Shown here piece by piece: positions 1-64,000 of a DNA stretch of 64,000 nt. Made by a program: the position numbers and the translations under genes. The stretch covers positions 3,162,001 to 3,226,000 of the forward strand of contig NZ_LT629703.1 in the NCBI RefSeq assembly GCF_900103365.1, written 5' to 3'. Under the pieces are notes generated by a model. The model was not told where the DNA came from and searched no databases. It saw only the letters and a list, made by a program, of their open reading frames with translations. Numbering within the stretch: position 1 is the stretch's first letter; every line of letters begins with the position of its first letter. This DNA comes from Afipia sp. GAS231 (lineage in GTDB: Bacteria > Pseudomonadota > Alphaproteobacteria > Rhizobiales > Xanthobacteraceae).

Positions 1-295
1 TGCCAACATAGACGCCGAGCATGTCGGGCTTGGATAGCGGCTTGTTGTCGAGCGGCGAGCCGCAGGACCCGCAAAACCCTTTCAGTTTCTGCTCGCCGGA
101 ATCCGCTGTCCGCAAGGTCTCGGTAACGACGCCAGTGACAGCAAGAGCGGCTCGCGGGAACACCATGACGGAAGCATGTCCGGAGCCGGTATCCCTTTGA
201 CAGTCACGGCATTGGCATTGGAAGCCGCGAATGGAAGCGGCCGTTATCGCGTAACGGACTTTGCCGCAGCAGCAACCACCCGCGTAGCGCGTCAT
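1..295 (-). CDS. GFA-family (CENP-V/GFA domain) zinc-binding protein, partial
   Basis: Reading the minus strand from an ATG at 295 gives an open frame that runs off the left edge after 98 codons. The N-terminus starts MTRYAGGCCCGKVRY and contains the CxC-x2-C cluster CQCRDCQ and, further on, CGSCGSPL. These are the paired cysteine motifs of the GFA fold (glutathione-dependent formaldehyde-activating enzyme-like, PF04828), which binds zinc. The start lies one base after the stop of the upstream sigma factor gene, so it is probably co-transcribed and translationally coupled. Most family members have no proven substrate, so the enzymatic name should not be transferred. The C-terminal part is outside the window. 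Confidence 0.85.
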   Translation of the reverse strand, partial: MTRYAGGCCCGKVRYAITAASIRGFQCQCRDCQRDTGSGHASVMVFPRAALAVTGVVTETLRTADSGEQKLKGFCGSCGSPLDNKPLSKPDMLGVYVG

Positions 296-296
296 A

Positions 297-1592
297 TCAG
301 CCTCCATCGCCGGCGCGATCGTCACATCCTGTCGAACCGGCGGCCTCGGCGGCGCGTCGCTTCAGTAACTCCTGTTCACGCCGGTTACCCGCGAGCTCCG
401 CAGCCGCGCTGAAGGCGTCGCGCGCTTCATCGAAACGGCCGAGCTTTTGCAGCAGATCGCCGCGCACGCTTGGCAGCAGGTGATAGGCTTTCAGCGCCGG
501 CTCGTGAGCCAATGCCTCCACCATCGCCAGCGCCACGGCCGGGCCCTCGGCCATGCCGACGGCCACCGCGCGGTTGAGTTCGATGATCGGCGAGCGCACC
601 AGTTCGTTAAGCTCGGTGTAGAGCCGGACGATGCGCGGCCAGTCGGTTTCATCAGGCGTGCTTGCCGTGGCATGGCAGGCGACGATCGCCGCCTGCAGCG
701 CATAGAACCCGCCGCCACCTCCGAGTTCGCGCGCCCGCGCCAAGGACAGCAAGCCGCGGCGGATCTGGAGCTGGTCCCACAATGCGCGGTTCTGGTCCAT
801 CAGCAGGATGGGTTCGCCGGCGGTGTCCGTGCGTGCGGACGTGCGTGAGGCATTCAACTCCATCAGCGCCAGCAGGCCGTGCGCTTCCGCCTCCTGCGTC
901 GCGATCGAGGTGAGCACGCGGCCCATCCGCAGCGCGTCGTTGCAGAGTTGCGGCCGCAGCCATTCGTCGCCGCGGGCCGCAGCGTAGCCTTCGTTGAAGA
1001 TGAGGTAGACGACCTCCAGGACCGACGCGAGGCGCTCGGAAAGCTCCTCGCCGCGCGGGGTCTCATAGGCAAGGCCCGACTCGGACAGCGTCCGCTTCGC
1101 TCGCACGATGCGTTGCGCGATCGTCGGCTCGGGCAGCAGGAAGGCGCGCGCGATCTCTTCCGTCGTCAGGCCGCAGATCATCTTCAGCGCCAGCGCGGCA
1201 CGGGCCTCGCGCGACAGCTTGGGGTGGCAGGCCGTGAAGATCAGCCGAAGCAGTTCGTCACCGATATCGTCGTCCAGCGCCGCGTCCGGATCGGGCATCG
1301 TCTGCTGCTCCTGCAAGAGGTCGCGCACCAGCATCTCGTGCTTGCGCGCGAGCATGTGGCGGCGGCGCAGTTGATCCAGCGCCCGGCGTTTGGCCGAAGC
1401 CATCAGCCACGCGCCGGGCTTGTCCGGCACGCCGGTCCTGGGCCAATGTTCGAGCGCCGCCAGCAGCGCTTCCTGGGTGAGGTCCTCGGCCAGCGGCACG
1501 TCGCGCAGCATCCGGGACAGGCCCGTGATCAGCCGCGGCTGTTCGATCCGCCAGACCGCGAGGATGGTGCTGTTGACGTCGGCGGCCGTCAT
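297..1592 (-). CDS. ECF-type RNA polymerase sigma factor with long C-terminal extension (ECF42-like)
   Basis: The predicted protein has 431 residues from the ATG at 1592. The N-terminal third holds the sigma-70 region 2 (AEDLTQEALLAALEHWP) and region 4 helix-turn-helix (TTEEIARAFLLPEPTIAQRI). The remaining 240 residues form a helical, TPR-like extension (DUF6596 type). This size and layout are typical of ECF42 sigma factors, which have no anti-sigma gene but sit beside a DGPF-domain protein, as here. A longer frame extends upstream to 1715 but overlaps the DGPF gene, and family alignment starts near this ATG. The target regulon cannot be read from the sequence; the downstream GFA gene is probably in the same transcript. 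Confidence 0.9.
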   Translation of the reverse strand: MTAADVNSTILAVWRIEQPRLITGLSRMLRDVPLAEDLTQEALLAALEHWPRTGVPDKPGAWLMASAKRRALDQLRRRHMLARKHEMLVRDLLQEQQTMPDPDAALDDDIGDELLRLIFTACHPKLSREARAALALKMICGLTTEEIARAFLLPEPTIAQRIVRAKRTLSESGLAYETPRGEELSERLASVLEVVYLIFNEGYAAARGDEWLRPQLCNDALRMGRVLTSIATQEAEAHGLLALMELNASRTSARTDTAGEPILLMDQNRALWDQLQIRRGLLSLARARELGGGGGFYALQAAIVACHATASTPDETDWPRIVRLYTELNELVRSPIIELNRAVAVGMAEGPAVALAMVEALAHEPALKAYHLLPSVRGDLLQKLGRFDEARDAFSAAAELAGNRREQELLKRRAAEAAGSTGCDDRAGDGG

Positions 1593-1635
1593 CGCCGCCG
1601 ACGTGGCAGAAACCGTCTGCTCAAGCGTCGCCCGC

Positions 1636-2040
1636 TCAAGAGGCGATCTTGGCCGGCTCGGCATCGACCTGGCAGTCCATTTCGTCCCCAGGCGAAGCCA
1701 TGATGCGAACTTCACAGGTGCCTTCCCAGCCGGGCATGTGGTCGAGGTGAAGCTGCATGAACTCGCGCGCCGCGGCCAGCGCTTCTTCCTTGTTGCGCAG
1801 TTCGAAGATGGCGTAGCCGCCGATCATCTCCTTGGTTTCGACGAAGGGCCCGTCGACCACGCTCAGCTTGCCATCCGTGATCCTGACCTGGGCGCCCATC
1901 TGGACCGGCAGCAGCCCACCGCTGTCCAGCATCCGGCCGGCCTTGATCTCCCGCTCGGCCAGCTTGTGCATGGCTTCCATCAGGGCCGGGGTGGGCCCGC
2001 GGGTCGGCTGCGACGAGGTAACGACATACATGAAGCGCAT
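1636..2040 (-). CDS. YCII-related DGPF-domain protein
   Basis: This 134-residue protein begins MRFMYVV and has the eponymous DGPF motif at residues 63-66, followed by ETKEMIGGY, the signature of the YCII-related family (PF03795). Such proteins form small alpha/beta barrels of unknown chemistry. They are the characteristic partners of ECF42 sigma factors, and the sigma gene follows 43 bp downstream. A GGGAG ribosome-binding site lies seven bases before the ATG. It is likely the first gene of the operon DGPF - sigma - GFA. A sensory or modulatory role toward the sigma factor is inferred from gene linkage only. Confidence 0.88.
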   Translation of the reverse strand: MRFMYVVTSSQPTRGPTPALMEAMHKLAEREIKAGRMLDSGGLLPVQMGAQVRITDGKLSVVDGPFVETKEMIGGYAIFELRNKEEALAAAREFMQLHLDHMPGWEGTCEVRIMASPGDEMDCQVDAEPAKIAS

Positions 2041-2228
2041 CGGAAAACTCCCGTTGAGGCGAGCCGCGGCGACGATCGCCGCAAAACTGTCTCGCTATTG
2101 AGGTCGACGAACGGAACCGCTGGAAATCGACAGGCAACCTGAAAATCTTTCAAACGGCCCCGCGAAGCTGATTGCAACCCGGGATGCCGGCCCGATAGGA
2201 TATCCGGATCAATACTAGGGAGGAAGCT

Positions 2229-2741
2229 GTGAGATCGCGCACCCTTCGGCCTGGTATTTTGGGGGCGCTTGCAGTGCTGGCAGCCCTGTCGAGTTTCGTG
2301 CCTGCGTCGGCTGATGCCGCGACGATCGTGGCGCTGGGAGCGAGCAACACCTACGGCAAGGGGGTCGCGCGCAATGAGGCCTTTCCCGCGCAACTCGAAG
2401 CGATTTTGCGAGCCAAGCGCGCCGGCATTCATGTCGTAAATGCCGGCATCAACGGCGATACGACCGAGGGCATGTTGCGGCGGCTCGATCACGCCGTGCC
2501 GAACGGGACCAGCGCCGTCATCCTGCAGCCCGGCGGCAACGACCGGCGCAAGGGCTCGCCCGACCGGACATCCGAGATCCAGAGCCGGCTGAGCGCCCGT
2601 GGTATCCCGGTTATCATGATCGCAAACGGCACGTTCAGGGGATTGCCGCATCAGCCCGACGGCCAACACCTGACCCCGGAAGGCTACCGCATGCTCGCCG
2701 AGCAGATCGCGTCTCAGGTCGCGGGGGCGATCGGCCGCTAG
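2229..2741 (+). CDS. Secreted SGNH/GDSL-type esterase/lipase
   Basis: The 170-residue product starts at a GTG preceded by a strong GGGAGGAAG ribosome-binding site. Residues 1-30 are a signal peptide ending SADA. The SGNH blocks are visible: block I is GASNTYG (nucleophile Ser39), block II is NAGINGDT, block III is GGND (Asn104) and block V is DGQHL (Asp144, His147). It resembles the TesA acyl-CoA thioesterase/lysophospholipase group in length. The usual GDS of block I is GAS here, so the Asp is replaced by Ala, a variation seen in some family members. It is transcribed divergently from the sigma factor operon. Confidence 0.85.
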   Translation: MRSRTLRPGILGALAVLAALSSFVPASADAATIVALGASNTYGKGVARNEAFPAQLEAILRAKRAGIHVVNAGINGDTTEGMLRRLDHAVPNGTSAVILQPGGNDRRKGSPDRTSEIQSRLSARGIPVIMIANGTFRGLPHQPDGQHLTPEGYRMLAEQIASQVAGAIGR

Positions 2742-2760
2742 AGGCGATCGGCGGGCGCCG

Positions 2761-3465
2761 CTACTGCCCGCGGATCATGATCAGCGGATCGGCGCTGTCG
2801 GGCACCCGCCGCCATTGCGCGTTGTCGTCGGCCTCGAATTGCCAAGTCTCGCCCTTGGACGACATCAGCTGCATCTGGCCGTGATCGAGCCGCCACTGGG
2901 TCGGCGCGAAGGCGGCGACGGCGGGATCGCATTTCGGCTTCAAAAACACCTGGAAATTATCCTGCCCGGCCTCGGTGTTGGTCAGCGTCAGGCCGCACAC
3001 CGCCTGGCCGTTGCCGCGCACCATCGACCAGTCGCCGATCATCTGGTCCATCGATTTGGCGAGCGATCGGGCGGCGGCGAGGTTCTGCAGGATGTAGACG
3101 CCCTCGTTGGTGCGCAGCCCTTCGAAGATACCGCTCTCGACCTCGGTGAAATCGATCACCGGCTGGCCGCTCGCGTCCTGCAGCCGCACGATGTCGCCCA
3201 GCCCCTTGACGTTCCAGGACGTAATATCCTTGGTGAACGGCAACGCCGCCGCGCAGCCGGGTTCTAATTCCAGCTTTAGTCCCTGCGGCGTCGCATCGCC
3301 CTTCAGCGTGACGACGCAGGTCTTGCTGCGCTCGGTGGTCGCCAGCTCCCACTGGCCGACCATGTCTTTCTTCAGGTTCGGGGCATCCTGCGCCGCAACC
3401 GGCGGCGCAAGCAGTGGCAGCGCCGAAAGCGCCGCCACCATGATGACCCGACCGCGCGAAAACAT
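2761..3465 (-). CDS. Secreted protein with two AprI/Inh protease-inhibitor-like domains
   Basis: The 234-residue protein has a signal peptide (residues 1-25, ending PVAAQ). It then has two copies of a beta-barrel domain of about 95 residues, each with the pattern GxWxL/M...C.....L and a paired cysteine (around 37-125 and 142-230). This matches the AprI/Inh family (PF02974), whose founding members are periplasmic inhibitors that protect producers from their own secreted metalloproteases. No protease gene is present in the window. Its ATG overlaps the stop of the dehydrogenase gene by one base (TGATG), so it is the last gene of the ABC transporter operon. Its function there is unclear. Confidence 0.75.
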   Translation of the reverse strand: MFSRGRVIMVAALSALPLLAPPVAAQDAPNLKKDMVGQWELATTERSKTCVVTLKGDATPQGLKLELEPGCAAALPFTKDITSWNVKGLGDIVRLQDASGQPVIDFTEVESGIFEGLRTNEGVYILQNLAAARSLAKSMDQMIGDWSMVRGNGQAVCGLTLTNTEAGQDNFQVFLKPKCDPAVAAFAPTQWRLDHGQMQLMSSKGETWQFEADDNAQWRRVPDSADPLIMIRGQ

Positions 3466-4454
3466 CAGCGCCCCTTCACCGGGGTTTCCGGAACCGGCGT
3501 CAGCGGCGCCTTGCCGGCAAACCAGTTCTTGAGATTATCGACCACGAGCTGATCCATGGCATTGCGCGTTACCACCGAAGCCGAGCCGATATGTGGCAAC
3601 AGCACGACATTTTGCATCGACTTCAGTTCGTCGGGCACGCTCGGCTCCTTGGCGAACACGTCGAGCCCCGCGGCCAGGATGGTGCCGGACTTCAGCGCCG
3701 CCACCAGCGCCTCCTCGTCGACCACCGAGCCGCGCGCCACGTTGATCAGCACGCCGCGCGGGCCGAGCGCCTTCAGCACGTCGGCATTGATCATCTTTGC
3801 GGTGGCCGCGCCGCCGGGCACGATCACGATCAGCGTATCGACCGCCTTCGCCATCTCCATCAGGTCGCCGTAGTGCTTGTACGACACCGCCGAGGACGGG
3901 TTGCGCGAATGATAGGAAACCGGGACGCGCGAGGCCTCGAGCCGGCGGCCGATCGCCTGCCCGATCCGGCCCATGCCGACGATTCCAATTTTGCGGTCGC
4001 GCAGCGAGCCGACGCTCAGCGGATAATTCTGGGTGGTCCACAGGCCGGAGCGCAGATAGCGGTCGGCCTTGACGAATTCGCGCAGGGTCGCGATCAGCAG
4101 TCCCATCGCGACGTCGGCGACCTCCTCGGTCAGCACGTCGGGCGTGTTGGTGACGACGACATTGTGCTCACGCGCATAAGCGCAATCGACGTGGTCGTAG
4201 CCGACGCCGAAGCTTGCGACCATTTCGAGCTTCGGAAAATGCGCCAGCGCTTTTCCGTCGGCATGCACCGTATGGTAGGTGACCGCGACGCCGCGAACCT
4301 TCGCCAGCACGTCCGGTGTCAGCCGTTCGAGATCGGCGCGGCTTTCGGCCGTATGCAGGACGAACTGGTCCGAAAAGCCGTTTTCGAGGATCGGCCTGAT
4401 CGGTCCGTAGATCAGAAGATCGATCTTCTCGGATGAAATATTCGCGGCAGCCAT
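3465..4454 (-). CDS. D-isomer-specific 2-hydroxyacid dehydrogenase (hydroxypyruvate/glyoxylate reductase-like)
   Basis: The 329-residue enzyme shows the Rossmann NAD(P) motif GMGRIG at 160-165. The catalytic triad of the family is visible: Arg241 in NVARGSVVDE, Glu270 in DVFAKEP and His288 in LLPHIGS. The arrangement, with an SRN at the end of beta-2, fits the GhrB/hydroxypyruvate reductase branch, which favours NADP. It reduces small 2-oxoacids to D-2-hydroxyacids or the reverse. Start and stop overlap the neighbours by one base each, TAATG upstream and TGATG downstream. It is therefore embedded in the ABC importer operon and probably acts on the imported compound or its breakdown product. 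Confidence 0.9.
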   Translation of the reverse strand: MAAANISSEKIDLLIYGPIRPILENGFSDQFVLHTAESRADLERLTPDVLAKVRGVAVTYHTVHADGKALAHFPKLEMVASFGVGYDHVDCAYAREHNVVVTNTPDVLTEEVADVAMGLLIATLREFVKADRYLRSGLWTTQNYPLSVGSLRDRKIGIVGMGRIGQAIGRRLEASRVPVSYHSRNPSSAVSYKHYGDLMEMAKAVDTLIVIVPGGAATAKMINADVLKALGPRGVLINVARGSVVDEEALVAALKSGTILAAGLDVFAKEPSVPDELKSMQNVVLLPHIGSASVVTRNAMDQLVVDNLKNWFAGKAPLTPVPETPVKGR

Positions 4455-5242
4455 TAGTTTTCCTTTCCGAGCGCGCTTTCATGCCAGCGCCGTAGTACGA
4501 GATGTGAAATTAGCGCCAGCAGCCCATAGATGACAATCCCGGCGGCGGACAGAAGCAGCAACGCCGCGAACATTCGGGGAATGTTGAGGCGGTAGCCGGA
4601 TTCGGCAATCCGGAACGCCAGACCGGAGCCGGCGCCCGCGGTGCCCGCCGCGATTTCGGCGACGACAGCGCCGATCAGCGACAGGCCGCCCGCAATGCGC
4701 AGGCCGCCCAGAATGTAGGGCAGCGCCGCCGGCAGTTTCAGGTACCGCAGCGTTTGCAGCCGTGACGCGCCATAAAGCTGGAAAAGCCCGGCGAGATTGC
4801 GATCGACCGAGTTCAGCCCGAGCGTGGTGTTCGACAGCACCGGAAAGAAACCGACGATCCAGGCGCAGACGACGACCGCGGTCTGCTGCGGCAGATAGAT
4901 CAGCAGCAACGGCGCAATCGCAATGACCGGCGTGACCTGCAGGATCACCGCGTAGGGAAACAGCGAATATTCCAACACCCGGGATTGATTGAACAACAGC
5001 GCCAGCGCGACGCCGCCGACGGCCGCGGCGACGAATCCTTCCAGCGTCGTTAGAAGTGTGACGCCGAGCGATTCCGACAGCACCTGCCAATCGGCAACCA
5101 GCGTCTGAAACACCAATAGCGGCCCCGGCAGCACATAAGGCTGGATGTCGTTGATATCGACCACGGCTTCCCATGCCAGGAGGCCCGCCGCGAGCACGAT
5201 GACGGGAAGCAGGATGCGGCCGAGGTTCGGAAGCGAGCTCAT
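4454..5242 (-). CDS. ABC transporter permease (SsuC/TauC/ThiX-like)
   Basis: The 262-residue membrane protein has about six hydrophobic segments. It carries the BPD_transp_1 permease coupling region around AASRLQTLRYLKLPAALPYI, containing the EAA-loop-like segment that contacts the ATPase. It belongs to the permease group serving nitrate/sulfonate/taurine and pyrimidine-precursor importers. Its ATG overlaps the ATPase stop by four bases (ATGA), and its own stop overlaps the next gene. The substrate cannot be deduced from the permease. Confidence 0.92.
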   Translation of the reverse strand: MSSLPNLGRILLPVIVLAAGLLAWEAVVDINDIQPYVLPGPLLVFQTLVADWQVLSESLGVTLLTTLEGFVAAAVGGVALALLFNQSRVLEYSLFPYAVILQVTPVIAIAPLLLIYLPQQTAVVVCAWIVGFFPVLSNTTLGLNSVDRNLAGLFQLYGASRLQTLRYLKLPAALPYILGGLRIAGGLSLIGAVVAEIAAGTAGAGSGLAFRIAESGYRLNIPRMFAALLLLSAAGIVIYGLLALISHLVLRRWHESALGKEN

Positions 5243-6042
5243 GCGCCTGACAGCCCCAAATAAGAGGGCGACAGCGCCTTGGAGACCTCACGGCAATAGG
5301 CGGCATAGCCGGAAGACATCCGGAAATCCTCGACGCGCGGCTCTGGCGTATCGATGCGAAATTCGCTGGCGATGCGTCCGGGCCGCGATGTCATCACGAT
5401 CACGCGCTGCGACAGATAGACCGACTCGAATACGGAATGGGTGACGAACACGACGGTCTTTTTCAGATTGCGCCATAGCTCGAGCAGGTCGTTGTTGAGC
5501 CGAAAGCGCGTGATCTCGTCGAGCGCGGCAAACGGTTCGTCCATCAACAAGATGTCCGGATCGGTGACCAGCGCGCGGGCCAGCGAGACCCGCATCTTCA
5601 TCCCGCCGGACAATTCGCGCGGGTAGGCATCGGCAAATTCGGCAAGCCCGACCTGCGCCAGCGCCTCGCGAACGCGCGCATCGGCATCTGCCGCCGGCGC
5701 ATGCGACAGTTTCAGCGGCAGGCGAACGTTTTCGCGCACGCTCGCCCATGGCATCAGGGTCGGCTCCTGAAACACGAAGCCGATGGAATGTCGGCGATCC
5801 GTCTCGCCGGCGCGGTGCGACACACTCACCGTCCCCGAACTCGGTGTCGCGAGCCCCGCGATCAACCGCAGCGCGGTGGATTTTCCGCAACCGGAAGGCC
5901 CGAGCAGCGAAACGAATTCGCCGCGCGCCACGTCAAGATCGAACGGCCCCAGCGCGGTGACGCCGTTGTCGTAAGTTTTGGTGGCGCCGCGCAGCCGCAC
6001 GGCGACGCTGGCAATATCCGTCTCTGATGCGGTATCCGCCAT
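5239..6042 (-). CDS. ABC transporter ATP-binding protein (SsuB/TauB-like)
   Basis: The 267-residue ATPase has a Walker A motif GPSGCGKST at 48-56. It also has a Q-loop (FVFQEPTLMPW), signature LSGGM, Walker B ILLMDEPFAALDE and the switch His in VFVTHSVFE. It energises the importer with the adjacent permease. It sits six bases after the substrate-binding protein stop and overlaps the permease start by four bases, so all three are surely one transcript. Confidence 0.94.
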   Translation of the reverse strand: MADTASETDIASVAVRLRGATKTYDNGVTALGPFDLDVARGEFVSLLGPSGCGKSTALRLIAGLATPSSGTVSVSHRAGETDRRHSIGFVFQEPTLMPWASVRENVRLPLKLSHAPAADADARVREALAQVGLAEFADAYPRELSGGMKMRVSLARALVTDPDILLMDEPFAALDEITRFRLNNDLLELWRNLKKTVVFVTHSVFESVYLSQRVIVMTSRPGRIASEFRIDTPEPRVEDFRMSSGYAAYCREVSKALSPSYLGLSGA

Positions 6043-6048
6043 CGGGCG

Positions 6049-7068
6049 TCAGTTCTTCGGCCGCAAATTGAGACCGACGGCCTTGTTGGTAAAGCGAAGC
6101 GTGTAGGCCTGGCGGTAGTCGATATCGCCTTTGACCACGCCGGCCCGCACCATCTTGTCGAAGAAGCTCGCGACCCGCGCGTCGCTCATGGCGCCGATGC
6201 CGTCCTTCAAGGTGTCGCCGGAATCGACGATGCCGTATTCCTTCATCTTGGCCAGCGAATAAGCCAGCAGTTCGTCGGTCATGTCGGGGTTGAGCTTCTT
6301 GATCATCTCGTTCGTCGACTTGTTGTCGCCGTAGAGATAATTGTACCAGCCGATGATGGAGGCATCGACGAAGCGCTGCACCAGGTCCGGCTTCTTGTCG
6401 ACCATGTCGGTACGGGTCTCGATCAGGGTCGAATAGGCACTCCAGCCGTAATCGGCCATCAGCACCACGTTCGGCTTGAAGCCCGCGGCCTTCTGCACGG
6501 CATAGGGTTCGGAGGTGACATAGCCCTGCATCGCGCTCTGCTTGTTCACGATGAAGGGCTGCGGGTTGAAGGTGTAGGGTTTGACCTTGCTTTCGTTGAA
6601 GCCGTATTCGGACTTCAGCCACTGGAAATAGCTCGCAAGCCCCTCCTTCGACACCAATAACGTCAGCGGCTTGAGATCGTCGAGCTTGCTGATCTTGATT
6701 TCAGGGTGGGTCAGCAGGACCAGCGGGTCCTTCTGGAACATGGCCGCCACCGTCACCAACGGCACCTTGTTGGTGACCGCGTCGAACGATTGCAGCGTAT
6801 TGGCGGTCATGAAGAAGTCGAGCTTGCCGGCAGTCAGCAGCATGCGGTTGTTGGTGTTGGGACCACCCGGCACGATCGACACGTCGAGGCCGTATTTCTG
6901 GTAGGTGCCGTCGGCGACCGCCTGGAAGAAGCCACCATGTTCGGCTTCCGCCACCCAATTGGTTCCGAACGAAACCTTGTCGAGGGTTTGGGCGCGTGCC
7001 GGCGTCAACGCCGCCATCAGCGCCAAAAGGCCGGCGGTTAACGCTCGCGGCAAAAAGGCCGGGTTCAT
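6049..7068 (-). CDS. ABC transporter substrate-binding protein, NMT1/THI5-like
   Basis: The start is placed at the ATG at 7068. It gives a 339-residue protein with a clean signal peptide (MNPAFLPRALTAGLLALMAA...ARAQ) and a GGAGT ribosome-binding site. The longer frame to 7152 adds an implausible leader. The mature protein begins DKVSFGTNWVAEAEHGGFFQA, the typical opening of NMT1/THI5-like binding proteins that capture pyrimidine precursors, sulfonates or similar small organics. It is the first gene of the operon. The divergent creatininase-family gene suggests a nitrogen-containing cyclic amide or pyrimidine derivative as cargo, but this is inference. Confidence 0.9.
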   Translation of the reverse strand: MNPAFLPRALTAGLLALMAALTPARAQTLDKVSFGTNWVAEAEHGGFFQAVADGTYQKYGLDVSIVPGGPNTNNRMLLTAGKLDFFMTANTLQSFDAVTNKVPLVTVAAMFQKDPLVLLTHPEIKISKLDDLKPLTLLVSKEGLASYFQWLKSEYGFNESKVKPYTFNPQPFIVNKQSAMQGYVTSEPYAVQKAAGFKPNVVLMADYGWSAYSTLIETRTDMVDKKPDLVQRFVDASIIGWYNYLYGDNKSTNEMIKKLNPDMTDELLAYSLAKMKEYGIVDSGDTLKDGIGAMSDARVASFFDKMVRAGVVKGDIDYRQAYTLRFTNKAVGLNLRPKN

Positions 7069-7246
7069 GGTTGGACTCCGTCGATCATTCTGGCCCAAGA
7101 TTGAGAACATGATAGGAAGGCATTGGACGTGGATCACGTCCTCTGGGGTCACTGCGTGTTATCCAGGGCAGGCACCCCGGAATGACTAACAAACTACCCT
7201 GCAAATTCATCCAAAGAAACGCTCCTCCAAAGAAACACTTGGCTTG
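7069..7246. promoter_or_regulatory. Divergent intergenic region between ABC operon and creatininase gene
   Basis: This 178-bp spacer separates two divergent transcription units and must hold both promoters. It includes a GC-rich stretch at about 7140-7184 resembling a piece of the dispersed intergenic repeats. No convincing operator palindrome was identified by eye. Confidence 0.4.
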
Positions 7247-8071
7247 ATGACTTCGCCCGTTCCACCCCGTGACTGGACCGACATCCACTGGCCCGATGTC
7301 ACCGCGGCCGAGGCCGCGCGCTGGATCGCGGTGCTGCCGTTGGCGGCAACCGAGCAGCACGGCCCGCATTTGCCGCTGGAAACCGATGTCATGATCGGCG
7401 AGGCCTATCTGGCGCGGGTGCGCGAGCTGCTGCCCCCGGCGATCCCTGCCACCTTCCTGCCGATCCAGAAGGTCGGCATTTCCACCGAGCATACTGACTT
7501 CCCGGGCACGCTGACGCTGCCGACCGACGTCGCTCTGAGAGAGTGGATGGCGATCGGCGAAGACGTGGCGCGCAGAGGCATCCGCAAGCTCGTCATGGTG
7601 ACGAGCCATGGCGGCAACAGTGCTGCGATGATGCTGGTGGCGCAGGATCTGCGCGCCAAACACCGGATGCTCGCGGTGACCACGAGCTGGTCGCGGTTCG
7701 GCGTTCCGGATGGATTGTTCTCAGGCGAAGAGCTGCGCTACGGCATTCACGGCGGCGCGGTCGAAACCTCGATCATGCTGGCGCGATATCCACACACCGT
7801 GCGCCAGCAAGCGATCGCGGATTTTCGACCCACGACCATCGCGATGGAAAAGGAATTCCGCTGGCTCTCGACACAACGGCCCGCCCCGTTCGCCTGGCAG
7901 GTGCAGGACCTGCACCCGAGTGGCGCGGTCGGCGACGCCAGCAAGGGCTCCGCGGACAAGGGCGAGAAGTTGCTCGACCACGGCGCGCGAGCGTTCTGCG
8001 AATTGCTTGATGACGTCGATAACTTCGACGTGAACAGACTGGCCGCCGGCCCGAATAAGTCACATAAGTAA
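7247..8071 (+). CDS. Creatininase-family amidohydrolase
   Basis: The ATG at 7247 gives 274 residues; a TTG codon just before it is less likely to be used. The dinuclear metal site of the creatininase fold is visible. It comprises Glu36 and His38 in ATEQHGPHL, Asp47 in LETDV, His121 in SHGGNSA and Glu173 in HGGAVETS. The family includes creatininase, the mycofactocin protein MftE and formamide hydrolases of deazaflavin biosynthesis; no mycofactocin or F420 genes are nearby. Being divergent from an ABC importer and a 2-hydroxyacid dehydrogenase, it probably hydrolyses an imported cyclic amide. The exact substrate is unknown. Confidence 0.85.
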   Translation: MTSPVPPRDWTDIHWPDVTAAEAARWIAVLPLAATEQHGPHLPLETDVMIGEAYLARVRELLPPAIPATFLPIQKVGISTEHTDFPGTLTLPTDVALREWMAIGEDVARRGIRKLVMVTSHGGNSAAMMLVAQDLRAKHRMLAVTTSWSRFGVPDGLFSGEELRYGIHGGAVETSIMLARYPHTVRQQAIADFRPTTIAMEKEFRWLSTQRPAPFAWQVQDLHPSGAVGDASKGSADKGEKLLDHGARAFCELLDDVDNFDVNRLAAGPNKSHK

Positions 8072-8198
8072 TTGTTATAACTACAGAATAATAGATCGTC
8101 CAAATCCCCCTCACGGGATTCGAACCGGAATCAAACAGCCTCCGTCCAACTGGCATGCGGACCCCAAGGGCCGCTCCAAACCGGATGGAGTTTTTTCA

Positions 8199-8468
8199 AT
8201 GTCGATCAAGACCAGGATTGCCGCCGTCGCTCTCGCAGCACTTGCCGTTACCGGCACGATTGCATCCACCACCACCCAGGCACAGGCCAAGCCGTTCGGC
8301 TGGGGCTGGGGCGTTGGAGCCGGCCTCGTCGGCGCTGCCATCGTCGGCTCCGCGATCGCCGCCAGCAACGACGGCTACTACTACGACGGCTATCGCCGCT
8401 GCGGTTGGGTTCGCCAGTTCGACGCTTACGGCAACTACATGGGCCGCGTTCGTACCTGCGGTTACTGA
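8199..8468 (+). CDS. Small secreted Gly/Tyr-rich envelope protein
   Basis: The 89-residue protein has a signal peptide (MSIKTRIAAVALAALAVTGT...AQAK). It is followed by a Gly/Trp segment, a short hydrophobic glycine-zipper-like stretch (GVGAGLVGAAIVGSAIAA), and a Tyr-rich tail with RRCGWVRQFD and a terminal CGY. Two cysteines could pair. Similar short proteins with a G-rich helix and RRCxWV tail are common in Bradyrhizobium, but their function is unknown to me. A GGAG ribosome-binding site precedes the ATG. Confidence 0.75.
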   Translation: MSIKTRIAAVALAALAVTGTIASTTTQAQAKPFGWGWGVGAGLVGAAIVGSAIAASNDGYYYDGYRRCGWVRQFDAYGNYMGRVRTCGY

Positions 8469-8533
8469 TTGATCGACTGAGTTTGATTTCTGTTTGAGAA
8501 GCGCTGCTTCAAGCAAACCAATCCAAAAGTTCT

Positions 8534-8728
8534 AACGCTTCGCTCTTTGTTTGACGCGTTCTCTTCACGCAAACCGGAAGCCCACTTCGCTTGAAAACGC
8601 TTCTCTCTTTGTTTGACGCGTTTTCTTCACGCGAACCGGAAGCCCACTTCGCTTGAAAACGCTTCTCTCTTTGTTTGACGCGTTTTCTTCACGCGAACCG
8701 GAAGCCCACTTCGCTTGAAAGCGCTTCA
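8534..8728. repeat. 62-bp tandem repeat array (about three copies) of a dispersed palindromic element
   Basis: The unit beginning AACGCTTC recurs at 8534, 8596 and 8658, an exact 62-bp period, and is followed by a truncated fourth start at 8720. Copies 2 and 3 are almost identical; copy 1 carries a few substitutions. Each unit contains GCGTTTTC and its complement GAAAACGC about 30 bases apart, so each can fold into a hairpin. A single copy of the same element lies at 36401-36451. It looks like a local expansion of a REP-type repeat. Confidence 0.9.
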
Positions 8729-8746
8729 CTAGTGGATCCTGCGTCC

Positions 8747-8775
8747 GGCACGGGCGCCTCATCCACCCCCGTGCC
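8747..8775. other. Short hairpin
   Basis: GGCACGGG at 8747-8754 pairs perfectly with CCCGTGCC at 8768-8775. It stands directly before the stronger terminator hairpin, so the two may form one structured transcript end. Confidence 0.5.
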
Positions 8776-8781
8776 GCACCC

Positions 8782-8819
8782 GACCCGCCCGGTTGTCCCC
8801 CCGGGCGGGTCAACTTTTT
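8782..8819 (+). terminator. Rho-independent terminator
   Basis: An 11-bp perfect stem (GACCCGCCCGG with CCGGGCGGGTC) and an 8-nt loop are followed by AAC and five T residues, reading on the plus strand. It lies about 310 bp after the small envelope gene and 276 bp before the porin start. It could end the former transcript or act in the porin leader. Confidence 0.75.
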
Positions 8820-9094
8820 GGCCTTCAGCGGCTCCGCCAGGCGCCCCTGTTGCAAAACTGTTACCGACCGCTGCCATCCAACGGGTGCGCTATTTAGTCT
8901 TGTTGCTATTGCGAATTACTTGCAATAGGAACGGAACGAACAATGCATTTCCCCGCTCTGGCTTGGACCGGGAGAATCATGAGAATCCGACCGGGGGCGG
9001 CGGGGTTGATGACTTCATTTCTTGGGTGGCGGCAGGCCTTCAAATCTGCAGTGATGACGCGAGACCACCGCAACCTTTGCGAAGTGTCCGCACG
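8820..9094 (+). other. Leader region upstream of the porin gene
   Basis: The frame containing the porin is open back to 8675, but this part crosses the terminator and the repeat array, lacks a signal peptide and is not coding. The region should hold the porin promoter; no consensus was identified with confidence. Confidence 0.35.
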
Positions 9095-11098
9095 ATGACC
9101 CGCGACCGCCGATATCAGAAGCATGATGCGAGGCTTTTCCTGGTTGGTGTGGCGTTCGGCACGCTCGCGCTGGGCGGACCTGCGGCCGCGGCGGATATGG
9201 CGCTCAAGGCGCCCGCTTACAAAAGCATCTACGACTGGACCGGCTTCTATCTCGGTGGCCACTTCGGCTATGGCGGCGGAAGTCTTGGACCGGGAACCAA
9301 TCCGCTTCCCGAGCAGGGCGTATTCCTGCCGCACAGCGTCACCGGACTGACCGGCGGCTACCAGGCTGGCTACAGCAGGCAATTCTCGAACCGCGTTGTG
9401 CTCGGCATCGAAGCGGACGCGTCGTTTCCAAGCCCGATGGACGGCGCGGCGCTGATGCCGGCGCCGTTCCACACCACTCTCGACTATACCGGCACCCTGC
9501 GCGGCCGCATCGGTTACGCATTCGGGCGCTGGATGCCTTATCTGACCGGCGGATTTGCCTGGGGACATACCCACGTCAATATCAACGACCCCACCGGAGG
9601 CCTCATCTCATCGCCGGGCCAATATCACACCGGCTGGACTGTGGGTGCCGGCGCCGAGTTCGCGGTGAGCGGCAACTGGAGCGCAAAAGCCGAATACAGC
9701 TACATCGATCTGTCACAGCGCATGTACGACCTCTCAGGTTTCGGGCTGCCGGGCGTGAATGTCGACCCGCGCATCCATCTGGTGAAACTCGGCCTCAACT
9801 ACCACTTCGGCGACGCGCCATTGATCACGCCAACCGATGGAAAAACCCTGCTTCCGGAATCCAACGACTGGAATGTCCACGCGCAAACCACCTTTTTGCC
9901 GCAGGCCTATCCCGGCATTCGTTCGCCCTATGCCGGTGCCTTTAGTCTTCCCGGCTCCGGACAGTTGCAGGAGACCTGGACCACAACGGCGTTTGTCGGC
10001 GTGCGGCTGTGGCAGGGCGGCGAGTTCTATTTCAATCCGGAAATTGCGCAGGGCTTTGGCCTGAACGGCACGCTGGGATTGGCGGGATTCCCGAACGGCG
10101 AAGCGCAAAAGGCCGGCGCCGCCTTCCCGAAAATCCGCCCGCAGCGCTATTACATCAAACAGACCTTCGGCCTCGGCGGCGAGCAGGAAGAGGTTCCGGA
10201 CGCGGCCAACCAATTGCCGGGGAAACGCGACATCGACCGCGTCACGCTGATCGTCGGGCGCTTTGCGATCGGCGATTTCTTCGACGGCAATTCCTATGCA
10301 AAGGATCCGCGCGCGGACTTCATGAACTGGGCAATGTGGTCGTCGGCGGCCTACGATTTTCCGGCCGACCTTCCCGGCTATACCCGCGGTGCGGTGGCCG
10401 AACTCAATCGCAAGGATTGGGCGGTACGCGCCGGATTGTTCCAGGTGCCCAGCGCGCCCAACAGCGACATCCTCACCTTCAAGACCGGCGGCGCCGTGGT
10501 CGAATTCGAGGGCCGCTATGCGATCTTCGATCAGCCGGGCAAATTGCGACTCGGGGTATTCGGCAATCGCGGCAACACCGGCGATTATCGCGACGCGCTG
10601 GCCATCGAGGCGATGAACCCGGCGCTTGATATCAATACGGTCATGGCGGGCATTCGCCGCGACAACCTGAAATACGGTTTCTATGCCAATGCCGAGCAGC
10701 AGATCGCGCAGGATGTCGGCCTGTTTGCCCGCGCCAGCTGGAACGACGGGCGGAGCGAGATTCTGTCGTTCACCGACATCGATCGCAGCATTTCAGGTGG
10801 CTTGTCGGTGAAGGGCAGCTATTGGGGACGCCCGAGCGATACCATCGGCATTGGCGGCGCCGTCAACGGGTTGTCCAGCGCGCATCGCGATTACCTCGCC
10901 GCCGGCGGCCTCGGCCTGCTGATCGGCGACGGCCAGCTCAACTATCGCAACGAGCGCATCTTCGAGACGTATTACGCCTATGCGCTCAACAAGCAGTTTA
11001 CTTTGACCGCCGACTATCAGTTCATCACCAATCCCGCCTACAACGCCGACCGCGGCCCGGTTCATATCTTCTCGGGCCGCTTGCACGGCGAGTTCTAG
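9095..11098 (+). CDS. Outer-membrane protein: N-terminal 8-strand barrel fused to OprB-type carbohydrate porin
   Basis: The ATG at 9095 gives 667 residues with a signal peptide cleaved near residue 33 (PAAAADMALKAP). Residues of about 45-220 form an Omp25/OmpA-like barrel domain (YDWTGFYLGGHFGYG, ending in KLGLNYHF). From about 250 onward the sequence is an OprB carbohydrate-selective porin (NVHAQTTFLPQAYPGIRSPY through DRGPVHIFSGRLHGEF), ending in a C-terminal aromatic residue as needed for barrel assembly. It should let sugars or similar solutes cross the outer membrane. Fusions of this kind occur in bradyrhizobia. It stands alone between intergenic regions. Confidence 0.88.
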   Translation: MTRDRRYQKHDARLFLVGVAFGTLALGGPAAAADMALKAPAYKSIYDWTGFYLGGHFGYGGGSLGPGTNPLPEQGVFLPHSVTGLTGGYQAGYSRQFSNRVVLGIEADASFPSPMDGAALMPAPFHTTLDYTGTLRGRIGYAFGRWMPYLTGGFAWGHTHVNINDPTGGLISSPGQYHTGWTVGAGAEFAVSGNWSAKAEYSYIDLSQRMYDLSGFGLPGVNVDPRIHLVKLGLNYHFGDAPLITPTDGKTLLPESNDWNVHAQTTFLPQAYPGIRSPYAGAFSLPGSGQLQETWTTTAFVGVRLWQGGEFYFNPEIAQGFGLNGTLGLAGFPNGEAQKAGAAFPKIRPQRYYIKQTFGLGGEQEEVPDAANQLPGKRDIDRVTLIVGRFAIGDFFDGNSYAKDPRADFMNWAMWSSAAYDFPADLPGYTRGAVAELNRKDWAVRAGLFQVPSAPNSDILTFKTGGAVVEFEGRYAIFDQPGKLRLGVFGNRGNTGDYRDALAIEAMNPALDINTVMAGIRRDNLKYGFYANAEQQIAQDVGLFARASWNDGRSEILSFTDIDRSISGGLSVKGSYWGRPSDTIGIGGAVNGLSSAHRDYLAAGGLGLLIGDGQLNYRNERIFETYYAYALNKQFTLTADYQFITNPAYNADRGPVHIFSGRLHGEF

Positions 11099-11221
11099 GC
11101 AGCACCGGGCACTGGCAAAATCTCGCGCCGAAATCGCCCCGATCCCGTGCAAAAAAACCGCACCGGGAATAAAAGCCGGCAAACGGGATTCAGGTCATCG
11201 GGTATCCACGATAGGCGGAGG

Positions 11222-12067
11222 ATGACGCACGTGCCGTTCCGGCTGATCTTGGCCAAGATTCGCCGTGGAACGACAGCGCCCGGCAGGTTCACCGCGCTGA
11301 CGCTCGTTCTCGTCGCCGCTGCACCGACGCTCGCGCAGGCCGGGGAATGCCCGGGCTCGGCGTCGGAGATCGCCACCGACCGGCCGGACGTCACGAACTC
11401 CAGCCTCGTCGTTCCCGTTGGCAGCCTGCAGGGCGAAAACGGCATCAACACCACGCGGCGCGGCCTCGACAAGGCGTTCGACGGGACCAACAGCCGGCTC
11501 CGGCTCGGCATCGCCGACTGCCTCGAGATTCTGATCGACGTGCCGAATTATACCGGCCGCGTGAAGGGCGACGCCGACACCGGCTTCGGCAACGTGGCGC
11601 CGGCCATCAAATGGCAATTCGGTTCGCTTCCCGAAGCATGGAATCTATCGGTGACGGCGGGCGCTGGCCTGCCGACCGGCTCGCCGAAAATCGCAGGCCC
11701 CGGCCTGCAGCCCTATCTGCAATTTCCGTGGTCGTATGAGATCGGCGCCGGCTGGGGCACCAGCGGCATGGTGACGACGTTCTTTTTCCCGTCCGATCTT
11801 GCCAACAAGCAGACCACCGAAGCGACGTTCGTGCTCGAAAAGAAGGTCACCGATCGCGCGTCGCTGTTCGTCGAATATGTCGGCGATTACCCCTCGCGCG
11901 GCAGCAGTGTTCAACTCTTCAACACGGGCGGCGGATATCTGCTGACCAGGACTCAGCAGATCGACTTCCACGTTGCATTCGGCCTCAACCGGAATTCGCC
12001 GAATTACATCGTCGGCCTCGGCTATTCATTCCGGTTCGACGATCTGTTTCACAACGCCGCGCGGTAA
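11222..12067 (+). CDS. Outer-membrane beta-barrel protein, phenol-degradation-MetA-like transporter family
   Basis: Starting at the ATG at 11222 (GGAG just upstream) gives 281 residues with an N-terminal signal sequence ending LAQAGE. The body has alternating beta-strand character with ATDRPDVTNSS near the N-terminus and a terminal strand IVGLGYSFRFDD. This resembles the transporter/MetA-pathway family (PF13557) of outer-membrane channels. The substrate is unknown. It lies 120 bp after the porin, so the two may be co-expressed. Confidence 0.7.
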   Translation: MTHVPFRLILAKIRRGTTAPGRFTALTLVLVAAAPTLAQAGECPGSASEIATDRPDVTNSSLVVPVGSLQGENGINTTRRGLDKAFDGTNSRLRLGIADCLEILIDVPNYTGRVKGDADTGFGNVAPAIKWQFGSLPEAWNLSVTAGAGLPTGSPKIAGPGLQPYLQFPWSYEIGAGWGTSGMVTTFFFPSDLANKQTTEATFVLEKKVTDRASLFVEYVGDYPSRGSSVQLFNTGGGYLLTRTQQIDFHVAFGLNRNSPNYIVGLGYSFRFDDLFHNAAR

Positions 12068-12097
12068 GACGACGCGTTGATGGACGCGCGCGTGACG

Positions 12098-13729
12098 TCA
12101 CCCCGCAGGCTGAAACGAATCCGCCCGCGCCATCGCCCAGTCGTCGCGGAAGCGCGGATCCTCGGTGCCTTCGATCAATTCGCCCGGTCGCAGCGACGGA
12201 TAAAGCTGCGCGAAAGACCGTACCTCGGTGGTCGAGCTTCGCTGCGAGAAATGGATCGAGCGGATCTGCTGCGGATGCTCGAGACCGGCGGCAGCGAGCA
12301 GTTCGGTCAACGCATGCAGGGTCGCGTGGTGATAGTTGTAGACACGCTCGACCTTGTGCGGCACCACCAGCGCGCGATTACGCGAGGGATCCTGGGTCGT
12401 GACGCCGGTCGGGCAACGATCGGTATGGCAGCTCAGCGACTGGATGCAGCCGAGCGCGAACATGAATCCGCGCGCCGAATTGCACCAGTCGGCGCCGATC
12501 GCCATCGCGCGCGCCATGTCGAACGCGGTCGCAATCTTGCCGGCGGCCCCGATCTTGATGCGGTCGCGCGCATTGATGCCGATCAGCGCATTGTGGACGA
12601 AATTGACGCCCTCGCGCATCGGCATGCCCAAATGGTCCATGAACTCCAGCGGCGCGGCACCCGTGCCGCCTTCATTGCCATCGACGACGATGAAGTCGGG
12701 ATAGATGCCGCTCTCCAGCATCGCCTTGCAGATCGCCAGGAACTCCCAGGGATGGCCGATGCACATCTTGAACCCGGCCGGCTTGCCGCCTGACAGCCTT
12801 CGCATCTCGGCGATAAAGGCCATCATCTGCAACGGTGTCGAGAACGCCCGGTGATAGGCCGGCGAGATGCAATCCTCGCCCATGGCAACACCGCGGATCC
12901 TGGAAATTTCCTCCGAGACCTTGGCCGCCGGCAGCACGCCGCCATGACCGGGCTTGGCGCCCTGGCTGATCTTGAGCTCGACCATCTTGATCTGATCGTC
13001 GGTCGCGACACGCGCGAACTCATCCGGATTGAACGTTCCGTCGCGGTTGCGGCAACCGAAATAGCCGGAGCCAACTTCCCAGATGATGTCACCGCCATTC
13101 TCGCGATGATAGGGGCTAACGCCGCCCTCGCCGGTGTCGTGGGCGAAGCCGCCCTTCTTGGCGCCCGCATTCAGCGCGCGCACCGCATTGGGGCTGAGCG
13201 CGCCGAAACTCATCGCCGAGATATTGAACACCGACGCCGAATACGGCTTGGCGCAATCGGGACCGCCGATGGTGATGCGGAACTGCTCCTCGGCACGCGG
13301 CTTCGGCGCCACCGAATGATGCATCCACTCATAGCCCTCGCGGTAGACGTCCTCTTGGGTACCGAATGGCCGCTTGTCCAGCACCATCTTGGCGCGCTGA
13401 TAGACGAGCGCGCGGGTGTCGCGGGAAAACGGCATGCCGTCTTTCTCGCTCTCGAAGAAATACTGCCGCATCTCGGGCCGGATCTCTTCGAGCAGGAAAC
13501 GGATATGCGCCGAGATCGGATAGTTGCGCAAAACCGCGTGGCTCTTCTGCGTCAGGTCGCGAATGCCGAGGAACGTCAGCGCGCCGAAGATCACAATCGG
13601 GATCAGCACGACTTCCCATATCTTCGGGTTATGGTCGAACACCCCGATACCGAGCAGCAATGCCGTGACGACGGCGCAGATCGTCAACACGATGAAGCGT
13701 GGCGAGAACGGAAGCAGCAGCGTTTCCAT
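12098..13729 (-). CDS. FMN-binding glutamate-synthase-family protein, membrane-anchored
   Basis: The 543-residue protein begins with two membrane segments (residues 9-30 and 36-55), followed by a glutamate synthase central/FMN barrel domain. Visible features include SFGALSPNAVRALNAGAKK, the loop GGTGAAPLEFMD and the cysteines in GCIQSLSCHTDRCPTG. In GltB such cysteines bind a 3Fe-4S cluster. It lacks the amidotransferase domain of full GOGAT, so it is unlikely to make glutamate from glutamine on its own. Stand-alone versions are widespread and poorly characterised. A GAGGGA ribosome-binding site precedes the ATG. Confidence 0.85.
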   Translation of the reverse strand: METLLLPFSPRFIVLTICAVVTALLLGIGVFDHNPKIWEVVLIPIVIFGALTFLGIRDLTQKSHAVLRNYPISAHIRFLLEEIRPEMRQYFFESEKDGMPFSRDTRALVYQRAKMVLDKRPFGTQEDVYREGYEWMHHSVAPKPRAEEQFRITIGGPDCAKPYSASVFNISAMSFGALSPNAVRALNAGAKKGGFAHDTGEGGVSPYHRENGGDIIWEVGSGYFGCRNRDGTFNPDEFARVATDDQIKMVELKISQGAKPGHGGVLPAAKVSEEISRIRGVAMGEDCISPAYHRAFSTPLQMMAFIAEMRRLSGGKPAGFKMCIGHPWEFLAICKAMLESGIYPDFIVVDGNEGGTGAAPLEFMDHLGMPMREGVNFVHNALIGINARDRIKIGAAGKIATAFDMARAMAIGADWCNSARGFMFALGCIQSLSCHTDRCPTGVTTQDPSRNRALVVPHKVERVYNYHHATLHALTELLAAAGLEHPQQIRSIHFSQRSSTTEVRSFAQLYPSLRPGELIEGTEDPRFRDDWAMARADSFQPAG

Positions 13730-13910
13730 AAAATCCCTCAGCCGGATTATTGCTTGTCGACCGGTAGCTTAGTCCAATCAACGGAATAAGCGCCATACGA
13801 TATACGCCCCCGCAATCGCGGATGTGACAGCAGCCCGTAAAAATTTACAGGCCCGGCCCCCGGAACGGTATGGTCCGGCGAGCTATTGCAGTGCAGCGTA
13901 ACGATGGTTC

Positions 13911-14783
13911 TCAGTGACTGTGCAAGCGCATTTCGTGGGGAATTCTGCCCTGCTGCAGGCCGTGCTGGGCCAACCAGGCGTCGGTCGTCTCGATGGCGCG
14001 GGTGATATGATCCGATGTGCGCGAGAAATCGTACGGTGATCCCACCAGCGGGCATAACGGCGGCACCACGAAATACTCGATTTCGGGCCCGAGGCTTTCC
14101 AGTTCGCTCACCAGTTGACGCGCGATCAGCAGCGTCAACGCATGCAACGCGTTCGCGACCGCACCGACCGGCGGCTTCTGCGTCGCACAGGCGTGCCCGG
14201 TCGGCAGAATGATCAGCCGCCTGGCGCCTTTATTCACCGCCACCTGGATCGGCGTGTTGCTGGAGATGGCGCCATCGGCGAGGTAGTAATTCCGGTAATG
14301 CACCGGCGCGAACGCGCCGGGGATCGCCGTCGAGGCCACGATCGCCTCGTCGATCGGCCCGTCCGACAGCACCACGCTGTCGCCGGAGACGATGTCGGTG
14401 GTGACGATGTGCAGCGGCAGCTTGGCATCCTGCAGATTGCGATAGGGGATGTGATCCTCGATCAGCTTGCGGATGCCGTCATGGGGAATCAGAAAATCGC
14501 GGCGCCACAGGAAACTCAGCACAGTGCGCCAGCTCATCGGAAACACATCCTGCCGCGTCAGTGCGCGCCAGATCGTCTCCAGTCTCTCCACGCCTTTGAG
14601 CGTCGGGTCGCCGGCATAGAACGCGCCGTTCAAGGCGCCGACGCTGGAGCCCACCACCATATCGGCGGAAATGCCGTGCGCTGCGAGGGAATGCAGCATG
14701 CCGACCTGAATGGCGCCAAAACTGCCGCCGCCGGCAAACACAAAGGCGGTCTTCGCTGGCCCGATCTCATCGCGTACCGCCAC
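13911..14783 (-). CDS. Patatin-like phospholipase (RssA/YlbK type)
   Basis: The 290-residue protein starts at a GTG. It has the oxyanion-hole motif GGGSFG (18-23), the nucleophile elbow GSSVG with Ser47, and Asp170 in LADGAIS, forming the Ser-Asp dyad of patatins (PF01734). It likely hydrolyses acyl ester bonds of lipids in the cytoplasm or at the inner membrane; no signal peptide is visible. It is separated by 181 bp from the upstream glutamate-synthase-like gene on the same strand. Confidence 0.88.
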   Translation of the reverse strand: MAVRDEIGPAKTAFVFAGGGSFGAIQVGMLHSLAAHGISADMVVGSSVGALNGAFYAGDPTLKGVERLETIWRALTRQDVFPMSWRTVLSFLWRRDFLIPHDGIRKLIEDHIPYRNLQDAKLPLHIVTTDIVSGDSVVLSDGPIDEAIVASTAIPGAFAPVHYRNYYLADGAISSNTPIQVAVNKGARRLIILPTGHACATQKPPVGAVANALHALTLLIARQLVSELESLGPEIEYFVVPPLCPLVGSPYDFSRTSDHITRAIETTDAWLAQHGLQQGRIPHEMRLHSH

Positions 14784-14883
14784 GGCGCACTCGCTCCCCG
14801 ATGCCGCCGCGTCGGCCAGGTGCCGCGCGGCGTTCGGAGGCGGTTATAGCAGCGGGAGAACGGGAGAAGCTACTGGCGCCAAT

Positions 14884-15005
14884 GTCGTCCCCGCGAACGC
14901 GGGGACCCATACGCCGCGGCTTCTCGATTTGAGGTGGCATCAGTCGCCACCACCCGCAACAATAACGGCCGCAGAGTATGGGTCCCGGCTCAAGGCCGGG
15001 ACGAC
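14884..15005. repeat. Palindromic intergenic element (GTCGTCCC family)
   Basis: The 122-bp element is bounded by inverted GTCGTCCC and GGGACGAC. It has inner hairpins (CCCCGCGAACGCGGGG on the left, CCCGGCTCAAGGCCGGG on the right) and complementary ACCCATAC/GTATGGGT. It fills the gap just after the ferredoxin reductase stop and is related to the element at 29855-29980. Confidence 0.85.
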
Positions 15006-15009
15006 AATC

Positions 15010-15783
15010 TTAGCGCTCGACGAACGCCTTCTCGATCACGAAGTGACCGGGCTGGCTGTGGCTGCCTTCGAGGAAGCCGCGGCCTTCGAACATCTGGCGC
15101 AATTCTTCCAGCATGCCCGGGCTGCCGCACATCATGATGCGGTCGGTCGCGATATCGAGCGGCGACTGGTGAATGTCGTTGAACAACTGTTCCGACGTGA
15201 TCAGGTCGGTGATACGGCCACGGTTGCGGAACGGCTCGCGGGTGACAGTCGGATAATACAGCAACTTCTCCGACAGCAGCGGCCCGAACAGTTCATCGTC
15301 GCGCAGCTTGGCGACCAGTTCTTCGCCATAGGCGAGTTCGGATACCTGCCGGCAGCCATGAACCAGCACGATGGTCTCGTACCGCTCGTAGACATCGGGG
15401 TCCTTGATCAGGCTCGCGAACGGCGCCAAGCCGGTGCCGGTCGACAGCAGCAGCAAACGCTGGCCCGCAATCAGGTTGTCGGTGATCAGCGTGCCGGTGG
15501 CCTTGCGGCCGACCAGGATCTCGTCGCCTTCCCTGATCTTCTGCAGCTTCGAGGTCAGCGGCCCGTCCGCGACCTTGATCGAGAAGAATTCGAGTTCCTC
15601 CTCGTGATTGGCGCTCGCCATGCTGTAGGCGCGCAGCAGCGGACGGCCCTCGACCTCGAGGCCGATCATCGCAAACTGGCCGTTCTGGAAGCGGAAGCCG
15701 GAATCGCGGGTGGCGGTGAAGCTGAAAAGTGTATCGGTCCAATGCCGGACAGAAAGAACTTTCTCTCTATAGAACGCGCTCAT
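15010..15783 (-). CDS. fpr: Ferredoxin--NADP(+) reductase
   Basis: The ATG at 15783 yields 257 residues, the standard length of bacterial plant-type FNR. The flavin-binding motif RAYSMAS and the NADP-binding GTGLAPFASLI are visible. The C-terminus FVIEKAFVER ends in an extension beyond the usual aromatic, as in the alphaproteobacterial subclass. It transfers electrons between NADPH and ferredoxin or flavodoxin, for Fe-S assembly and oxidative stress defence. Upstream in-frame codons to 15864 are unlikely to be translated. It is a single-gene unit, divergent from the ATP-grasp gene. Confidence 0.93.
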   Translation of the reverse strand: MSAFYREKVLSVRHWTDTLFSFTATRDSGFRFQNGQFAMIGLEVEGRPLLRAYSMASANHEEELEFFSIKVADGPLTSKLQKIREGDEILVGRKATGTLITDNLIAGQRLLLLSTGTGLAPFASLIKDPDVYERYETIVLVHGCRQVSELAYGEELVAKLRDDELFGPLLSEKLLYYPTVTREPFRNRGRITDLITSEQLFNDIHQSPLDIATDRIMMCGSPGMLEELRQMFEGRGFLEGSHSQPGHFVIEKAFVER

Positions 15784-16083
15784 GTGTTTTCGTTTTTCCT
15801 GACGTCTTGGTGTAGAACGTTTTGGTTTTTCGGACCCGAAGATACGAAAAACCCCCGAAATCATTGGCGATTTGACGCTTCATTTGCGCCAACGGGACAG
15901 ATAGTCAATATGATCTGACGCACAATTGAGAGATCGGAATGGAAGTCGGTTTATTTTCTGGAATGGTTCAAGTCGAAGTCTGTTAACGCTGTCAGCGCGC
16001 GCAATTAACTTGCTGAAATCGTCACCGATCTGGCAATAAATTACCTCCAAAATCACTGCGATGGCAGAGCGGGAAAGTCGGTC
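15784..16083. other. 300-bp divergent intergenic region
   Basis: This region holds promoters for fpr (minus) and the ATP-grasp gene (plus). A weak plus-strand candidate is TTGAGA at 15926 with TTTATT at 15950 (18-bp spacer). It is noticeably more AT-rich than its neighbours. No RNA gene or operator was recognised. Confidence 0.35.
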
Positions 16084-17046
16084 ATGATCAACGGCGAGCG
16101 CGCTTTCGTAAGCGCCGTCAGAAAATACTGCGCCAGCCACGGCATCGACGTCGAACTGAAAGCCGAGGGCTGGCTCATTGTCATGACGCGCGGGTCAAGC
16201 CGGCGCTTCGCCTTCGGCTATGATCTCGGGTTGAACAGCGCGGTCGCCCATCGCATCGCCAACGACAAGGCCGCGACCGCAGACGTTCTCGAAATCTGCG
16301 ACATTCCCTGCGTGCCGCACACCGCGTTCCTGAGCCCGCGGATGTACAAGTACATCGTTCCCACAGGGGCATGGACGGCGATGCTCGATCTGCTGAAGCA
16401 GAATCCGCAAGGCCTCGTCGTCAAGCCCAACGAAGGCACCGGCGGAATTTCGGTCTTCAAGGTCAGGACCGAACCGGAACTCGAAGTCGCAGCGAACGAG
16501 ATTTTCTCTTCCGAAAGGAGTCTCGCGATCTCGCCTTACGTGGAGATCGAGGATGAGGTCCGTGTCATCCTGATCGACTACCGACCGATCGCCGTCTTCA
16601 GCAAGAACCGGCTAGCGGTCGTGGGCGACGGCAAGCGCTCCGTTCTGGAACTGGCCATCGCAACCATTCCGGCCGCACGGCTATCTTCTGTCTTGTCCGG
16701 GCAGGCCGGCGATATCAGCAAGGCCTCGCTCGATGAGGTCCCGCCCGCGGGCCGGCGCCACGCGCTGAACTGGCGTCACAACCTCGGTGCGGGCGCGCAG
16801 GCCGTCGTTCTGGAGCAGGGTGACGCGCGGGCCGCCGCCTGCATCGAGATTGCGGTAAAGGCGGCGCGATCGATCGACATGCGCTTCGGCTCGATCGATG
16901 TCGTCAGCGTCGATGGCGCGTGGAAAGTGCTGGAAATCAACTCGGGCGTCATGATGGAAGCGCTGAACCGGTCGCACCCCGAACTGGTCGATGCCGCCTA
17001 CGCCGCGGCGCTTGATCTGGTCTTCGATCCAGGGACGAACGCCTGA
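16084..17046 (+). CDS. Orphan ATP-grasp ligase, cyanophycin-synthetase/GshAB-like
   Basis: The 320-residue protein has an ATP-grasp core. Lys114 lies in KPNEGTGG, the central region is DEVRVILIDYRPIAVF followed by VVGDGKRSVLEL, and the metal-binding end is FGSIDVV...KVLEINSGV. The VVGDGK element and spacing are those of the cyanophycin synthetase and glutathione-synthetase fusion families. However, the protein lacks the Mur-ligase half of cyanophycin synthetase and any gamma-glutamylcysteine ligase domain. It should form an amide bond between an acyl phosphate and an amine; the substrates are unknown. The gene stands alone, with a terminator directly after it. Confidence 0.8.
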   Translation: MINGERAFVSAVRKYCASHGIDVELKAEGWLIVMTRGSSRRFAFGYDLGLNSAVAHRIANDKAATADVLEICDIPCVPHTAFLSPRMYKYIVPTGAWTAMLDLLKQNPQGLVVKPNEGTGGISVFKVRTEPELEVAANEIFSSERSLAISPYVEIEDEVRVILIDYRPIAVFSKNRLAVVGDGKRSVLELAIATIPAARLSSVLSGQAGDISKASLDEVPPAGRRHALNWRHNLGAGAQAVVLEQGDARAAACIEIAVKAARSIDMRFGSIDVVSVDGAWKVLEINSGVMMEALNRSHPELVDAAYAAALDLVFDPGTNA

Positions 17047-17053
17047 AACGAAG

Positions 17054-17075
17054 CGGCCCGGGCATCCCCGGGCCG
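17054..17075. terminator. Bidirectional terminator between convergent genes
   Basis: CGGCCCGGG at 17054-17062, a 4-nt loop and CCCGGGCCG at 17067-17075 form a 9-bp perfect GC-rich hairpin. It is followed by TCCTT on the plus strand. It starts eight bases after the ATP-grasp stop and lies 30 bp from the stop of the convergent binding-protein gene. Confidence 0.7.
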
Positions 17076-17105
17076 TCCTTGCGTGCGAACCAAATATTTG
17101 CTGGT

Positions 17106-18050
17106 CTAGTTGTTGCTCGTTCCCTGCGTGTCGTCGAGCACCTTGAAGGCTTCCTCGAGCTGCGGCGAGATCGCGACGTTGAGCTTTTCGCCGGTCGGCA
17201 GCCGCGCCACGAACCACTTGTTGTAGAGCGGAATCAGGTCGCGGTTCGAACCGAGCTTGCGGAAGGTGCGCTCGACCACCGCCGACAGTTGCGGCTCGCC
17301 CTTGCGAAACATGATGCCGTAGGGATCGTAGGACAGATATTCGCCGGTCACCTTGAACTTGTCCTGGCTCTTGTGCCGCGCGATCAGGCCATAGAGCAGG
17401 ATGTCGTCGGTCGCGAACGCATCGGCCTTGCCGTCCACCAGCATCTGATAGGATTGTTCATGGTCGGGCGCCGCCACGATGTTGAGGCCGAGCGAAAGCT
17501 TCTTGTCGACATTGTGCATCGCCTGCTCGTTGGTGGTGCCCTTCGTCACCACCACGGTCTTGCCCTTCAGGTCCGCCGGCCCTCCTATCGTCGAGGCCTT
17601 CGGCACCATCAGTTTGGTGCCGGCCACGAACATCAGCGGCGAGAACGCCACCAGTTTGGCGCGTTCGGCATTCGCGGTGGTCGAGCCGCATTCGAGATCG
17701 ATCTTGTTCTGCGTCACCGCCGGAATGCGGTCATCCGAGGTAACCTTGACGTATTCGATCTTGAGATTGGGATCGTCGACCTCGATCCCGATCTCCTCGA
17801 CCACCGCCTCGCAGAGTTCGAGGCTGTAGCCGATCGGCCGGTTCGACGGATCGAGGAACGAGAACGGCGGCGAGCTCTCGCGATAGCCGAGCCGCACCAC
17901 ATGGGTCTTCTTGATGTTGGCAAGCGTGGGGCTAAGCCCCTCGCTATCAGCGGTCTGGGCCGACGCACCCGTTGCCAGCAGGCACGCTGCCAGCAACAGG
18001 CCGACGGCTCCTATCGGCCTGCTACCTGTTCTCCTCGGGGACTGATGCAT
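17106..18050 (-). CDS. Amino-acid-type periplasmic solute-binding protein (GltI/family 3)
   Basis: Starting at the ATG at 18050 gives 314 residues with a signal peptide ending TGASAQ and a GAGGGAG ribosome-binding site. The mature chain (HVVRLGYRESSPPFSFLD, then GYSLELCEAVVEEI, CGSTTANAERAKLVAFSP) is a family 3 binding protein. It is of the glutamate/aspartate class, with the usual domain order. No ABC permease or ATPase is adjacent. Instead it lies 11 bp after the stop of a sodium/proton dicarboxylate symporter gene on the same strand, so the two are co-transcribed. Confidence 0.9.
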   Translation of the reverse strand: MHQSPRRTGSRPIGAVGLLLAACLLATGASAQTADSEGLSPTLANIKKTHVVRLGYRESSPPFSFLDPSNRPIGYSLELCEAVVEEIGIEVDDPNLKIEYVKVTSDDRIPAVTQNKIDLECGSTTANAERAKLVAFSPLMFVAGTKLMVPKASTIGGPADLKGKTVVVTKGTTNEQAMHNVDKKLSLGLNIVAAPDHEQSYQMLVDGKADAFATDDILLYGLIARHKSQDKFKVTGEYLSYDPYGIMFRKGEPQLSAVVERTFRKLGSNRDLIPLYNKWFVARLPTGEKLNVAISPQLEEAFKVLDDTQGTSNN

Positions 18051-18061
18051 GCATCTCTCCC

Positions 18062-19351
18062 TCAATGCGCCGGCACGGCGTCACCGGCAACAGCGTCTGA
18101 TGACACGAGGTCATCCGGACCGAGTTCATGCTCGGCCTTCAGCTCGCCCTCCCACTTCGCAACCACGGCGGTCGCCAGCGAGTTTCCGATCACGTTGGTG
18201 GCGCTGCGTCCCATGTCGAGGAACGTATCGATACCCATGATCATCAAGAGGCCGGCCTCGGGAATCCCGAACTGGCTGAGCGTCGACGCGATCACGACGA
18301 GGGAGGCGCGCGGCACGCCGGCGACGCCCTTCGAGGTGATCATCAGCGTGGCCAGCATCGCGAGCTGGGTCCCGAGCGACATTTCGATGTGGTAGGTCTG
18401 CGCGATGAAGATGCTCGCAAACGTGCAGTACATCATCGTGCCGTCGAGGTTGAACGAATAACCCAGCGGCAGCACGAAAGCCGATATCCGCGACGAGGCG
18501 CCGAAGCGGTTGAGGCCTTCGAGGGTTTTTGGATAGGCGGCTTCCGACGATGCCGTCGAGAACGCGATCATCAGGGGTTCGCGGATCAGACGCATCAGGT
18601 GACTGTATCGAGATCCGAAAACCAGGAATCCCACCGTGAACAGGATGCCCCACAGCAGCATCAGCGACACGTAGAAGCCGCCCATGAACACGATCAGCTT
18701 CCACAGCACGCCGAGGCCATTCTTGGATACGGTCGCCATGATCGCAGCCCATACCGCGACAGGCGCGAACAGCATCACATAGCCGGTCACTTTCAGCATG
18801 ATATGGGCGAGATCGTCGATCAGCCCCATGATCGGCTTCGACCGCTCCGGCATGGCGCCAAGTGCTACGGCGAAGAACACCGCGAACACCACGATCTGCA
18901 GGATTTCATTCTGCGCCATCGCGTCCGCGATCGAGGTCGGGATCAGATGGGTCAGGAATTTCTCGATCGAGAAGGCCGAGACCGGCAGGCCGGTCGACTG
19001 CCCCTTGTCGGGCAGCGTACCGGGGAAGTTGGCACCGGGCTGCAGCAGGTTGACCATCAAGAGGCCGAGCAGCAACGAGACAAAGGAGGCGCTGACGAAC
19101 CAGCCCATCGTCTTGGCGAAGATGCGGCCGAGCTTGGCGCCCGAGCCCATATGCGCGATGCCGCCGACCAGCGTGGCGAACACCAGCGGCGCGATGATCA
19201 TCTTGATCAGACGCAGGAACAGCATCGCGATCAGGTTTACGTCGGCCGCAATCTCGACCCGGCTGTCGGGCAGATAGTTGAAAACCAGTGTGCCCATCAC
19301 GATGCCGAGCGCCATCGCGATCAGAATGAATTGCGTAAACCTGCTGGACAT
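18062..19351 (-). CDS. Dicarboxylate/amino acid:cation symporter (DAACS family)
   Basis: The 429-residue membrane protein carries the hallmarks of GltP/DctA transporters. These are the serine-rich re-entrant loop FSTASSEAAYPKT, GYSFNLDGTMMY (variant of the NMDGT motif) in TM7, and MGRSATNVIGN in TM8. It imports C4-dicarboxylates or acidic amino acids with Na+ or H+. The NLDGT variant and GRS in place of DRS are departures from typical DctA. It is the first gene of a two-gene unit with a family 3 binding protein. Confidence 0.9.
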   Translation of the reverse strand: MSSRFTQFILIAMALGIVMGTLVFNYLPDSRVEIAADVNLIAMLFLRLIKMIIAPLVFATLVGGIAHMGSGAKLGRIFAKTMGWFVSASFVSLLLGLLMVNLLQPGANFPGTLPDKGQSTGLPVSAFSIEKFLTHLIPTSIADAMAQNEILQIVVFAVFFAVALGAMPERSKPIMGLIDDLAHIMLKVTGYVMLFAPVAVWAAIMATVSKNGLGVLWKLIVFMGGFYVSLMLLWGILFTVGFLVFGSRYSHLMRLIREPLMIAFSTASSEAAYPKTLEGLNRFGASSRISAFVLPLGYSFNLDGTMMYCTFASIFIAQTYHIEMSLGTQLAMLATLMITSKGVAGVPRASLVVIASTLSQFGIPEAGLLMIMGIDTFLDMGRSATNVIGNSLATAVVAKWEGELKAEHELGPDDLVSSDAVAGDAVPAH

Positions 19352-19585
19352 TATCTCACCCCCGTAAGTTCCGGCGGAGGTGAGTTTGGCAGATTTCGCA
19401 ACCGACGCAACACCATCGCGGCGGTTAGTGGTCTTGCTGCGCCCTTGCCATAATGTTCCCGTTGTGAAATGCGCGCGCCCCGACTAGCGTTCAATGCAGC
19501 GCACAATCTGTGCAATGGCCGCCTCGCGCGCAGTCAATTGCAGCCGGAAACGCCAAAACAACAATCAATCGAGGGAGAGAACACC

Positions 19586-20587
19586 ATGAACGACACCGTC
19601 AACCGCCAGGTCTTGCTTGTGGAAAAGCCGACCGGCAAGCTCGGCCCCGAACATTTCAAAATGACCAAGGGCACCGTTCCCGAACCGAAGGACGGCGAGG
19701 TGCTGGTGCGGACGCGCTACATCTCGCTCGATGCCGCCAACCGGGCCTGGATGCATGGCGCCACCTACCGCGCCGCGGTCGAGGCCAACACGGTGATGGC
19801 CGGCGGCGGCATCGCCGAAGTCGTGTCCTCGAAAGCCCCGGGGCTTGCAGCGGGCGATATCGTGTTCGGCGACACCGGCTGGCAGGATTATGCCGCCGTT
19901 CCGGCCAAGCACCTCTCGAAGATGCCGAAGCTGGAGCCGATGACCCATCTGCTCAGCGTCTACGGAATCGCCGGCCTGACCGCTTATTTCGGGCTGCTCC
20001 ATGTCGGCAAGCCGAAGGCCGGCGAAACCGTCGTGGTCTCGGCGGCAGCCGGCTCGGTCGGATCGATCGTCGGGCAAATTGCGAAGATCAAGGGCTGCCA
20101 CGTCATCGGCATCGCCGGCGGCAAGGACAAATGCCACTGGCTGACGTCCGAACTCGGTTTCGACGCCGCGGTCGATTACAAGGACGGCGCGACCTTCAAG
20201 GCGCTGCGCGCGGCGGCGCCCAAGGGCATCGACGTCTATTTCGACAATGTCGGCGGCGACATCCTCGAAGCCTGCCTGTCATTGATGAACAACCGCGGCC
20301 GCATCGCCTGCTGCGGCGCGATCTCGCAATATGACGGCGTGCCGTCGGCCACCGGCCCGCGCGGCGTGCCCGGCCTGATCGTGGTGAAGCGCCTGATCAT
20401 GCAGGGCTTCATTGTGATGGACTACATGGACCAGCGCGATCAGGCTTTGGCCGACCTGCAGTCCTGGGTCGCGTCCGGCAAACTGAAGGTGCAGGAGGAC
20501 GTGATCGACGGGCTGGAGAACACGCCGAAGGCGCTGATCGGATTGCTGGCCGGCGAGAACCGGGGCAAGCGGATGGTGAAGGTGTAG
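19586..20587 (+). CDS. NADP-dependent oxidoreductase, zinc-independent MDR (CurA/leukotriene reductase type)
   Basis: The ATG at 19586, with GAGGGAGAG upstream, gives 333 residues. The catalytic-domain N-terminus resembles the prostaglandin/leukotriene reductase family (RQVLLVEKPTG...). The NADP motif AAAGSVGSIVGQIAK and FDNVGGDILEACL are visible, and the zinc ligands of alcohol dehydrogenases are absent. These enzymes reduce the double bond of alpha,beta-unsaturated carbonyls with NADPH. It is monocistronic, followed by a palindromic repeat. Confidence 0.9.
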   Translation: MNDTVNRQVLLVEKPTGKLGPEHFKMTKGTVPEPKDGEVLVRTRYISLDAANRAWMHGATYRAAVEANTVMAGGGIAEVVSSKAPGLAAGDIVFGDTGWQDYAAVPAKHLSKMPKLEPMTHLLSVYGIAGLTAYFGLLHVGKPKAGETVVVSAAAGSVGSIVGQIAKIKGCHVIGIAGGKDKCHWLTSELGFDAAVDYKDGATFKALRAAAPKGIDVYFDNVGGDILEACLSLMNNRGRIACCGAISQYDGVPSATGPRGVPGLIVVKRLIMQGFIVMDYMDQRDQALADLQSWVASGKLKVQEDVIDGLENTPKALIGLLAGENRGKRMVKV

Positions 20588-20597
20588 ATCCAGGTCC

Positions 20598-20722
20598 GTA
20601 GGGTGGGCAAAGGCGCGTTTGCGCCGTGCCCACCATCTATCCCCGAGTCGCGATCATGGTGGGCACGCGGAGCCTGTCATCGGGCGCGCATTCGCGCGAC
20701 CCGTTGGCTTTGCCCACCCCAC
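20598..20722. repeat. Palindromic intergenic element (GGGTGGGCAAA family)
   Basis: The 11-bp perfect inverted repeats GGGTGGGCAAA (20601-20611) and TTTGCCCACCC (20709-20719) bound an element with inner hairpins (GGCGCGTTTGCGCC and a CCAT...ATGG pair). It sits between convergent genes and is the only full copy of this family seen in the window. Confidence 0.8.
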
Positions 20723-20726
20723 GAAG

Positions 20727-23700
20727 CTAATGCACCGTGCCCGGCGCGGGCGGTGCGACCGGCGCTCCCGCCTTCGTCCCCTTGCGCTCCTTCAGCCAAT
20801 TCTCGAAACGCTGAACCACGACAAAGAACGTCGGCACGAACAGCACGGCGAGGCACGTCGATGCCAGCATGCCCGAAAACACCGTGATGCCGATCGACTT
20901 GCGGGCGTTGGCGCCGGCGCCGGTTGCGAGCACCAGCGGGACCACACCAAGGATGAAGGCAAACGACGTCATCAGGATCGGCCGGAACCGGGCCCGCGCC
21001 GCCTCGACGGCGGATTCGAGCAGCGGCTTGCGATCGCGCACATGGAGTTCGAGCGCCACCTCGACGATCAGGATGGCGTTCTTGGCCGACAGCGCGATGA
21101 GAAGAATAATGCCGATCTGGGTGTAGAGATTGTTCTCGATCCGCAAACCGGTCAGCACCGCCATCGGACCCAGCAGCGACAACGGCACCGCTAGAATGAC
21201 GGAGACCGGCGCGTACCAGCTCTCATATTGACCGGCCAGCACGAGATAAACCAGCAGCAGCGCCAGCCCGAACGCCCAGTAGATCTGGCCGCCGACAACC
21301 TTCTCCTGGTACGACATCGCCGTCCACTCGAAGCCGGTACCCGGCGGCAAGGTCTTGCCGGCGATCTCTTCCATCAGTGTCATCGACTGGCCGGAAGAGA
21401 AGCCGGTGGCCGGCAGGCCGATGATGCTCGCGGACGGATAGAGGTTGTAGAGGCTGATCAGCGAAGGGCCGACGGCCGGTGTGATCTTCGCGACCGTGCC
21501 GAGCGGCACCATGTCGCCCTGGCTGTTGCGCACCATCAGCTTTTCGATGTCGCGCGGCGTCAGGCGAAATTGCGAATCCGCCTGCGCATAGACCTGGAAG
21601 GTGCGGCCGAACTTGTTGAACTGGTTGATGTAGGTCGAGCCGAGATAGGACGACAGGGTCGAGAAGATCTGGTCGGTCGTGACATGCAGCGTCTGGGTCT
21701 TGATCCGGTCGACCTCGACGTCGAACTGCGGCACCATCGAACGGAACGACGAGCTGACGCGCTGTAGCGCGCTTTGGGTCTGCGCATTGGAGACGATCGC
21801 GCCGGCAATGGCCTGAAGCTTGCCGTAGTCGGCATTGCCGTCGCGGAGCTGCACCTGCATCGCAAAGCCGGCCGCATTGCCGATGCCCTGGATCGGCGGC
21901 GGCGGAATCACCAGGATCCGCGCCTCCTGAATGACCGACATCTTCTCGTTCAGTCCGACGAACAGCGAACGCAGGTCCTGGCCCTGGCCGCGCGCGCTCC
22001 ACTCCTTCAGGATCAGGTAGGCGACCCCGGCGTTGGCGAGACTTGAGGAACCGTCCAGCGCCGAAATGCCGGCGATGCTGATGACCTGATCGACGCCCGG
22101 CGTTTGGCTGGCGATATCGCTGACCCGCTTCAGCACCTCCTGGGTACGGTCGAGCGCCGCACCATCGGGAAGTTGCGCCGCGACCAGGAGATAGCCCTGG
22201 TCCTCGATCGGAATGAAACCGGTCGGCACCCGCGACAGCCCATAACCGCTGGCGCCGATCACAATGAGCGCAAGGACCACACAGAAGCTGGCGTGGTTGG
22301 TCATGCGCACCATCAGCCGGCCGTAGGCACGTTCGAGCCGGTCATAGACCGCGTTGAAGCCGCGATAGAAGAAGTTGCGCTGCTCCGGCGGCACCGGCCG
22401 CCGCAGCCACAGCGCGCATTGCGTCGGTTTCAGCGTCGCAGCGTTGACGGCGCTGAGCAGCGCGGTCGCGGCGATCACCAGCGCGAATTGCGAATACATC
22501 CGCCCCGTCAACCCCGGCAGGAATGCCGACGGCAGGAACACCGAGATCAGCACCAGCGTAATGCCGACGATCGGCGCGAACAGCGCATCCATCGCTGATA
22601 TCGCGGCATCATGGCCGGACATGCCCTTCTCGATATTGTGCGCCGCGCCCTCGACCACGACGATGGCGTCGTCGACCACGATGCCGATCGCCAGCACGAT
22701 CGCAAACAGGGTCGAGATATTGACCGTGAAGCCGAGCGCCGCCATCGCCGCAAAGGCGCCAATGATCGTGACCGGCACCGTGGTCGCCGGCACCAGCATC
22801 GCGCGCCAGTCCTGCAGGAAGATCAGGATCACGACCAGGACGAGCAGGCCGGCCTCGATCAGCGTCTTGTAGACCTCGTTGATCGATTCCGAGACGAACT
22901 TGGTGGTGTCGAACGGCGTGGCGTAGGTGATGTCCCGCGGAAACGCTTTGGCCAGCACCGCCATCTTTTTCTGCACCGCGGCCTCGACCTCGAGCGCGTT
23001 GGCGCCGGGCGACTGGAATACGCCGATGCCGGTGGACGGCTTGTTGTTGAGCGAGAACACCTGGCTGTAGGTCTGGGCGCCGAGTTCGACCCAGCCGACG
23101 TCGCGCACGCGGGTGACGTCGCCATTGTTGCCGGTCTTGACGATGACATCCTCGAACTGGCTCTTGTCGTCGAGCCGGCCGTTGACGTTCAGTGTGTACT
23201 GGAACGCCTGGCCCGCCGGCGTCGGCGGCGCGCCGACCTGGCCCGCGGTCACCTGCTGGCTCTGCTGCTGGATCGACTGGATGACGTCCTGCGGCATCAG
23301 TCCGCGCACTTGCAGCTTGTTCGGATCGAGCCAGACCCGCATCGAGTATTGGCCGGCGCCGAACACGGTGACGTTGCCGACGCCGGGCAGCCGCGCCAGT
23401 TCGTCCTTGATGTTGATGGTGGCGTAGTTGCTCAGGAACAGGCTGTCATAGGTCGCGTCAGGCGAACTCAGCGTCACGAACAGCAGGATCGCGGTCGACC
23501 TCTTCTGGACCGTGACGCCCTGGTTCTGCACCGATTGCGGCAGTTGCGACAGCGCGCTCGACACCCGATTCTGCACCAGCACCTGCGCGAAGTTGAGGTC
23601 GGTACCGATCTTGAACGTGACCGTCAGCGAATAGGTGCCGTCGGCGCCGCTGTAGGACTGCATATAGAGCATGTCCTCGACGCCGTTGACCTGCTGCTCG

Positions 23701-23897
23701 ATCGGCAGCGCCACCGTGTCGATCACGGTCTTGGCGCTGGCGCCGGGATACCGGGTCGTGACCTGCACCGTCGGCGGCACCACATCGGGATATTGCGCGA
23801 CCGCCAGCCGGAACAGGCAGACGCCGCCGATCAGGACCATCAGGATCGCGATGACGTTGGAAAGGACGGGCCGTTCGATGAAGAATTTCGAAATCAT
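20727..23897 (-). CDS. RND multidrug efflux permease (HAE1, AcrB/MexB family)
   Basis: The 1056-residue protein begins MISKFFIERPVLSNVIAILM, the classic first membrane helix of AcrB-type pumps. It contains the proton-relay aspartates in GIVVDDAIVVVEG (around residue 405), two large periplasmic loops and a second set of six helices with SAKNAILIVEVALE. It exports drugs, solvents or bile-like compounds using proton motive force together with the adaptor encoded just upstream. No outer-membrane factor gene is adjacent, so it probably shares a TolC homologue encoded elsewhere. Seven bases separate it from the adaptor stop. Confidence 0.95.
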   Translation of the reverse strand: MISKFFIERPVLSNVIAILMVLIGGVCLFRLAVAQYPDVVPPTVQVTTRYPGASAKTVIDTVALPIEQQVNGVEDMLYMQSYSGADGTYSLTVTFKIGTDLNFAQVLVQNRVSSALSQLPQSVQNQGVTVQKRSTAILLFVTLSSPDATYDSLFLSNYATINIKDELARLPGVGNVTVFGAGQYSMRVWLDPNKLQVRGLMPQDVIQSIQQQSQQVTAGQVGAPPTPAGQAFQYTLNVNGRLDDKSQFEDVIVKTGNNGDVTRVRDVGWVELGAQTYSQVFSLNNKPSTGIGVFQSPGANALEVEAAVQKKMAVLAKAFPRDITYATPFDTTKFVSESINEVYKTLIEAGLLVLVVILIFLQDWRAMLVPATTVPVTIIGAFAAMAALGFTVNISTLFAIVLAIGIVVDDAIVVVEGAAHNIEKGMSGHDAAISAMDALFAPIVGITLVLISVFLPSAFLPGLTGRMYSQFALVIAATALLSAVNAATLKPTQCALWLRRPVPPEQRNFFYRGFNAVYDRLERAYGRLMVRMTNHASFCVVLALIVIGASGYGLSRVPTGFIPIEDQGYLLVAAQLPDGAALDRTQEVLKRVSDIASQTPGVDQVISIAGISALDGSSSLANAGVAYLILKEWSARGQGQDLRSLFVGLNEKMSVIQEARILVIPPPPIQGIGNAAGFAMQVQLRDGNADYGKLQAIAGAIVSNAQTQSALQRVSSSFRSMVPQFDVEVDRIKTQTLHVTTDQIFSTLSSYLGSTYINQFNKFGRTFQVYAQADSQFRLTPRDIEKLMVRNSQGDMVPLGTVAKITPAVGPSLISLYNLYPSASIIGLPATGFSSGQSMTLMEEIAGKTLPPGTGFEWTAMSYQEKVVGGQIYWAFGLALLLVYLVLAGQYESWYAPVSVILAVPLSLLGPMAVLTGLRIENNLYTQIGIILLIALSAKNAILIVEVALELHVRDRKPLLESAVEAARARFRPILMTSFAFILGVVPLVLATGAGANARKSIGITVFSGMLASTCLAVLFVPTFFVVVQRFENWLKERKGTKAGAPVAPPAPGTVH

Positions 23898-23904
23898 GAC
23901 CGAC

Positions 23905-25074
23905 CTACTTTTTCGCTGCCGGCTGCGCTTCTACCGTCTTGAGCTGAGGATCGACCTTCTGGCCGGGGATCGCGCGCAACAGGCCTGACGTGACGACACG
24001 GTCATCCGGTTTCAACCCGGTTTCGATGACGCGCAAATCGCCTTCCAGCGGGCCGGTCAGGACCTTGCGCTGCTCGACCACGTTGTCGCCGTTGACGACC
24101 AGCACGTACCGGCCGGCCTGATCGCTGCCCAATGCAACGTCGGGTACCAGCAGCGCATCTTTCTGCTCGTCAAAGGGAACGCGGACCCGGACGAAGAACC
24201 CCGGCAACAAGACGCGGTCGGGATTGGGCAGCACACCGCGCACGGCCAATGTTCCGGTCGACTGATTGAGGCTTGGCGAGATGTAGTCGAGCTTGCCCTT
24301 GTGCGGGTAGCCGCTCTCGGTCTGCAATGCGACCTCGACCGGCAATTGCCGAAGCTCGCTCGGCGTCATGCCGCGCCGCTTCGCCTCCTCGCGAATCCGC
24401 AACACGTCCTGTTCGTTGACGTTGAAATTCACATAGATCGGATCGAGCGCGACGATAGTCGCAAGCTGGGTCGGCGACGCGGCGCCGACCAATTCGCCGA
24501 CCGAGACGAGGTGGGCGCTGACGATGCCGTCGAACGGCGCGACCACGTTGGTGTAACCGTAATTGACCGCCGCGATCTTGGTGTTGGCCTCGGCCTGCAG
24601 CAGGTTTGCCTGCGCGTTGTCGCGCGCCGACGTCGAATTATCGAGCGTTGACTGCGAAACCGCCTGTCGTTGCACCAGATCGGACTGGCGCTTGAAATCG
24701 GCATCGGTCTGCTTCATCGAGGCCTGCGCGCCGGCTTCCGCGGCCTGCGCCTGTTCGAGCTTCAGCTTGTAGGTTTCGGGCTCGATCGTGAACAGCGTGG
24801 TGCCTTCTTTCACGAAGGTGCCGTCCTGATAATTGATCGCCTGCAGAACGCCCTGCACGCGGGCGACGAGATCGACGTTCTTGATCGGCGCGGTATTGCC
24901 GGTGGCTTCCAGATAGCGCGTGACCGGCCGCTGCAAGGGCGTGGCGACTTCAACTTTCGGTGGTGGTGGCGGAACAAAGCTATTTTGTTCGCAGGCACTT
25001 AAGCTGACGGAAGCAACTATGGCGAAGGCAATTCGTGGTGCAGCGACGGCATGTTGCGAATGCGTAAGCTTCAT
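23905..25074 (-). CDS. RND efflux periplasmic adaptor (membrane fusion lipoprotein)
   Basis: From the ATG at 25074 the product has 389 residues. The signal sequence ends in a lipobox LSAC (Cys28), consistent with a lipid-anchored AcrA-type adaptor. The order is as expected: a biotinyl-lipoyl half (VDLVARVQGVLQAINYQDGTFVKEGTTLF), an alpha-helical hairpin (95-165), the second lipoyl half (VVAPFDGIVSAHLVSVGELV), then beta-barrel and membrane-proximal domains. It bridges the RND pump to an outer-membrane channel. It is the first gene of the two-gene pump operon; no local regulator is visible. Confidence 0.93.
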   Translation of the reverse strand: MKLTHSQHAVAAPRIAFAIVASVSLSACEQNSFVPPPPPKVEVATPLQRPVTRYLEATGNTAPIKNVDLVARVQGVLQAINYQDGTFVKEGTTLFTIEPETYKLKLEQAQAAEAGAQASMKQTDADFKRQSDLVQRQAVSQSTLDNSTSARDNAQANLLQAEANTKIAAVNYGYTNVVAPFDGIVSAHLVSVGELVGAASPTQLATIVALDPIYVNFNVNEQDVLRIREEAKRRGMTPSELRQLPVEVALQTESGYPHKGKLDYISPSLNQSTGTLAVRGVLPNPDRVLLPGFFVRVRVPFDEQKDALLVPDVALGSDQAGRYVLVVNGDNVVEQRKVLTGPLEGDLRVIETGLKPDDRVVTSGLLRAIPGQKVDPQLKTVEAQPAAKK

Positions 25075-25281
25075 TTTTCCGTGTCCCAATCAGTTTAGTT
25101 TGGCAACGGCCATCTACTCAGAACCCGGCTTCCGCCATCCGATAAAAGTAGCAACAATCCTCTTGCAGTGGAACCCGAAACCGAAAATGATATCGCGCGC
25201 GGAAGTTATTTCGCTGGCTCACTCATGATTTCAATTCGATTGAAGCGGCGGCTTTAGCGATAGCAACAAGGATTTATTCAA

Positions 25282-26106
25282 ATGATCAACACGTTGACAC
25301 GTGCGGCGACGTTTGGTGCCGTGATGACGGCCGCAATTTTGATAAATGTCGCGCCTGCATTTTCCCAGGCCCCCAGCGAAGCGCAGCGCGCAGCCATCAA
25401 ATCGCAATGCCGCTCCGATTACATGGCGCATTGCTCCAGCATCCCGCCGGGCGGCGAAGCTTCGCTGCAATGTTTGCAGAAGAACATGTCGAGCCTTGCC
25501 CCGGGTTGTCAGAGCGCCGTGAAGGCCGTCGAAGCGCCGAAGGCTGAATCCGCGCCCGCGGCTGAGGCCGCCAAACCTGCGGCTGAGCCCAAGAGCTCCG
25601 AATCCAAGACTGCTACACCAGTCGCCGCAACGCCGAAGGCCGCAGCAGCGAAGCAGCCGACCAGCGCGCAGATTTCCGCGATCCGCAGCGCCTGTCGCTC
25701 CGATTACCCAAAGGTCTGTGCGGGCGTGCCGACCGGCGGCGCTCCGGCGTTGCAATGCCTGGAAAAGAACAAGGCAAAACTCTCGGCCAGTTGCGAGAAG
25801 GCCGTCGCCGCGGCGACCGGCGGCGCAGCGACAAGTGGCGGCGCAGCGGCGCCCGCGGCTGGAACGGCTCCGGCTGCCGCAGGCGCGGCGCCCGCCGCGG
25901 CGGCAGCGCCCGCCGTCATCGTGCTGCGACCGATGCGTCCGCGCGAAGAGCTGTTCGTGCTGCGCTCGGCCTGCGGCGGCGATGTCCGCACCATCTGCGG
26001 CGGCGTAGCGCCGGGTGGCGGCCGGATCGTGCAGTGCCTCGCGACCAACGCCGCGCAGCTCTCGCCGGCCTGTCAGGATGTGCTGTCGCAGTTCAGGGCG
26101 CAATAA
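25282..26106 (+). CDS. Secreted protein with three cysteine-rich repeats
   Basis: The 274-residue protein has a signal peptide (residues 1-29, ending AFSQA). Three repeats each have exactly the spacing C-x7-C-x12-C-x11-C: Cys43/51/64/76, Cys138/146/159/171 and Cys231/239/252/264. Each contains a PxGG turn before the third cysteine. Two low-complexity Ala/Pro/Lys linkers separate them. This matches the cysteine-rich repeat family (PF00839-like, related to the Golgi Cys-rich module). The protein should be periplasmic, with two disulfides per repeat. Its function is unknown; a single-repeat paralogue follows at 26249. Confidence 0.85.
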   Translation: MINTLTRAATFGAVMTAAILINVAPAFSQAPSEAQRAAIKSQCRSDYMAHCSSIPPGGEASLQCLQKNMSSLAPGCQSAVKAVEAPKAESAPAAEAAKPAAEPKSSESKTATPVAATPKAAAAKQPTSAQISAIRSACRSDYPKVCAGVPTGGAPALQCLEKNKAKLSASCEKAVAAATGGAATSGGAAAPAAGTAPAAAGAAPAAAAAPAVIVLRPMRPREELFVLRSACGGDVRTICGGVAPGGGRIVQCLATNAAQLSPACQDVLSQFRAQ

Positions 26107-26248
26107 TCGCGCGCCTTCGGCGATCCCGATCCGATGTTCGGGGTCGCCGGCGACGAGAAGCCGCGCGAGCCTTCGATTGCAAAGCGCGATGACCTGTTCT
26201 CGGCTCTGAATAACAAACCCAACGGCCATCACGACGAAAGGAAATCCG

Positions 26249-26473
26249 ATGCACCGCGCCATCCTGACCGCCACCGCCCTGCTCTGCCTGTCCCAGGCTG
26301 CCTTCGCGCAGGAATTGACCGCCGAGCAGCGCGACGCCTGCAAGGGCGACTACACGAAATACTGCAAGAGCGTCGTCCCCGGCGGCGGGCGGATCATCGC
26401 CTGCTTGGCCAAGGAGAGCGACAAGCTCGCCCCCGCCTGCAAGAAGGTGCTGGAGGCGGCGGAGAAAAAATAG
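26249..26473 (+). CDS. Small secreted single cysteine-rich repeat protein
   Basis: The 74-residue product has a signal peptide ending AFAQ and one repeat with Cys31, 39, 52 and 64. This is the same C-x7-C-x12-C-x11-C spacing as the three-repeat protein 142 bp upstream, with PGGGRII before the third cysteine. It most resembles repeat 3 of that protein, so the pair likely arose by duplication. The Lys-rich C-terminus (KKVLEAAEKK) is distinctive. An AAGGAAA ribosome-binding site precedes the ATG. Confidence 0.85.
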   Translation: MHRAILTATALLCLSQAAFAQELTAEQRDACKGDYTKYCKSVVPGGGRIIACLAKESDKLAPACKKVLEAAEKK

Positions 26474-26620
26474 ATTTGGGGAGACGAAATAGAACGGCCA
26501 TGAATTCCGCCGGCCATTCGCTCTGGCCGGGCCAGCGAGATCGGCGTGCGAACGTCCGAGATCCGTCCGCAGAACCCTGCAACGTGTGCACATCAACCAA
26601 GACAAGTCCGGGAGGTCACC

Positions 26621-26833
26621 ATGCGTTCGTTTCTGCTCATTGCATCCGCCATCCTCGCCTTCGGCGCTACCATGACGGTCGAATCGACCGACGCCAATGC
26701 GGTGGTTTGCGCCCGCGGCGTCTATCGCGCCGGCTGCGCCGGTGCGCGTGGCGCGGTGGTCGTCCGCAGACCGCCGGTGGTGGCTTGCCGCTGGGTCTGG
26801 GTCGGCGGCGTCAAGGTCCGCCGCTGCGTCTAG
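26621..26833 (+). CDS. Small secreted cysteine/valine-rich protein
   Basis: The ATG at 26621, with GGGAGG seven bases upstream, gives 70 residues. A signal peptide ends near DANA, and the mature part CARGVYRAGCAGARGAVVVRR ends in ACRWVWVGGVKVRRC. Four cysteines and a CRWVWV motif recall other short bradyrhizobial envelope proteins. The function is unknown. It may share a transcript with the two Cys-repeat genes upstream. Confidence 0.7.
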   Translation: MRSFLLIASAILAFGATMTVESTDANAVVCARGVYRAGCAGARGAVVVRRPPVVACRWVWVGGVKVRRCV

Positions 26834-26952
26834 CGACGGCCGTCAGGCAGACCAAAATTCGGTTCCGATTTGTTCGGAGCCGAACTCTGGACCAACCATC
26901 GCATAATTTCCTCTAGCGGAATTTTACGGCACGGATTAGGGTGGCCCCAATT

Positions 26953-26971
26953 AGTCAGTATACTGTCGATT
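26953..26971. promoter_or_regulatory. Candidate MarR-type operator upstream of the monooxygenase/CoA ligase operon
   Basis: AGTCAGTATACTGTCGAT lies immediately before the GGGAGGAAGG ribosome-binding site of the flavin monooxygenase gene. It contains a central CAGTATACTG palindrome and matches the sequence upstream of the gentisate dioxygenase (32412-32432) at nearly every position. Binding by the MarR protein encoded at 31168-31731 is inferred. Confidence 0.6.
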
Positions 26972-26983
26972 GGGAGGAAGGAC

Positions 26984-28120
26984 GTGCGCATCGCCGTCAT
27001 CGGCGGAGGCCCCGGCGGTCTCTACTTCGCTTATCTCTGGAAGCGGCGCCATCCGGACGCCGAAATCGACCTGTTCGAACAGAACCCCGAAGGCGCGACC
27101 TGGGGCTTCGGCGTGGTATTTTCCGAACAGGCACTGGAATTCCTGCGTGCCGACGACCCCGAAACGGTCGATGCGGTTGCGCCAAGGATGGAGAGCTGGA
27201 AGAACATCACGCTCAACCTGCGCGGCGAGAGCGTCGAAATCGACGGCGTCGGATTTTCCTCGATCGGCCGGCTCGAACTACTGACCATCCTGCAGCAACG
27301 CGTGCGCGCGGCAGGCGTCACCCCGCACTACGACACGACGATCCAATCGGTCGACGACCTCAAGGGGTACGACCTGATCGTGGCCGCCGACGGGCTGAAC
27401 TCGCTGGTGCGCCGCGGTTTTGAAAAGCAATTCGGCGCCTCGGTCGCGCACTCGACCAACAAGTTCGCCTGGTATGGCACCAGCAAGACCTTCGCGACGC
27501 TGTCGCAGACCTTCGTGAAGACCGCTCTCGGCACCTTCAACGCCCATCACTACCGCTATTCGCCCGCCATGAGCACCTTCCTGGTCGAATGCGACGCCGC
27601 GACCTGGCAGGCCTACGGCTTCGAGCACAAGACCATCGAGCAGTCGCAGGCGATCTGCGAGGACATCTTCGCCGATACGCTCGACGGCCACCCGCTGGTG
27701 TCCAACAAATCGGTGTGGCGCAATTTTCCCTGGATCTGGAACGAGAACTGGTCGCACGGCAACATGGTGCTGATCGGCGACGCCCTGCATTCGGCGCACT
27801 TCTCGATCGGTTCGGGAACGCGGCTCGCGATCGAAGACGCGATCGCGCTGACCAAGGCGCTGGAAGCGGAGCCGGAGATCGCCACGGCGCTGGCCCGTTA
27901 CCAGGCCGAGCGCAAACCGATCGTGAAGAAGCTGGTGACGGCGGCGCGCACCAGCGCCGACTGGTATGAGCATTTCCCCGAACACATGAAGCGCGACCTG
28001 ATGGATTTCGCCTATAGCTACATCACCCGTTCGGGACGGATCGACGACAGCAGGCTGCGCGCGATGTCGCCGCAGTTCATGGCGCGCTATGAGGCGGCAA
28101 AGAACGGGAGCCGGTCATGA
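26984..28120 (+). CDS. FAD-dependent monooxygenase, aryl-CoA 5-hydroxylase type (salicylyl-CoA 5-hydroxylase-like)
   Basis: The GTG at 26984 directly follows a strong ribosome-binding site and gives 378 residues beginning MRIAVIGGGPGGLYFAYLW. The second FAD motif is GDALHSAHFSIGSGTRLAIEDA. The GGLYFAYLWKRRHP opening and HFSIGSGTRLA loop are typical of monooxygenases that hydroxylate aromatic CoA thioesters. Examples are salicylyl-CoA 5-hydroxylase and the N-terminal part of 2-aminobenzoyl-CoA monooxygenase. Its stop overlaps the start of an aryl-CoA ligase by four bases. It may convert salicylyl-CoA to gentisyl-CoA; no thioesterase is seen nearby to release gentisate. Confidence 0.75.
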   Translation: MRIAVIGGGPGGLYFAYLWKRRHPDAEIDLFEQNPEGATWGFGVVFSEQALEFLRADDPETVDAVAPRMESWKNITLNLRGESVEIDGVGFSSIGRLELLTILQQRVRAAGVTPHYDTTIQSVDDLKGYDLIVAADGLNSLVRRGFEKQFGASVAHSTNKFAWYGTSKTFATLSQTFVKTALGTFNAHHYRYSPAMSTFLVECDAATWQAYGFEHKTIEQSQAICEDIFADTLDGHPLVSNKSVWRNFPWIWNENWSHGNMVLIGDALHSAHFSIGSGTRLAIEDAIALTKALEAEPEIATALARYQAERKPIVKKLVTAARTSADWYEHFPEHMKRDLMDFAYSYITRSGRIDDSRLRAMSPQFMARYEAAKNGSRS

Positions 28121-29730
28121 CATCAGCGATTTCCGATCTGGTCCCCCGCGAAAACCCCGGCGCGCGCGAAATCGGCTTTGCGATTCCCGAACGCTACAAT
28201 GCCAGCCGCATTCTGTTCGACAATCTGGCTCTAGGCCGCGGCGACCGGCTGGCGCTGACCGGCCCCGCCGGCAACACCACCTATGCCGAACTCTGCGCGG
28301 AGGCTTCGCGATGGGGGCATGGCTTTCAGTCGCTGGGTTTGAAGCGCGGCGACCGCATCCTGATGTTCCTCGACGATACGCCGGCCTATCCGGCGGCATT
28401 TTTCGGCGCGGTGCGCTCGGGCTTCGTGCCGCTGTTGATCAACACGCTGACGCCGCCGGACCTGTTGCAGTTCTATCTATCCGATGCCGGCGCAACCGTC
28501 GCGGTCGCCGAAGCCGAGTTCACATCGCGTTTCAACGCCGAGGCCTGCAAGGACACACCCCTGCAAACCCTTGTTGTCGTCAACGGCGGCGCCGGCGAAC
28601 ACGCCGTGCCCACCGCGCTGATATCAGAGCCATGGCTGCAAGATTTTGCCACGGAACTCGCGGAAGCCGACACCGGCCGCGACGAGATGGCGTTCTGGAT
28701 GTACTCCTCCGGCTCGACCGGCCGCCCGAAAGGCATCGTGCATCTGCAGCACGACATGGCCTATAGCGAGCAGGCGTTCGCGCGCCACGTGCTCAAGCTA
28801 ACGGCCGACGACATCTGTTTCTCGGTACCGAAAATCTTCTTCGCTTACGGCTTCGGCAATGCCATCACCTTCCCGTTCTCGGTCGGCGCCGCGACGCTGC
28901 TGCTGCCGGGTCAGCCGAAGCCAGCCACGATCTTCGAAGCGATCGGAAAATATCGTCCGTCGCACTTCTTCGGATTGCCGACGCTTTACACTTCGCTGAC
29001 CAAGGCCGACGGCGCATCGACGGCCGATTTCTCCTCGCTGCGGATGGCGCTGTCGGCCGCCGAAGTGCTGTCGGCTGATGTCTTCAACGGCTGGAAGGCG
29101 CTGACCGGCCTTGAAATCATCGAGGGCCTCGGCTCCACCGAAGCGCTGCACATCTACCTCTCCAACCGGCCCGAACAGAAAAAGCTCGGCGCTGCCGGCC
29201 TGCGCGTTCCCGGCTACGAGGTCGCGCTGCGCGACAAGGACGGCCGCGACGTCGGCGACAACGAGGAAGGCATTTTGTGGGTCCGCGGCGACTCCAACAC
29301 GCCCAAGTACTGGAACCGGCCTGACAAATCGGCGGAAACGATCCGCGACGGCGGCTGGATCTACACAGGCGACCGTTTCGTGCGCGACAGCGACGGCTTC
29401 CACTTCTTCCGCGGCCGCGCCGACGACCTGATCAAGATCTCCGGCCAATGGGTCTATCCGCTCGAAGTCGAACTCTGCCTCGCCGAACATCCTGATATCA
29501 GGGAATGCGCGGTCTACGCCGCCGAACTGCCGGACCGCCGCATGACGCTGAAGGCGGTGGTGGTGATGAACAGAGGCGGCTTCGACGAGAGAGAGGCAAC
29601 GAAGCGGCTGCAGGATTACGTGAAAGCAAAACTGCTGCCCTACAAATATCCGCGCGAGATCGCGTTTACCGAGGAGTTGCCGAAGACCGGCACGGGCAAG
29701 ATCGATCGTCAGGCCGTGATGAAGATGTGA
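28117..29730 (+). CDS. Aryl-CoA ligase, benzoate-CoA ligase family
   Basis: The 537-residue adenylate-forming enzyme has the AMP-binding P-loop YSSGSTGRPKGIVH at 196-209, the A5 motif GLGSTEALHIY and the catalytic lysine Lys528 in PKTGTGKIDR. The N-terminal pattern (FAIPERYNASRILFDN) places it in the benzoate/4-hydroxybenzoate-CoA ligase subfamily. It activates an aromatic acid with ATP and CoA. Translational coupling to the upstream monooxygenase (ATGA overlap) suggests that it supplies that enzyme's thioester substrate. Salicylate is the best guess because gentisate genes follow; benzoate or another hydroxybenzoate remains possible. Confidence 0.85.
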   Translation: MTSAISDLVPRENPGAREIGFAIPERYNASRILFDNLALGRGDRLALTGPAGNTTYAELCAEASRWGHGFQSLGLKRGDRILMFLDDTPAYPAAFFGAVRSGFVPLLINTLTPPDLLQFYLSDAGATVAVAEAEFTSRFNAEACKDTPLQTLVVVNGGAGEHAVPTALISEPWLQDFATELAEADTGRDEMAFWMYSSGSTGRPKGIVHLQHDMAYSEQAFARHVLKLTADDICFSVPKIFFAYGFGNAITFPFSVGAATLLLPGQPKPATIFEAIGKYRPSHFFGLPTLYTSLTKADGASTADFSSLRMALSAAEVLSADVFNGWKALTGLEIIEGLGSTEALHIYLSNRPEQKKLGAAGLRVPGYEVALRDKDGRDVGDNEEGILWVRGDSNTPKYWNRPDKSAETIRDGGWIYTGDRFVRDSDGFHFFRGRADDLIKISGQWVYPLEVELCLAEHPDIRECAVYAAELPDRRMTLKAVVVMNRGGFDEREATKRLQDYVKAKLLPYKYPREIAFTEELPKTGTGKIDRQAVMKM

Positions 29731-29731
29731 T

Positions 29732-29816
29732 CGTCATTGCGAGCGTAGCGAAGCAATCCATCTTGCCGCACAAAGAAAGACTGGATTGCTTCGTCGCTTC
29801 GCTCCTCGCAATGACG
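29732..29816. repeat. Palindromic intergenic element (CGTCATTGCGAGC family)
   Basis: Inverted arms CGTCATTGCGAG... and ...CTCGCAATGACG, with an inner GAAGCAATCCA/TGGATTGCTTC pair, form an 85-bp palindromic element starting just after the ligase stop. This is a repeat type common in rhizobial and other proteobacterial genomes. Confidence 0.85.
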
Positions 29817-29854
29817 ACTGCTTGAAATGTGTATGTTCGGAGCAACAAACACGG

Positions 29855-29980
29855 TGTCGTCCCGGGCTTGACCCGGGACCCATAGCCACCGGCCACGATC
29901 GTTTGCACGATCGTCGTTATCTTTCTTTTCCAACAAGCCCCGCCGCGGCGTATGGGTCCCGGGTCAAGCCCGGGACGACA
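29855..29980. repeat. Palindromic element with perfect 30-bp terminal inverted repeats
   Basis: The left arm 29855-29884 and right arm 29951-29980 are perfect reverse complements over 30 bp, beginning TGTCGTCCCGGGCTTG. They are separated by 66 bp. Each arm contains its own small palindrome (CCCGGGCTTGACCCGGG). It is the best preserved member of the family also seen at 14884-15005. Confidence 0.9.
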
Positions 29981-29986
29981 GCGATG

Positions 29987-31168
29987 TTACCCCGCCAGCC
30001 CCGTCCCGCCGTAGAGCCAGGTCAGATCGCCGAAATAATCTTCCTGCGACTTGCTACGCATGATCGCATTTCGAATGCGGGCGTGCTCGCCAGCGGGGTG
30101 ATAGATGTGCTCGCCAATCGCGCGCGACAGCATCTGCACCCGCGCCGTGCGCGGAAAGCGCTGTGCGCGATAGGCTTCCAGCGCCGCGGCCTGATCGTCA
30201 TAATGCGACAGCATATGCGACAGGCACACCGCGTCTTCCATCGCCTGGCAAGCGCCTTGCGCGAAATATTGCAGCATCGGATGCGCGGCGTCGCCGAGCA
30301 GCGCGACGCGGCCATCGACCCAGCGCTCGGCGGGATCGCGGTCGCACAACACCCACAGCCGCCAGTTCTTGCCGTGCCGGATGATCTCCTGCGCACGTGC
30401 ATGCACGTGACGAAAGCCCTGCATGACTTCTTCGTCGCTGACCGGCTTGCCCGCCACCGGTTCCGGCGCGTCGTTGTGATAGGTGACGACGAGGTTGAAC
30501 ACCTTCCAGCCCGACAGCGGATAATGCACGATGTGGCACTTCGGCCCGGCCCACAGCGTCGCCGCGTTCCAGCGCAAATCTTCCGGCATCTGTTCGGTCG
30601 GAATCACCGAGCGGTAGGTAGTGTGACCGGACACCCGCGGCGGGCCATCCGCGATGACCTGCTTGCGAATGTTCGACCACAGCCCGTCGGCGCCAATCAG
30701 GAGCCGGCCCGTGACGCGCTCGCCATTGGCCAGCCGCGCCGTCACCCACGAACCTTCCTGGTCGTAGCCTGAGACCTCGCTGCTCACGCGCAACTCGATC
30801 AGGTCGTGGCTCTGGCAGGCCCTCAGGAAAACGCCATGCAGGTCGCCGCGATGCACCACCGCGTAAGGGTTACCGAAGCGCGCGCGAAACGCCTCGCGCA
30901 GATCGACATGGGTGATCTCCTCTGATGTCATCGCATCCATCAGCCGGAGCTGATCGATATAGACGGCCATGCCGCGTGCCGCCTCGCCGACGCCGAGATA
31001 ATCGAAGGCGTGAAACGCATTGGGCCCGAGCTGGATGCCGGCACCGATTTCGCCGAGGCTTGAAGCCTTCTCCAGCAGGATCGAGCGGATGCCCTTTTGC
31101 GCCAGGCCAAGCGCGGTGGCCAGTCCACCGATGCCGCCGCCGGCGATCAAAACCGGTCGCGCATCCAT
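29987..31168 (-). CDS. 3-hydroxybenzoate 6-hydroxylase (FAD-dependent)
   Basis: The 393-residue flavoprotein has the GGGIGG dinucleotide motif at 10-15, the GADGLWS region and the second FAD motif GDAAHPMLQYFAQGACQAMEDA. Sequence and length fit NADH-dependent 3-hydroxybenzoate 6-hydroxylases, which make gentisate, and the related salicylate 1-hydroxylase fold. The neighbouring gentisate dioxygenase and isomerase favour the first. Its start overlaps the MarR gene stop by one base, so it is the last gene of the isomerase - marR - hydroxylase operon. Confidence 0.85.
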   Translation of the reverse strand: MDARPVLIAGGGIGGLATALGLAQKGIRSILLEKASSLGEIGAGIQLGPNAFHAFDYLGVGEAARGMAVYIDQLRLMDAMTSEEITHVDLREAFRARFGNPYAVVHRGDLHGVFLRACQSHDLIELRVSSEVSGYDQEGSWVTARLANGERVTGRLLIGADGLWSNIRKQVIADGPPRVSGHTTYRSVIPTEQMPEDLRWNAATLWAGPKCHIVHYPLSGWKVFNLVVTYHNDAPEPVAGKPVSDEEVMQGFRHVHARAQEIIRHGKNWRLWVLCDRDPAERWVDGRVALLGDAAHPMLQYFAQGACQAMEDAVCLSHMLSHYDDQAAALEAYRAQRFPRTARVQMLSRAIGEHIYHPAGEHARIRNAIMRSKSQEDYFGDLTWLYGGTGLAG

Positions 31169-31731
31169 CAGCCCGACTTTCCCAGATGTTCAAGCGCGTC
31201 TTCGGCGCGCAGCGGCACCCGCGACGATTCGTTGTTGAGATCGACCAGTTGCGTCATCAGCGCCAAGAGCGTCTTGCGATCAGCCGGCTTCAGCGGCTGC
31301 AGCATCCGCGCCTGCGCCCGATCGACCGCTGGCATGATCTCGCGCAGCAGAGCGCTGCCCGCCTTGGTGAGGTAGAGCAGTTTGACGCGCTTGTCCTCGC
31401 GCGCCGGCTTGCGCTCGATCAGGGTTTTGCTCTCCAGCCGTTCGATCACATTGCCGAGCGTGGAGCGGTCGAAGGCGATCACCGCCGACAGCCGCGTCGC
31501 ATCGATGCCGGGATGGGTGTGAATCGACACCAGCGCCGCGTATTGCACCGGCGTCAGGTCGAACGCCCGGCATTCCTCGACAAAAATCGCAACCGCGATC
31601 TGCTGCATCCGCCGGAACAGATATCCCGGCGCGGTGTAGACCGCGTCCATGGTGATGGGCGCCGCCTTGGGTGCGGCCGCAGCCTTGGGTGCGGGCGTAG
31701 CCTTGGGTGCGGGCGCGGGCTTACTCGGCAT
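31168..31731 (-). CDS. MarR-family transcriptional regulator
   Basis: The 187-residue protein has a low-complexity N-terminal tail of PAPKA-like repeats (residues 3-26). It then has a MarR winged-helix domain (about 35-150) with DNA-recognition segment IDATRLSAVIAFDRSTLGNVIERLE and wing REDKRVKLLYLTKAG. MarR proteins of aromatic catabolic operons usually repress until a pathway acid or CoA ester binds. It lies between the isomerase and hydroxylase genes with overlapping ends. Near-identical candidate operators lie upstream of the dioxygenase/isomerase divergent promoters and of the monooxygenase operon. Translation might instead start at Met28, removing the repeat tail. Confidence 0.9.
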   Translation of the reverse strand: MPSKPAPAPKATPAPKAAAAPKAAPITMDAVYTAPGYLFRRMQQIAVAIFVEECRAFDLTPVQYAALVSIHTHPGIDATRLSAVIAFDRSTLGNVIERLESKTLIERKPAREDKRVKLLYLTKAGSALLREIMPAVDRAQARMLQPLKPADRKTLLALMTQLVDLNNESSRVPLRAEDALEHLGKSG

Positions 31732-32353
31732 CGGCTTGCTTATCCGGAGCGGCGTCCGCGAACGCCTTCATTTCCTTCGCCGCGGCCTCGGCCTTGAGCA
31801 GGCGCGGGTAGACCGAGACATCGACACCGAAACGGCGCGCATTGCCGAGCTGCGGCACCAGCGACAGGTCGGCCATGGTGGGCGCCGGCCCGAAACAGAA
31901 CGGCCCCTCCTCATTGGCAATCAGCGCTTCGCAGGCGCCGAGCCCCTCGCGGTTGGCCCAGGCCGCCCACTCCGTCACCTTTTCCTCCGGAATGCCGAGC
32001 TGGCGCAGCCGGTTCAACACCTTGAGATTTTGCACCGGGTGGGTGTCGCAGGCCAGCGCCATCGCAAACGCACGGACTTTGGCGCGGCGCAGCGGATCTT
32101 TCGGCAGCAGCGGCGGCTCCGGATAGGTTTCATCCAGCCATTCGACGATCGCCAGCGATTGCGTGAGGATCGCGCCGGTATCGTTCTCCAGCGCCGGCAC
32201 CAGGCCTTGCGGGTTGATGGCGAGATAGGCCGGCGCGCATTGCTCGCCCTTGCGAAGGTGATGCGCGAGGTGCTCGGGCCGCATCCCCTTCAGATTGAGC
32301 GCGATCCTGACCCGGTATGCCGCGGCACTGCGGAAATAGCCGTGCAGCTTCAT
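31721..32353 (-). CDS. maiA: Maleylpyruvate/maleylacetoacetate isomerase (zeta-class glutathione transferase)
   Basis: The ATG at 32353 gives 210 residues beginning MKLHGYFRSAAAYRVRIALNLKG. This is the N-terminal thioredoxin fold of zeta GSTs, with NPQGLVPALE and QSLAIVEWLDE (glutathione binding) and an alpha-helical C-terminal domain. Next to gentisate dioxygenase it most likely isomerises maleylpyruvate to fumarylpyruvate using glutathione, like NagL. The active-site segment is RSAAAYR, whereas zeta enzymes usually have SSCSWR or similar, so only Ser9 remains of the hydroxyl/thiol cluster. Its end overlaps the MarR start by 11 bases. Confidence 0.87.
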   Translation of the reverse strand: MKLHGYFRSAAAYRVRIALNLKGMRPEHLAHHLRKGEQCAPAYLAINPQGLVPALENDTGAILTQSLAIVEWLDETYPEPPLLPKDPLRRAKVRAFAMALACDTHPVQNLKVLNRLRQLGIPEEKVTEWAAWANREGLGACEALIANEEGPFCFGPAPTMADLSLVPQLGNARRFGVDVSVYPRLLKAEAAAKEMKAFADAAPDKQADAE

Positions 32354-32411
32354 CGGAACCTCCGGTAAAATTGTCGTATGCCAATGATAGGCATGATTGA
32401 CGCTATCCATA

Positions 32412-32432
32412 TTGTCAGTATGCTGTCAATAA
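32412..32432. promoter_or_regulatory. Candidate MarR-type operator in the isomerase/dioxygenase divergent promoter region
   Basis: ATTGTCAGTATGCTGTCAAT lies between the divergent isomerase (start 32353) and gentisate dioxygenase (start 32454) genes. It is an imperfect inverted repeat (TTGTCAG, TAT, then CTGTCAA-like half) sharing GTCAGTAT-CTGTC with the site at 26953-26971. One site could control both divergent units. Confidence 0.6.
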
Positions 32433-32453
32433 ATCGAATGGCGGGAGGCTCAC

Positions 32454-33494
32454 ATGGAAGCCGTGCAGAAGACCCCTGAACGCGAAGCGTTCTACAAGAA
32501 GATCGACGGCGAAAATCTCTCCGCGTTGTGGAACGTGATGGGCGACCTGATCACGCCCGAGCCGCGCTCTGCCTGCCGGCCGCATCTGTGGAAATTCGAT
32601 GCGATCCGCGACTACATGACCGAAGCCGGCAAGCTGATCACCGCCAAGGAAGCCGAGCGGCGGGTGCTGGTGCTGGAGAACCCCGGCCTGCGCGGCCAGT
32701 CGAAAATCACCACCTCGCTGTTTGCCGGCGTGCAGATGGTGGTCCCCGGCGACGTCGCGCCGGCGCACCGGCATAGCCAGTCGGCACTGCGCTTCGTGCT
32801 CGAAGGCAAGGGCGCCGCAACGGCGGTTGACGGCGAACGCACCTTGATGGAGCCCGGCGATTTCGTCATCACGCCGTCGATGACCTGGCACGATCATTCC
32901 AACGAGACCTCCGAGCCGATGTTCTGGCTCGACGGCCTCGATATTCCGATGGTGCAGTTCTTCGACGCGTCCTTTGCCGAAGGATCGAACGAGGACCAGC
33001 AGAAGATCACCCGTCCCGCCGGCGACAGCTTTGCCCGCTACGGCCACAACCTGCTGCCGGTCGACGAGAAGCGCAAATCCAAGACCTCGCCGATCTTCAA
33101 CTATCCCTACAGCTACACCCGTGAGGCGCTGGAGCAGGCCAAGACCCGCAACGAATGGGACGCCTGCCACGGGCTGAAGCTGAAATTCTCCAATCCCGAG
33201 ACCGGCGATTTCGCGATGCCGACCATCGGCACCTTCATCCAGATGCTGCCGAAGGGTTTCAAGACCGCGCGCTACCGCTCGACCGACGCCACCGTGTTTG
33301 CCGCGATCGAAGGCAAGGGCCGCAGCCGGATCGGCGATCAGACATTCGAATGGGGCGCGCGCGACCTGTTCGTGGTGCCGAGCTGGCAGTGGGTCACCCA
33401 TGAGGCAGATACGGACTCAGTGCTGTTCAGCTTCTCCGACCGTCCGGTGCAGCAGAAGCTCGATCTGTTCCGCGAGGACCGCGGCAACGCGTGA
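32454..33494 (+). CDS. Gentisate 1,2-dioxygenase
   Basis: The 346-residue bicupin protein has the iron-binding histidines His105 and His107 in APAHRHSQSALRFVLEGKG and His146 in MTWHDH. A second cupin follows around 250-335 (RYRSTDATVFAAIEGKGRS). These are features of gentisate dioxygenases, which open the ring of gentisate to maleylpyruvate with Fe(II) and O2. A GGGAGG ribosome-binding site precedes the ATG. It is divergent from the isomerase gene, which supplies the next step. Fumarylpyruvate hydrolase, the last enzyme of the pathway, is not in the window. Confidence 0.93.
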   Translation: MEAVQKTPEREAFYKKIDGENLSALWNVMGDLITPEPRSACRPHLWKFDAIRDYMTEAGKLITAKEAERRVLVLENPGLRGQSKITTSLFAGVQMVVPGDVAPAHRHSQSALRFVLEGKGAATAVDGERTLMEPGDFVITPSMTWHDHSNETSEPMFWLDGLDIPMVQFFDASFAEGSNEDQQKITRPAGDSFARYGHNLLPVDEKRKSKTSPIFNYPYSYTREALEQAKTRNEWDACHGLKLKFSNPETGDFAMPTIGTFIQMLPKGFKTARYRSTDATVFAAIEGKGRSRIGDQTFEWGARDLFVVPSWQWVTHEADTDSVLFSFSDRPVQQKLDLFREDRGNA

Positions 33495-33515
33495 GATTGC
33501 TGTCGTCAGTCTCGT

Positions 33516-33597
33516 CGTCATTCCGGGATGGTGCGCAGCACCAGACCCGGAATCTCGAGATTCCGGGTTCGATGCTTTGCATCGCCCCGGAATGACG
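33516..33597. repeat. Palindromic intergenic element (CGTCATTCCGGG family)
   Basis: CGTCATTCCGGG at 33516 and CCCGGAATGACG ending at 33597 form 12-bp inverted ends. An inner palindrome ACCCGGAATCTCGAGATTCC lies at about 33545-33568. It fills the gap between convergent dioxygenase and permease genes and may double as a transcription stop. Confidence 0.85.
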
Positions 33598-33604
33598 GCC
33601 CGCC

Positions 33605-34429
33605 CTACCGCCAGTGCAGCAGCCGCGCTTCCAGCCAGTTGATCAACCTTCCCACCGCCAGCCCGAACAGCGACAGGATCACGACACCGGCCAATAGCTG
33701 ATCGGTCTGCATCAGGTTGCCGGCCTGCAGCACGAAGGCGCCGATGCCGTATTGGGCGCCGATCATCTCGGCGCTGACCACCAGCAGCAGCGCGACGGAA
33801 GCCGTGATGCGGAATCCCGCAAGGATCGAAGGCATCGCGCCGGGCCAGATCACCCGGGTGACGATGGCGTGGAACGGCACGTTAAAGCTCTGCGCCATCC
33901 GGATCAGGTTGCGCGGCACCGCATCGACGCCGCTATAGACCGAGATCGCGGTGGAGAAGAACACGCCGAGCGCAATGGTCGCGATCTTCGGCTCCTCGCC
34001 GATCCCGAGCCAGAGGATCAGCAGCGGCAGCAGCGCGATCTTCGGAATCGGAAACAGCGCCGAGATGAAGGTGATGCCGACACCGCGCGCCAATGTGGAT
34101 AGACCGATCGCGAAACCGACGATGACGCCGGCGACGGTACCGAGCGCCCATCCGGATCCGATCCGCATGATCGACCACGACAGATGCTGCCAAAGCGCGC
34201 CTGACAGCGCGAGCTTGTAGATCGCGGCAGCAATTGCTGACGGCGACGGCAGGAACAGCGGATTGACCCAGCCGGCGCTGCCGGCCAACTGCCAGAACGC
34301 GATCACCAGCGCCAGCGCGATCCAGCCGGAGGCACGGCCCGCGCGCGGCGTAAAGCCCGCGCCGCGGAAGGCGACCGGCCGCGTCTCGCCCTCAGGTTTC
34401 GCAGCCTGCGATGCCGCACGGTCAAGCAT
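33605..34429 (-). CDS. ABC transporter permease (SsuC/TauC-like), aromatic cluster
   Basis: The 274-residue protein has a cytoplasmic N-terminal tail, about six membrane helices and the permease coupling loop around MAQSFNVPFHAIVTRVIWPGAMPSI. It overlaps the ATPase gene stop by eight bases and ends the importer operon. The position beside the gentisate genes suggests uptake of an aromatic acid. Confidence 0.9.
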   Translation of the reverse strand: MLDRAASQAAKPEGETRPVAFRGAGFTPRAGRASGWIALALVIAFWQLAGSAGWVNPLFLPSPSAIAAAIYKLALSGALWQHLSWSIMRIGSGWALGTVAGVIVGFAIGLSTLARGVGITFISALFPIPKIALLPLLILWLGIGEEPKIATIALGVFFSTAISVYSGVDAVPRNLIRMAQSFNVPFHAIVTRVIWPGAMPSILAGFRITASVALLLVVSAEMIGAQYGIGAFVLQAGNLMQTDQLLAGVVILSLFGLAVGRLINWLEARLLHWR

Positions 34430-35195
34430 GCTGGACCTCGCGCTCGGCGTCGATCGCCTCCTCGCGGATCAGCGACCACAGCTCGTTCTGCAAACCGATC
34501 AGCTTGCCCCGCGCCTCGATACCGCCGCGCTCGTCACGGGTCATCGGGATGGTCACGACCTCGCGGACGCGGCCGGGACGGCGCGACAGCACCACGATGC
34601 GATCGGCCAGCCGCACGGCTTCTTCCAGGTTATGCGTGACATAGACCGCGGCCATCCCGCCGTCGGCTAGCAGGCCGATGAAATCCTCCATCAGCAATTC
34701 GCGGGTCTGCGAATCCAGCGCCGACAGCGGCTCGTCCATCAACAGGATCGCGGGCTTGACCGCGAGTGCCCGTGCGATACCGACGCGCTGGCGCATGCCG
34801 CCCGACAACTGCTTGGGATAGGTGCCGCGAAAATCGCTCAACCCCGTCCGGCGCAGCGCGTCGTCGACGACGGCATTGCGCGCGGCAGCGTCCAGCGCCG
34901 TATGCACGAGCGGAAATTCGACGTTCTCCGCCACCGTGCACCACGGCAGCAGGGCGAAATCCTGAAACACGAAGGTCAGCGGGTTGAGGCTGCCGGCCGG
35001 CGGCGCACCGCGCAACTCGGCCTGCCCCCCGCTCGGCCGCAGCAGGCCGCCGAGGATCGACAGCAGCGTGCTCTTGCCGCAGCCGGAAGGACCGACGATC
35101 GCGACCACCTCGCCGGAAGCGACCTGGAACGACACCTTGTCGAGCACGTCGAGCGTGCCGAAACGGTGACTGATATGGTTGGCGATCAGGTCCAT
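34422..35195 (-). CDS. ABC transporter ATP-binding protein, aromatic cluster
   Basis: The ATG at 35195 gives 257 residues. Walker A is GPSGCGKST (near residue 36), the signature is LSGGMRQRVGIARAL, Walker B is AILLMDEPLSALD, and the switch His lies in VYVTHNLEEA. It is of the SsuB/TauB group and overlaps the permease start by eight bases. The preceding binding-protein gene is separated by a 90-bp palindromic repeat. Confidence 0.93.
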   Translation of the reverse strand: MDLIANHISHRFGTLDVLDKVSFQVASGEVVAIVGPSGCGKSTLLSILGGLLRPSGGQAELRGAPPAGSLNPLTFVFQDFALLPWCTVAENVEFPLVHTALDAAARNAVVDDALRRTGLSDFRGTYPKQLSGGMRQRVGIARALAVKPAILLMDEPLSALDSQTRELLMEDFIGLLADGGMAAVYVTHNLEEAVRLADRIVVLSRRPGRVREVVTIPMTRDERGGIEARGKLIGLQNELWSLIREEAIDAEREVQHA

Positions 35196-35226
35196 CAATT
35201 TCCTTGTCGAAGACTAGCTCTTACCT

Positions 35227-35316
35227 CGTCATGCCCGGGCTTGTCCCGGGCATCCACGTCTTACTTTGCTCGGAGCCACGAAGACGTGGATGGCCGGGAC
35301 AAGCCCGGCCATGACG
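35227..35316. repeat. Palindromic element (CGTCATGCCCGGGC family) inside an ABC operon
   Basis: The 90-bp element has arms CGTCATGCCCGGGCTTGTCC and its near-complement ending ...GGCCATGACG, plus an inner ACGTCTT/AAGACGT pair. It lies between the binding-protein gene and the ATPase gene on the same strand. A similar element is at 46393-46479. Confidence 0.9.
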
Positions 35317-35324
35317 GGAGACCA

Positions 35325-36329
35325 TCAATCCGCCTTCACATATTCCTTGGCGACGATCGCGTCCGCCGAAAATCCCTTGTCGACAAAGCCCTGCTCCTGC
35401 AGCCACGCGATCTGGTTGCCGACGTTCTTGACGTCGAGTTTGCCGTCGGGATCAATATAGGCGCAGTTGCCGACCACCTGCTCGACCGGCAGATTGGTGT
35501 ACTTCGCGATGATCTCGAGCAACGGCCTGGTCTTGTCGTTGACCTCGGCCTTGCCGTCCTTGACGGAGGCCAGCACCACATCGTGGTATTCGCGATCGGC
35601 ACGCACCAGCGCGGAGAGCAGCTTGGTCACCAGCGCCTTGTTGGTCAGCGTCTTCGGCGAGGCGAACACCGCGCCGAGTTGCCACGGCGTTTCGTCGCCG
35701 ACCCAGCCCAAAAATTTGGCGCCGCCGGAATCGATCAGCGTGCGCGCGGTCGAGACCGGCAGCAGCGCCGCATCGACGGTCTCGCCCTTGAGGGCCGCGG
35801 CCGCATTCGACAGCGATTGCAGCGGCAGCACCTTTACGTCGGCCAGCTTGAAACCGTATTTGTCGGCGAGCAGGCCCAGCGAATAATGGAAGCTCGAGCC
35901 CACCTGCGTCACCGCGATGCGCTTGCCGGCGAGATCCTTCGGCGTCTTCAGGCCGGCCGCATAGGCGTTGTTGCTGGCGAAATAGCCGATCAGGGGATAG
36001 CCGGCCTTTTCGCGGCTCATGCCGCCGATCACTTTCAGCGTGCCCTTGCCCGCGAGGTTATAGAGACCGGCCGTGAACGCGGTGATGCCGAAATCGATGT
36101 CGCCCGACGTGGTCGCCACCGCGATCGGCTGCGCCGCGTCGAAGAATTTCAGTTCGACGTCGAGCCCGGCCTCGCGGAAATAGCCCTTGTCCTGCGCGAT
36201 GAACACCGGTGCCGACGACGACAGCCGGAGCACACCGACCTTGGCCTTCAGCGCGTCATCGGCCCGCGCGATCCCGCCGGCCGCGATTGCCAACAGAGCC
36301 GCCAGTGCGAGCCGTGCAAACCTTCTCAT
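35325..36329 (-). CDS. ABC transporter substrate-binding protein, NMT1/SsuA-like
   Basis: The 334-residue protein has a signal peptide (MRRFARLALAALLAIAAGGIA, ending ARAD). The mature chain VGVLRLSSSAPVFIAQDKGYFREAGLDVELKF is typical of the NMT1/SsuA-like periplasmic binding family. Many members in this clade bind aromatic or sulfonated acids. As first gene of the importer next to gentisate genes, it likely binds a hydroxybenzoate or related acid; the ligand is inferred. A long hairpin lies just upstream. Confidence 0.9.
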   Translation of the reverse strand: MRRFARLALAALLAIAAGGIARADDALKAKVGVLRLSSSAPVFIAQDKGYFREAGLDVELKFFDAAQPIAVATTSGDIDFGITAFTAGLYNLAGKGTLKVIGGMSREKAGYPLIGYFASNNAYAAGLKTPKDLAGKRIAVTQVGSSFHYSLGLLADKYGFKLADVKVLPLQSLSNAAAALKGETVDAALLPVSTARTLIDSGGAKFLGWVGDETPWQLGAVFASPKTLTNKALVTKLLSALVRADREYHDVVLASVKDGKAEVNDKTRPLLEIIAKYTNLPVEQVVGNCAYIDPDGKLDVKNVGNQIAWLQEQGFVDKGFSADAIVAKEYVKAD

Positions 36330-36350
36330 CCCGTTTTCCTCCGCAGCAAT

Positions 36351-36393
36351 CCAAGAGCTCCGTTCCGATCAAAATCGGGAACGGAGCTCTTGG
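36351..36393. promoter_or_regulatory. Near-perfect 19-20 bp hairpin upstream of the importer operon
   Basis: CCAAGAGCTCCGTTCCGAT and its complement (with one extra G) flank a CAAA loop at 36351-36393, 22 bp before the binding-protein ATG on the minus strand. There is no T-run after it, so it is not a classic terminator. It could be an operator or an mRNA leader structure. Confidence 0.6.
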
Positions 36394-36400
36394 CTTCTAA

Positions 36401-36451
36401 TTTGACGCGTTTTCTTGACGCGAACCGGTTTCCACTTCGCTTGAAAACGCT
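36401..36451. repeat. Single copy of the TTTGACGCGTTTTC palindromic element
   Basis: TTTGACGCGTTTTCTTGACG at 36401 continues through CACTTCGCTTGAAAACGCT to 36451. It matches the unit that is tandemly repeated at 8534-8728 with few changes. GCGTTTTC and GAAAACGC are again inverted. Confidence 0.9.
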
Positions 36452-37816
36452 CTATAGCCCATCAGGCACGCGCTGGTCCCGCCCGATGAAGGCGCCCTGT
36501 TGTTTCAACGTTTGTTGCAACTTTTCAACCGCAATGTCGCGCGGAATCGTATTGCCCGACAGTGCCAGATCGGCCGCGGCCCCCACCGCCTCCCCCATCG
36601 CAAAACAGGCGCCGGAAACCCGCGCCGCCGACTGGCCCTCATGCGTCATCGAGGCGCAGCGGCCGGCCATCAGGAGGTTGTCGACGCCCTGGGGAACCAG
36701 CATGCGATAGGGCAGCTCATTAAAGCCGCGCGATTCCGGGATCGGCGGGAACTTGAAGATCACGTCGCCGGCGACATGCTGCTCCATCGGCCAGCCGTTG
36801 ACCCCGATGGAATCCTCGAACGAGGCACAACCGAGCACGTCCTCGCCCGAGAGCATGTAGCCGCCGACCACGCGGCGGGTTTCGCGGATCCCGAGCTGCG
36901 GCGGCAGGTCGACGATGTAGGATTTTTCGAAGCCCGGCACCGTGCGCAGAAACTCGAACGCCTGCACCGCTTGGCGGCGGCCCTCGATTTCGCCGCGGGT
37001 CATCTGGTCCGGATCGAGGCCGTTGACCGCGCTGCCGTCCTCGCGCGCCAACTGGGTAAAGTTCACCCGCCACTCGATCCCTGACTTTTGCGGCCGCACG
37101 ATCGCGCCTTTGCGCGGAAACTTGTGGGTGCCCGCGGTTTCCGCCTTTTCCATCAACGCCGGAATCGTCCGCCAGGCGTCGCCGGCTTTTTCCGGGTCGA
37201 TGCCGTTGAGACGGAGCATCATGGAAGGGAAAAGCATGCTGCCGGCATTGTCGCCGACTTCGAACGGCGCTCCCGCCCACGCCGCGAGATCGCCGTCGCC
37301 GGAGCAATCGATGAAGATGCCCGCGCGCACCGCCTGCCGCCCGGCCTTGGTCTCAAGCATCAGCACGTCGATGCGCCTGTCGTCCTGCATGACCACGCCG
37401 GCGCCGAGCGCATGGAAGAGACTATTGACCTTGTGCGCGGCCAGCAGATCGTCGGCCGCGATCTTGTAGGCCGCGGTGTCATAGGCCTGCGCAAAAATCT
37501 TGCCGAGGATCAGATGCGGCGCGTTGAGCCCGCCGAGCCGGTCGATTCGATCAAGCAGATCGGACGCGACGCCCTGCACCACCCGATGCGCCTCGCCGAA
37601 GACATTGGCATGCAGCCCGCAAAAATTAGTGACGCCCGCCGCCGTGCCCATGCCGCCGAGAAAGCCGTAGCGCTCGATCAGCAGCGTACGGCGGCCGGCG
37701 CGGGCAGCCGCAACCGCCGCTGCGATCCCCGCGGGGCCGCCGCCGAGCACGACGACTTCATATTCGCCGTAGAGCGGAATCTGGCGAGCGGGCTCTTCAA
37801 CGGTTTTGGCCGACAC
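36452..37816 (-). CDS. FAD-dependent oxidoreductase (FAD_oxidored family)
   Basis: A GTG at 37816 is the most plausible start, giving 454 residues; the open frame continues to 37942 into the divergent LysR gene. The FAD motif VVLGGGPAGIAAAVAAARAG lies near the N-terminus, followed by GFLGGMGTAAGVTNFCG and FIDCSGDGDLAAWAGAPFEV. This matches the PF12831 family, whose members are poorly defined and are often linked to carbohydrate or organic-acid oxidation. The divergent LysR gene is a likely regulator. Substrate unknown. Confidence 0.82.
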   Translation of the reverse strand: MSAKTVEEPARQIPLYGEYEVVVLGGGPAGIAAAVAAARAGRRTLLIERYGFLGGMGTAAGVTNFCGLHANVFGEAHRVVQGVASDLLDRIDRLGGLNAPHLILGKIFAQAYDTAAYKIAADDLLAAHKVNSLFHALGAGVVMQDDRRIDVLMLETKAGRQAVRAGIFIDCSGDGDLAAWAGAPFEVGDNAGSMLFPSMMLRLNGIDPEKAGDAWRTIPALMEKAETAGTHKFPRKGAIVRPQKSGIEWRVNFTQLAREDGSAVNGLDPDQMTRGEIEGRRQAVQAFEFLRTVPGFEKSYIVDLPPQLGIRETRRVVGGYMLSGEDVLGCASFEDSIGVNGWPMEQHVAGDVIFKFPPIPESRGFNELPYRMLVPQGVDNLLMAGRCASMTHEGQSAARVSGACFAMGEAVGAAADLALSGNTIPRDIAVEKLQQTLKQQGAFIGRDQRVPDGL

Positions 37817-37925
37817 GGCAGCGATCCATCCCTGATGATTTTGCTTCGCGGGACTATGAATTGATGCGAAGCGGGTTACAATCCCGCAAATTGTGCGATC
37901 AGCTTTCTCGAATCGAGAAAAGTAG

Positions 37926-38828
37926 ATGGATACGCTCGTCAATCTTCAGGCTTTTTTGGCCACCGCCGAGGCCGCCGGGTTTTCGGCCGCGGCCCGCAAG
38001 CTCAACGTCTCGACCTCGGTCGTGTCCAAACGTGTCACGCAACTCGAGGCCCAGATCGGCACCGTGCTGTTCCATCGCTCGACCCGGCAGTTGCGATTAA
38101 CGGAAGCGGGCCAGCGGTATGTGCATCGGGCGCGCAGCGTGGTTGCGGATGTCGGCGACCTTCTCTCCCGCATGGGTGAGAAGGACCACGACCTGGTCGA
38201 TCAGCTGCGCATCAAGGCGCCGACCTCGCTCACCACGGCCAGGCTTGCCGATATCCTCAGCGTATTCCAGACGCAAAATCCGGGGCTCAAACTCGAGATC
38301 GTGTTGATCGACCGCCCGGTCGATCCGGTGACGGAGGGGTTCGACATAGCCATCGGCGCGTTCCCGCACTCGTTCGGCGGCGTCGTTGACGAGCCGCTCT
38401 ATCCGATCAAGCGTCTGCTGTGCGCATCGCCCTCGTATCTTGCGGCGCACGGCGCTCCCCGGCATCCGCGCGACCTGATCGATCATCGTTGCCTGAGCTT
38501 TCTGCCCACCGGGCCGGAATGGATGTTCGATGGACCGCGCGGCCGCATTACCGTTGAAGTACGTCCGATGTTGAGTTCGAACGAAGGACAGGTGCTGGTG
38601 AAAAGTGCCCTTGCCGGGAACGGCATCGCCTTCATTTCGCACTATCTCGTCGCCGACGGGCTGCGCAGCGGCGCACTGCAGGTCGTGCTGCCGGAGTTTC
38701 CGATTCCGGAACTATGGGTCAAGGCAACCATTCCCGCGCGGCGCATCAACGCTGCGGCGGTGCAAGCGCTGCTGCAGCTATTGAAACGCTCGCTTTCGCC
38801 CGCTCACCTTGAACCGCAGCGTTCCTAA
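37926..38828 (+). CDS. LysR-family transcriptional regulator
   Basis: The 300-residue protein has an N-terminal helix-turn-helix (LQAFLATAEAAGFSAAARKL through SKRVTQLEAQIGTVLFHRST) and a C-terminal effector-binding domain. Its start is 110 bp from the divergent flavin oxidoreductase start, the classic arrangement for LysR control of the neighbour. The subgroup (DTLVNLQAFLATAEAAGFS) resembles CrgA/PgrR-like regulators. The effector is unknown. Confidence 0.92.
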   Translation: MDTLVNLQAFLATAEAAGFSAAARKLNVSTSVVSKRVTQLEAQIGTVLFHRSTRQLRLTEAGQRYVHRARSVVADVGDLLSRMGEKDHDLVDQLRIKAPTSLTTARLADILSVFQTQNPGLKLEIVLIDRPVDPVTEGFDIAIGAFPHSFGGVVDEPLYPIKRLLCASPSYLAAHGAPRHPRDLIDHRCLSFLPTGPEWMFDGPRGRITVEVRPMLSSNEGQVLVKSALAGNGIAFISHYLVADGLRSGALQVVLPEFPIPELWVKATIPARRINAAAVQALLQLLKRSLSPAHLEPQRS

Positions 38829-39631
38829 GTCCCGACCTGCAGCGACGCACCGAGCTTGCGCAGCGCCGCGATCGCCGAAAGCGCAGTGATGCGGCCGGTC
38901 TTCGGATTCTCCGAGGGGATATTCTCGATCGACATCGTAAAGCTCGCCGAGTCGGATTCGACCTTGATCTGATGACAGTTGCGCGTCACAGCGGGGTCGG
39001 CCCAGATTTCGATGGTGGTGCGATCGGGGCCGATGCCGGCCAGCGACAACGCCGCGACCACATTGACATTGGCCGGAAACGCGGCGGCGGCATCGCGGGC
39101 CGAGCCCTTGAAGACGCACAGTGCTGACGTCAATCCTTCTACTGAAATCCTGTTCTCGACCAGATAGGGCGCACCGGCCAATCCGTTGGGCGGCTTGCGC
39201 GTGATCATCTGCACCGAATGGATCGTGCCTTCGGCGGCGGCCGAAACCGCGTCGAAGCCGATCAGCGCGCCGGTCGGCACGATGATCCGGCCGCCTTTCG
39301 CGCGCGCCAATTCGATGAGATCGGGACGCGGCAGCAGCGCGCTGGCGCTCAGCACCATGACCTCTTTGCCGGCATTGAGCATCGGGCGGCAGATCTGATC
39401 GAGAATCGCCGCCGGCGCGCATTCGACCGCGAGGTCGGCATGATCTGGCAACTCATCGAGCGCGATCAGCGGACAGGAAATGCCCTCGCGATCGAGCCAG
39501 GCCTGCGCCTTGACGCGGTCTCTTGTCGCGATGCCCGACAGCGCCAGACCCGGCAAGCCCTGCGCGAGCTTGCGCGCCAGCGTTTTGCCGATTTCGCCCA
39601 ACCCGGCAATGGCAATGCGTTTGGAAGACAA
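38825..39631 (-). CDS. nadX: L-aspartate dehydrogenase-like oxidoreductase
   Basis: A TTG start at 39631, with CAGGAG eight bases upstream, gives 268 residues; upstream in-frame sequence is Arg-rich and unlikely. The Rossmann motif GLGEIG starts the domain. The C-terminal region with VPTGALIGFDAVSAAAEGTI and PANVNVVAALSLAGIG matches the NadX family (PF01958/PF03447), which oxidises L-aspartate to iminoaspartate for NAD synthesis. The neighbours are not NAD genes, so another amino acid may be the substrate. Its stop overlaps the LysR stop by four bases on the opposite strand. Confidence 0.8.
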   Translation of the reverse strand: MSSKRIAIAGLGEIGKTLARKLAQGLPGLALSGIATRDRVKAQAWLDREGISCPLIALDELPDHADLAVECAPAAILDQICRPMLNAGKEVMVLSASALLPRPDLIELARAKGGRIIVPTGALIGFDAVSAAAEGTIHSVQMITRKPPNGLAGAPYLVENRISVEGLTSALCVFKGSARDAAAAFPANVNVVAALSLAGIGPDRTTIEIWADPAVTRNCHQIKVESDSASFTMSIENIPSENPKTGRITALSAIAALRKLGASLQVGT

Positions 39632-39665
39632 ATTGAAGCTCCTGTCATCGTGGCGTCGCGGAAAC

Positions 39666-40457
39666 CTACTTCCAGTTCGCCGCGCGCTTCTCCGCAAACG
39701 ACGCCAGTCCTTCCGAGGCCTCCGCCGTCTGCCGCCGCGCCGAATGCATTTTGACCAGCCGCGTATAGGCGTCATCGTCGACGCTCATGCCGCCGAACGA
39801 ACTTTCCAGCGCCAGCGCCTTGGTCTCGGCCATCGCCGCGGGACCGTTCGCGAGCAATTGCGCGACGACCTTGGCGCCGGCGGCTTCGAGGTCGGCCAGC
39901 GGCACGACTTCGTGCACCAGACCGATGCGGCGCGCGTCTTCCGCGCCAAAACGCTCGCCGGTCAGCGCGTAGCGGCGGACCTGGCGCACGCCGATGGCGT
40001 CGCAGAGCTGCGGGATGATGATCGCCGCCGTCAGCCCCCAGCGCACTTCGGTGATCGAGAACAGCGCGTTGTCGGCCGCGATCACGACGTCGCAGGCCGA
40101 AATCACACCGGTGCCGCCGCCGAAGCAGCCGCCCTGCACCAGCGCTACGGTCGGAATCGGCAAGGTGTTGAGCCGCTGCACGGCCTCGAACGTCGCCCGC
40201 GACACCGCCTCGTTCTCTTCGACCGATTTCGGCCGCACGCCGTTGATCCATTTCAGGTCGGCGCCGGCCTGAAAATGTTTGCCGTTGCCCTTCAGCACAA
40301 CCACGCGCAGGTTCGGCTTCTTGCCGAGATCGTCCATCGCCGCGAGCACGCCGTTGATCAGGCCGGCATCGTAGGCGTTGTTCACCTCGGGGCGATTGAG
40401 CGTGACGGTGCCGACGCCGTTTTCATCGAGATTCCACAGGACCGGATTGGCGCTCAT
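39666..40457 (-). CDS. Enoyl-CoA hydratase/isomerase family protein
   Basis: The ATG at 40457 gives 263 residues. The crotonase fold shows the oxyanion-hole segment HFQAGADLKWINGV and GGCFGGGTGVISACDVVIAA, with Glu present in the second catalytic region (SITEVRWGL). It likely hydrates or isomerises an acyl-CoA. It precedes the aspartate-dehydrogenase-like gene by 34 bp on the same strand, so a two-gene operon is likely. The specific pathway is not evident. Confidence 0.88.
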   Translation of the reverse strand: MSANPVLWNLDENGVGTVTLNRPEVNNAYDAGLINGVLAAMDDLGKKPNLRVVVLKGNGKHFQAGADLKWINGVRPKSVEENEAVSRATFEAVQRLNTLPIPTVALVQGGCFGGGTGVISACDVVIAADNALFSITEVRWGLTAAIIIPQLCDAIGVRQVRRYALTGERFGAEDARRIGLVHEVVPLADLEAAGAKVVAQLLANGPAAMAETKALALESSFGGMSVDDDAYTRLVKMHSARRQTAEASEGLASFAEKRAANWK

Positions 40458-40580
40458 CGGCGATTTCCTTTGTTTTCTTGCATTTGTTTTGTCAGCAATA
40501 TGCCTGATGGTTGCGCTGCGGCGCAAGCTTGTGGAAAGTGGCGCCTCACACGTCGATCGCTTCAGCAGGACCTCAACTCC

Positions 40581-41558
40581 ATGCGTATCTGCGTTTTCGG
40601 TGCGGGCGCCGTCGGCAGCCATATCGCGGTCCGGCTGGCGCTGGCGGGACACGACGTCTCCTGCGTGATGCGGGGGGCGCATCTCGACGCGGTCGAGGCC
40701 AACGGTCTGACGCTGCGGGTCGGCGATGCCGCGTTCAAGGCCAAGGTGAAAGCGTCCGACGATCCGGCGGCGCTCGGTCCGCAGGACGTCGTCATCAGCA
40801 CCTTGAAGGCGACCGGCGTGTCCAGCCTCGCCACCGGGCTGCAACCTTTGCTGCGCGAGGATACTGCGGTCGTGTTCGCGCAGAACGGCATTCCCTGGTG
40901 GTACGACATCGGGCTGTCGCCAAAACATCCGCCGGTGCCGGATCTCGGCTTTCTCGATCCCGGCGGGCTACTGCGCGCCGCGATCCCCAGGGAACGCATC
41001 ATCGGCGGCGTGATCTTTTCGTCCAACGAAATCGTGGCACCCGGCGTCGCCGCCAACCTCTCACCGGAGCGCAACAGGCTCCTGATCGGCGAATGCGACG
41101 ACCGCGCCAGCGAACGGATTGCAAGGCTGCGCGCCGCACTGAACGAAGCCGGAATCGAATCGCCGGACGTCCCGCAAATCCGGGAAACGATCTGGTCGAA
41201 GCTGCTGACCAACATGTCGATGTCGGTGCTGTGTTCGCTGACCGGACAAACCGCGCGCGGCGTCCGTGACGATCCTGCGCTGGCCGAGGTCATCCCGCGC
41301 CTGCTCGACGAAGCCAACAGCATTGCGCAAACCTGTTTCCCCGAGGTCAAGCGCGTCACCCGCACCGGGCCCGCGCCGGACCACAAGCCGTCGATCCTGC
41401 AGGACTACGAACTCGGCCGCGCCATGGAGATCGACGTGCTGGTCCGTGCCCCCGCCGCATTCGCGCGCGCCGCAGGGCTTGCGACACCGATGCTCGATCT
41501 GATGGCTGCCCTTGCGATCCGCCAGGCTCGAGAGAAAGGCCTGTATCAGGCAGGATAG
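40581..41558 (+). CDS. 2-dehydropantoate 2-reductase family protein
   Basis: The ATG at 40581 gives 325 residues beginning MRICVFGAGAVGSHIAVRLA, an NADP-binding GxGxxG. A C-terminal helical domain has the conserved Lys/Asn region (ETIWSKLLTNMSMSVLCSLTG). It is of the ketopantoate reductase (ApbA/PanE) fold. A second paralogue is at 62195-63202, so at least one probably acts on another 2-oxoacid. In-frame codons upstream of 40581 cross a divergent gene and are not part of it. Confidence 0.88.
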   Translation: MRICVFGAGAVGSHIAVRLALAGHDVSCVMRGAHLDAVEANGLTLRVGDAAFKAKVKASDDPAALGPQDVVISTLKATGVSSLATGLQPLLREDTAVVFAQNGIPWWYDIGLSPKHPPVPDLGFLDPGGLLRAAIPRERIIGGVIFSSNEIVAPGVAANLSPERNRLLIGECDDRASERIARLRAALNEAGIESPDVPQIRETIWSKLLTNMSMSVLCSLTGQTARGVRDDPALAEVIPRLLDEANSIAQTCFPEVKRVTRTGPAPDHKPSILQDYELGRAMEIDVLVRAPAAFARAAGLATPMLDLMAALAIRQAREKGLYQAG

Positions 41559-41575
41559 CGCGAGCAGCCGCGGCG

Positions 41576-42550
41576 TCAGGCCGGCTGCAACCCCAGCCGA
41601 TCGAACAGCTTGGTGTCGGCCTGGTTTCCCGGATTGCCCGCCGTCAGCAAGGTATCGCCGACAAAGATCGAATTGGCGCCTGCAAAAAAGCAGAGCGCCT
41701 GCATCTCGTCGGTCATGGCCGAGCGACCGGCCGACAGGCGAACATGTGACTTCGGCATCATGATCCGCGCCAGCGCGATAATCCTGACGAACTCGATCGG
41801 CCCGATCGGGGCGGCGTTGGCGAGCGGTGTGCCGGCGATCGGAATCAGCATGTTGATCGGAACGCTTTCGGGCGGCTCGGCCAGGTTGGCCAGCGTCACT
41901 AGCATATCGACGCGGTCGGCTTCTTCCTCACCCATTCCGAGGATGCCGCCGCAACAGACCTTCATGCCGGACTGGCGGACATTTTCCAGCGTGTCGAGCC
42001 GGTCGGAAAATGTGCGTGTGGAGGTGACCTGCGGATAATAACGCTCCGACGTATCGATATTGTGGTTGTAATAGTCGAGACCGGCCGCGCTGAGCCGGTC
42101 CGACTGTTCGCGGTCCAGCATACCCAGGGTCATGCAGGTCTCGAGTCCGAGTGATTTCACCGCGCCCACGACTTCGACGATGGCGTCCATGTCCCTCGGC
42201 TTCGGATTGCGCCAGGCCGCGCCCATGCAGTAGCGGCTCGCGCCGGCTTCTTTGGCCTTGCGCGCCTCGGCGACGATCTTTTCGACATCCATCAGCTTGG
42301 AGGCCGCCAGGCCCGTCGCGTTATGCACGGACTGGCTGCAATAGCCGCAATCCTCCGGGCAGCCCCCGGTCTTGATGTTGAGCAGCTTGCTCAACTGCAC
42401 GCGGTTGGGATCGAAATGCTGCCGATGAATCGACTGCGCCTTGAACAGCAGGTCATTGAACGGGAGCCGGTAGACCGACCAGGCAGCCTCCGCTGTCCAT
42501 GTCGGCGCGACGGCGGGCGCTGCGGTCATTTCGTTGCTCAGTTCAAGCAT
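41576..42550 (-). CDS. bioB: Biotin synthase
   Basis: The 324-residue radical SAM enzyme has the cluster motif CPEDCGYC (Cys64, 68, 71), the 2Fe-2S ligands in the CMGAAWR and CMTLGML regions, and YYNHNIDTS. These are diagnostic for BioB, which inserts sulfur into dethiobiotin. The other bio genes are not adjacent, so bioB stands alone here. It is convergent with the reductase gene and divergent from the SDR gene. Confidence 0.97.
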
Positions 42551-42711
42551 TCGGATTCTCCGGGACTTCGATCTCGGCGGGCTTATTGCACAATAGCGAG
42601 ACCGAAACCAGCGCGCGTCGATTATCCGCGCGACGGCATTGACCGTACACCGCGCACTGATATCAATCTTGCGTTATGAGGCCAGCGAATGCCGGTGCGC
42701 GAGGACGGAAC

Positions 42712-43494
42712 ATGCACGTCAAGGACAAGGTTTGTGTCGTAACCGGGGCGGCGAGCGGTATCGGCGAAGCGGTGGCGCGCGCTTTTGCCGACGCCGGCGC
42801 GCGCGGCGTCGTGGTCGCCGACCTCAAGACCTCGCGTGACAAGCTGGCGAAAGTCGCCGGCGATATCGATGGGCTCGCCGTGACCGCCGATGTCGGCCTC
42901 GAAGACGACATCAAGGCGCTGGTGGCGGCGGCCGAGGACAAATACGGCCGGGTTGACGTGTTCTTTTCCAACGCCGGCCTGTCACGCAAGGGACAGGAGA
43001 GCGCCTCCGACGCCGACTGGGACGTGAGCTGGCGGGTCCATGTCATGAGCCATGTGTTCGCGGCGCGCGCGCTGGTGCCGGGCATGCTCGCGCGCGGCTC
43101 CGGCTATCTGCTCAATACCGCTTCCGCGGCCGGCCTGCTGGCTTCGCTGAACTCGATGCCTTACGGGGTCACCAAGAACGCCGCCGTGGCGCTGGCCGAG
43201 CATCTCGCCATTCAGTATGGCGACTGCGGCATCCGCGTTTCCGTGCTGTGCCCGCAATCGGTACAGACCGGCATGACCACCCCCGGCCCCAGCGCCGCGC
43301 GGGTCGACGGCGTGCTGCAGCCGCCGGAAGTGGCGCGCATGGTGCTCGAGGCGATGGAAGCCGAACAGTTTCTGATCCTGACCCACCCGCAAGTCGGCGA
43401 ATACATGCAGCGCAAGGCGTCGAGCCGCGATCGCTGGCTGACCGGCATGAGGCGGCTGCGCGACAAGATCTACGGCGATCAGCGCGCGGGCTGA
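42712..43494 (+). CDS. Short-chain dehydrogenase/reductase
   Basis: The ATG at 42712 gives 260 residues. The cofactor motif TGAASGIG is at 11-18, the catalytic Ser138 in NTASAAG and the Tyr151-x3-Lys155 pair in YGVTKNA. The NNAG motif is SNAG. It is a classical SDR of unknown substrate. It stands between a divergent bioB and a convergent hydrolase. Confidence 0.9.
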   Translation: MHVKDKVCVVTGAASGIGEAVARAFADAGARGVVVADLKTSRDKLAKVAGDIDGLAVTADVGLEDDIKALVAAAEDKYGRVDVFFSNAGLSRKGQESASDADWDVSWRVHVMSHVFAARALVPGMLARGSGYLLNTASAAGLLASLNSMPYGVTKNAAVALAEHLAIQYGDCGIRVSVLCPQSVQTGMTTPGPSAARVDGVLQPPEVARMVLEAMEAEQFLILTHPQVGEYMQRKASSRDRWLTGMRRLRDKIYGDQRAG

Positions 43495-43503
43495 AATCGC
43501 GCG

Positions 43504-44187
43504 TCAGCCCACGATCCCGCCGACCCACCTCGCGAAAGCGTCCAGCACCTCGTCCATCACCTCGCGATCATTCCGTCCCGAACGCTTCAGCACGTGGAAG
43601 GAATGATCGGCCTCGTCAACAAGATGCAAGGTCGCCACGCGGCTCAACCCTTGAACGACAGGTTCGAGCAGGCTCAATTCCGCCAGCGCGTCGCGCGTCC
43701 CCTGCAGGAACAGCATGGGGATTTTGATATCGGCAAGATGTTTGGCCCGGTCGCTGGAAGGCTTGCCGGCCGGATGCAGGGGAAAGCCCAGAAACGCCAG
43801 GCCGCGAACGCCGGGCAAGGGAGACAGCGCCTGTGCCTGCGACGTCATGCGGCCGCCGAACGATTTGCCGCCGGCGATCAAGGTGAGCCCGGCGCAGCAC
43901 CGCCCGGCCTCCGCCACCGCGGCGCGCACCGCCGCATGCGCGACCGCGGGGGAATCCGGCCGCTTGCTGCCGCTCTCCATATAGGGAAACTGGTAGCGCA
44001 GCGTCGCAATGCCGCGCACGCCGAGACCGGCGGCAATCGTGTCCATCGATGCATGCGCCATGCCGGCGCCGGCCCCGTGCGCGAACACGTAAGCCGCGCG
44101 CGCGTCAGGCGGCCGGATCAGCAGCGCGGAGACCGGAGCAGCATCCGGGATCGCGATCTCGAGCTTTTGCGCGTTAGCGGCATTCAA
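43504..44187 (-). CDS. Alpha/beta hydrolase, KANL3/Tex30-like
   Basis: A TTG at 44187 with GGGAG at the right distance gives 227 residues. The protein has FAHGAGAGMAHASMD, the nucleophile region GGKSFGGRM (Ser in KSFGG) and C-terminal DEADHSFHV, which provides the His. This is the KANL3/Tex30 hydrolase-like fold (PF20408). Enzymatic activity in this family is not established. It is convergent with the SDR gene. Confidence 0.82.
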   Translation of the reverse strand: MNAANAQKLEIAIPDAAPVSALLIRPPDARAAYVFAHGAGAGMAHASMDTIAAGLGVRGIATLRYQFPYMESGSKRPDSPAVAHAAVRAAVAEAGRCCAGLTLIAGGKSFGGRMTSQAQALSPLPGVRGLAFLGFPLHPAGKPSSDRAKHLADIKIPMLFLQGTRDALAELSLLEPVVQGLSRVATLHLVDEADHSFHVLKRSGRNDREVMDEVLDAFARWVGGIVG

Positions 44188-44488
44188 ATCGGCGCCTCCC
44201 GGAATCTGACTTCAAGGATGTGATCTCAAATGTGAGATTTCAGCTATGTTATTGAACGCGCCTGATTCTACATTTCCGGCGCGGCACACGCAAACCAGCC
44301 GCGCCAGGCCGGGACAGCCGGTTTCAACGCCGGCAAAAGCCGCGCAACCGGATTCATGGACAGAAACATGACGCCCTTGTAAGATGGTAATATAGCTCGA
44401 TACACGCCAGAGGCGAAATGCTCTCTGGCGCCCTTTTTTTGATAACAGATGATTTCGCGCCTCGGGCGCAGCGAGACAGGGGCCGGCC
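44188..44488 (+). other. Intergenic region with possible short RNA or attenuator upstream of the diheme cytochrome gene
   Basis: The 301-bp spacer contains a clear terminator at 44405-44440. Because the gene on the left is on the minus strand, the only plus-strand transcripts that could end there begin within this spacer. A GTAATATAG stretch at about 44386 could serve as a -10. No protein of good quality is encoded in it. Confidence 0.45.
44405..44440 (+). terminator. Rho-independent terminator in a leader region
   Basis: CGCCAGAG (44405-44412) and CTCTGGCG (44423-44430) form a perfect 8-bp stem with a 10-nt loop. It is followed by CCC and seven T residues on the plus strand. It ends 48 bases before the ATG of the diheme cytochrome gene. 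Confidence 0.75.
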
Positions 44489-46351
44489 ATGCGTCGCAGG
44501 ACAAAGATTATTATCGCGGTGTTGGTCGCCGCCGGCGCTTACACTTTTTTCAAGGACGACATCGCGCAATTCTGGGACGGGCTTCATGTGAAGCTCGCGG
44601 AATATCCGGCGCCGAAGAATACCAAGTGGCTGAACCAGAATGTCAGCGATAAGGATATCGGCTGGTTCTACCACGCCGACCAGGGGACACGGACCTTCGG
44701 CATCCCCTATGAGTGGTTCATGGCGCTGGAGCAGCCCAGCCTGACGGCGATGCTCTGGTCGGCCGACCCGTTCAGCGATCCGGCCTACCTGGATCGGTAC
44801 GGTTTCATTCCCGATCCCTTCGACAAGAAGGCGCTGCCGATCGGCTTCGCGCATGGCGACGCCATGCTGGATCCAACGGGTGAGCCCTGGCGCAACCCGA
44901 CCAACAAGCAGGATATGACCGGTATCGGCCTGACCTGCGCTGCCTGCCACACCGGCCGGTTCACCTACAAGGACACCGCCGTTATCATCAACGGCGGCCC
45001 GGCGCTGACCGATCTGCTCAAGCTGAAGCAGGGTATCGGCGTCGCATTGTTCGAGACCCGGTATTTACCCGGCCGTTTTGGTCGCTTCGCCAAACGCATT
45101 CTGGGGCCGGATTCGACGCTCGACGAACGCGAAACGTTGAAATACCAGATCGACCAGGTGCTGAACCAGTACAACCAGACCCTCACACTCGAGAAGCGCG
45201 TCGCGTCCCGCAGCATCGAGGAAGGCTACGGGCGGCTCGACGCGCTGAACCGGATCGGCAATCAGGTGTTTTCCATCGACCTGAAGAATCCGGACAACTA
45301 TGCCGGCTCCTCGGCGCCGGTGCATTACCCGCGGATCTGGAACACGCCGTGGTTCGACTGGGTGCAGTATAACGGCTCGATCATGCAGCCGATGGTGCGT
45401 AACGCCGGCGAGTCGCTCGGCGTCTCGTCCGAACTCAATCTCACCGACCCGTCGAAAGGCCTGTTCAAGTCGAGCGTGAATGTGAAAAAGCTTTACGACA
45501 TGGAGGAGATGGTCAAGGGCAAGAACCCGCCGAACCCGAAGGACGGGTTCTCAGGGCTCCAGTCTCCGAAATGGCCCGCCGACATTCTGCCGCCGATCGA
45601 CCAGACGCTGGCTGCAAAGGGCGCCGAACTTTACAAGGATCGTTGTCAGGGATGTCACCGGCCGCCGATCTCGAGCGAGGCCTTCTACGATTTCAACAAC
45701 ACGAAATGGTGGCGGACGAACCAAAACGGCGAGCACGTGATGGTGCTCGAAAACATCCCGATCGATCATGTCGGCACCGATCCCGCGCAGGCCACTGACA
45801 TGATTGCGCGAACGGTCGCGCTTCCCGCCAATCTCGGAATCGACGAGACCGGATTCGCCTTTGCGCTGGGAAAAGTGGTCGAGAAGACCGTCAACTACAT
45901 CTACGACCGGCCGCAACCGCCGCTGGACGAGAACGGCAAGCCGAAACCGCCGCTCAGCGAGGCAGAGCGGCAGCGCCTGGACGGATATATGCCGAACGAA
46001 CTGCGGGGCGAAATGAAATACAAGGTGCGTCCGCTCAACGGCGTTTGGGCGACACCGCCCTATCTCCACAACGCCTCGGTCCCCAGCGTCTACGCGCTGT
46101 TGTCCCCGATCGAGGAGCGGCCGACGAAATTCTATCTCGGTAACCGCGAATACGATCCGGTCAATCTCGGCTACAAGACCGATTACCTCGCCAACGGTTT
46201 TGAATTCGACACCTCGATTCGCGGCAATTCGAACAGCGGGCACCAGTTCCGGAAGGAATACGACAAGGACAAGCCGGTGACGGGAATCATTGGGAAGTAT
46301 CTGGAGCCCAGTGATCGCAAGGCGCTGATCGAGTATCTCAAGACGCTGTGA
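44489..46351 (+). CDS. Diheme c-type cytochrome, peroxidase/RoxA-like
   Basis: The 620-residue protein has an N-terminal membrane anchor (residues 6-20) and two c-type heme sites, CAACH at 150-154 and CQGCH at 386-390. The C-terminal motif GVWATPPYLHNASVPS is shared by diheme cytochrome c peroxidases and the RoxA/RoxB rubber oxygenases. Length and spacing between the hemes are closer to RoxA-type than to classical 330-residue peroxidases. It should be periplasmic and membrane-tethered, with oxidase, oxygenase or peroxidase activity; the substrate is unknown. A terminator lies in its leader. Confidence 0.85.
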   Translation: MRRRTKIIIAVLVAAGAYTFFKDDIAQFWDGLHVKLAEYPAPKNTKWLNQNVSDKDIGWFYHADQGTRTFGIPYEWFMALEQPSLTAMLWSADPFSDPAYLDRYGFIPDPFDKKALPIGFAHGDAMLDPTGEPWRNPTNKQDMTGIGLTCAACHTGRFTYKDTAVIINGGPALTDLLKLKQGIGVALFETRYLPGRFGRFAKRILGPDSTLDERETLKYQIDQVLNQYNQTLTLEKRVASRSIEEGYGRLDALNRIGNQVFSIDLKNPDNYAGSSAPVHYPRIWNTPWFDWVQYNGSIMQPMVRNAGESLGVSSELNLTDPSKGLFKSSVNVKKLYDMEEMVKGKNPPNPKDGFSGLQSPKWPADILPPIDQTLAAKGAELYKDRCQGCHRPPISSEAFYDFNNTKWWRTNQNGEHVMVLENIPIDHVGTDPAQATDMIARTVALPANLGIDETGFAFALGKVVEKTVNYIYDRPQPPLDENGKPKPPLSEAERQRLDGYMPNELRGEMKYKVRPLNGVWATPPYLHNASVPSVYALLSPIEERPTKFYLGNREYDPVNLGYKTDYLANGFEFDTSIRGNSNSGHQFRKEYDKDKPVTGIIGKYLEPSDRKALIEYLKTL

Positions 46352-46392
46352 GGGGGCTGATCGAGCGCCCGTCGGTCGCGTTGCACCCACGC

Positions 46393-46479
46393 CGTCATGC
46401 CCGGGCTTGTCCCGGGCATCCACGTCTTTGGCCGACGCGAAGGAACTCGTGGATGGCCGGGTCAAGCCCGGCCATGACG
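46393..46479. repeat. Palindromic intergenic element (CGTCATGCCCGGGC family)
   Basis: Arms CGTCATGCCCGGGCTTGTCC at the left and ...GCCCGGCCATGACG at the right, with an ATCCACG/CGTGGAT inner pair, form an 87-bp element between convergent genes. It is a second copy of the element at 35227-35316 with a different centre. Confidence 0.9.
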
Positions 46480-46486
46480 AGAGTAG

Positions 46487-47980
46487 TTAAACCATCGGCA
46501 AACTGACCGGCACGCTTTGGGCGTGGTGAAACAGATTGTCTGGATCGTAGTGCTGCTTCACCGCCACCAGGCGCGCGAGATTGCCGCCCCAATAGGCGCT
46601 AGCGTAATCCGGCAAATCCAGATCGCAGTAATTCACGTAAGACGCACCGGGCATGTACGTCCGCATCGCGGCGTAGACATTGGCGACTTGCGCGAGATGG
46701 GCCGGCGTATCGGCCGCGCGGGTCCAGCTCGAATAATACTGGATGCAGTATTGCGTGCCGGCGCGGCGCGGAAACGCCGTGGCGTCTGCGGCAACGTCGG
46801 AAATCTTGCCGCCATAGGAATCGCACAACAGCACGATCCCGCCGGCAGCGACTGGCGCCACCGCCGCCATCATGGCGTCGATGCCGGCGCTGCCGAGCGG
46901 GCTTAGCACGTAGTCGGATTTGGCCTTCATATAGACCTGCTCATAGGCGAGCGGTCCGGCAAAGTGTTTGACGGCGTCGAGAAAGCCGAGCGACTGCACC
47001 GACAGCGGCGAGGATGGCGTCTGCAGCGTCGTCAGCGTTTTCAACTGGCTGCGCAGCGCCGATTCCGAGCCGATCGACTGTCCGATGCAGCGCATGCTGA
47101 TCAGGCCGCCGCCGGCGGGACCGACTTTCATGATCGAGGTGATGGTGGCCGGCGCGCCCGGCGCCCAGGCCTGCCAGGCCGCGAACAATCGCGCGGCGTG
47201 CGCCCGCGATAGTTTCCAGGAGACGCCGAACACCAGCGCCGTGCTCAGCGGGAAGACATTCAGCGTGAACCGCGTGGCAATGCCAAAACTGCCGCCGCCG
47301 CCCCCGCAACAGGCCCAATAGAGATCGGGCTCGGACGCGGCATCGGCCTGCAGCACCTGCCCCTCACTGTCCACGACATTGATCTGCTGCAGGCTGTCGC
47401 AGGTCAGGCCGTGCGAGCGCGCCAACAGACCATGGCCGCCACCCATCACATGACCGGATATGCCGACCGTCGGGCAGCTCCCGGCCTGCAGCGCGAGCCC
47501 TTGCGCGGCGAGCGCCTGATAGATCTGGTACAGCGAAGCGCCGGACCCCGCCGTCACCAGTCCGGCTGATTTGTCGACCGTGATGGTGTCGAGACCGCGG
47601 ACGTCGATCACCACATCGGCGGATTGCGAAAAGCCTTCGTAGGAATGGCCGCCGCAGCGGACGGAAAAGTTCAAATTGTTTTCGCGGACCCAGTCGACCA
47701 TGACGGTAACCGCATGTTCGGTCTTGCAGACCGCGCGCAGCGCCGGATTCAATCGGGTGCGAATATTGGCCGCCGCCAGATAATCAGCGTAATGCGCGTC
47801 CGAAGGCTTCAGGAAAAGCACGTCGCCGGCCGGAAGATTCGGCAATGGCGGCAATGGCGCCGCTTGTGCTGCCATCACGGGTGCGGCGACGCTGGCCAGC
47901 GCGAAGGTGGCGGACGGCGCCGCCTCGGCGGGCGAGAATTCATCGACACGAAGCGGATGTTCCACGAAATCCTCCCGCAA
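46487..47980 (-). CDS. FAD-linked oxidase with BBE domain (berberine-bridge-type), likely bicovalent flavin
   Basis: The 497-residue protein has an N-terminal segment with an Ala-rich hydrophobic stretch that may be a twin-arginine-free signal. An FAD-binding PCMH domain (about 75-250) follows, and the BBE domain at the C-terminus ends NYCDLDLPDYASAYWGGNLARL. His112 in CGGHSYEGFS and Cys169 in GSCPTVGISGHVMGGGHG occupy the positions that carry the 8-alpha-histidyl and 6-S-cysteinyl bonds in bicovalent flavoenzymes. These enzymes oxidise sugars, alcohols or amines, passing electrons to O2. Substrate unknown. It is convergent with the cytochrome gene. Confidence 0.85.
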   Translation of the reverse strand: MREDFVEHPLRVDEFSPAEAAPSATFALASVAAPVMAAQAAPLPPLPNLPAGDVLFLKPSDAHYADYLAAANIRTRLNPALRAVCKTEHAVTVMVDWVRENNLNFSVRCGGHSYEGFSQSADVVIDVRGLDTITVDKSAGLVTAGSGASLYQIYQALAAQGLALQAGSCPTVGISGHVMGGGHGLLARSHGLTCDSLQQINVVDSEGQVLQADAASEPDLYWACCGGGGGSFGIATRFTLNVFPLSTALVFGVSWKLSRAHAARLFAAWQAWAPGAPATITSIMKVGPAGGGLISMRCIGQSIGSESALRSQLKTLTTLQTPSSPLSVQSLGFLDAVKHFAGPLAYEQVYMKAKSDYVLSPLGSAGIDAMMAAVAPVAAGGIVLLCDSYGGKISDVAADATAFPRRAGTQYCIQYYSSWTRAADTPAHLAQVANVYAAMRTYMPGASYVNYCDLDLPDYASAYWGGNLARLVAVKQHYDPDNLFHHAQSVPVSLPMV

Positions 47981-48206
47981 TTGACGAAACCTATTTCACA
48001 ACCTCCAGTATAGAGCCGGCTCCGCGGCGAGATCATGACCTGCTTCACATTCCGCCCGATGGGACGACGGCCTTGCAGGCGGACATGTCAGCCCAGCGCG
48101 GTTGCGATTGACCCCCGGCGCGCTTTCGGTTGTTCTATGTTCGCGGATGTGGCCGAACGGATCGCATCACGACAACAACAAGAACAATTCGATACGGAAA
48201 CGCACC

Positions 48207-49952
48207 ATGACCGGCACCACCAATGGTCACTCTCGTCAGCCCGAGACCGGCGCGGTCTTTGACGCCGTCATCGTCGGCGCAGGCTTCGCCGGCCTCTACA
48301 TGCTGCACCGCCTTCGCGGACTCGGCTTTACCGCACGGGTCTATGAAGCCGGGGGCGGTGTCGGCGGCACCTGGTACTGGAACCGGTATCCGGGCGCGCG
48401 CTGCGACGTCGAGAGCATGCAGTATTCGTTTTCGTTTTCCGAAGAGCTCGATCAGCAGTGGAACTGGTCGGAGAAATACGCGCCGCAGCCGGAGATCCTT
48501 AGCTACGCCAATCATGTCGCCGACCGCTTTGATCTGCGCCAGCACATTCAATTCGACACCCGCGTCACGTCAGCGACTTTCGACGAAACCGCAAAGTGCT
48601 GGCAGATCGAAACTGGTCGCGGCAACAAGGTTTCCGCCAAATTCTGTATCATGGCGGTCGGCTGCCTGTCGGCGGCCAATCACGTGCCGTTCAGGGGACG
48701 CGAAGATTTTCGCGGGCCTCTCTATCACACCGGCGAATGGCCGCATCAGGGCGTGGACTTCACCGGACTTCGCGTCGGCGTCATCGGCACCGGCTCGTCG
48801 GCGATCCAGTCGATCCCGATCATCGCGCAACAGGCGTCACACCTGACCGTGTTCCAGCGTACCGCGACCTATTCGGTGCCGGCCTGGAACGCAAAACTGA
48901 CGCCGGAATACCGTGACGCGATCAAGGCCGATTACCCGGCCCTCCGCGCCAAGGCGCGGGCGCGGCCGACCGGGTTCTATTTCCCGTTCAACATGAAGCC
49001 CGCGCTGGAAGCCTCGCCGGAAGAGCGCGAGCAGCAATATGAGGAAGCCTGGGAGCGTGGCGGGCTGCCGTTCCTCGGCGCCTATGGCGACCTGTTGTTC
49101 GAGAAGGCCGCCAACGACACCATCGCCGACTTCGCGCGCAACAAGATCCGCGCCATCGTGAGGGATCCCGCCACCGCCGAACTGCTGTGCCCCGACAATG
49201 TGTTCGGCTGCAAGCGCCTGTGCGTCGATACCGGATACTTCGAAACCTACAACCTCGCACATGTGAAACTGGTCGATGTCTCCAAGACGCCGATCGAGCG
49301 CTTCACCGCTGATGGCGTCGAAGTCAACGGGTCGGAATACAAGCTCGACGCCATCGTCTGCGCCACCGGCTTTGCCGCGATGACCGGCTCGTTCGACCGG
49401 ATCAAGATCACCGGCCGCAACGGGCAGACGCTGGCCGAGAAATGGCGCGCCGGGCCGCGCGCCTATCTCGGCGTCGCGACGACAGGCTTTCCCAACCTGT
49501 TCACGATCACCGGGCCGGGCAGCCCGTCGGTACTGGCCAGCATGATCCAGGCGATCGAACAGCATGTCGACTGGATGGCCGACTGCATCGCGCACGTGCG
49601 CGACATTGGCGCCGCAACCATCGAACCGGTGCAGGCCTCCGAGGACAAATGGGTCGAGCATGTCAACGAAGTTTCAAAAGTGTCGCTGCGGTCGACCTGC
49701 AGCTCCTGGTATGTCGGCGCCAACATTCCCGGACGGCCGCGCGTGTTCATGCCCTATATCGGCGGCTTCCCGGTCTATGTGCAAAAGTGCAACGAGGTCA
49801 TGAGCAACGGCTTTGAAGGCTTTGTTATCGAAGGCGCGGCTGCCAGCAACGAGGCGCCGCGCGTGCGGCTGACCGAACGATGGCGCGTGCCGCTCGACAT
49901 CGACGTGATCTCGCCCGCCGCCATCGCCGCGCGGCGGGTGCCGGTGGTGTGA
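48207..49952 (+). CDS. Baeyer-Villiger monooxygenase (cyclohexanone monooxygenase-like)
   Basis: The ATG at 48207 gives 581 residues. The first Rossmann motif GAGFAG is at 24-29, the BVMO fingerprint FRGPLYHTGEWPH at 168-180 and the second motif GTGSSA at 194-199. These are diagnostic for type I Baeyer-Villiger monooxygenases, which insert oxygen next to a ketone using NADPH and O2 to give esters or lactones. The gene 63 bp downstream encodes an HSL-type esterase. That enzyme could hydrolyse the ester product, a common pairing in ketone degradation. Confidence 0.92.
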   Translation: MTGTTNGHSRQPETGAVFDAVIVGAGFAGLYMLHRLRGLGFTARVYEAGGGVGGTWYWNRYPGARCDVESMQYSFSFSEELDQQWNWSEKYAPQPEILSYANHVADRFDLRQHIQFDTRVTSATFDETAKCWQIETGRGNKVSAKFCIMAVGCLSAANHVPFRGREDFRGPLYHTGEWPHQGVDFTGLRVGVIGTGSSAIQSIPIIAQQASHLTVFQRTATYSVPAWNAKLTPEYRDAIKADYPALRAKARARPTGFYFPFNMKPALEASPEEREQQYEEAWERGGLPFLGAYGDLLFEKAANDTIADFARNKIRAIVRDPATAELLCPDNVFGCKRLCVDTGYFETYNLAHVKLVDVSKTPIERFTADGVEVNGSEYKLDAIVCATGFAAMTGSFDRIKITGRNGQTLAEKWRAGPRAYLGVATTGFPNLFTITGPGSPSVLASMIQAIEQHVDWMADCIAHVRDIGAATIEPVQASEDKWVEHVNEVSKVSLRSTCSSWYVGANIPGRPRVFMPYIGGFPVYVQKCNEVMSNGFEGFVIEGAAASNEAPRVRLTERWRVPLDIDVISPAAIAARRVPVV

Positions 49953-50015
49953 ACGATCATTGCTGGCGCGCAAGGCGCGACCTATGGTGCACCCCCGTCC
50001 CACGCGAGGCTCTCC

Positions 50016-50978
50016 ATGACGACGCCGCTCGATCCCGTTATCGCCCAAATCATTCCGCTGTTGCCGCTACGAGATCCTGACAACATGACGCCGCAGAGCG
50101 CCCGCGACGCGCTCAGCGCGCTGGCCGCCGCGCGCGCGGCGGTGCCGCCGCCACCGGTGACGAGCGCGGAAGCGATCGAGGTAAAGGGCGCCGCCGGACC
50201 GCTCGCGGCGCGGCTCTATCGTAACTCAACCGGCAAATCGCCGACCGTGGTGTTCTTTCATGGCGGCGGCTGGGTCGCCGGCGATCTCGCAACCCATGAC
50301 CGGCAGGCGCGACTGCTGGCGATCGAGACCGGCGCGGTCGTGATCTCCGTCGACTACCGCCGCCCGCCCGAAGTGCGCTTTCCCGGCGCGTTCGAGGATG
50401 CCTTTGCTGCGACCAAGGACGTCATCGCACGCATCGCCGAGTTCGGCGGCGATGCTGCGCGCGTCGGCGTTTCCGGCGACAGCGCCGGTGGCAATCTGGC
50501 GGCGGCCACCGCGATTGCCTGCCGCGACGCCGGCATCAAACTCGCGGGACAGTTGCTGGTCTATCCCGTCACCGACGTCGTCGGAAATTTCGCCGACACG
50601 AAAGAAAACGCGCGCTTTCCATCGCGTAACGAGAACGCCGAAGGTTATTTTCTGTCACGCGCGGTGATGGAATGGTTTTGCGGCCATTATCTCGCCAATC
50701 GGTCTGACGGTACCGACTGGCGTGTCTCGCCGCTGCGCGCGAAAAACCTCGCAGGCCTCGCGCCCGCCGTCGTGACCACGGCGTGGTTCGATCCCCTGCG
50801 CGACGAAGGCAAGGCCTATGCGGATGCACTCGCCGCCGCCGGCGTCCCGACAAAGTATCATCATGGCGCTGGTCTGATTCACGGCTATTTCGGCCTCGGC
50901 GAAGCCTCCGAGACCGCCAAGCGTGAGGCACAGGCTGCACGCGCCGATTTCAAGACGTTGCTGGACAAGGGCGCGTAG
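50016..50978 (+). CDS. Alpha/beta hydrolase, hormone-sensitive-lipase (HSL) family esterase
   Basis: The 320-residue enzyme has the oxyanion motif HGGG at 82-85 and the nucleophile elbow GDSAGG with Ser156. Asp259 in FDPLRDEG and His289 in LIHGYF complete the triad, as in HSL/Est esterases. It hydrolyses short-chain carboxyl esters in the cytoplasm. It is 63 bp downstream of the Baeyer-Villiger monooxygenase on the same strand, and a role in hydrolysing that enzyme's ester or lactone product is inferred. Confidence 0.92.
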   Translation: MTTPLDPVIAQIIPLLPLRDPDNMTPQSARDALSALAAARAAVPPPPVTSAEAIEVKGAAGPLAARLYRNSTGKSPTVVFFHGGGWVAGDLATHDRQARLLAIETGAVVISVDYRRPPEVRFPGAFEDAFAATKDVIARIAEFGGDAARVGVSGDSAGGNLAAATAIACRDAGIKLAGQLLVYPVTDVVGNFADTKENARFPSRNENAEGYFLSRAVMEWFCGHYLANRSDGTDWRVSPLRAKNLAGLAPAVVTTAWFDPLRDEGKAYADALAAAGVPTKYHHGAGLIHGYFGLGEASETAKREAQAARADFKTLLDKGA

Positions 50979-51056
50979 GCACCGAAGAAGAATGGCGACG
51001 CCGCGCTACGCGCGCGTGCAGAAGTCGCATGATACTCACGTGAGGTTCCAATTCCG

Positions 51057-52253
51057 ATGAATCAATCCACTGGTCCACTCGCCGGCATCCAGGTTCTGGA
51101 TCTCACCAGCGTGCTGTTCGGCCCTTACGCGGCGCAGATGCTGGGCGATTGGGGCGCCGACGTCATCAAGGTCGAGCCGCTGACGGGAGATACCTGGCGA
51201 TATACCGGCCAGTTTCGTAACCGCGGCATGAGCGGACAGTTCATGGCGGTCAACAGGAGCAAACGCAGCCTGGCATTGGATCTGAAGCATCCCGATGGGA
51301 AGGCGACGTTGCAGCGGCTGATCGCCAAAGCCGACGTGCTGCTGTCCAACATCCGCCCGGCGGCGTTGGCGCGGCTCGGCTTCGGTTACGAGGATTGCCA
51401 CAAGCTCAATCCGCGGCTGGTCTATGCCGCCGCGACCGGCTTCGGGCAGGACGGCCCGTGGGCCGCCCGTCCGGCCTTCGATGAGATCATCCAGGCGAGC
51501 TCCGGCTTCGCATCCTCCATGGGCAGCGACGAGGAGCCCGCTTTCGTTCCGAGTCTCGTCGGCGACAAGATCTGCGGATTGGCGATGGCCGGCGCGATAT
51601 CGGCGGCGCTGGTACACCGCGAGCGTACCGGCAAAGGGCAGATGGTCGAGATCCCCATGCTCGAGACCATCGCCGCCTTTAACAGCATCGAAATGCTCGG
51701 CGGTCATGCCTTCGTTCCGCCGATCGGACCAGCCGGCTACAAGCGCATGAAGGAGCGGCGTCCCGTGCGCACCAGGGACGGCTGGTTGACGATGCTGCCC
51801 TACTCCGGCGACAACTGGTGCGAATTTTTCGAAGCCGTCGGGCATCCCGAATGTATCGAAGACTTTGCGGTCCGCGATCCCGTCGCGCGCGGCCAGAATA
51901 TCGACCGCATCTACAACAAAATGGCCGAGATCGCACTGACCCGCACCACGGCCGAATGGGAAGAGTTGTTGCTGCGGATCGATGTGCCGCATGCCGCCTT
52001 TGCAAAAGTCACCGAGATCGCAGAGCAACCGCACCTCAAGGCTGTCGAGATGTTCCCGACGCTTGACCATCCGACCGAAGGAGCGATCAGGCAGGCGCGT
52101 CCCTCTGCCCGGTTTTCGGAAAGTCCCGCCGCCATTCAGTGCATGGCGCCGCGGCTCGGCGAACACTCGCAGGCGGTCTTGCGGGAAGCCGGCCTCAGCG
52201 ATGACGACATCGCTTCGCTGGTCGAACGGAAGGTGGTTGGGATTTCGAGCTAG
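51057..52253 (+). CDS. CaiB/BaiF-type (class III) CoA transferase
   Basis: The 398-residue protein opens GPLAGIQVLDLTSVLFGPYAAQMLGD, typical of class III CoA transferases. It has the catalytic Asp170 in LVGDKICG and the small-domain PFQP-like region replaced by TMLPYSGDNWCEFFEAVGHPE. It moves CoA between carboxylic acids. It lies 78 bp after the esterase and may belong to the same ketone-degradation transcript. It is the last gene before the predicted island boundary. Confidence 0.92.
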   Translation: MNQSTGPLAGIQVLDLTSVLFGPYAAQMLGDWGADVIKVEPLTGDTWRYTGQFRNRGMSGQFMAVNRSKRSLALDLKHPDGKATLQRLIAKADVLLSNIRPAALARLGFGYEDCHKLNPRLVYAAATGFGQDGPWAARPAFDEIIQASSGFASSMGSDEEPAFVPSLVGDKICGLAMAGAISAALVHRERTGKGQMVEIPMLETIAAFNSIEMLGGHAFVPPIGPAGYKRMKERRPVRTRDGWLTMLPYSGDNWCEFFEAVGHPECIEDFAVRDPVARGQNIDRIYNKMAEIALTRTTAEWEELLLRIDVPHAAFAKVTEIAEQPHLKAVEMFPTLDHPTEGAIRQARPSARFSESPAAIQCMAPRLGEHSQAVLREAGLSDDDIASLVERKVVGISS

Positions 52254-52292
52254 AACTGGATCGCCGGCTTATTGGGCTTGCACGATCGGAAA

Positions 52293-52317
52293 TGGCGATC
52301 CCGGCATGGCTCGAACA
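52293..52317 (-). repeat. 3' fragment of tRNA-Arg(CCT): candidate attachment-site copy
   Basis: The 25 bases match the last 25 nt of the tRNA-Arg gene at 60058-60134, including the encoded CCA, with one mismatch (52309 versus 60074). The adjoining CGGAAA is also shared (52287-52292 and 60051-60056). The copy is in direct orientation relative to the intact tRNA and has no other tRNA parts attached. Confidence 0.75.
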
Positions 52318-52408
52318 AGCCGCGGTCACACCGGAACGCCTTCGAGGGAAAGCGATCCGGCGTGGATACCGGTCTTGTGCGAAGATACCGCCTCAACCGA
52401 TCAGCGCA

Positions 52409-54265
52409 TCAATGACGACCATGATCGTCGTCATCGTCTCTGGAGGCCGAGACGACGGCCCCTGTCTTCTCGTCAAGCACCAGCATGCGTGGGCCGCCTT
52501 CGTCGCGGTTGTCAAAGTCGAACATGTTGTTGAGCGGTCCGGCGATAGTATCGAACGAGCCGCCGCGCTGGATGCGCTGACCGTCGAGCCAGTTGTCCTC
52601 AATGAAGCGAAGCACCGAGGTCTGGTCGGTCAAGGTGTGATCGACGTGATTGCGCTTCGCAAAGGGCGACACCACCAACAGCGGCATCCGCGTTCCGTAA
52701 CCGCAACGTCCCCACGCCGGCTTCCCGGAGTTACCGTTGAGCGGCGTGGTCAAGACCGGCTCGTCCTGCTGGAAGCCGTTGCTCGTCTGGCAGACGCCGG
52801 GCCCATTGAGCGTATCCACCGCCGGGTTGAACGAAGGATTGGCGATCGGCGGCATTTGGTGGTCATACCAACCATCGGAGTCGTCATAGAGGATGATGAC
52901 CGCGGTTTCCGACCAATCCGGGCTCTTCTGCAGGGCGTTGATGACCCGCACCAGGAAATGCTGCTCGTCGATCGGGTCCGAATATCCGGCATGACCATCT
53001 TCGAACGCCGCCGCCTTCAGAAAACTCACGGCCGGCAGCTTGTGCGCGTTCAGCGCGGCGAAGAAGTCGTTGACGTCATAGTTGTGGTTGGCCGGATCCG
53101 GCGTGTTGGTACCCGGGATCAGGCTATGGCCGATGGCCTCGACCGAACTCGGGCGGGCGTGGGTCGGATTCCGGGTCGACGCATAGTACTGGAACCAGGC
53201 GTGGTGCGGAATGTAATCCACCGACGTGAACGCGGGTGTGCCCGGTGCGGTCGGGTTGGTGTGCCGCAAGCAGCCGGTGGTGCCATCGGCGTTGACGACC
53301 GTCAGGTCGAAACCACCCATGAAAGAACCCCAGGTGATGCCTTTGGCATTGAGGAGATCGCCGATGTTCTTGCCGGCCATCGTGACCTGGTCGATAGCAG
53401 GATTCGAGCAGACGTCCTGCAGCGGATCACCGTCGCCGATCTCGGTGATGTTGTCGGCAGTCTTGGCTGCGTCGCCGAACGCCTCGTGGGTTTTGAACTT
53501 CAGCGTCTGGTTCGTGGGATCCGCGGGATCGAACACGTTCTTGGTGGCCGCAAAACCGTTGGTCTGGCCCGAGATCAGGTTGATCGCGCCCGGCGTCGAT
53601 GGGCCGAATTGCGTGGTGTAGTTGTTGTCGTTCAAGGAGAAATGCTGGGCGTAGTTCCACATCGCGGTGACGGTGTTGCCGTCGTAATAGCCCATCACCA
53701 GTGACTTGCCGGTGCCGGTCGGCGTCCCTCCGGATCCGACGAAGACAGGGAAGCCGTCCATGCGGCCGTTGTCGTACGCGCTCTCCTCCGGGCTTTCGTT
53801 GTGGCCCTGATCCGAGGTCAGCGCCTGGGCGGGCGACAGCCGGAACGGATTCGACGCGTTGCTGCCGTTCTTGTTGGCGACGCCGCCGGTCGTCGGGGGG
53901 ACCGGATTGACCGGATTGGTGGCGACGCTGTTCGGATTGTTGTGGAGCAGATCGACACCCGTGAGCGGCTTGAAATGGTGTTCCACATCGAGCGGGTTGA
54001 CGAGATTGTTGACTCTTCGGGTGCGCGGCGACGACTTGAACGGCGTCTCGCCGGACAGATTGAGGGCGTTCGGATAGGTTCCGAAATAATGATCGAACGA
54101 AACGTTTTCCTGGAAGATCACGACGACATGCTTGATCGGCGTTGCGGTGGGTACACGATGAAAGTCGTCGGAATCTCGGCCGTGCCGATCCTCCGCTGCG
54201 GCGCCTGCACCCGCGATCGCGAGGGCCAGGACGGAAACCAGACCTAGGGCTGTTGGCAAACGCAT
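52409..54265 (-). CDS. Secreted phosphoesterase family protein (acid phosphatase AcpA/phospholipase C-like)
   Basis: Starting at the ATG at 54265, preceded by AGGAGG, gives 618 residues. The signal peptide ends AGAAAEDR. The mature chain opens KHVVVIFQENVSFDHYFGTYP, the hallmark of the phosphoesterase family PF04185 shared by phospholipase C and AcpA. The Glu-Asn pair coordinates metal, and later segments ILYDDSDGWYDHQ and GTRMPLLVVSPFAK are also family motifs. The tail is rich in Asp and His. It should be periplasmic or exported and cleave phosphomonoesters or phospholipids. Confidence 0.88.
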   Translation of the reverse strand: MRLPTALGLVSVLALAIAGAGAAAEDRHGRDSDDFHRVPTATPIKHVVVIFQENVSFDHYFGTYPNALNLSGETPFKSSPRTRRVNNLVNPLDVEHHFKPLTGVDLLHNNPNSVATNPVNPVPPTTGGVANKNGSNASNPFRLSPAQALTSDQGHNESPEESAYDNGRMDGFPVFVGSGGTPTGTGKSLVMGYYDGNTVTAMWNYAQHFSLNDNNYTTQFGPSTPGAINLISGQTNGFAATKNVFDPADPTNQTLKFKTHEAFGDAAKTADNITEIGDGDPLQDVCSNPAIDQVTMAGKNIGDLLNAKGITWGSFMGGFDLTVVNADGTTGCLRHTNPTAPGTPAFTSVDYIPHHAWFQYYASTRNPTHARPSSVEAIGHSLIPGTNTPDPANHNYDVNDFFAALNAHKLPAVSFLKAAAFEDGHAGYSDPIDEQHFLVRVINALQKSPDWSETAVIILYDDSDGWYDHQMPPIANPSFNPAVDTLNGPGVCQTSNGFQQDEPVLTTPLNGNSGKPAWGRCGYGTRMPLLVVSPFAKRNHVDHTLTDQTSVLRFIEDNWLDGQRIQRGGSFDTIAGPLNNMFDFDNRDEGGPRMLVLDEKTGAVVSASRDDDDDHGRH

Positions 54266-54457
54266 CAAGAATGCCTCCTAATGAACGAGTTGAATGGGAG
54301 ATGGTGTGAGCTGCGAGTGCCGACCAAGCAATCGCTGTGCGGAACTTTTCAGAGCCGCGTCACAGCCAAAAGAAGCATTTGTGACGTCTTGTTGAAGAAC
54401 TCGCGAATGGGCTTGCACGAAAGATGCCCGGCATGTCGGCTCAAATCCCGTGAATTT

Positions 54458-55000
54458 CTACCGGGCTAGCCCACGTTCGTATCGATTGGCTTCCGCCGCT
54501 GTCATCGCCGGCGCGGGCAGTCTGCTGGACGGTGCACGGGCGGGCACCGACACAGCCACGGCTTTTCCGTCGGGTTTGTTTTGGCGCATCACCAGAACGT
54601 CAATGGATTGAGGCGTGATTTTCATCGCAAAATCGTAACCGTCCAGCACGCGCACCGCGACCCGCCGCAATGGTCCATTGAATGTTCCGGTTATGCGCGT
54701 GTCGAGTGCATCGTTGCTGCGATAGCGCAGATCGAAATTCGCTTGCAGCGCGTCCAATACCTCTCGCAGCGTAGCGTCCCTGGCCTCGATATGGACCGCC
54801 TCGGGTTGCCCGCCAACCTGGACTTGGGCGTGCGCCGCTTTGCCGCCTGCAGCGAGAAGCAAGCCCGATGCGAGCGCAAGCGTATGCAGACGGCGCAGAA
54901 GTGCCGGCGATCGTTGCCGCGCGGCACGGCCCACGTGGCGTCGCAGAAACCCGCCGGCGGGGCCGGCGGGGTCGCTATCTTCGTTCGAGCTGTGCCGCAC
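54458..55000 (-). CDS. Secreted STN (secretin/TonB short N-terminal)-domain protein
   Basis: The 180-residue protein has a positively charged leader, a hydrophobic segment (LHTLALASGLLLAAGGKAAHAQ) and one STN-type domain at about 70-135 (IEARDATLREVLDALQANFDLRYR through GYDFAMKI). A Pro/Ala-rich tail follows. STN domains normally sit at the start of secretins, TonB receptors or FecA-like proteins; here the domain is free-standing. It starts five bases after the stop of the upstream phosphoesterase, so the two are co-transcribed. It may bind a signal or help secretion of the phosphoesterases, but no partner is known. Confidence 0.75.
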   Translation of the reverse strand: MRHSSNEDSDPAGPAGGFLRRHVGRAARQRSPALLRRLHTLALASGLLLAAGGKAAHAQVQVGGQPEAVHIEARDATLREVLDALQANFDLRYRSNDALDTRITGTFNGPLRRVAVRVLDGYDFAMKITPQSIDVLVMRQNKPDGKAVAVSVPARAPSSRLPAPAMTAAEANRYERGLAR

Positions 55001-55005
55001 GCTGT

Positions 55006-57207
55006 TCAGTGACGCCCATCGTCGCGATGGTCGTGGGCAAGGTCCGCTACCACATCGATGATCGCGCGGGCGCGGCGCACCAACTGATCCTCCTGGCGCT
55101 CGTTGATCGGTTGATTGCCAAAGGCGGCTGCATCCAACAGCAGCTTGATCTCGGCCGCCAGCGCGTCGCGTTGACCGGTAATGTCGGCAATCTTTGCGAG
55201 GAATTTACCGTAAGCGGTATCGTCGCTCAGGATTGACCGGTTCGCGTAACGGAGACTGTTCAGCCCCACCGATCCTAGCGGCGCGTTGAGTTGCTTGTAG
55301 GCCTGCGCCAGTTCCAGGAAGTTCTCGTTGCGCCGCAACGCTCGCGGCACGGCGCGATCATCGAGGAACTCGATCAGCACCCGGCCATCATGGGTGTAGT
55401 CGTCCTTCAGGCCGGCCAGCGCGATCATGGTCGGGCGAAGGTCGGTGTGGTCCGAGAACACATCGTCGTTGCGGCCGAAGCGGTTGACGCCGGGCCCGAC
55501 CATGCCCATCCAGGTGCGCGTGATGTCCTTCTGCACGTCGCCATGGTTCCAGGCGAAGCCGGGAGGTTCGCTGACGCAGGCAGGAGCCTGCGAGCAATCC
55601 TTGCCCTGGCCGGTCGACGCCGACGACGTCGTGTTGAAGTAATCGGGATTGCCGAACATGGTAAAGCTCGGCGAGCGCGCAGGATTCGACGTGATCATGT
55701 GCAGCAGGCCCATCTCCGCGCGATCCGCCAGAAAAGCATTGAGCTTTTCGACCCGGCCGGTGATCGGGTTCGTCACCTGCAGTGCGTCGACATCGTGCTC
55801 CATGGTCCGCGTCAGCGCATCCGTCGGCGCCGGGTTGCCGTGAATGTAGAAGGTCGGAGCATCGTCGAAGTGGATATCAAAGGGCGTCGTATTGCCCCGC
55901 TGCGTCAACAGCAGCCGGTCGAGGAAGGTGCTGATTTCGCCGATCTTCGCATAGGTACAGGGCAGGTGAATGCCATCGCAATTGGCCGGGCTCGGTGCGC
56001 CGCCGACGAAATGATCATTCTCGTCTGCGGTCACGACGAACAAGGTATTGTCCTTGGTGATGCCGTGAGCGGCAAGGCGGGCGAAGAACTTGCCGAAGGC
56101 GATGTCATAGGTCTTCAGCTGCGCAACGTATTCCGCTTCACCGGCACCGAAAGCGTGCGCCGGACCCGGCAGGTTGGTCGCAGGATCGAGCGGCACCGGA
56201 TTGCGATCATGGCCGTCGGCCAGGTAGACGTAGACGACGGGGATGCCGGCTTCGAGCATCGTCGCGGCATAGCCGAGCGACTGCTTGGCCGTCGGGCTGA
56301 AGACGTTGGGGAAGCCGGGACGGCCGTAGGCGTCGGCAATGACCGCGCCGTCGGTATCCTTGACGTTGCCGCTGCCGTCACAACCGGCCGGTGCCGCCGT
56401 GCACAGCGCCGGCGCCACATTCACGTTGCCGAACAGCGCCTTGAAACCGGCATAGCCGCCCGGCTCGTCCGGCAGCGCATCGGCGCGCGCGTGGCCGTTG
56501 TTGCAGAGCTGGCTGTCCGGCGCACAATGCACGGCAATGCCGAGATAGTCGGTGTTGGGCGCCTGCCGCGCGGGGGCATTGGCCGGTGTGCGCGGCAAAG
56601 CAAGCGCCGCCGAAACCGCGACGTCCTCGGGCGAGCCGACACCGAATACGGTGCGGACGTCAGCCGGCAGGCTCTCAAATTCCATATTGGCAATCGAGAA
56701 GGCGCCGACATCGCAACCGGCACGGGTAAACGGCGCCCACGGCGCCGGAAAAGTCTTGCCGTTCTCATTGACCAGTTCCGGCTTGCCGTCCGCGCTAAGC
56801 GCGGTCCAGTACAGGAACGAGCTGGAGAAGCCGACGGAACCGTCATTGCGGAAAAAGCCATAGCTGTTCGCCACCGGCACGCCCATGCGGTCGCCGTATG
56901 CTCCCGTCAGCACGGTAAGGATGTCGGTCGCGGTGTGCGAAATCAGCGGCGTGTGATGATTGCCGCTCACGACGCCGTTGTTCTGCATGAAGTTGAGCAG
57001 ATTGGGCATTTGTTCGAGGTCTGATGGCACGTTGGGGTTGTCGCGCCGCAGATGGACGTTGTCGAACTGGATATGCACGACATGCTTGATGCGATTGTCC
57101 GCGGACTGCAGCCCGCACGCGGCCTGGGCAGTCGCCGGTCCGCCGACGAGTAGCCCTGCGCTAAGCAGCAACAGAATTGACGCGCCGAAAGTGCGTGAAT
57201 GACGCAT
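55006..57207 (-). CDS. Secreted alkaline-phosphatase-superfamily phosphoesterase
   Basis: The 733-residue protein has a signal peptide (MRHSRTFGASILLLLSAGLL, ending TAQAA). A mature domain of the alkaline phosphatase superfamily follows. VHIQFDNVHLRRDNPNVPSD supplies the first metal ligands, ISHTATDILTVLTG likely carries the nucleophile Thr, and VVTADENDHF and FSDHTDLRPTMIAL supply the remaining Asp/His ligands. Many cysteines suggest disulfides. It is distinct in length and sequence from the other phosphoesterase at 52409. Substrate unknown. It is the first gene of the STN operon. Confidence 0.85.
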   Translation of the reverse strand: MRHSRTFGASILLLLSAGLLVGGPATAQAACGLQSADNRIKHVVHIQFDNVHLRRDNPNVPSDLEQMPNLLNFMQNNGVVSGNHHTPLISHTATDILTVLTGAYGDRMGVPVANSYGFFRNDGSVGFSSSFLYWTALSADGKPELVNENGKTFPAPWAPFTRAGCDVGAFSIANMEFESLPADVRTVFGVGSPEDVAVSAALALPRTPANAPARQAPNTDYLGIAVHCAPDSQLCNNGHARADALPDEPGGYAGFKALFGNVNVAPALCTAAPAGCDGSGNVKDTDGAVIADAYGRPGFPNVFSPTAKQSLGYAATMLEAGIPVVYVYLADGHDRNPVPLDPATNLPGPAHAFGAGEAEYVAQLKTYDIAFGKFFARLAAHGITKDNTLFVVTADENDHFVGGAPSPANCDGIHLPCTYAKIGEISTFLDRLLLTQRGNTTPFDIHFDDAPTFYIHGNPAPTDALTRTMEHDVDALQVTNPITGRVEKLNAFLADRAEMGLLHMITSNPARSPSFTMFGNPDYFNTTSSASTGQGKDCSQAPACVSEPPGFAWNHGDVQKDITRTWMGMVGPGVNRFGRNDDVFSDHTDLRPTMIALAGLKDDYTHDGRVLIEFLDDRAVPRALRRNENFLELAQAYKQLNAPLGSVGLNSLRYANRSILSDDTAYGKFLAKIADITGQRDALAAEIKLLLDAAAFGNQPINERQEDQLVRRARAIIDVVADLAHDHRDDGRH

Positions 57208-57425
57208 GGCTCTCTCCTCAGTCTGTCAAATCATTGGGAAGCTGGTGTGCGTAGAGAAGCTAACGGCCTCTCATGACAATCGCTTGAAATGCAATTGACC
57301 GCTGCGCGACTGTGCGATGACACCAGCGCTGGCCATCGCCCCGCGGCATCCAGTTGGAGGCGGGAAGAACACAATCGTGCCAAGTGACCGTGCCCGGCGA
57401 GCTGCAAGGCTTGCGGCCGGCCGCA

Positions 57426-58088
57426 TCATGGCTTCTTGACGAGCTTCAGCGAACGGCCGGTTCGCGCAGGTCGTTGTCGCACAGGCGCGGCTTGCGCCTG
57501 TGGCGGCTGCAGGAAGCGGACCAGCATCTTCTTCAGATGCTCCGCGTGCTGCTTGACGTCGACCTTCGAGTTGCGGACCGTCAGGGCGCGCGCACCGTCG
57601 ACGACGGCGATCAGGATGTCGGCCGTCGCTTCGACATCGAGGCCCGGATCGACACGCCCCTGCTCTTGCCCGCGGCGCAGGAAGTCGGCCCACAGGCCGC
57701 GGAATGCCTCGCTGTGCCGCGCGAATAGCTTTGCGAATTCCGGATTTCGGGCGGCTTCGGCCAGTGAATCCAGATTGAGAACCTGGGCGGGCCGGGACCG
57801 CAGGCTGTATTCCTCGACGTCCGCGAGCAGCGCCCCCATCACGTCGGTAGAGGACAGGATCGCCTCGAACCGCTCGGCCGAACGCTTCAGGCCAAAATCG
57901 ATCATCGCTTCGATGATCGCCTCCTTGCTCGAGAAGTAGTGATAGAGGTGGCCCGGGCTGATCCCGGCTTCGACGCAGATGTCCGTCGTGCTGGCGCCGC
58001 GGAAGCCATCCTTGGTAAAGCAGCGTATCGCCGCCCCGAGGATTTCGAGCCGCTTCTGCTCGTGCTTGACGGGGTCGACTTTTCTCAA
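57426..58088 (-). CDS. TetR-family transcriptional regulator
   Basis: A TTG at 58088 with GGAG eight bases upstream gives 220 residues. It has an N-terminal TetR helix-turn-helix (RLEILGAAIRCFTKDGFRGAS, then ISPGHLYHYFSSKEAIIEAM) and a ligand-binding C-terminal domain (AefR-like). The frame is open to a TTG at 58166 inside the candidate operator. It lies between the phosphoesterase operon and the divergent lipoprotein operon, either of which it could control. The basic C-terminal tail (RQRPARTGRSLKLVKKP) is unusual. Confidence 0.88.
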   Translation of the reverse strand: MRKVDPVKHEQKRLEILGAAIRCFTKDGFRGASTTDICVEAGISPGHLYHYFSSKEAIIEAMIDFGLKRSAERFEAILSSTDVMGALLADVEEYSLRSRPAQVLNLDSLAEAARNPEFAKLFARHSEAFRGLWADFLRRGQEQGRVDPGLDVEATADILIAVVDGARALTVRNSKVDVKQHAEHLKKMLVRFLQPPQAQAAPVRQRPARTGRSLKLVKKP

Positions 58089-58151
58089 CGCAGCATCTCC
58101 AGCCCTCGCGGCAAGGCTATTTAACACAATGGCCCGGTTCGCAGAACCAAA

Positions 58152-58173
58152 AAATAGAGAGATCAATCTATTT
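58152..58173. promoter_or_regulatory. Candidate TetR operator
   Basis: AAATAGA and TCTATTT are 7-bp perfect inverted arms separated by 8 bp in an AT-rich stretch between the TetR gene and the divergent lipoprotein operon. A TTGACA at 58179 could be a -35 element for the rightward operon. Site and spacing fit autoregulation by TetR. Confidence 0.5.
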
Positions 58174-58252
58174 ATTGTTGACAGTGGATGGAAGCCGTGA
58201 GATTTATAGTTAGAGCTATCTATCTAATAAATTAACGCCTGGCGATGGACCC

Positions 58253-59143
58253 ATGCCCCTGAGATGGACGGCCTTGTTACCGCTTGCGCTGGCAACCGCG
58301 GGGTGCGCAACCGCGCCGCTCGAGCGGGCCGGCTCGCTCCGAAGCTATGATCGACTGTCGGATGCGAACGGACTGGTCACGCGCTCGCAGATCCGGGCCA
58401 ACAAGAAGGATCTGCTCGCCGCGAAGACAGTCCGGATCGTGCCCACCGTCTTTCCTGCGCGCGCCGACGTCCCGCTGAGCGAAAAGGAGCGCAGCCTGGT
58501 GGCGAACGCCGTCAGCCGCGAACTCTGCCTTGCACTGAGCGAGCGGTTTCGGATCGTCTCCAGCGATGGCGACGCCGACCTGACGGTGCAGGCGACCGTG
58601 ACCCATGCAACACCGACCGATCCGGTCGCGGCCGGCGCTTCCAAAGCAGCCTCGGTCATCAAGACTGTTGCGCTTCCAGCGGTGCCCGTGCCGGTACCGC
58701 GGCTGCCTGTCGGATTGGGCAGCCTGTCGGTGGAAGCGGAGGCGCGCGATTTCGCCGGCTTTCAGAAGGCCGCGATGGTCTGGGCTCGCGGCGCCAATGT
58801 CGTCACCAACTCGCCGCGGGTCGCCAACGAAGGCGACGCCTACGACCTCGCATCGGACTTCGGGACGGATTTTTCCAAGCTGGTGTCGACGGGGGAATCG
58901 CCGTTCGGCGGCGTGCCGTCGCTGCCTCCGATCGACAGCCTTCCGGTGCGGCTCGGCGGCGCGCCGAAATACGTCGCGTGCGAGGCGTTCGGCCGATTTC
59001 CGGGCTTGACCGGCCTTGCCGGCCAAGGGCTCGGCCTGCCGCCCGGCTGGACCGATTCCGGCGTCAAGGCTTACGACGTCAAGGTCCGGCCGATCGAACC
59101 TTCGACACCCGAAACGAATTCAGAACGGGCGACCGCGCAATGA
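58253..59143 (+). CDS. DUF3313-family lipoprotein
   Basis: The 296-residue protein has a lipoprotein signal with Cys18 in LATAGCATAP. The rest matches DUF3313 (PF11769): YDRLSDANGL followed by PLSEKERSLVANAVSRELCLALSERFRIV, DADLTVQATVTH and SVEAEARDFAGFQKAAMVWAR. Such lipoproteins are outer-membrane anchored with unknown role. The stop overlaps the next start by four bases (ATGA). It heads a three-gene operon ended by a hairpin at 59938. Confidence 0.85.
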   Translation: MPLRWTALLPLALATAGCATAPLERAGSLRSYDRLSDANGLVTRSQIRANKKDLLAAKTVRIVPTVFPARADVPLSEKERSLVANAVSRELCLALSERFRIVSSDGDADLTVQATVTHATPTDPVAAGASKAASVIKTVALPAVPVPVPRLPVGLGSLSVEAEARDFAGFQKAAMVWARGANVVTNSPRVANEGDAYDLASDFGTDFSKLVSTGESPFGGVPSLPPIDSLPVRLGGAPKYVACEAFGRFPGLTGLAGQGLGLPPGWTDSGVKAYDVKVRPIEPSTPETNSERATAQ

Positions 59144-59679
59144 AACGACTGGTGACGTATCTGCTGTTCACGACCCTGAAGCGCCTTCTCACCACGCTCA
59201 TCCTGCTGTCGGTGTCGGCTTACATGTCGGGATCGCGAGGGGCCGAGGCCTCCGCCGAAGGTATCTGGGAGCTGAGCGACGACGCCGGCAGACCTCAGGG
59301 CTGGTTCAAGATCGCGGAGCAGAACGGCACGTATGTCGGGCAGATCGTGCGGACGTTTCCAACGCCGGGAGAGAGACCGGAAGACACGCGCTGCGGAAAA
59401 TGTGAGGGCGAGCAGAAGGACGTACCGGTGTTGGGCCTCACCTTCATCAAGGGCATGAAACGCACCGGCCTCGCCTATGAAGGCGGGCGGATCCTCAATC
59501 CCCGCGACGGCGCCGAATATCGCGCGCGCATGGACCTGAGCGCCGACAGTCAGCGTCTCCAGGTGCGCGGCTATCTCGCCATCGAGATGCTCGGGCAGAC
59601 GCAGGTCTGGCATCGCGTACCGCCGTCTCCCGAAACCTCCAAACTGCTGGCGCGCCAGTTTGAAAACGCGGGCAAATAG
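59140..59679 (+). CDS. DUF2147-domain secreted protein
   Basis: The 179-residue protein has an N-terminal hydrophobic leader (LLFTTLKRLLTTLILLSVSAYM). It is followed by a DUF2147 domain (PF09917): GIWELSDDAGRPQGWFKI, then CGKCEGEQKDVPVLGLTFIKGMKR, GGRILNPRDGAEYRARMDL and LQVRGYL. Family members are periplasmic and linked to envelope or lipid functions without a defined activity. Translational coupling to the DUF3313 lipoprotein suggests that they act together. Confidence 0.85.
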   Translation: MKRLVTYLLFTTLKRLLTTLILLSVSAYMSGSRGAEASAEGIWELSDDAGRPQGWFKIAEQNGTYVGQIVRTFPTPGERPEDTRCGKCEGEQKDVPVLGLTFIKGMKRTGLAYEGGRILNPRDGAEYRARMDLSADSQRLQVRGYLAIEMLGQTQVWHRVPPSPETSKLLARQFENAGK

Positions 59680-59680
59680 C

Positions 59681-59941
59681 GTGCGCTCATCCGGACATCT
59701 CGATTTGACGCACGGACGCCAGCCAGGGCACGCGCGGCGCGGGACCGATGGCGCAGGTGCGCGGCGTCCGCCGCTGTTCGCCAGGGACGAGGCGACAAGG
59801 CCCGACGAGGCAGACCTGGACGTCACCACCGACGAGAAGGATTATGATTTCGTTCGGGAGCCCGGCTTCTGGATCGCAATCCTGCTCGGCTGTCTGCCGG
59901 TTGTCGCCAGTTATATGTATATTCTGTTCATGGGCGACTAA
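59681..59941 (+). CDS. Small single-pass membrane protein
   Basis: A GTG one base after the DUF2147 stop gives 86 residues. The N-terminus is Arg/Gly-rich, followed by an acidic stretch (DEADLDVTTDEKDYDF) and a C-terminal membrane helix FWIAILLGCLPVVASYMYIL ending FMGD. Its TAA stop lies inside the stem of the following terminator, supporting a real 3' end of the operon. The start is uncertain and the function unknown. Confidence 0.6.
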   Translation: MRSSGHLDLTHGRQPGHARRGTDGAGARRPPLFARDEATRPDEADLDVTTDEKDYDFVREPGFWIAILLGCLPVVASYMYILFMGD

Positions 59942-59964
59942 GGCGCGCGACGAGCGCGCCTTAG
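59938..59964 (+). terminator. Terminator-like hairpin overlapping a stop codon
   Basis: CTAAGGCGCGC and GCGCGCCTTAG form a perfect 11-bp stem around a GACGA loop. The left arm contains the TAA stop of the small membrane protein gene. The following sequence is only weakly T-rich. It may also terminate the leftward transcript from the tRNA-Arg gene. Confidence 0.65.
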
Positions 59965-60057
59965 TCGCTCTTGATATGGATACGCATCCAAAGCCTTACG
60001 CCGCGTGTGATCGCAGCGGGGATGTCCGCATTTACGGGTTTCTTGCATCACGGAAAT

Positions 60058-60134
60058 TGGCGATCCCGGCATGACTCGAACATGCGACCTACGGTTTAGG
60101 AAACCGTCGCTCTATCCGGCTGAGCTACGGGACC
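60058..60134 (-). tRNA. tRNA-Arg (CCT anticodon)
   Basis: The minus strand folds into a complete cloverleaf of 77 nt including encoded CCA: acceptor GGTCCCG/CGGGATC, D-stem GCTC/GAGC, anticodon stem ACGGT/ACCGT with loop TTCCTAA (anticodon CCT), variable loop AGGTC, T-stem GCATG/CATGC with loop TTCGAGT. It reads the AGG arginine codon. Its last 25 nt are duplicated at 52293. Confidence 0.97.
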
Positions 60135-60262
60135 GCGAACCCGGCGAGAAGCGCAGGTATCGCGTTTCCATACCAGAGCTCCCCTGGAATCGCTACCCCG
60201 GACCGTCGGCCGAAAGTCGCTCATGACGGGCTCGACCACCCATCCTGCGGGCACGTTCGACG

Positions 60263-60772
60263 CTACTTCCCAACCACCGTCACCGAAGCGAAAATCTTGG
60301 TCAGCGCGGCGGCGTGCTTGTCGAAGGCGGCCTGTGGGCCCCATTGCGCGAGCTGGATGAAGCGGTTGTTGCCGATGGCGACAGCACGCACCTTGACCGT
60401 TTGGGACTGGCCGCTATCGGCGACCGCCGAATACACCCATTCCGTCGAGTCGATGCCGGCGAAAGCGCTGGTGCTTTCCTTGACGCCGGCCTGATCGATC
60501 TTCAGCCCGTTGCGGGTGAGCGCCTTCAGCGCCTCGGCCTTGACCGCAGCGGCGTCGGCCTCCTTTTCGACGGTGAGCCAGAAGAACACCGCGCGATCCG
60601 GCGAAGCCGTATCGATGGTGTCATCGGATACGTTGGGATTCCAAGTCTCCAGTACCTCGATCGTAACAGCCTTTGCACCTTCTTCGGGAATCTTGAAGAC
60701 GCCGGCCTGCGCCAGGCCCGCCAGAGCAACGGTCAGGAAACCCGTCAAGCCGATCGCAAACAGAAGCCGCAT
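60263..60772 (-). CDS. Secreted protein of unknown function
   Basis: The 169-residue protein has a signal peptide (MRLLFAIGLTGFLTVALAG, ending AQAG). A mature domain of mixed alpha/beta character follows (KAVTIEVLETWNPN, ADAAAVKAEALKALTRNG, KVRAVAIGNNRFIQLAQWGP), ending FASVTVVGK. It has no cysteines after the signal. I do not recognise a family with a known activity. It lies between the tRNA and a non-coding stretch. Confidence 0.75.
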   Translation of the reverse strand: MRLLFAIGLTGFLTVALAGLAQAGVFKIPEEGAKAVTIEVLETWNPNVSDDTIDTASPDRAVFFWLTVEKEADAAAVKAEALKALTRNGLKIDQAGVKESTSAFAGIDSTEWVYSAVADSGQSQTVKVRAVAIGNNRFIQLAQWGPQAAFDKHAAALTKIFASVTVVGK

Positions 60773-61173
60773 CGAAACATTCCCAGTGAAATTGCCAGAT
60801 CGAACTCGTATCCCGCCAGCCTGCCGGCGAACGCTGGCGCTTTAGCAGGACCGGCGTGCCATCGCCAAGCGCGCCCCTGCGCAAAGGACATTGACCGAAT
60901 GTTGCCACAATGTGGCATGGCTGCACCTTCCGCCGAAAGCAACGCCATCGGGCATCTGCCGCGGCACCCGCGGGGGCTGCATCTTTCGCCGTTGAATTTA
61001 CTCAGTAATTTTTGACGCGGCGACAATGTTATTCCACCGGTCACATCCGCGAAACATCCCTGCGGGAAAACAGGACGGTTCCGGGGTGACAAGCTCCGCC
61101 AAAATGATGACAATCGACTCAATCAAGTTCCCCCTTGCAAGTTCCGCGAGAATTCGACTGGAGAATACCGTCC
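60773..61173. other. 401-bp non-coding stretch
   Basis: This is the divergent spacer between two secreted-protein genes. It contains a short hairpin GCCAGC...GCTGGC near 60817 and an AT-richer segment at about 60990-61015. Short frames on both strands lack signals of coding. No RNA gene or strong promoter was recognised. Confidence 0.4.
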
Positions 61174-61776
61174 GTGATCGCCTCACGACCATCGGCGCTG
61201 TTTGTTGCCGCCATTGGAACCTTCGTCGTCCTGACACCGGTGCGCGCCCACGCGCAGTGGTGGCGCAGCGCGCCGGCCGATTTCGAGGCCTGCGCCGACG
61301 CGGCCGAGAAGGCCAAGACCAAGGAAGAGAAGACGTCGTCGCTCGCCGAGTGCAACGCCAAGTTCGCCGGCCGCCGCAAGCCCGGTGGCGGCTACACCTA
61401 TTACGATTTCATGCAGGACCGGACCTTCGACATCGCAGGTCCCAATCCGACGCCTGAAGAGCAGAAGAAAATCGACGAGCAGTACACCGTCTATCTCGAG
61501 CGGGAGCGGCGCAACAGCATTGCCGCGGCGCTGATGGCCAAGCAACAACAGCAGCAGGTGCAGCAGGTCTCGCTGCGGTCCGATCAGGAACCCGCGCGCA
61601 CGGAAACCGCAAAGGTACCGGTGCCGGTGGCGAGCCCGGTCAAACAGGCCGCACGTGTCAGAGCAGCCAACTGCGCCAGGAGTTCGTTCTCCTGCGACTG
61701 GCCGCGGCTCTCGGAGAGCATCAACGACCTGAAGAAGCTGTTCAGCTCGACGCCGAGCAAGCAGAAGAAGTCCTGA
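61174..61776 (+). CDS. Secreted Lys/Gln-rich protein of unknown function
   Basis: The GTG at 61174, with GGAG ten bases upstream, gives 200 residues. A signal peptide ends RAHAQ. The mature part has ADFEACADAAEKAKTKEEKTSSLAEC with paired cysteines, then GGGYTYYDFMQDRTFDIAGPNPTPEEQKKID. A Gln-rich stretch and a basic C-terminus follow. The YYDFMQDRTFDIAGPNPT segment recurs in bradyrhizobial hypothetical proteins. No function can be assigned. Confidence 0.75.
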   Translation: MIASRPSALFVAAIGTFVVLTPVRAHAQWWRSAPADFEACADAAEKAKTKEEKTSSLAECNAKFAGRRKPGGGYTYYDFMQDRTFDIAGPNPTPEEQKKIDEQYTVYLERERRNSIAAALMAKQQQQQVQQVSLRSDQEPARTETAKVPVPVASPVKQAARVRAANCARSSFSCDWPRLSESINDLKKLFSSTPSKQKKS

Positions 61777-61782
61777 GGGTAA

Positions 61783-61899
61783 CTGTCATTCCCCGCGCAG
61801 GCGGGGAATCCAGTACCCACGGACCTATCGTTGAAGCTTCACGGAATAAAACAACTTCCGCCGGCGAGTACTGGATGCCCGCTTTCGCGGGCATGACAG
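61783..61899. repeat. Palindromic intergenic element (CTGTCATTCCCCGC family)
   Basis: CTGTCAT and ATGACAG mark the ends of a 117-bp element. It has inner hairpins CCCCGCGCAGGCGGGG and GCCCGCTTTCGCGGGC, and a CCAGTAC/GTACTGG pair. It lies between two convergent genes. Confidence 0.85.
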
Positions 61900-61908
61900 C
61901 AGCGCTCG

Positions 61909-62127
61909 TTAATGCGCCGGCGTCTTCTTGCCGCGACGCGGATGAGCCGGCGTCACGACCGGTGCCACCACCGGCTGGACCGTCGATGTCGCCGCCCGCT
62001 GTTCTTGCAGACGCGCGTCATAGCCCGGCGACGGCGTCACCGTCGGCGGCGCGGCATGGGCCGGAATCCATGAAAGCCACCCGGCGATAACAGTAACAGC
62101 CAGCAGCGCTCCACTCGTTCGTTTCAT
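61909..62127 (-). CDS. Small secreted Pro/Val-rich protein
   Basis: The 72-residue product has a signal peptide ending IPAHA. Its mature part is rich in Pro, Val and Thr (APPTVTPSPGYDARLQEQRA, then VQPVVAPVVTPAHPRRGKK). It has no recognisable domain and could be a periplasmic linker-like peptide. The repeat on its 3' side and the absence of an alternative frame support a real, if hypothetical, gene. Confidence 0.6.
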   Translation of the reverse strand: MKRTSGALLAVTVIAGWLSWIPAHAAPPTVTPSPGYDARLQEQRAATSTVQPVVAPVVTPAHPRRGKKTPAH

Positions 62128-62194
62128 GCCGCTTCTCCTGTTCGACGCATCCGATCAGCCTCGCGCCTGATCGGCGCCATTTCAAGGCCTGGTA

Positions 62195-63202
62195 TCAATC
62201 CGTCGCCCGTATCTGCTCGGGCGTCAGGCCGGGCGAACCCTTAGCCTCAAGCTCCGCACGCCGGATCAGTTCCACGACCCGGCGTGATACCGGCACGTCG
62301 AGCCCGCGCCGCTCGGCAATTTCGGTGATGACGCCCTGCAGGTAGTCGATCTCGGTGCGGCGGCCGCGCTGCAGATCTTCCCACATCGACGAGCGCGCCT
62401 CGGGGTCGATCTTCATGGTCCGCCCCAGCAAGGCTTCGAAGATCGCGTCCGGCAGACGCAGCAGCGGCGGCATCCAGGGCGCCGGGATCGGCGTCGGCGA
62501 CACCGGCCTGATGCCCTCGGCACGGATCGCTGCCAATCCTTCCGCCATCTGATCGGCGAACAAGCGGCGCCACGGCCGCTGTGCGAGCTGCCGGCGCAGC
62601 GGCAGATTGGCCAGCGCGTTGAGCGCGTTGTTGAGATTGACCAGCAGCTTGCCCCACTGCGCGCCGTCGATGTTGTCGGTCGGGCGCATTTTCAGGCCGG
62701 GCACCGACAGCTTTTCTGCCGTGTGCGCCTCGTCCTGCTCGACGACAATGTCGCCCGACGTCGCGCGATGAAACCGCCCGTGGCCTGCCGCCACCACGTT
62801 GAACGGTACCATGCCGCCGAGCACACGGCGACCCGGCAAGCGGTTGCGCAGCACGGCGGCATTGCCGATGCCGTTCTGCAGGCTGACGATGACGACATCG
62901 GGCGGTGCGTTTCGCGCGATGATATCGGCCATGTCGGCGGTATCCGCGCTCTTGACCGTGACCAGCACCACGCCGGCATCGCCGAAAATGGAAGGATTTT
63001 CCGACAATGCGAACCGGTTGGCGGCGATGGTCTGGTCGGCGCCTTCAAAGCTCGTCAGCCGCAGGCCGCCCGCCTCGATCTCTCCGATCACGCGCGGTCG
63101 CGCCAGCAGCGCGACACGGCGGCCATCTGCCGCCAGCATGCCGCCGACGAAGCAGCCGATGCTGCCGGCCCCGGCAATCCCGATGGTGCGGCCCGAATTC
63201 AT
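62195..63202 (-). CDS. 2-dehydropantoate 2-reductase family protein
   Basis: The ATG at 63202 gives 335 residues. The NADP motif GIAGAGSIGCFVGGMLA and the catalytic Lys/Asn region GAQWGKLLVNLNNALNAL place it in the ApbA/PanE family. It is a paralogue of the protein at 40581-41558. Its C-terminal domain (RSSMWEDLQRGRRTEIDYLQG) matches the better-known ketopantoate reductases, so this copy is the stronger PanE candidate of the two. No other pan gene is in the window. Confidence 0.9.
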   Translation of the reverse strand: MNSGRTIGIAGAGSIGCFVGGMLAADGRRVALLARPRVIGEIEAGGLRLTSFEGADQTIAANRFALSENPSIFGDAGVVLVTVKSADTADMADIIARNAPPDVVIVSLQNGIGNAAVLRNRLPGRRVLGGMVPFNVVAAGHGRFHRATSGDIVVEQDEAHTAEKLSVPGLKMRPTDNIDGAQWGKLLVNLNNALNALANLPLRRQLAQRPWRRLFADQMAEGLAAIRAEGIRPVSPTPIPAPWMPPLLRLPDAIFEALLGRTMKIDPEARSSMWEDLQRGRRTEIDYLQGVITEIAERRGLDVPVSRRVVELIRRAELEAKGSPGLTPEQIRATD

Positions 63203-63372
63203 TCCCCATTCATTCCCGTTGCGACACAAGGTCTCGATAGCAGAACGGCCGGCCGGTGCCTATCGAACGTACGAGGGGCTTTCCAGCCGCGCCTTGTAAC
63301 CGGCGCCTTGTAAGCGTCATGGGCCGCCGTTATGTTTCGCAGGCGGGGGCTGTAAGGCTTGAGGAGACGACC

Positions 63373-63963
63373 ATGGGTTTACTCGACGTACTCAACGGCA
63401 TGCAGAACGGCCCGCGTGGCCCCAGCGCCCCAAGCGATCCCAACGACAAAAGCGGCATGTCGCCGATGACCATGGCGATCCTGGCGCTGCTGGCCTGGAA
63501 GGCCGTCAAGCATTTCGGCGGCAGCCAGCCAGCCGGCGGCAGCCAGTCAGGCAGCGCGCCGACGCAGGCTCCGCCCCAATTGCCCGGCAACGTCACCGCC
63601 GGCCTGCCCGGCGGCGGCGGTCTCAACGATGTCCTCAAGGGCGGATTGGGTGGCCTGCTCGCGGGTGGTGCGGCCGGCAGCGTGCTCAGCGGCGGCCTCG
63701 GCGACCTGCTCAATCAATTCCAGCAGAAGGGCCATGGCGACACCGCGAACTCCTGGGTCAGCAACGGCCCCAACAAGCAGATCGCGCCCGGCGATCTCGC
63801 CAACGCACTCGGCGCCGACCAGATCGAATCGCTGTCTGCGCAAAGCGGCCTTTCACGCGACGAGTTGCTGAGCGGTCTCAGCAAATATCTGCCCGACGTC
63901 GTCAACCATCTGACGCCGGACGGACGGTTGCCGAACGACAGCGAGATATCGGGCCGGATTTGA
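63373..63963 (+). CDS. YidB/DUF937-family protein
   Basis: The ATG at 63373, with GAGGAG upstream, gives 196 residues; in-frame codons back to 63256 lack a ribosome-binding site. The N-terminus MGLLDVLNGM and C-terminus NSWVSNGPNKQIAPGDLANAL, then SRDELLSGLSKYLPDVVNHLTPDGRLP, are characteristic of YidB (PF20159/DUF937). A Gly-rich, low-complexity middle (residues 55-120) is present. The function is unknown; family members are cytoplasmic. Confidence 0.88.
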   Translation: MGLLDVLNGMQNGPRGPSAPSDPNDKSGMSPMTMAILALLAWKAVKHFGGSQPAGGSQSGSAPTQAPPQLPGNVTAGLPGGGGLNDVLKGGLGGLLAGGAAGSVLSGGLGDLLNQFQQKGHGDTANSWVSNGPNKQIAPGDLANALGADQIESLSAQSGLSRDELLSGLSKYLPDVVNHLTPDGRLPNDSEISGRI

Positions 63964-64000
63964 CATTGCGAATACGCGGCGCTGACAACGCCGCGCGACA

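Follow-up and report, generated by a model that had tools for sequence, protein, structure and literature searches.

An integrase-less segment bounded by tRNA-Arg(CCT) and a copy of its 3′ end, at a recurrently occupied site in Bradyrhizobium

Genomic islands with an intact tRNA gene at one end and a partial copy of that gene at the other have been catalogued in Bradyrhizobium japonicum USDA6T. The list published in 2011 contains 15 such tRNA-bounded islands of 2.9-100 kb, 5 of which are given without an integrase (PMC3927601). Three of these five fall between 2.9 and 6.6 kb (PMC3927601, Table 5), and all 15 are said there to have a GC content lower than that of the genome. Elements that have lost their integration and transfer genes while keeping attL and attR are described as CIMEs (PMC5704250). 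The symbiosis ICEs of Bradyrhizobium also target tRNA genes, and those described include the bipartite tRNA-Arg symICE of strain NK6 (PMC9174649). Integrase-less, tRNA-bounded remnants are already known in Bradyrhizobium, and the insert described here adds one.

The insert lies in a 64,000-nucleotide stretch of contig NZ_LT629703.1 of Afipia sp. GAS231 (the window; Table 1), which holds an integrase-less, CIME-like remnant. In its two ends, an intact tRNA and a partial copy, the insert is like the listed B. japonicum islands. However, none of the 15 islands in that list was at trnR-CCT (PMC3927601), and the GC content of our insert is hardly lowered. It resembles CIMEs as described in its putative att repeats at both ends and its lack of an integrase, and the probable older layer adjoining it resembles tandem accretion (PMC5704250). 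Its distal repeat, however, is cut to 25 bp. The symbiosis ICEs resemble the insert in that tRNA genes, a tRNA-Arg among them, serve as their attachment sites, but as described they are very large and conjugative (PMC9174649). No parent ICE or IME of the insert was found among the relatives compared. A literature search for an integrase-related tRNA-Arg(CCT) genomic island in Bradyrhizobium gave no paper, which weighs little since notation varies.

Table 1. Features of the tRNA-Arg(CCT) locus, in positions of the window.
Feature	Position	Strand	Remarks
Hydrolase, alpha/beta	50016..50978	+	PF07859; backbone neighbour of the tRNA
CoA-transferase family III gene	51057..52253	+	Probable older insertion layer
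Flank of copy 2, past tRNA end	52277..52292	-	Like the flank of copy 1; unlike 31 empty-site tails (score 10)
Repeat copy 2, att-like tRNA 3′-end fragment	52293..52317	-	24/25 vs copy 1
Inserted segment	52318..60057	.	7.74 kb; ORF-packed; no integrase
PE1 phosphoesterase	52409..54268	-	PF04185; closest relative with a solved structure: acid phosphatase 2d1g
STN-like small protein	54458..55000	-	No Pfam match
PE2, second putative phosphoesterase	55006..57207	-	PF01663, just under cut-off
TetR-family regulator	57426..58166	-	
DUF3313 protein	58253..59143	+	
DUF2147 protein	59140..59679	+	
Small ORF, 93 aa	59660..59941	+	No family
Flank of copy 1, past tRNA end	60042..60057	-	Taken as the insert's own end; like tRNA tails of 7 relatives
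Repeat copy 1, tRNA 3′-terminal 25 nt	60058..60082	-	24/25 vs copy 2
Intact tRNA-Arg(CCT)	60058..60134	-	ARAGORN; Rfam RF00005, 65.1 bits; 3′ end the putative integration target

A 25-bp direct repeat with one mismatch, putatively serving as att sites, lies at the two ends of the insert. An earlier note on this DNA had proposed such a repeat, with the 3′ end of the tRNA facing the interval, and both points were borne out: the copies agree at 24 of 25 positions on the same strand, against a next-best match in the window of 16/25 on that strand and 17/25 on the other, and the tRNA is on the minus strand. With the complete tRNA at one end and a directly oriented fragment of its 3′ part at the other, the insert shows the arrangement by which tRNA-associated islands are recognised. 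The CGGAAA flank is indeed common to both copies, but the alignment is not continuous, as a one-base gap is needed (CGGAAA-TGGCG vs CGGAAATTGGCG). Ungapped, the copies with their flank are 82% alike over 44 nt. The distal copy keeps only 25 bp; past these, its match to the tRNA is weak (30/45). In the 7.58-Mb genome of the strain, five sites match a degenerate 24-nt core with at most 3 mismatches. The tRNA itself matches it throughout; the copy at 52293 differs at one position, a fragment at C1:1657730 at two, and a pair of sites with a tRNA-Arg(TCT) 3′ end at three. The 25-mer is thus not scattered over many unrelated sites, an outcome that would have spoken against an island.

Comparison with relatives covered 131 tRNA-Arg(CCT) loci, from 131 of the 142 genomes with a tRNA match; the 3′ side was shorter than 14 kb in 23 of them and shorter than 2 kb in three, and in 45 neither backbone marker was within reach. 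In 9/131 loci 20-84 bp lie between the 3′ end of the tRNA and an orthologue of the hydrolase, whereas 9083 bp separate the two in the window. We regard these nine loci as empty sites, from which the segment is absent. An amidohydrolase marked a second backbone type, 116-144 bp from the tRNA in 22/131 loci. None of PE1, STN, PE2, TetR, DUF3313 and DUF2147 was detected at the tRNA loci of the 130 relatives (at least 40% identity over half of the query), so the synteny of the cargo across the genus that would have argued against acquisition was not seen for any of the six main genes.

The earlier note had taken the CoA transferase as the boundary of a 7.8-kb acquired cargo and expected to find this gene directly beside the tRNA in strains with an empty site. 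Acquisition is upheld by the empty sites and by the lack of the cargo in relatives, but the CoA transferase as backbone boundary is not: a joined-flank query (E <= 1e-38) recovered no such junction from 265 genomes, and the gene is missing between hydrolase and tRNA in the nine hydrolase-type empty sites. It occurs near the tRNA in G137 and G177, with 13.6 and 16.5 kb between, and in G033 on a separate 10-kb contig. PE1 was not found in G137 or G177 (E <= 1e-60). The CoA-transferase gene is probably an older insertion layer and not backbone. Since the backbone neighbour is the hydrolase, the acquired region amounts to about 9.1 kb, and was probably built in at least two layers. Synteny confirms a boundary guessed from a single genome.

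The gene list of the earlier note (two phosphoesterases, an STN protein, a TetR regulator, DUF3313 and DUF2147) was right, although the STN protein is so by name only, its label resting on that note because no Pfam family matched, and PE2 reached PF01663 below the cut-off. A comparison of GC inside and outside, suggested as an island marker, did not single out the insert (0.626, against 0.634 and 0.644), and its tetranucleotide deviation ranked 6 of 38 windows. Atypical composition, which is common in islands and not strictly defining, is therefore not a feature of this one. PE2 was found in 14/146 genomes (E <= 1e-100), the window being the sole case in which it lies at the tRNA, and PE2, STN and PE1 occur together elsewhere in the genome of B. 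erythrophlei GAS478. The close relatives of the cargo are from other Bradyrhizobium.

The interval had been described as lacking a recombinase, and our searches agree. The strain's genome has at least 7 PF00589 matches (E <= 1e-5); those listed, among which weak integrases may be missing, all lie outside the interval; the nearest is on the right of the tRNA, at a distance of 56 kb. The integrase HMM had no match in the interval, while it found in the same set the integrase of G054, which is not among its seeds. It also had no match in four further loci (L185, L186, L188 and L189), which end short of their reported integrases and so provide no valid control. A regular expression for tyrosine recombinases was tried as well, but its matches were judged to be reading-frame noise, and BLAST and the HMM were used instead; these recovered the integrase of G054 and, in G103 (L139), a fragment at +9100. 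None of the 7 ORFs matched relaxase or conjugation genes in Pfam or NCBIfam. The insert thus has neither the integrase of its own nor the relaxase or conjugation genes that mark ICEs and IMEs, and it shows the absence of integration and transfer genes that marks CIMEs. Small integrase-less segments of this kind record past transfer, but a search based on integrases or odd GC would overlook them.

Copies of the tRNA 3′ end (at least 22/25) were found on the same strand and on the 3′ side, 1.1-14 kb away, in 10 of the 131 loci. The bias in strand and side was complete (10/10): no locus had an other-strand copy at 19/25 or better, or a 5′-side copy at 20/25 or better. Weaker matches (19/25) were present in 4 further loci, in one of them on the 5′ side. 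As controls, 25-mers taken from the 5′ end of the tRNA yielded one extra copy, and 655 random 25-mers yielded three. In G102 a perfect copy (25/25) at +7466 is followed by the hydrolase at +7501, and so this is a filled site that ends where the empty sites begin. Large islands were present in 4 of the 47 relatives searched, all four of them finished genomes: 211 kb in G054, 66 kb in G078, 44.5 kb in G133 and 29.5 kb in G056, which has another copy at 102 kb. In each, a phage-type integrase (PF00589) lies at about 1 kb from one of the copies, and in G054, G133 and G078 the distal copy is followed by a backbone gene. The G054 island shares with the window the tRNA and the hydrolase as backbone neighbour, but it is 211 kb long, carries its integrase 0.7 kb from the tRNA and has another T-stem type and another proximal end. 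Taken together, the copies and the large integrase-bearing islands at the same tRNA mark the 3′ end of tRNA-Arg(CCT) as a site of recurrent integration in Bradyrhizobium. In many genomes of this genus, which is associated with soil and plants, the one tRNA gene has taken up different DNA, in segments that range from about 1 kb up to 211 kb. Further copies were seen in G150 and G151 (153 and 50 kb apart), away from the tRNA 3′ side (G056:2438143, G095:5680695 and G054:4209146, the last exact, on the opposite strand and adjoined by an integrase fragment) and on other contigs (G012 and G214). Not every 3′-end copy in the genus, then, marks an island at tRNA-Arg(CCT).

We consider it very likely that the inserted segment was acquired horizontally; it would have entered by means of an integrase and later lost that integrase. 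The tRNA 3′-end copy of the incoming element would have recombined with that of the gene, most likely through a tyrosine integrase, and, judging by the integrase-bearing elements in relatives, this would leave the intact tRNA at one end and the 25-bp fragment at the other. Internal deletion may then have removed the integrase and any transfer genes, so that the att-bounded, packed cargo would consist of two modules, PE1-STN-PE2 and TetR-DUF3313-DUF2147. The older layer, with its remnant CoA transferase, would separate the distal repeat from the hydrolase. Because the insert holds no integrase remnant, entry by an integrase is deduced from the relatives only. A rather unlikely alternative is a satellite-like, att-bounded segment that never had an integrase and would integrate and move, in trans or in cis, with that of another element at the same tRNA; in its favour, the packed insert leaves little room for debris of an integrase. 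An integrase was found in 0/10 small repeat-bounded segments and in 4/4 large ones checked (Fisher p 0.001), a contrast that is indecisive because the large islands were found by another route and small size itself predicts integrase loss. The 7.4-kb integrase-less segment of G102 has a tRNA-proximal end in common (184 nt, 75.5%) with the 211-kb integrase island of G054. Against a helper in the strain itself, the one integrase found beside a tRNA-Arg, the others being judged by position only, adjoins tRNA-Arg(TCT). A broader and very doubtful extension would make tRNA-Arg(CCT) a passive docking port for small, circulating, integrase-free cassettes that larger elements with shared ends would move by means of their integrases; the cassettes would be phosphoesterases here and RND/MMPL transporters or a sensor kinase in relatives, and every move would exchange the living tRNA's 3′ half.

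Homologous recombination from a donor that already had the segment 3′ of tRNA-Arg(CCT), with half of the tRNA and the flanks as homology and no integrase at work in this cell, is quite unlikely. The GC content of the insert (62.6% against 63-64%) matches the host, close cargo relatives are found in other Bradyrhizobium and the flanks past both copies are alike, but none of the 130 relatives' loci has the cargo at the tRNA, and such an event would only push the origin of the segment back to the donor. That the repeat is a chance similarity in a conserved stretch without insertion is exceedingly improbable. The unremarkable composition would fit, but this candidate was ruled out by the gap between the repeat and the next-best matches, the strand and side bias of the copies, the empty sites and the absence of the cargo from relatives' tRNA loci.

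The tails past the tRNA ends bear on which sequence came with the element. With 31 empty sites as reference, the tail of the distal copy matched an empty-site tail in 6/15 pairs (score 20-36), whereas tails after the living tRNA scored 7-11; an earlier reference set, which included 10 non-empty loci, had given 7/15. The distal-copy tail of the window had no match (score 10); this and the shortness of that copy count against the reading preferred here, as do the ordinary composition of the insert and the absence of a CoA transferase-tRNA junction from the 265 genomes. A 23-nt motif at the end of the insert occurs in the tRNA tails of 7 relatives and in none of the 31 empty sites. Among 20,000 random 40-mers its rate was about 1 in 10,000, a figure that overstates its weight because the motif was written after inspection of the tails, that of the window included. 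In two of the seven relatives the amidohydrolase lies at 1.6 and 9.2 kb; the other five have no backbone marker in reach. L110, one of these five, shares with L115 a gene that is 0.6 kb from the tRNA in the former and 5.9 kb in the latter; it is so near in L110 that the motif might instead belong to a third backbone as its native tail. The end of the insert also resembles the tail of one copy within the G056 array, with a score of 14.5. In 5/15 pairs the T-stem type of the living tRNA differs from that of the displaced fragment, which would follow if the 3′ half of the tRNA had come with the element.

The earlier note claimed that the last 25 nt of tRNA-Arg(CCT) recur at 52293-52317, and this was confirmed (24/25 identical, same strand) in the window, which spans C1:3162001-3226000 of a single-contig genome of 7.58 Mb. 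The runner-up in the window reached 16/25 on the same strand, and the best opposite-strand match 17/25. The CGGAAA flank said to be shared was present beside both copies, but only if a one-base gap was allowed. The match was also rare. With up to 3 mismatches, the 24-nt core occurred at five sites in the whole genome: two in the window, two where tRNA-Arg(TCT) supplies the 3′ end, and one at 1657730, in a fragment. The fragment (L003:1501-2912; G000:C1:1657728) is a degenerate tRNA-Arg(CCT)-like sequence running from the anticodon arm to the 3′ end. It adjoins a gene pair made up of an Xre/MbcA/ParS antitoxin and a RES-domain protein, and the distance to a PF00589 match is 23 kb. In the surrounding 40 kb, ARAGORN detected no tRNA.

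Positions of the tRNA gene, the cargo genes and the integrases of the large islands (PE1 and PE2, putative phosphoesterases)
Feature	Genome	Position	Strand
tRNA-Arg(CCT)	window	60058-60134	minus
PE1	window	52409-54268	
STN	window	54458-55000	
PE2	window	55006-57207	
TetR	window	57426-58166	
DUF3313	window	58253-59143	
DUF2147	window	59140-59679	
Integrase (PF00589)	G054	5385516	
Integrase (PF00589)	G056	697850	
Integrase (PF00589)	G133	484902	
Integrase (PF00589)	G078	4330265	

We compared 131 tRNA-Arg(CCT) loci. Besides the window they represent 130 relatives, probably Bradyrhizobium, drawn from 141 further genomes in which the tRNA was matched. Copies of the tRNA 3′ end (at least 22/25) were found in ten loci, all on the 3′ side and on the same strand, in a search covering 1.82 Mb on that side and 0.72 Mb on the 5′ side. 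No opposite-strand copies of at least 19/25 were detected in these loci. Genome-wide, relatives carried a few copies away from the tRNA 3′ side at G054:4209146, G056:2438143 and G095:5680695, and on other contigs of G012 and G214. The 5′ side was syntenic, with an orthologue of 61135-61776 in 82 of the 130 relatives (mostly 5 kb was covered there). The first conserved gene on the 3′ side was either an alpha/beta-hydrolase (orthologous to 50016-50978) or an amidohydrolase, neither being in reach in 45 loci. The hydrolase lay 20-84 bp from the tRNA in nine loci and 0.84-14.9 kb away in 14 others, including the window (9083 bp); the amidohydrolase lay 116-144 bp away in 22 loci and 199-9233 bp away in 41 more. 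In G102 the boundary was marked by a 25/25 tRNA copy at +7466, with the hydrolase at +7501. The distal copy in G054 was 211 kb from the tRNA, with the hydrolase 0.6 kb beyond, and those in G133 and G078 were at 44.5 and 66 kb, with the amidohydrolase ~0.13 kb beyond. Given these distances and boundaries, this is a hotspot that has at least two backbones, its inserts ranging from about 1 to 211 kb. Consistent with the proposal that the cargo was acquired, none of the 130 relatives' tRNA loci had a match to PE1, STN, PE2, TetR, DUF3313 or DUF2147.

The T-stem type of the living tRNA differed from that of the displaced fragment in five of 15 copy pairs (G137, G019, G033, G078 and the G056 far copy), and in these the living gene was paired on both strands, as predicted if the element brings its own tRNA 3′ half. 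The tail of the distal copy matched an empty-site tail (score 20-36) in six of the 15 pairs (G033, G005, G043, G054, G133 and G078), while living-tRNA tails scored only 7-11 against empty-site tails. The window is outside these six, its distal tail running into the CoA-transferase gene.

A PF00589 integrase was located ~1 kb from one tRNA copy in all four large islands, that of G054 being also supported by Pfam (60 bits). The ten small repeat-bounded segments, in one search judged among the stronger matches listed, yielded no integrase (0/10 versus 4/4, p 0.001). This contrast is compatible with integrase loss after shrinkage and equally with dependence on other elements. In published accounts, B. 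japonicum USDA6T has 15 tRNA-bounded islands, five without a listed integrase, including ones of 2.9, 6.5 and 6.6 kb (PMC3927601), and strain NK6 is reported to carry a bipartite tRNA-Arg symICE (PMC9174649). In architecture the segment resembles a CIME as defined in PMC5704250. The window island is well supported and of a kind already known, as in USDA6T.

Other integrase-associated structures were observed. G056:C1:669812-771551 is a tandem array at tRNA-Arg(CCT), with copies at +29.5 and +101.7 kb and a second PF00589 match at 718538. Downstream of tRNA-Arg(CCT) in G103 (L139), an integrase-like fragment (+9100 to +9561) is possibly the remnant of a decayed island. In the window's own genome, a 16-kb segment at tRNA-Arg(TCT) (G000:C1:7402109-7418097; L176, L177) ends on one side in an incomplete copy of the tRNA, and 0.7 kb inside that end is a phage-type integrase 40% identical to the G054 tRNA-Arg(CCT) integrase.

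The relatives of PE1 included phospholipases C as well as the acid phosphatase 2d1g. PE2 scored just under the PF01663 cut-off and had no match among solved chains at E <= 0.1. Judged by family only, the PE1-STN-PE2 module could plausibly free phosphate from organic esters. The closest named record for the cargo, B. erythrophlei GAS478, has PE2, STN and PE1 together in that order (92, 57 and 91% identity); the 18 kb examined there contained no tRNA. The low identity of the STN-like protein (to L190:10214-10744), set between neighbours at 91-92%, may reflect fast divergence or local replacement. Of 146 genomes, the window's own included, 55 had the DUF3313 gene (E <= 1e-40) and 14 had PE2 (E <= 1e-100); in the seven relatives with both, the two were on different contigs or megabases apart. 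Because of this difference in spread and this separation, the cargo is probably composite.

Among the 130 relatives' loci, G137 was alone in having the CoA-transferase gene in the interval that separates the hydrolase from the tRNA; a later search added G177, where the gene likewise lies to that side of the tRNA. PE1 was absent from both. The gap between tRNA and CoA transferase was 7.8 kb in the window, 13.6 kb in G137 and 16.5 kb in G177. That of G137 contained a module of 6.2 kb, bounded by repeats and encoding a sensor kinase and a metallophosphoesterase, and a second block, adjoining the CoA transferase, of putative catabolic genes. Since gap sizes and contents differ, an older insertion that included the CoA transferase was probably followed by independent younger ones. 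Both copy flanks of the window resembled a sequence that seven relatives have beyond the tRNA and that also occurs in the G056 array, at its middle copy. None of the seven was among the 31 empty sites and five had no backbone marker in reach; in those five the flank-like sequence may be native. We regard this likeness in sequence as suggestive only.

The 5′ side near the tRNA (60135-60772) was variable too: of 79 other genomes, only 2 had a relative of its 169-aa gene (60263-60772), and in G137 a 534-aa ORF was situated between the tRNA and the counterpart of that gene.
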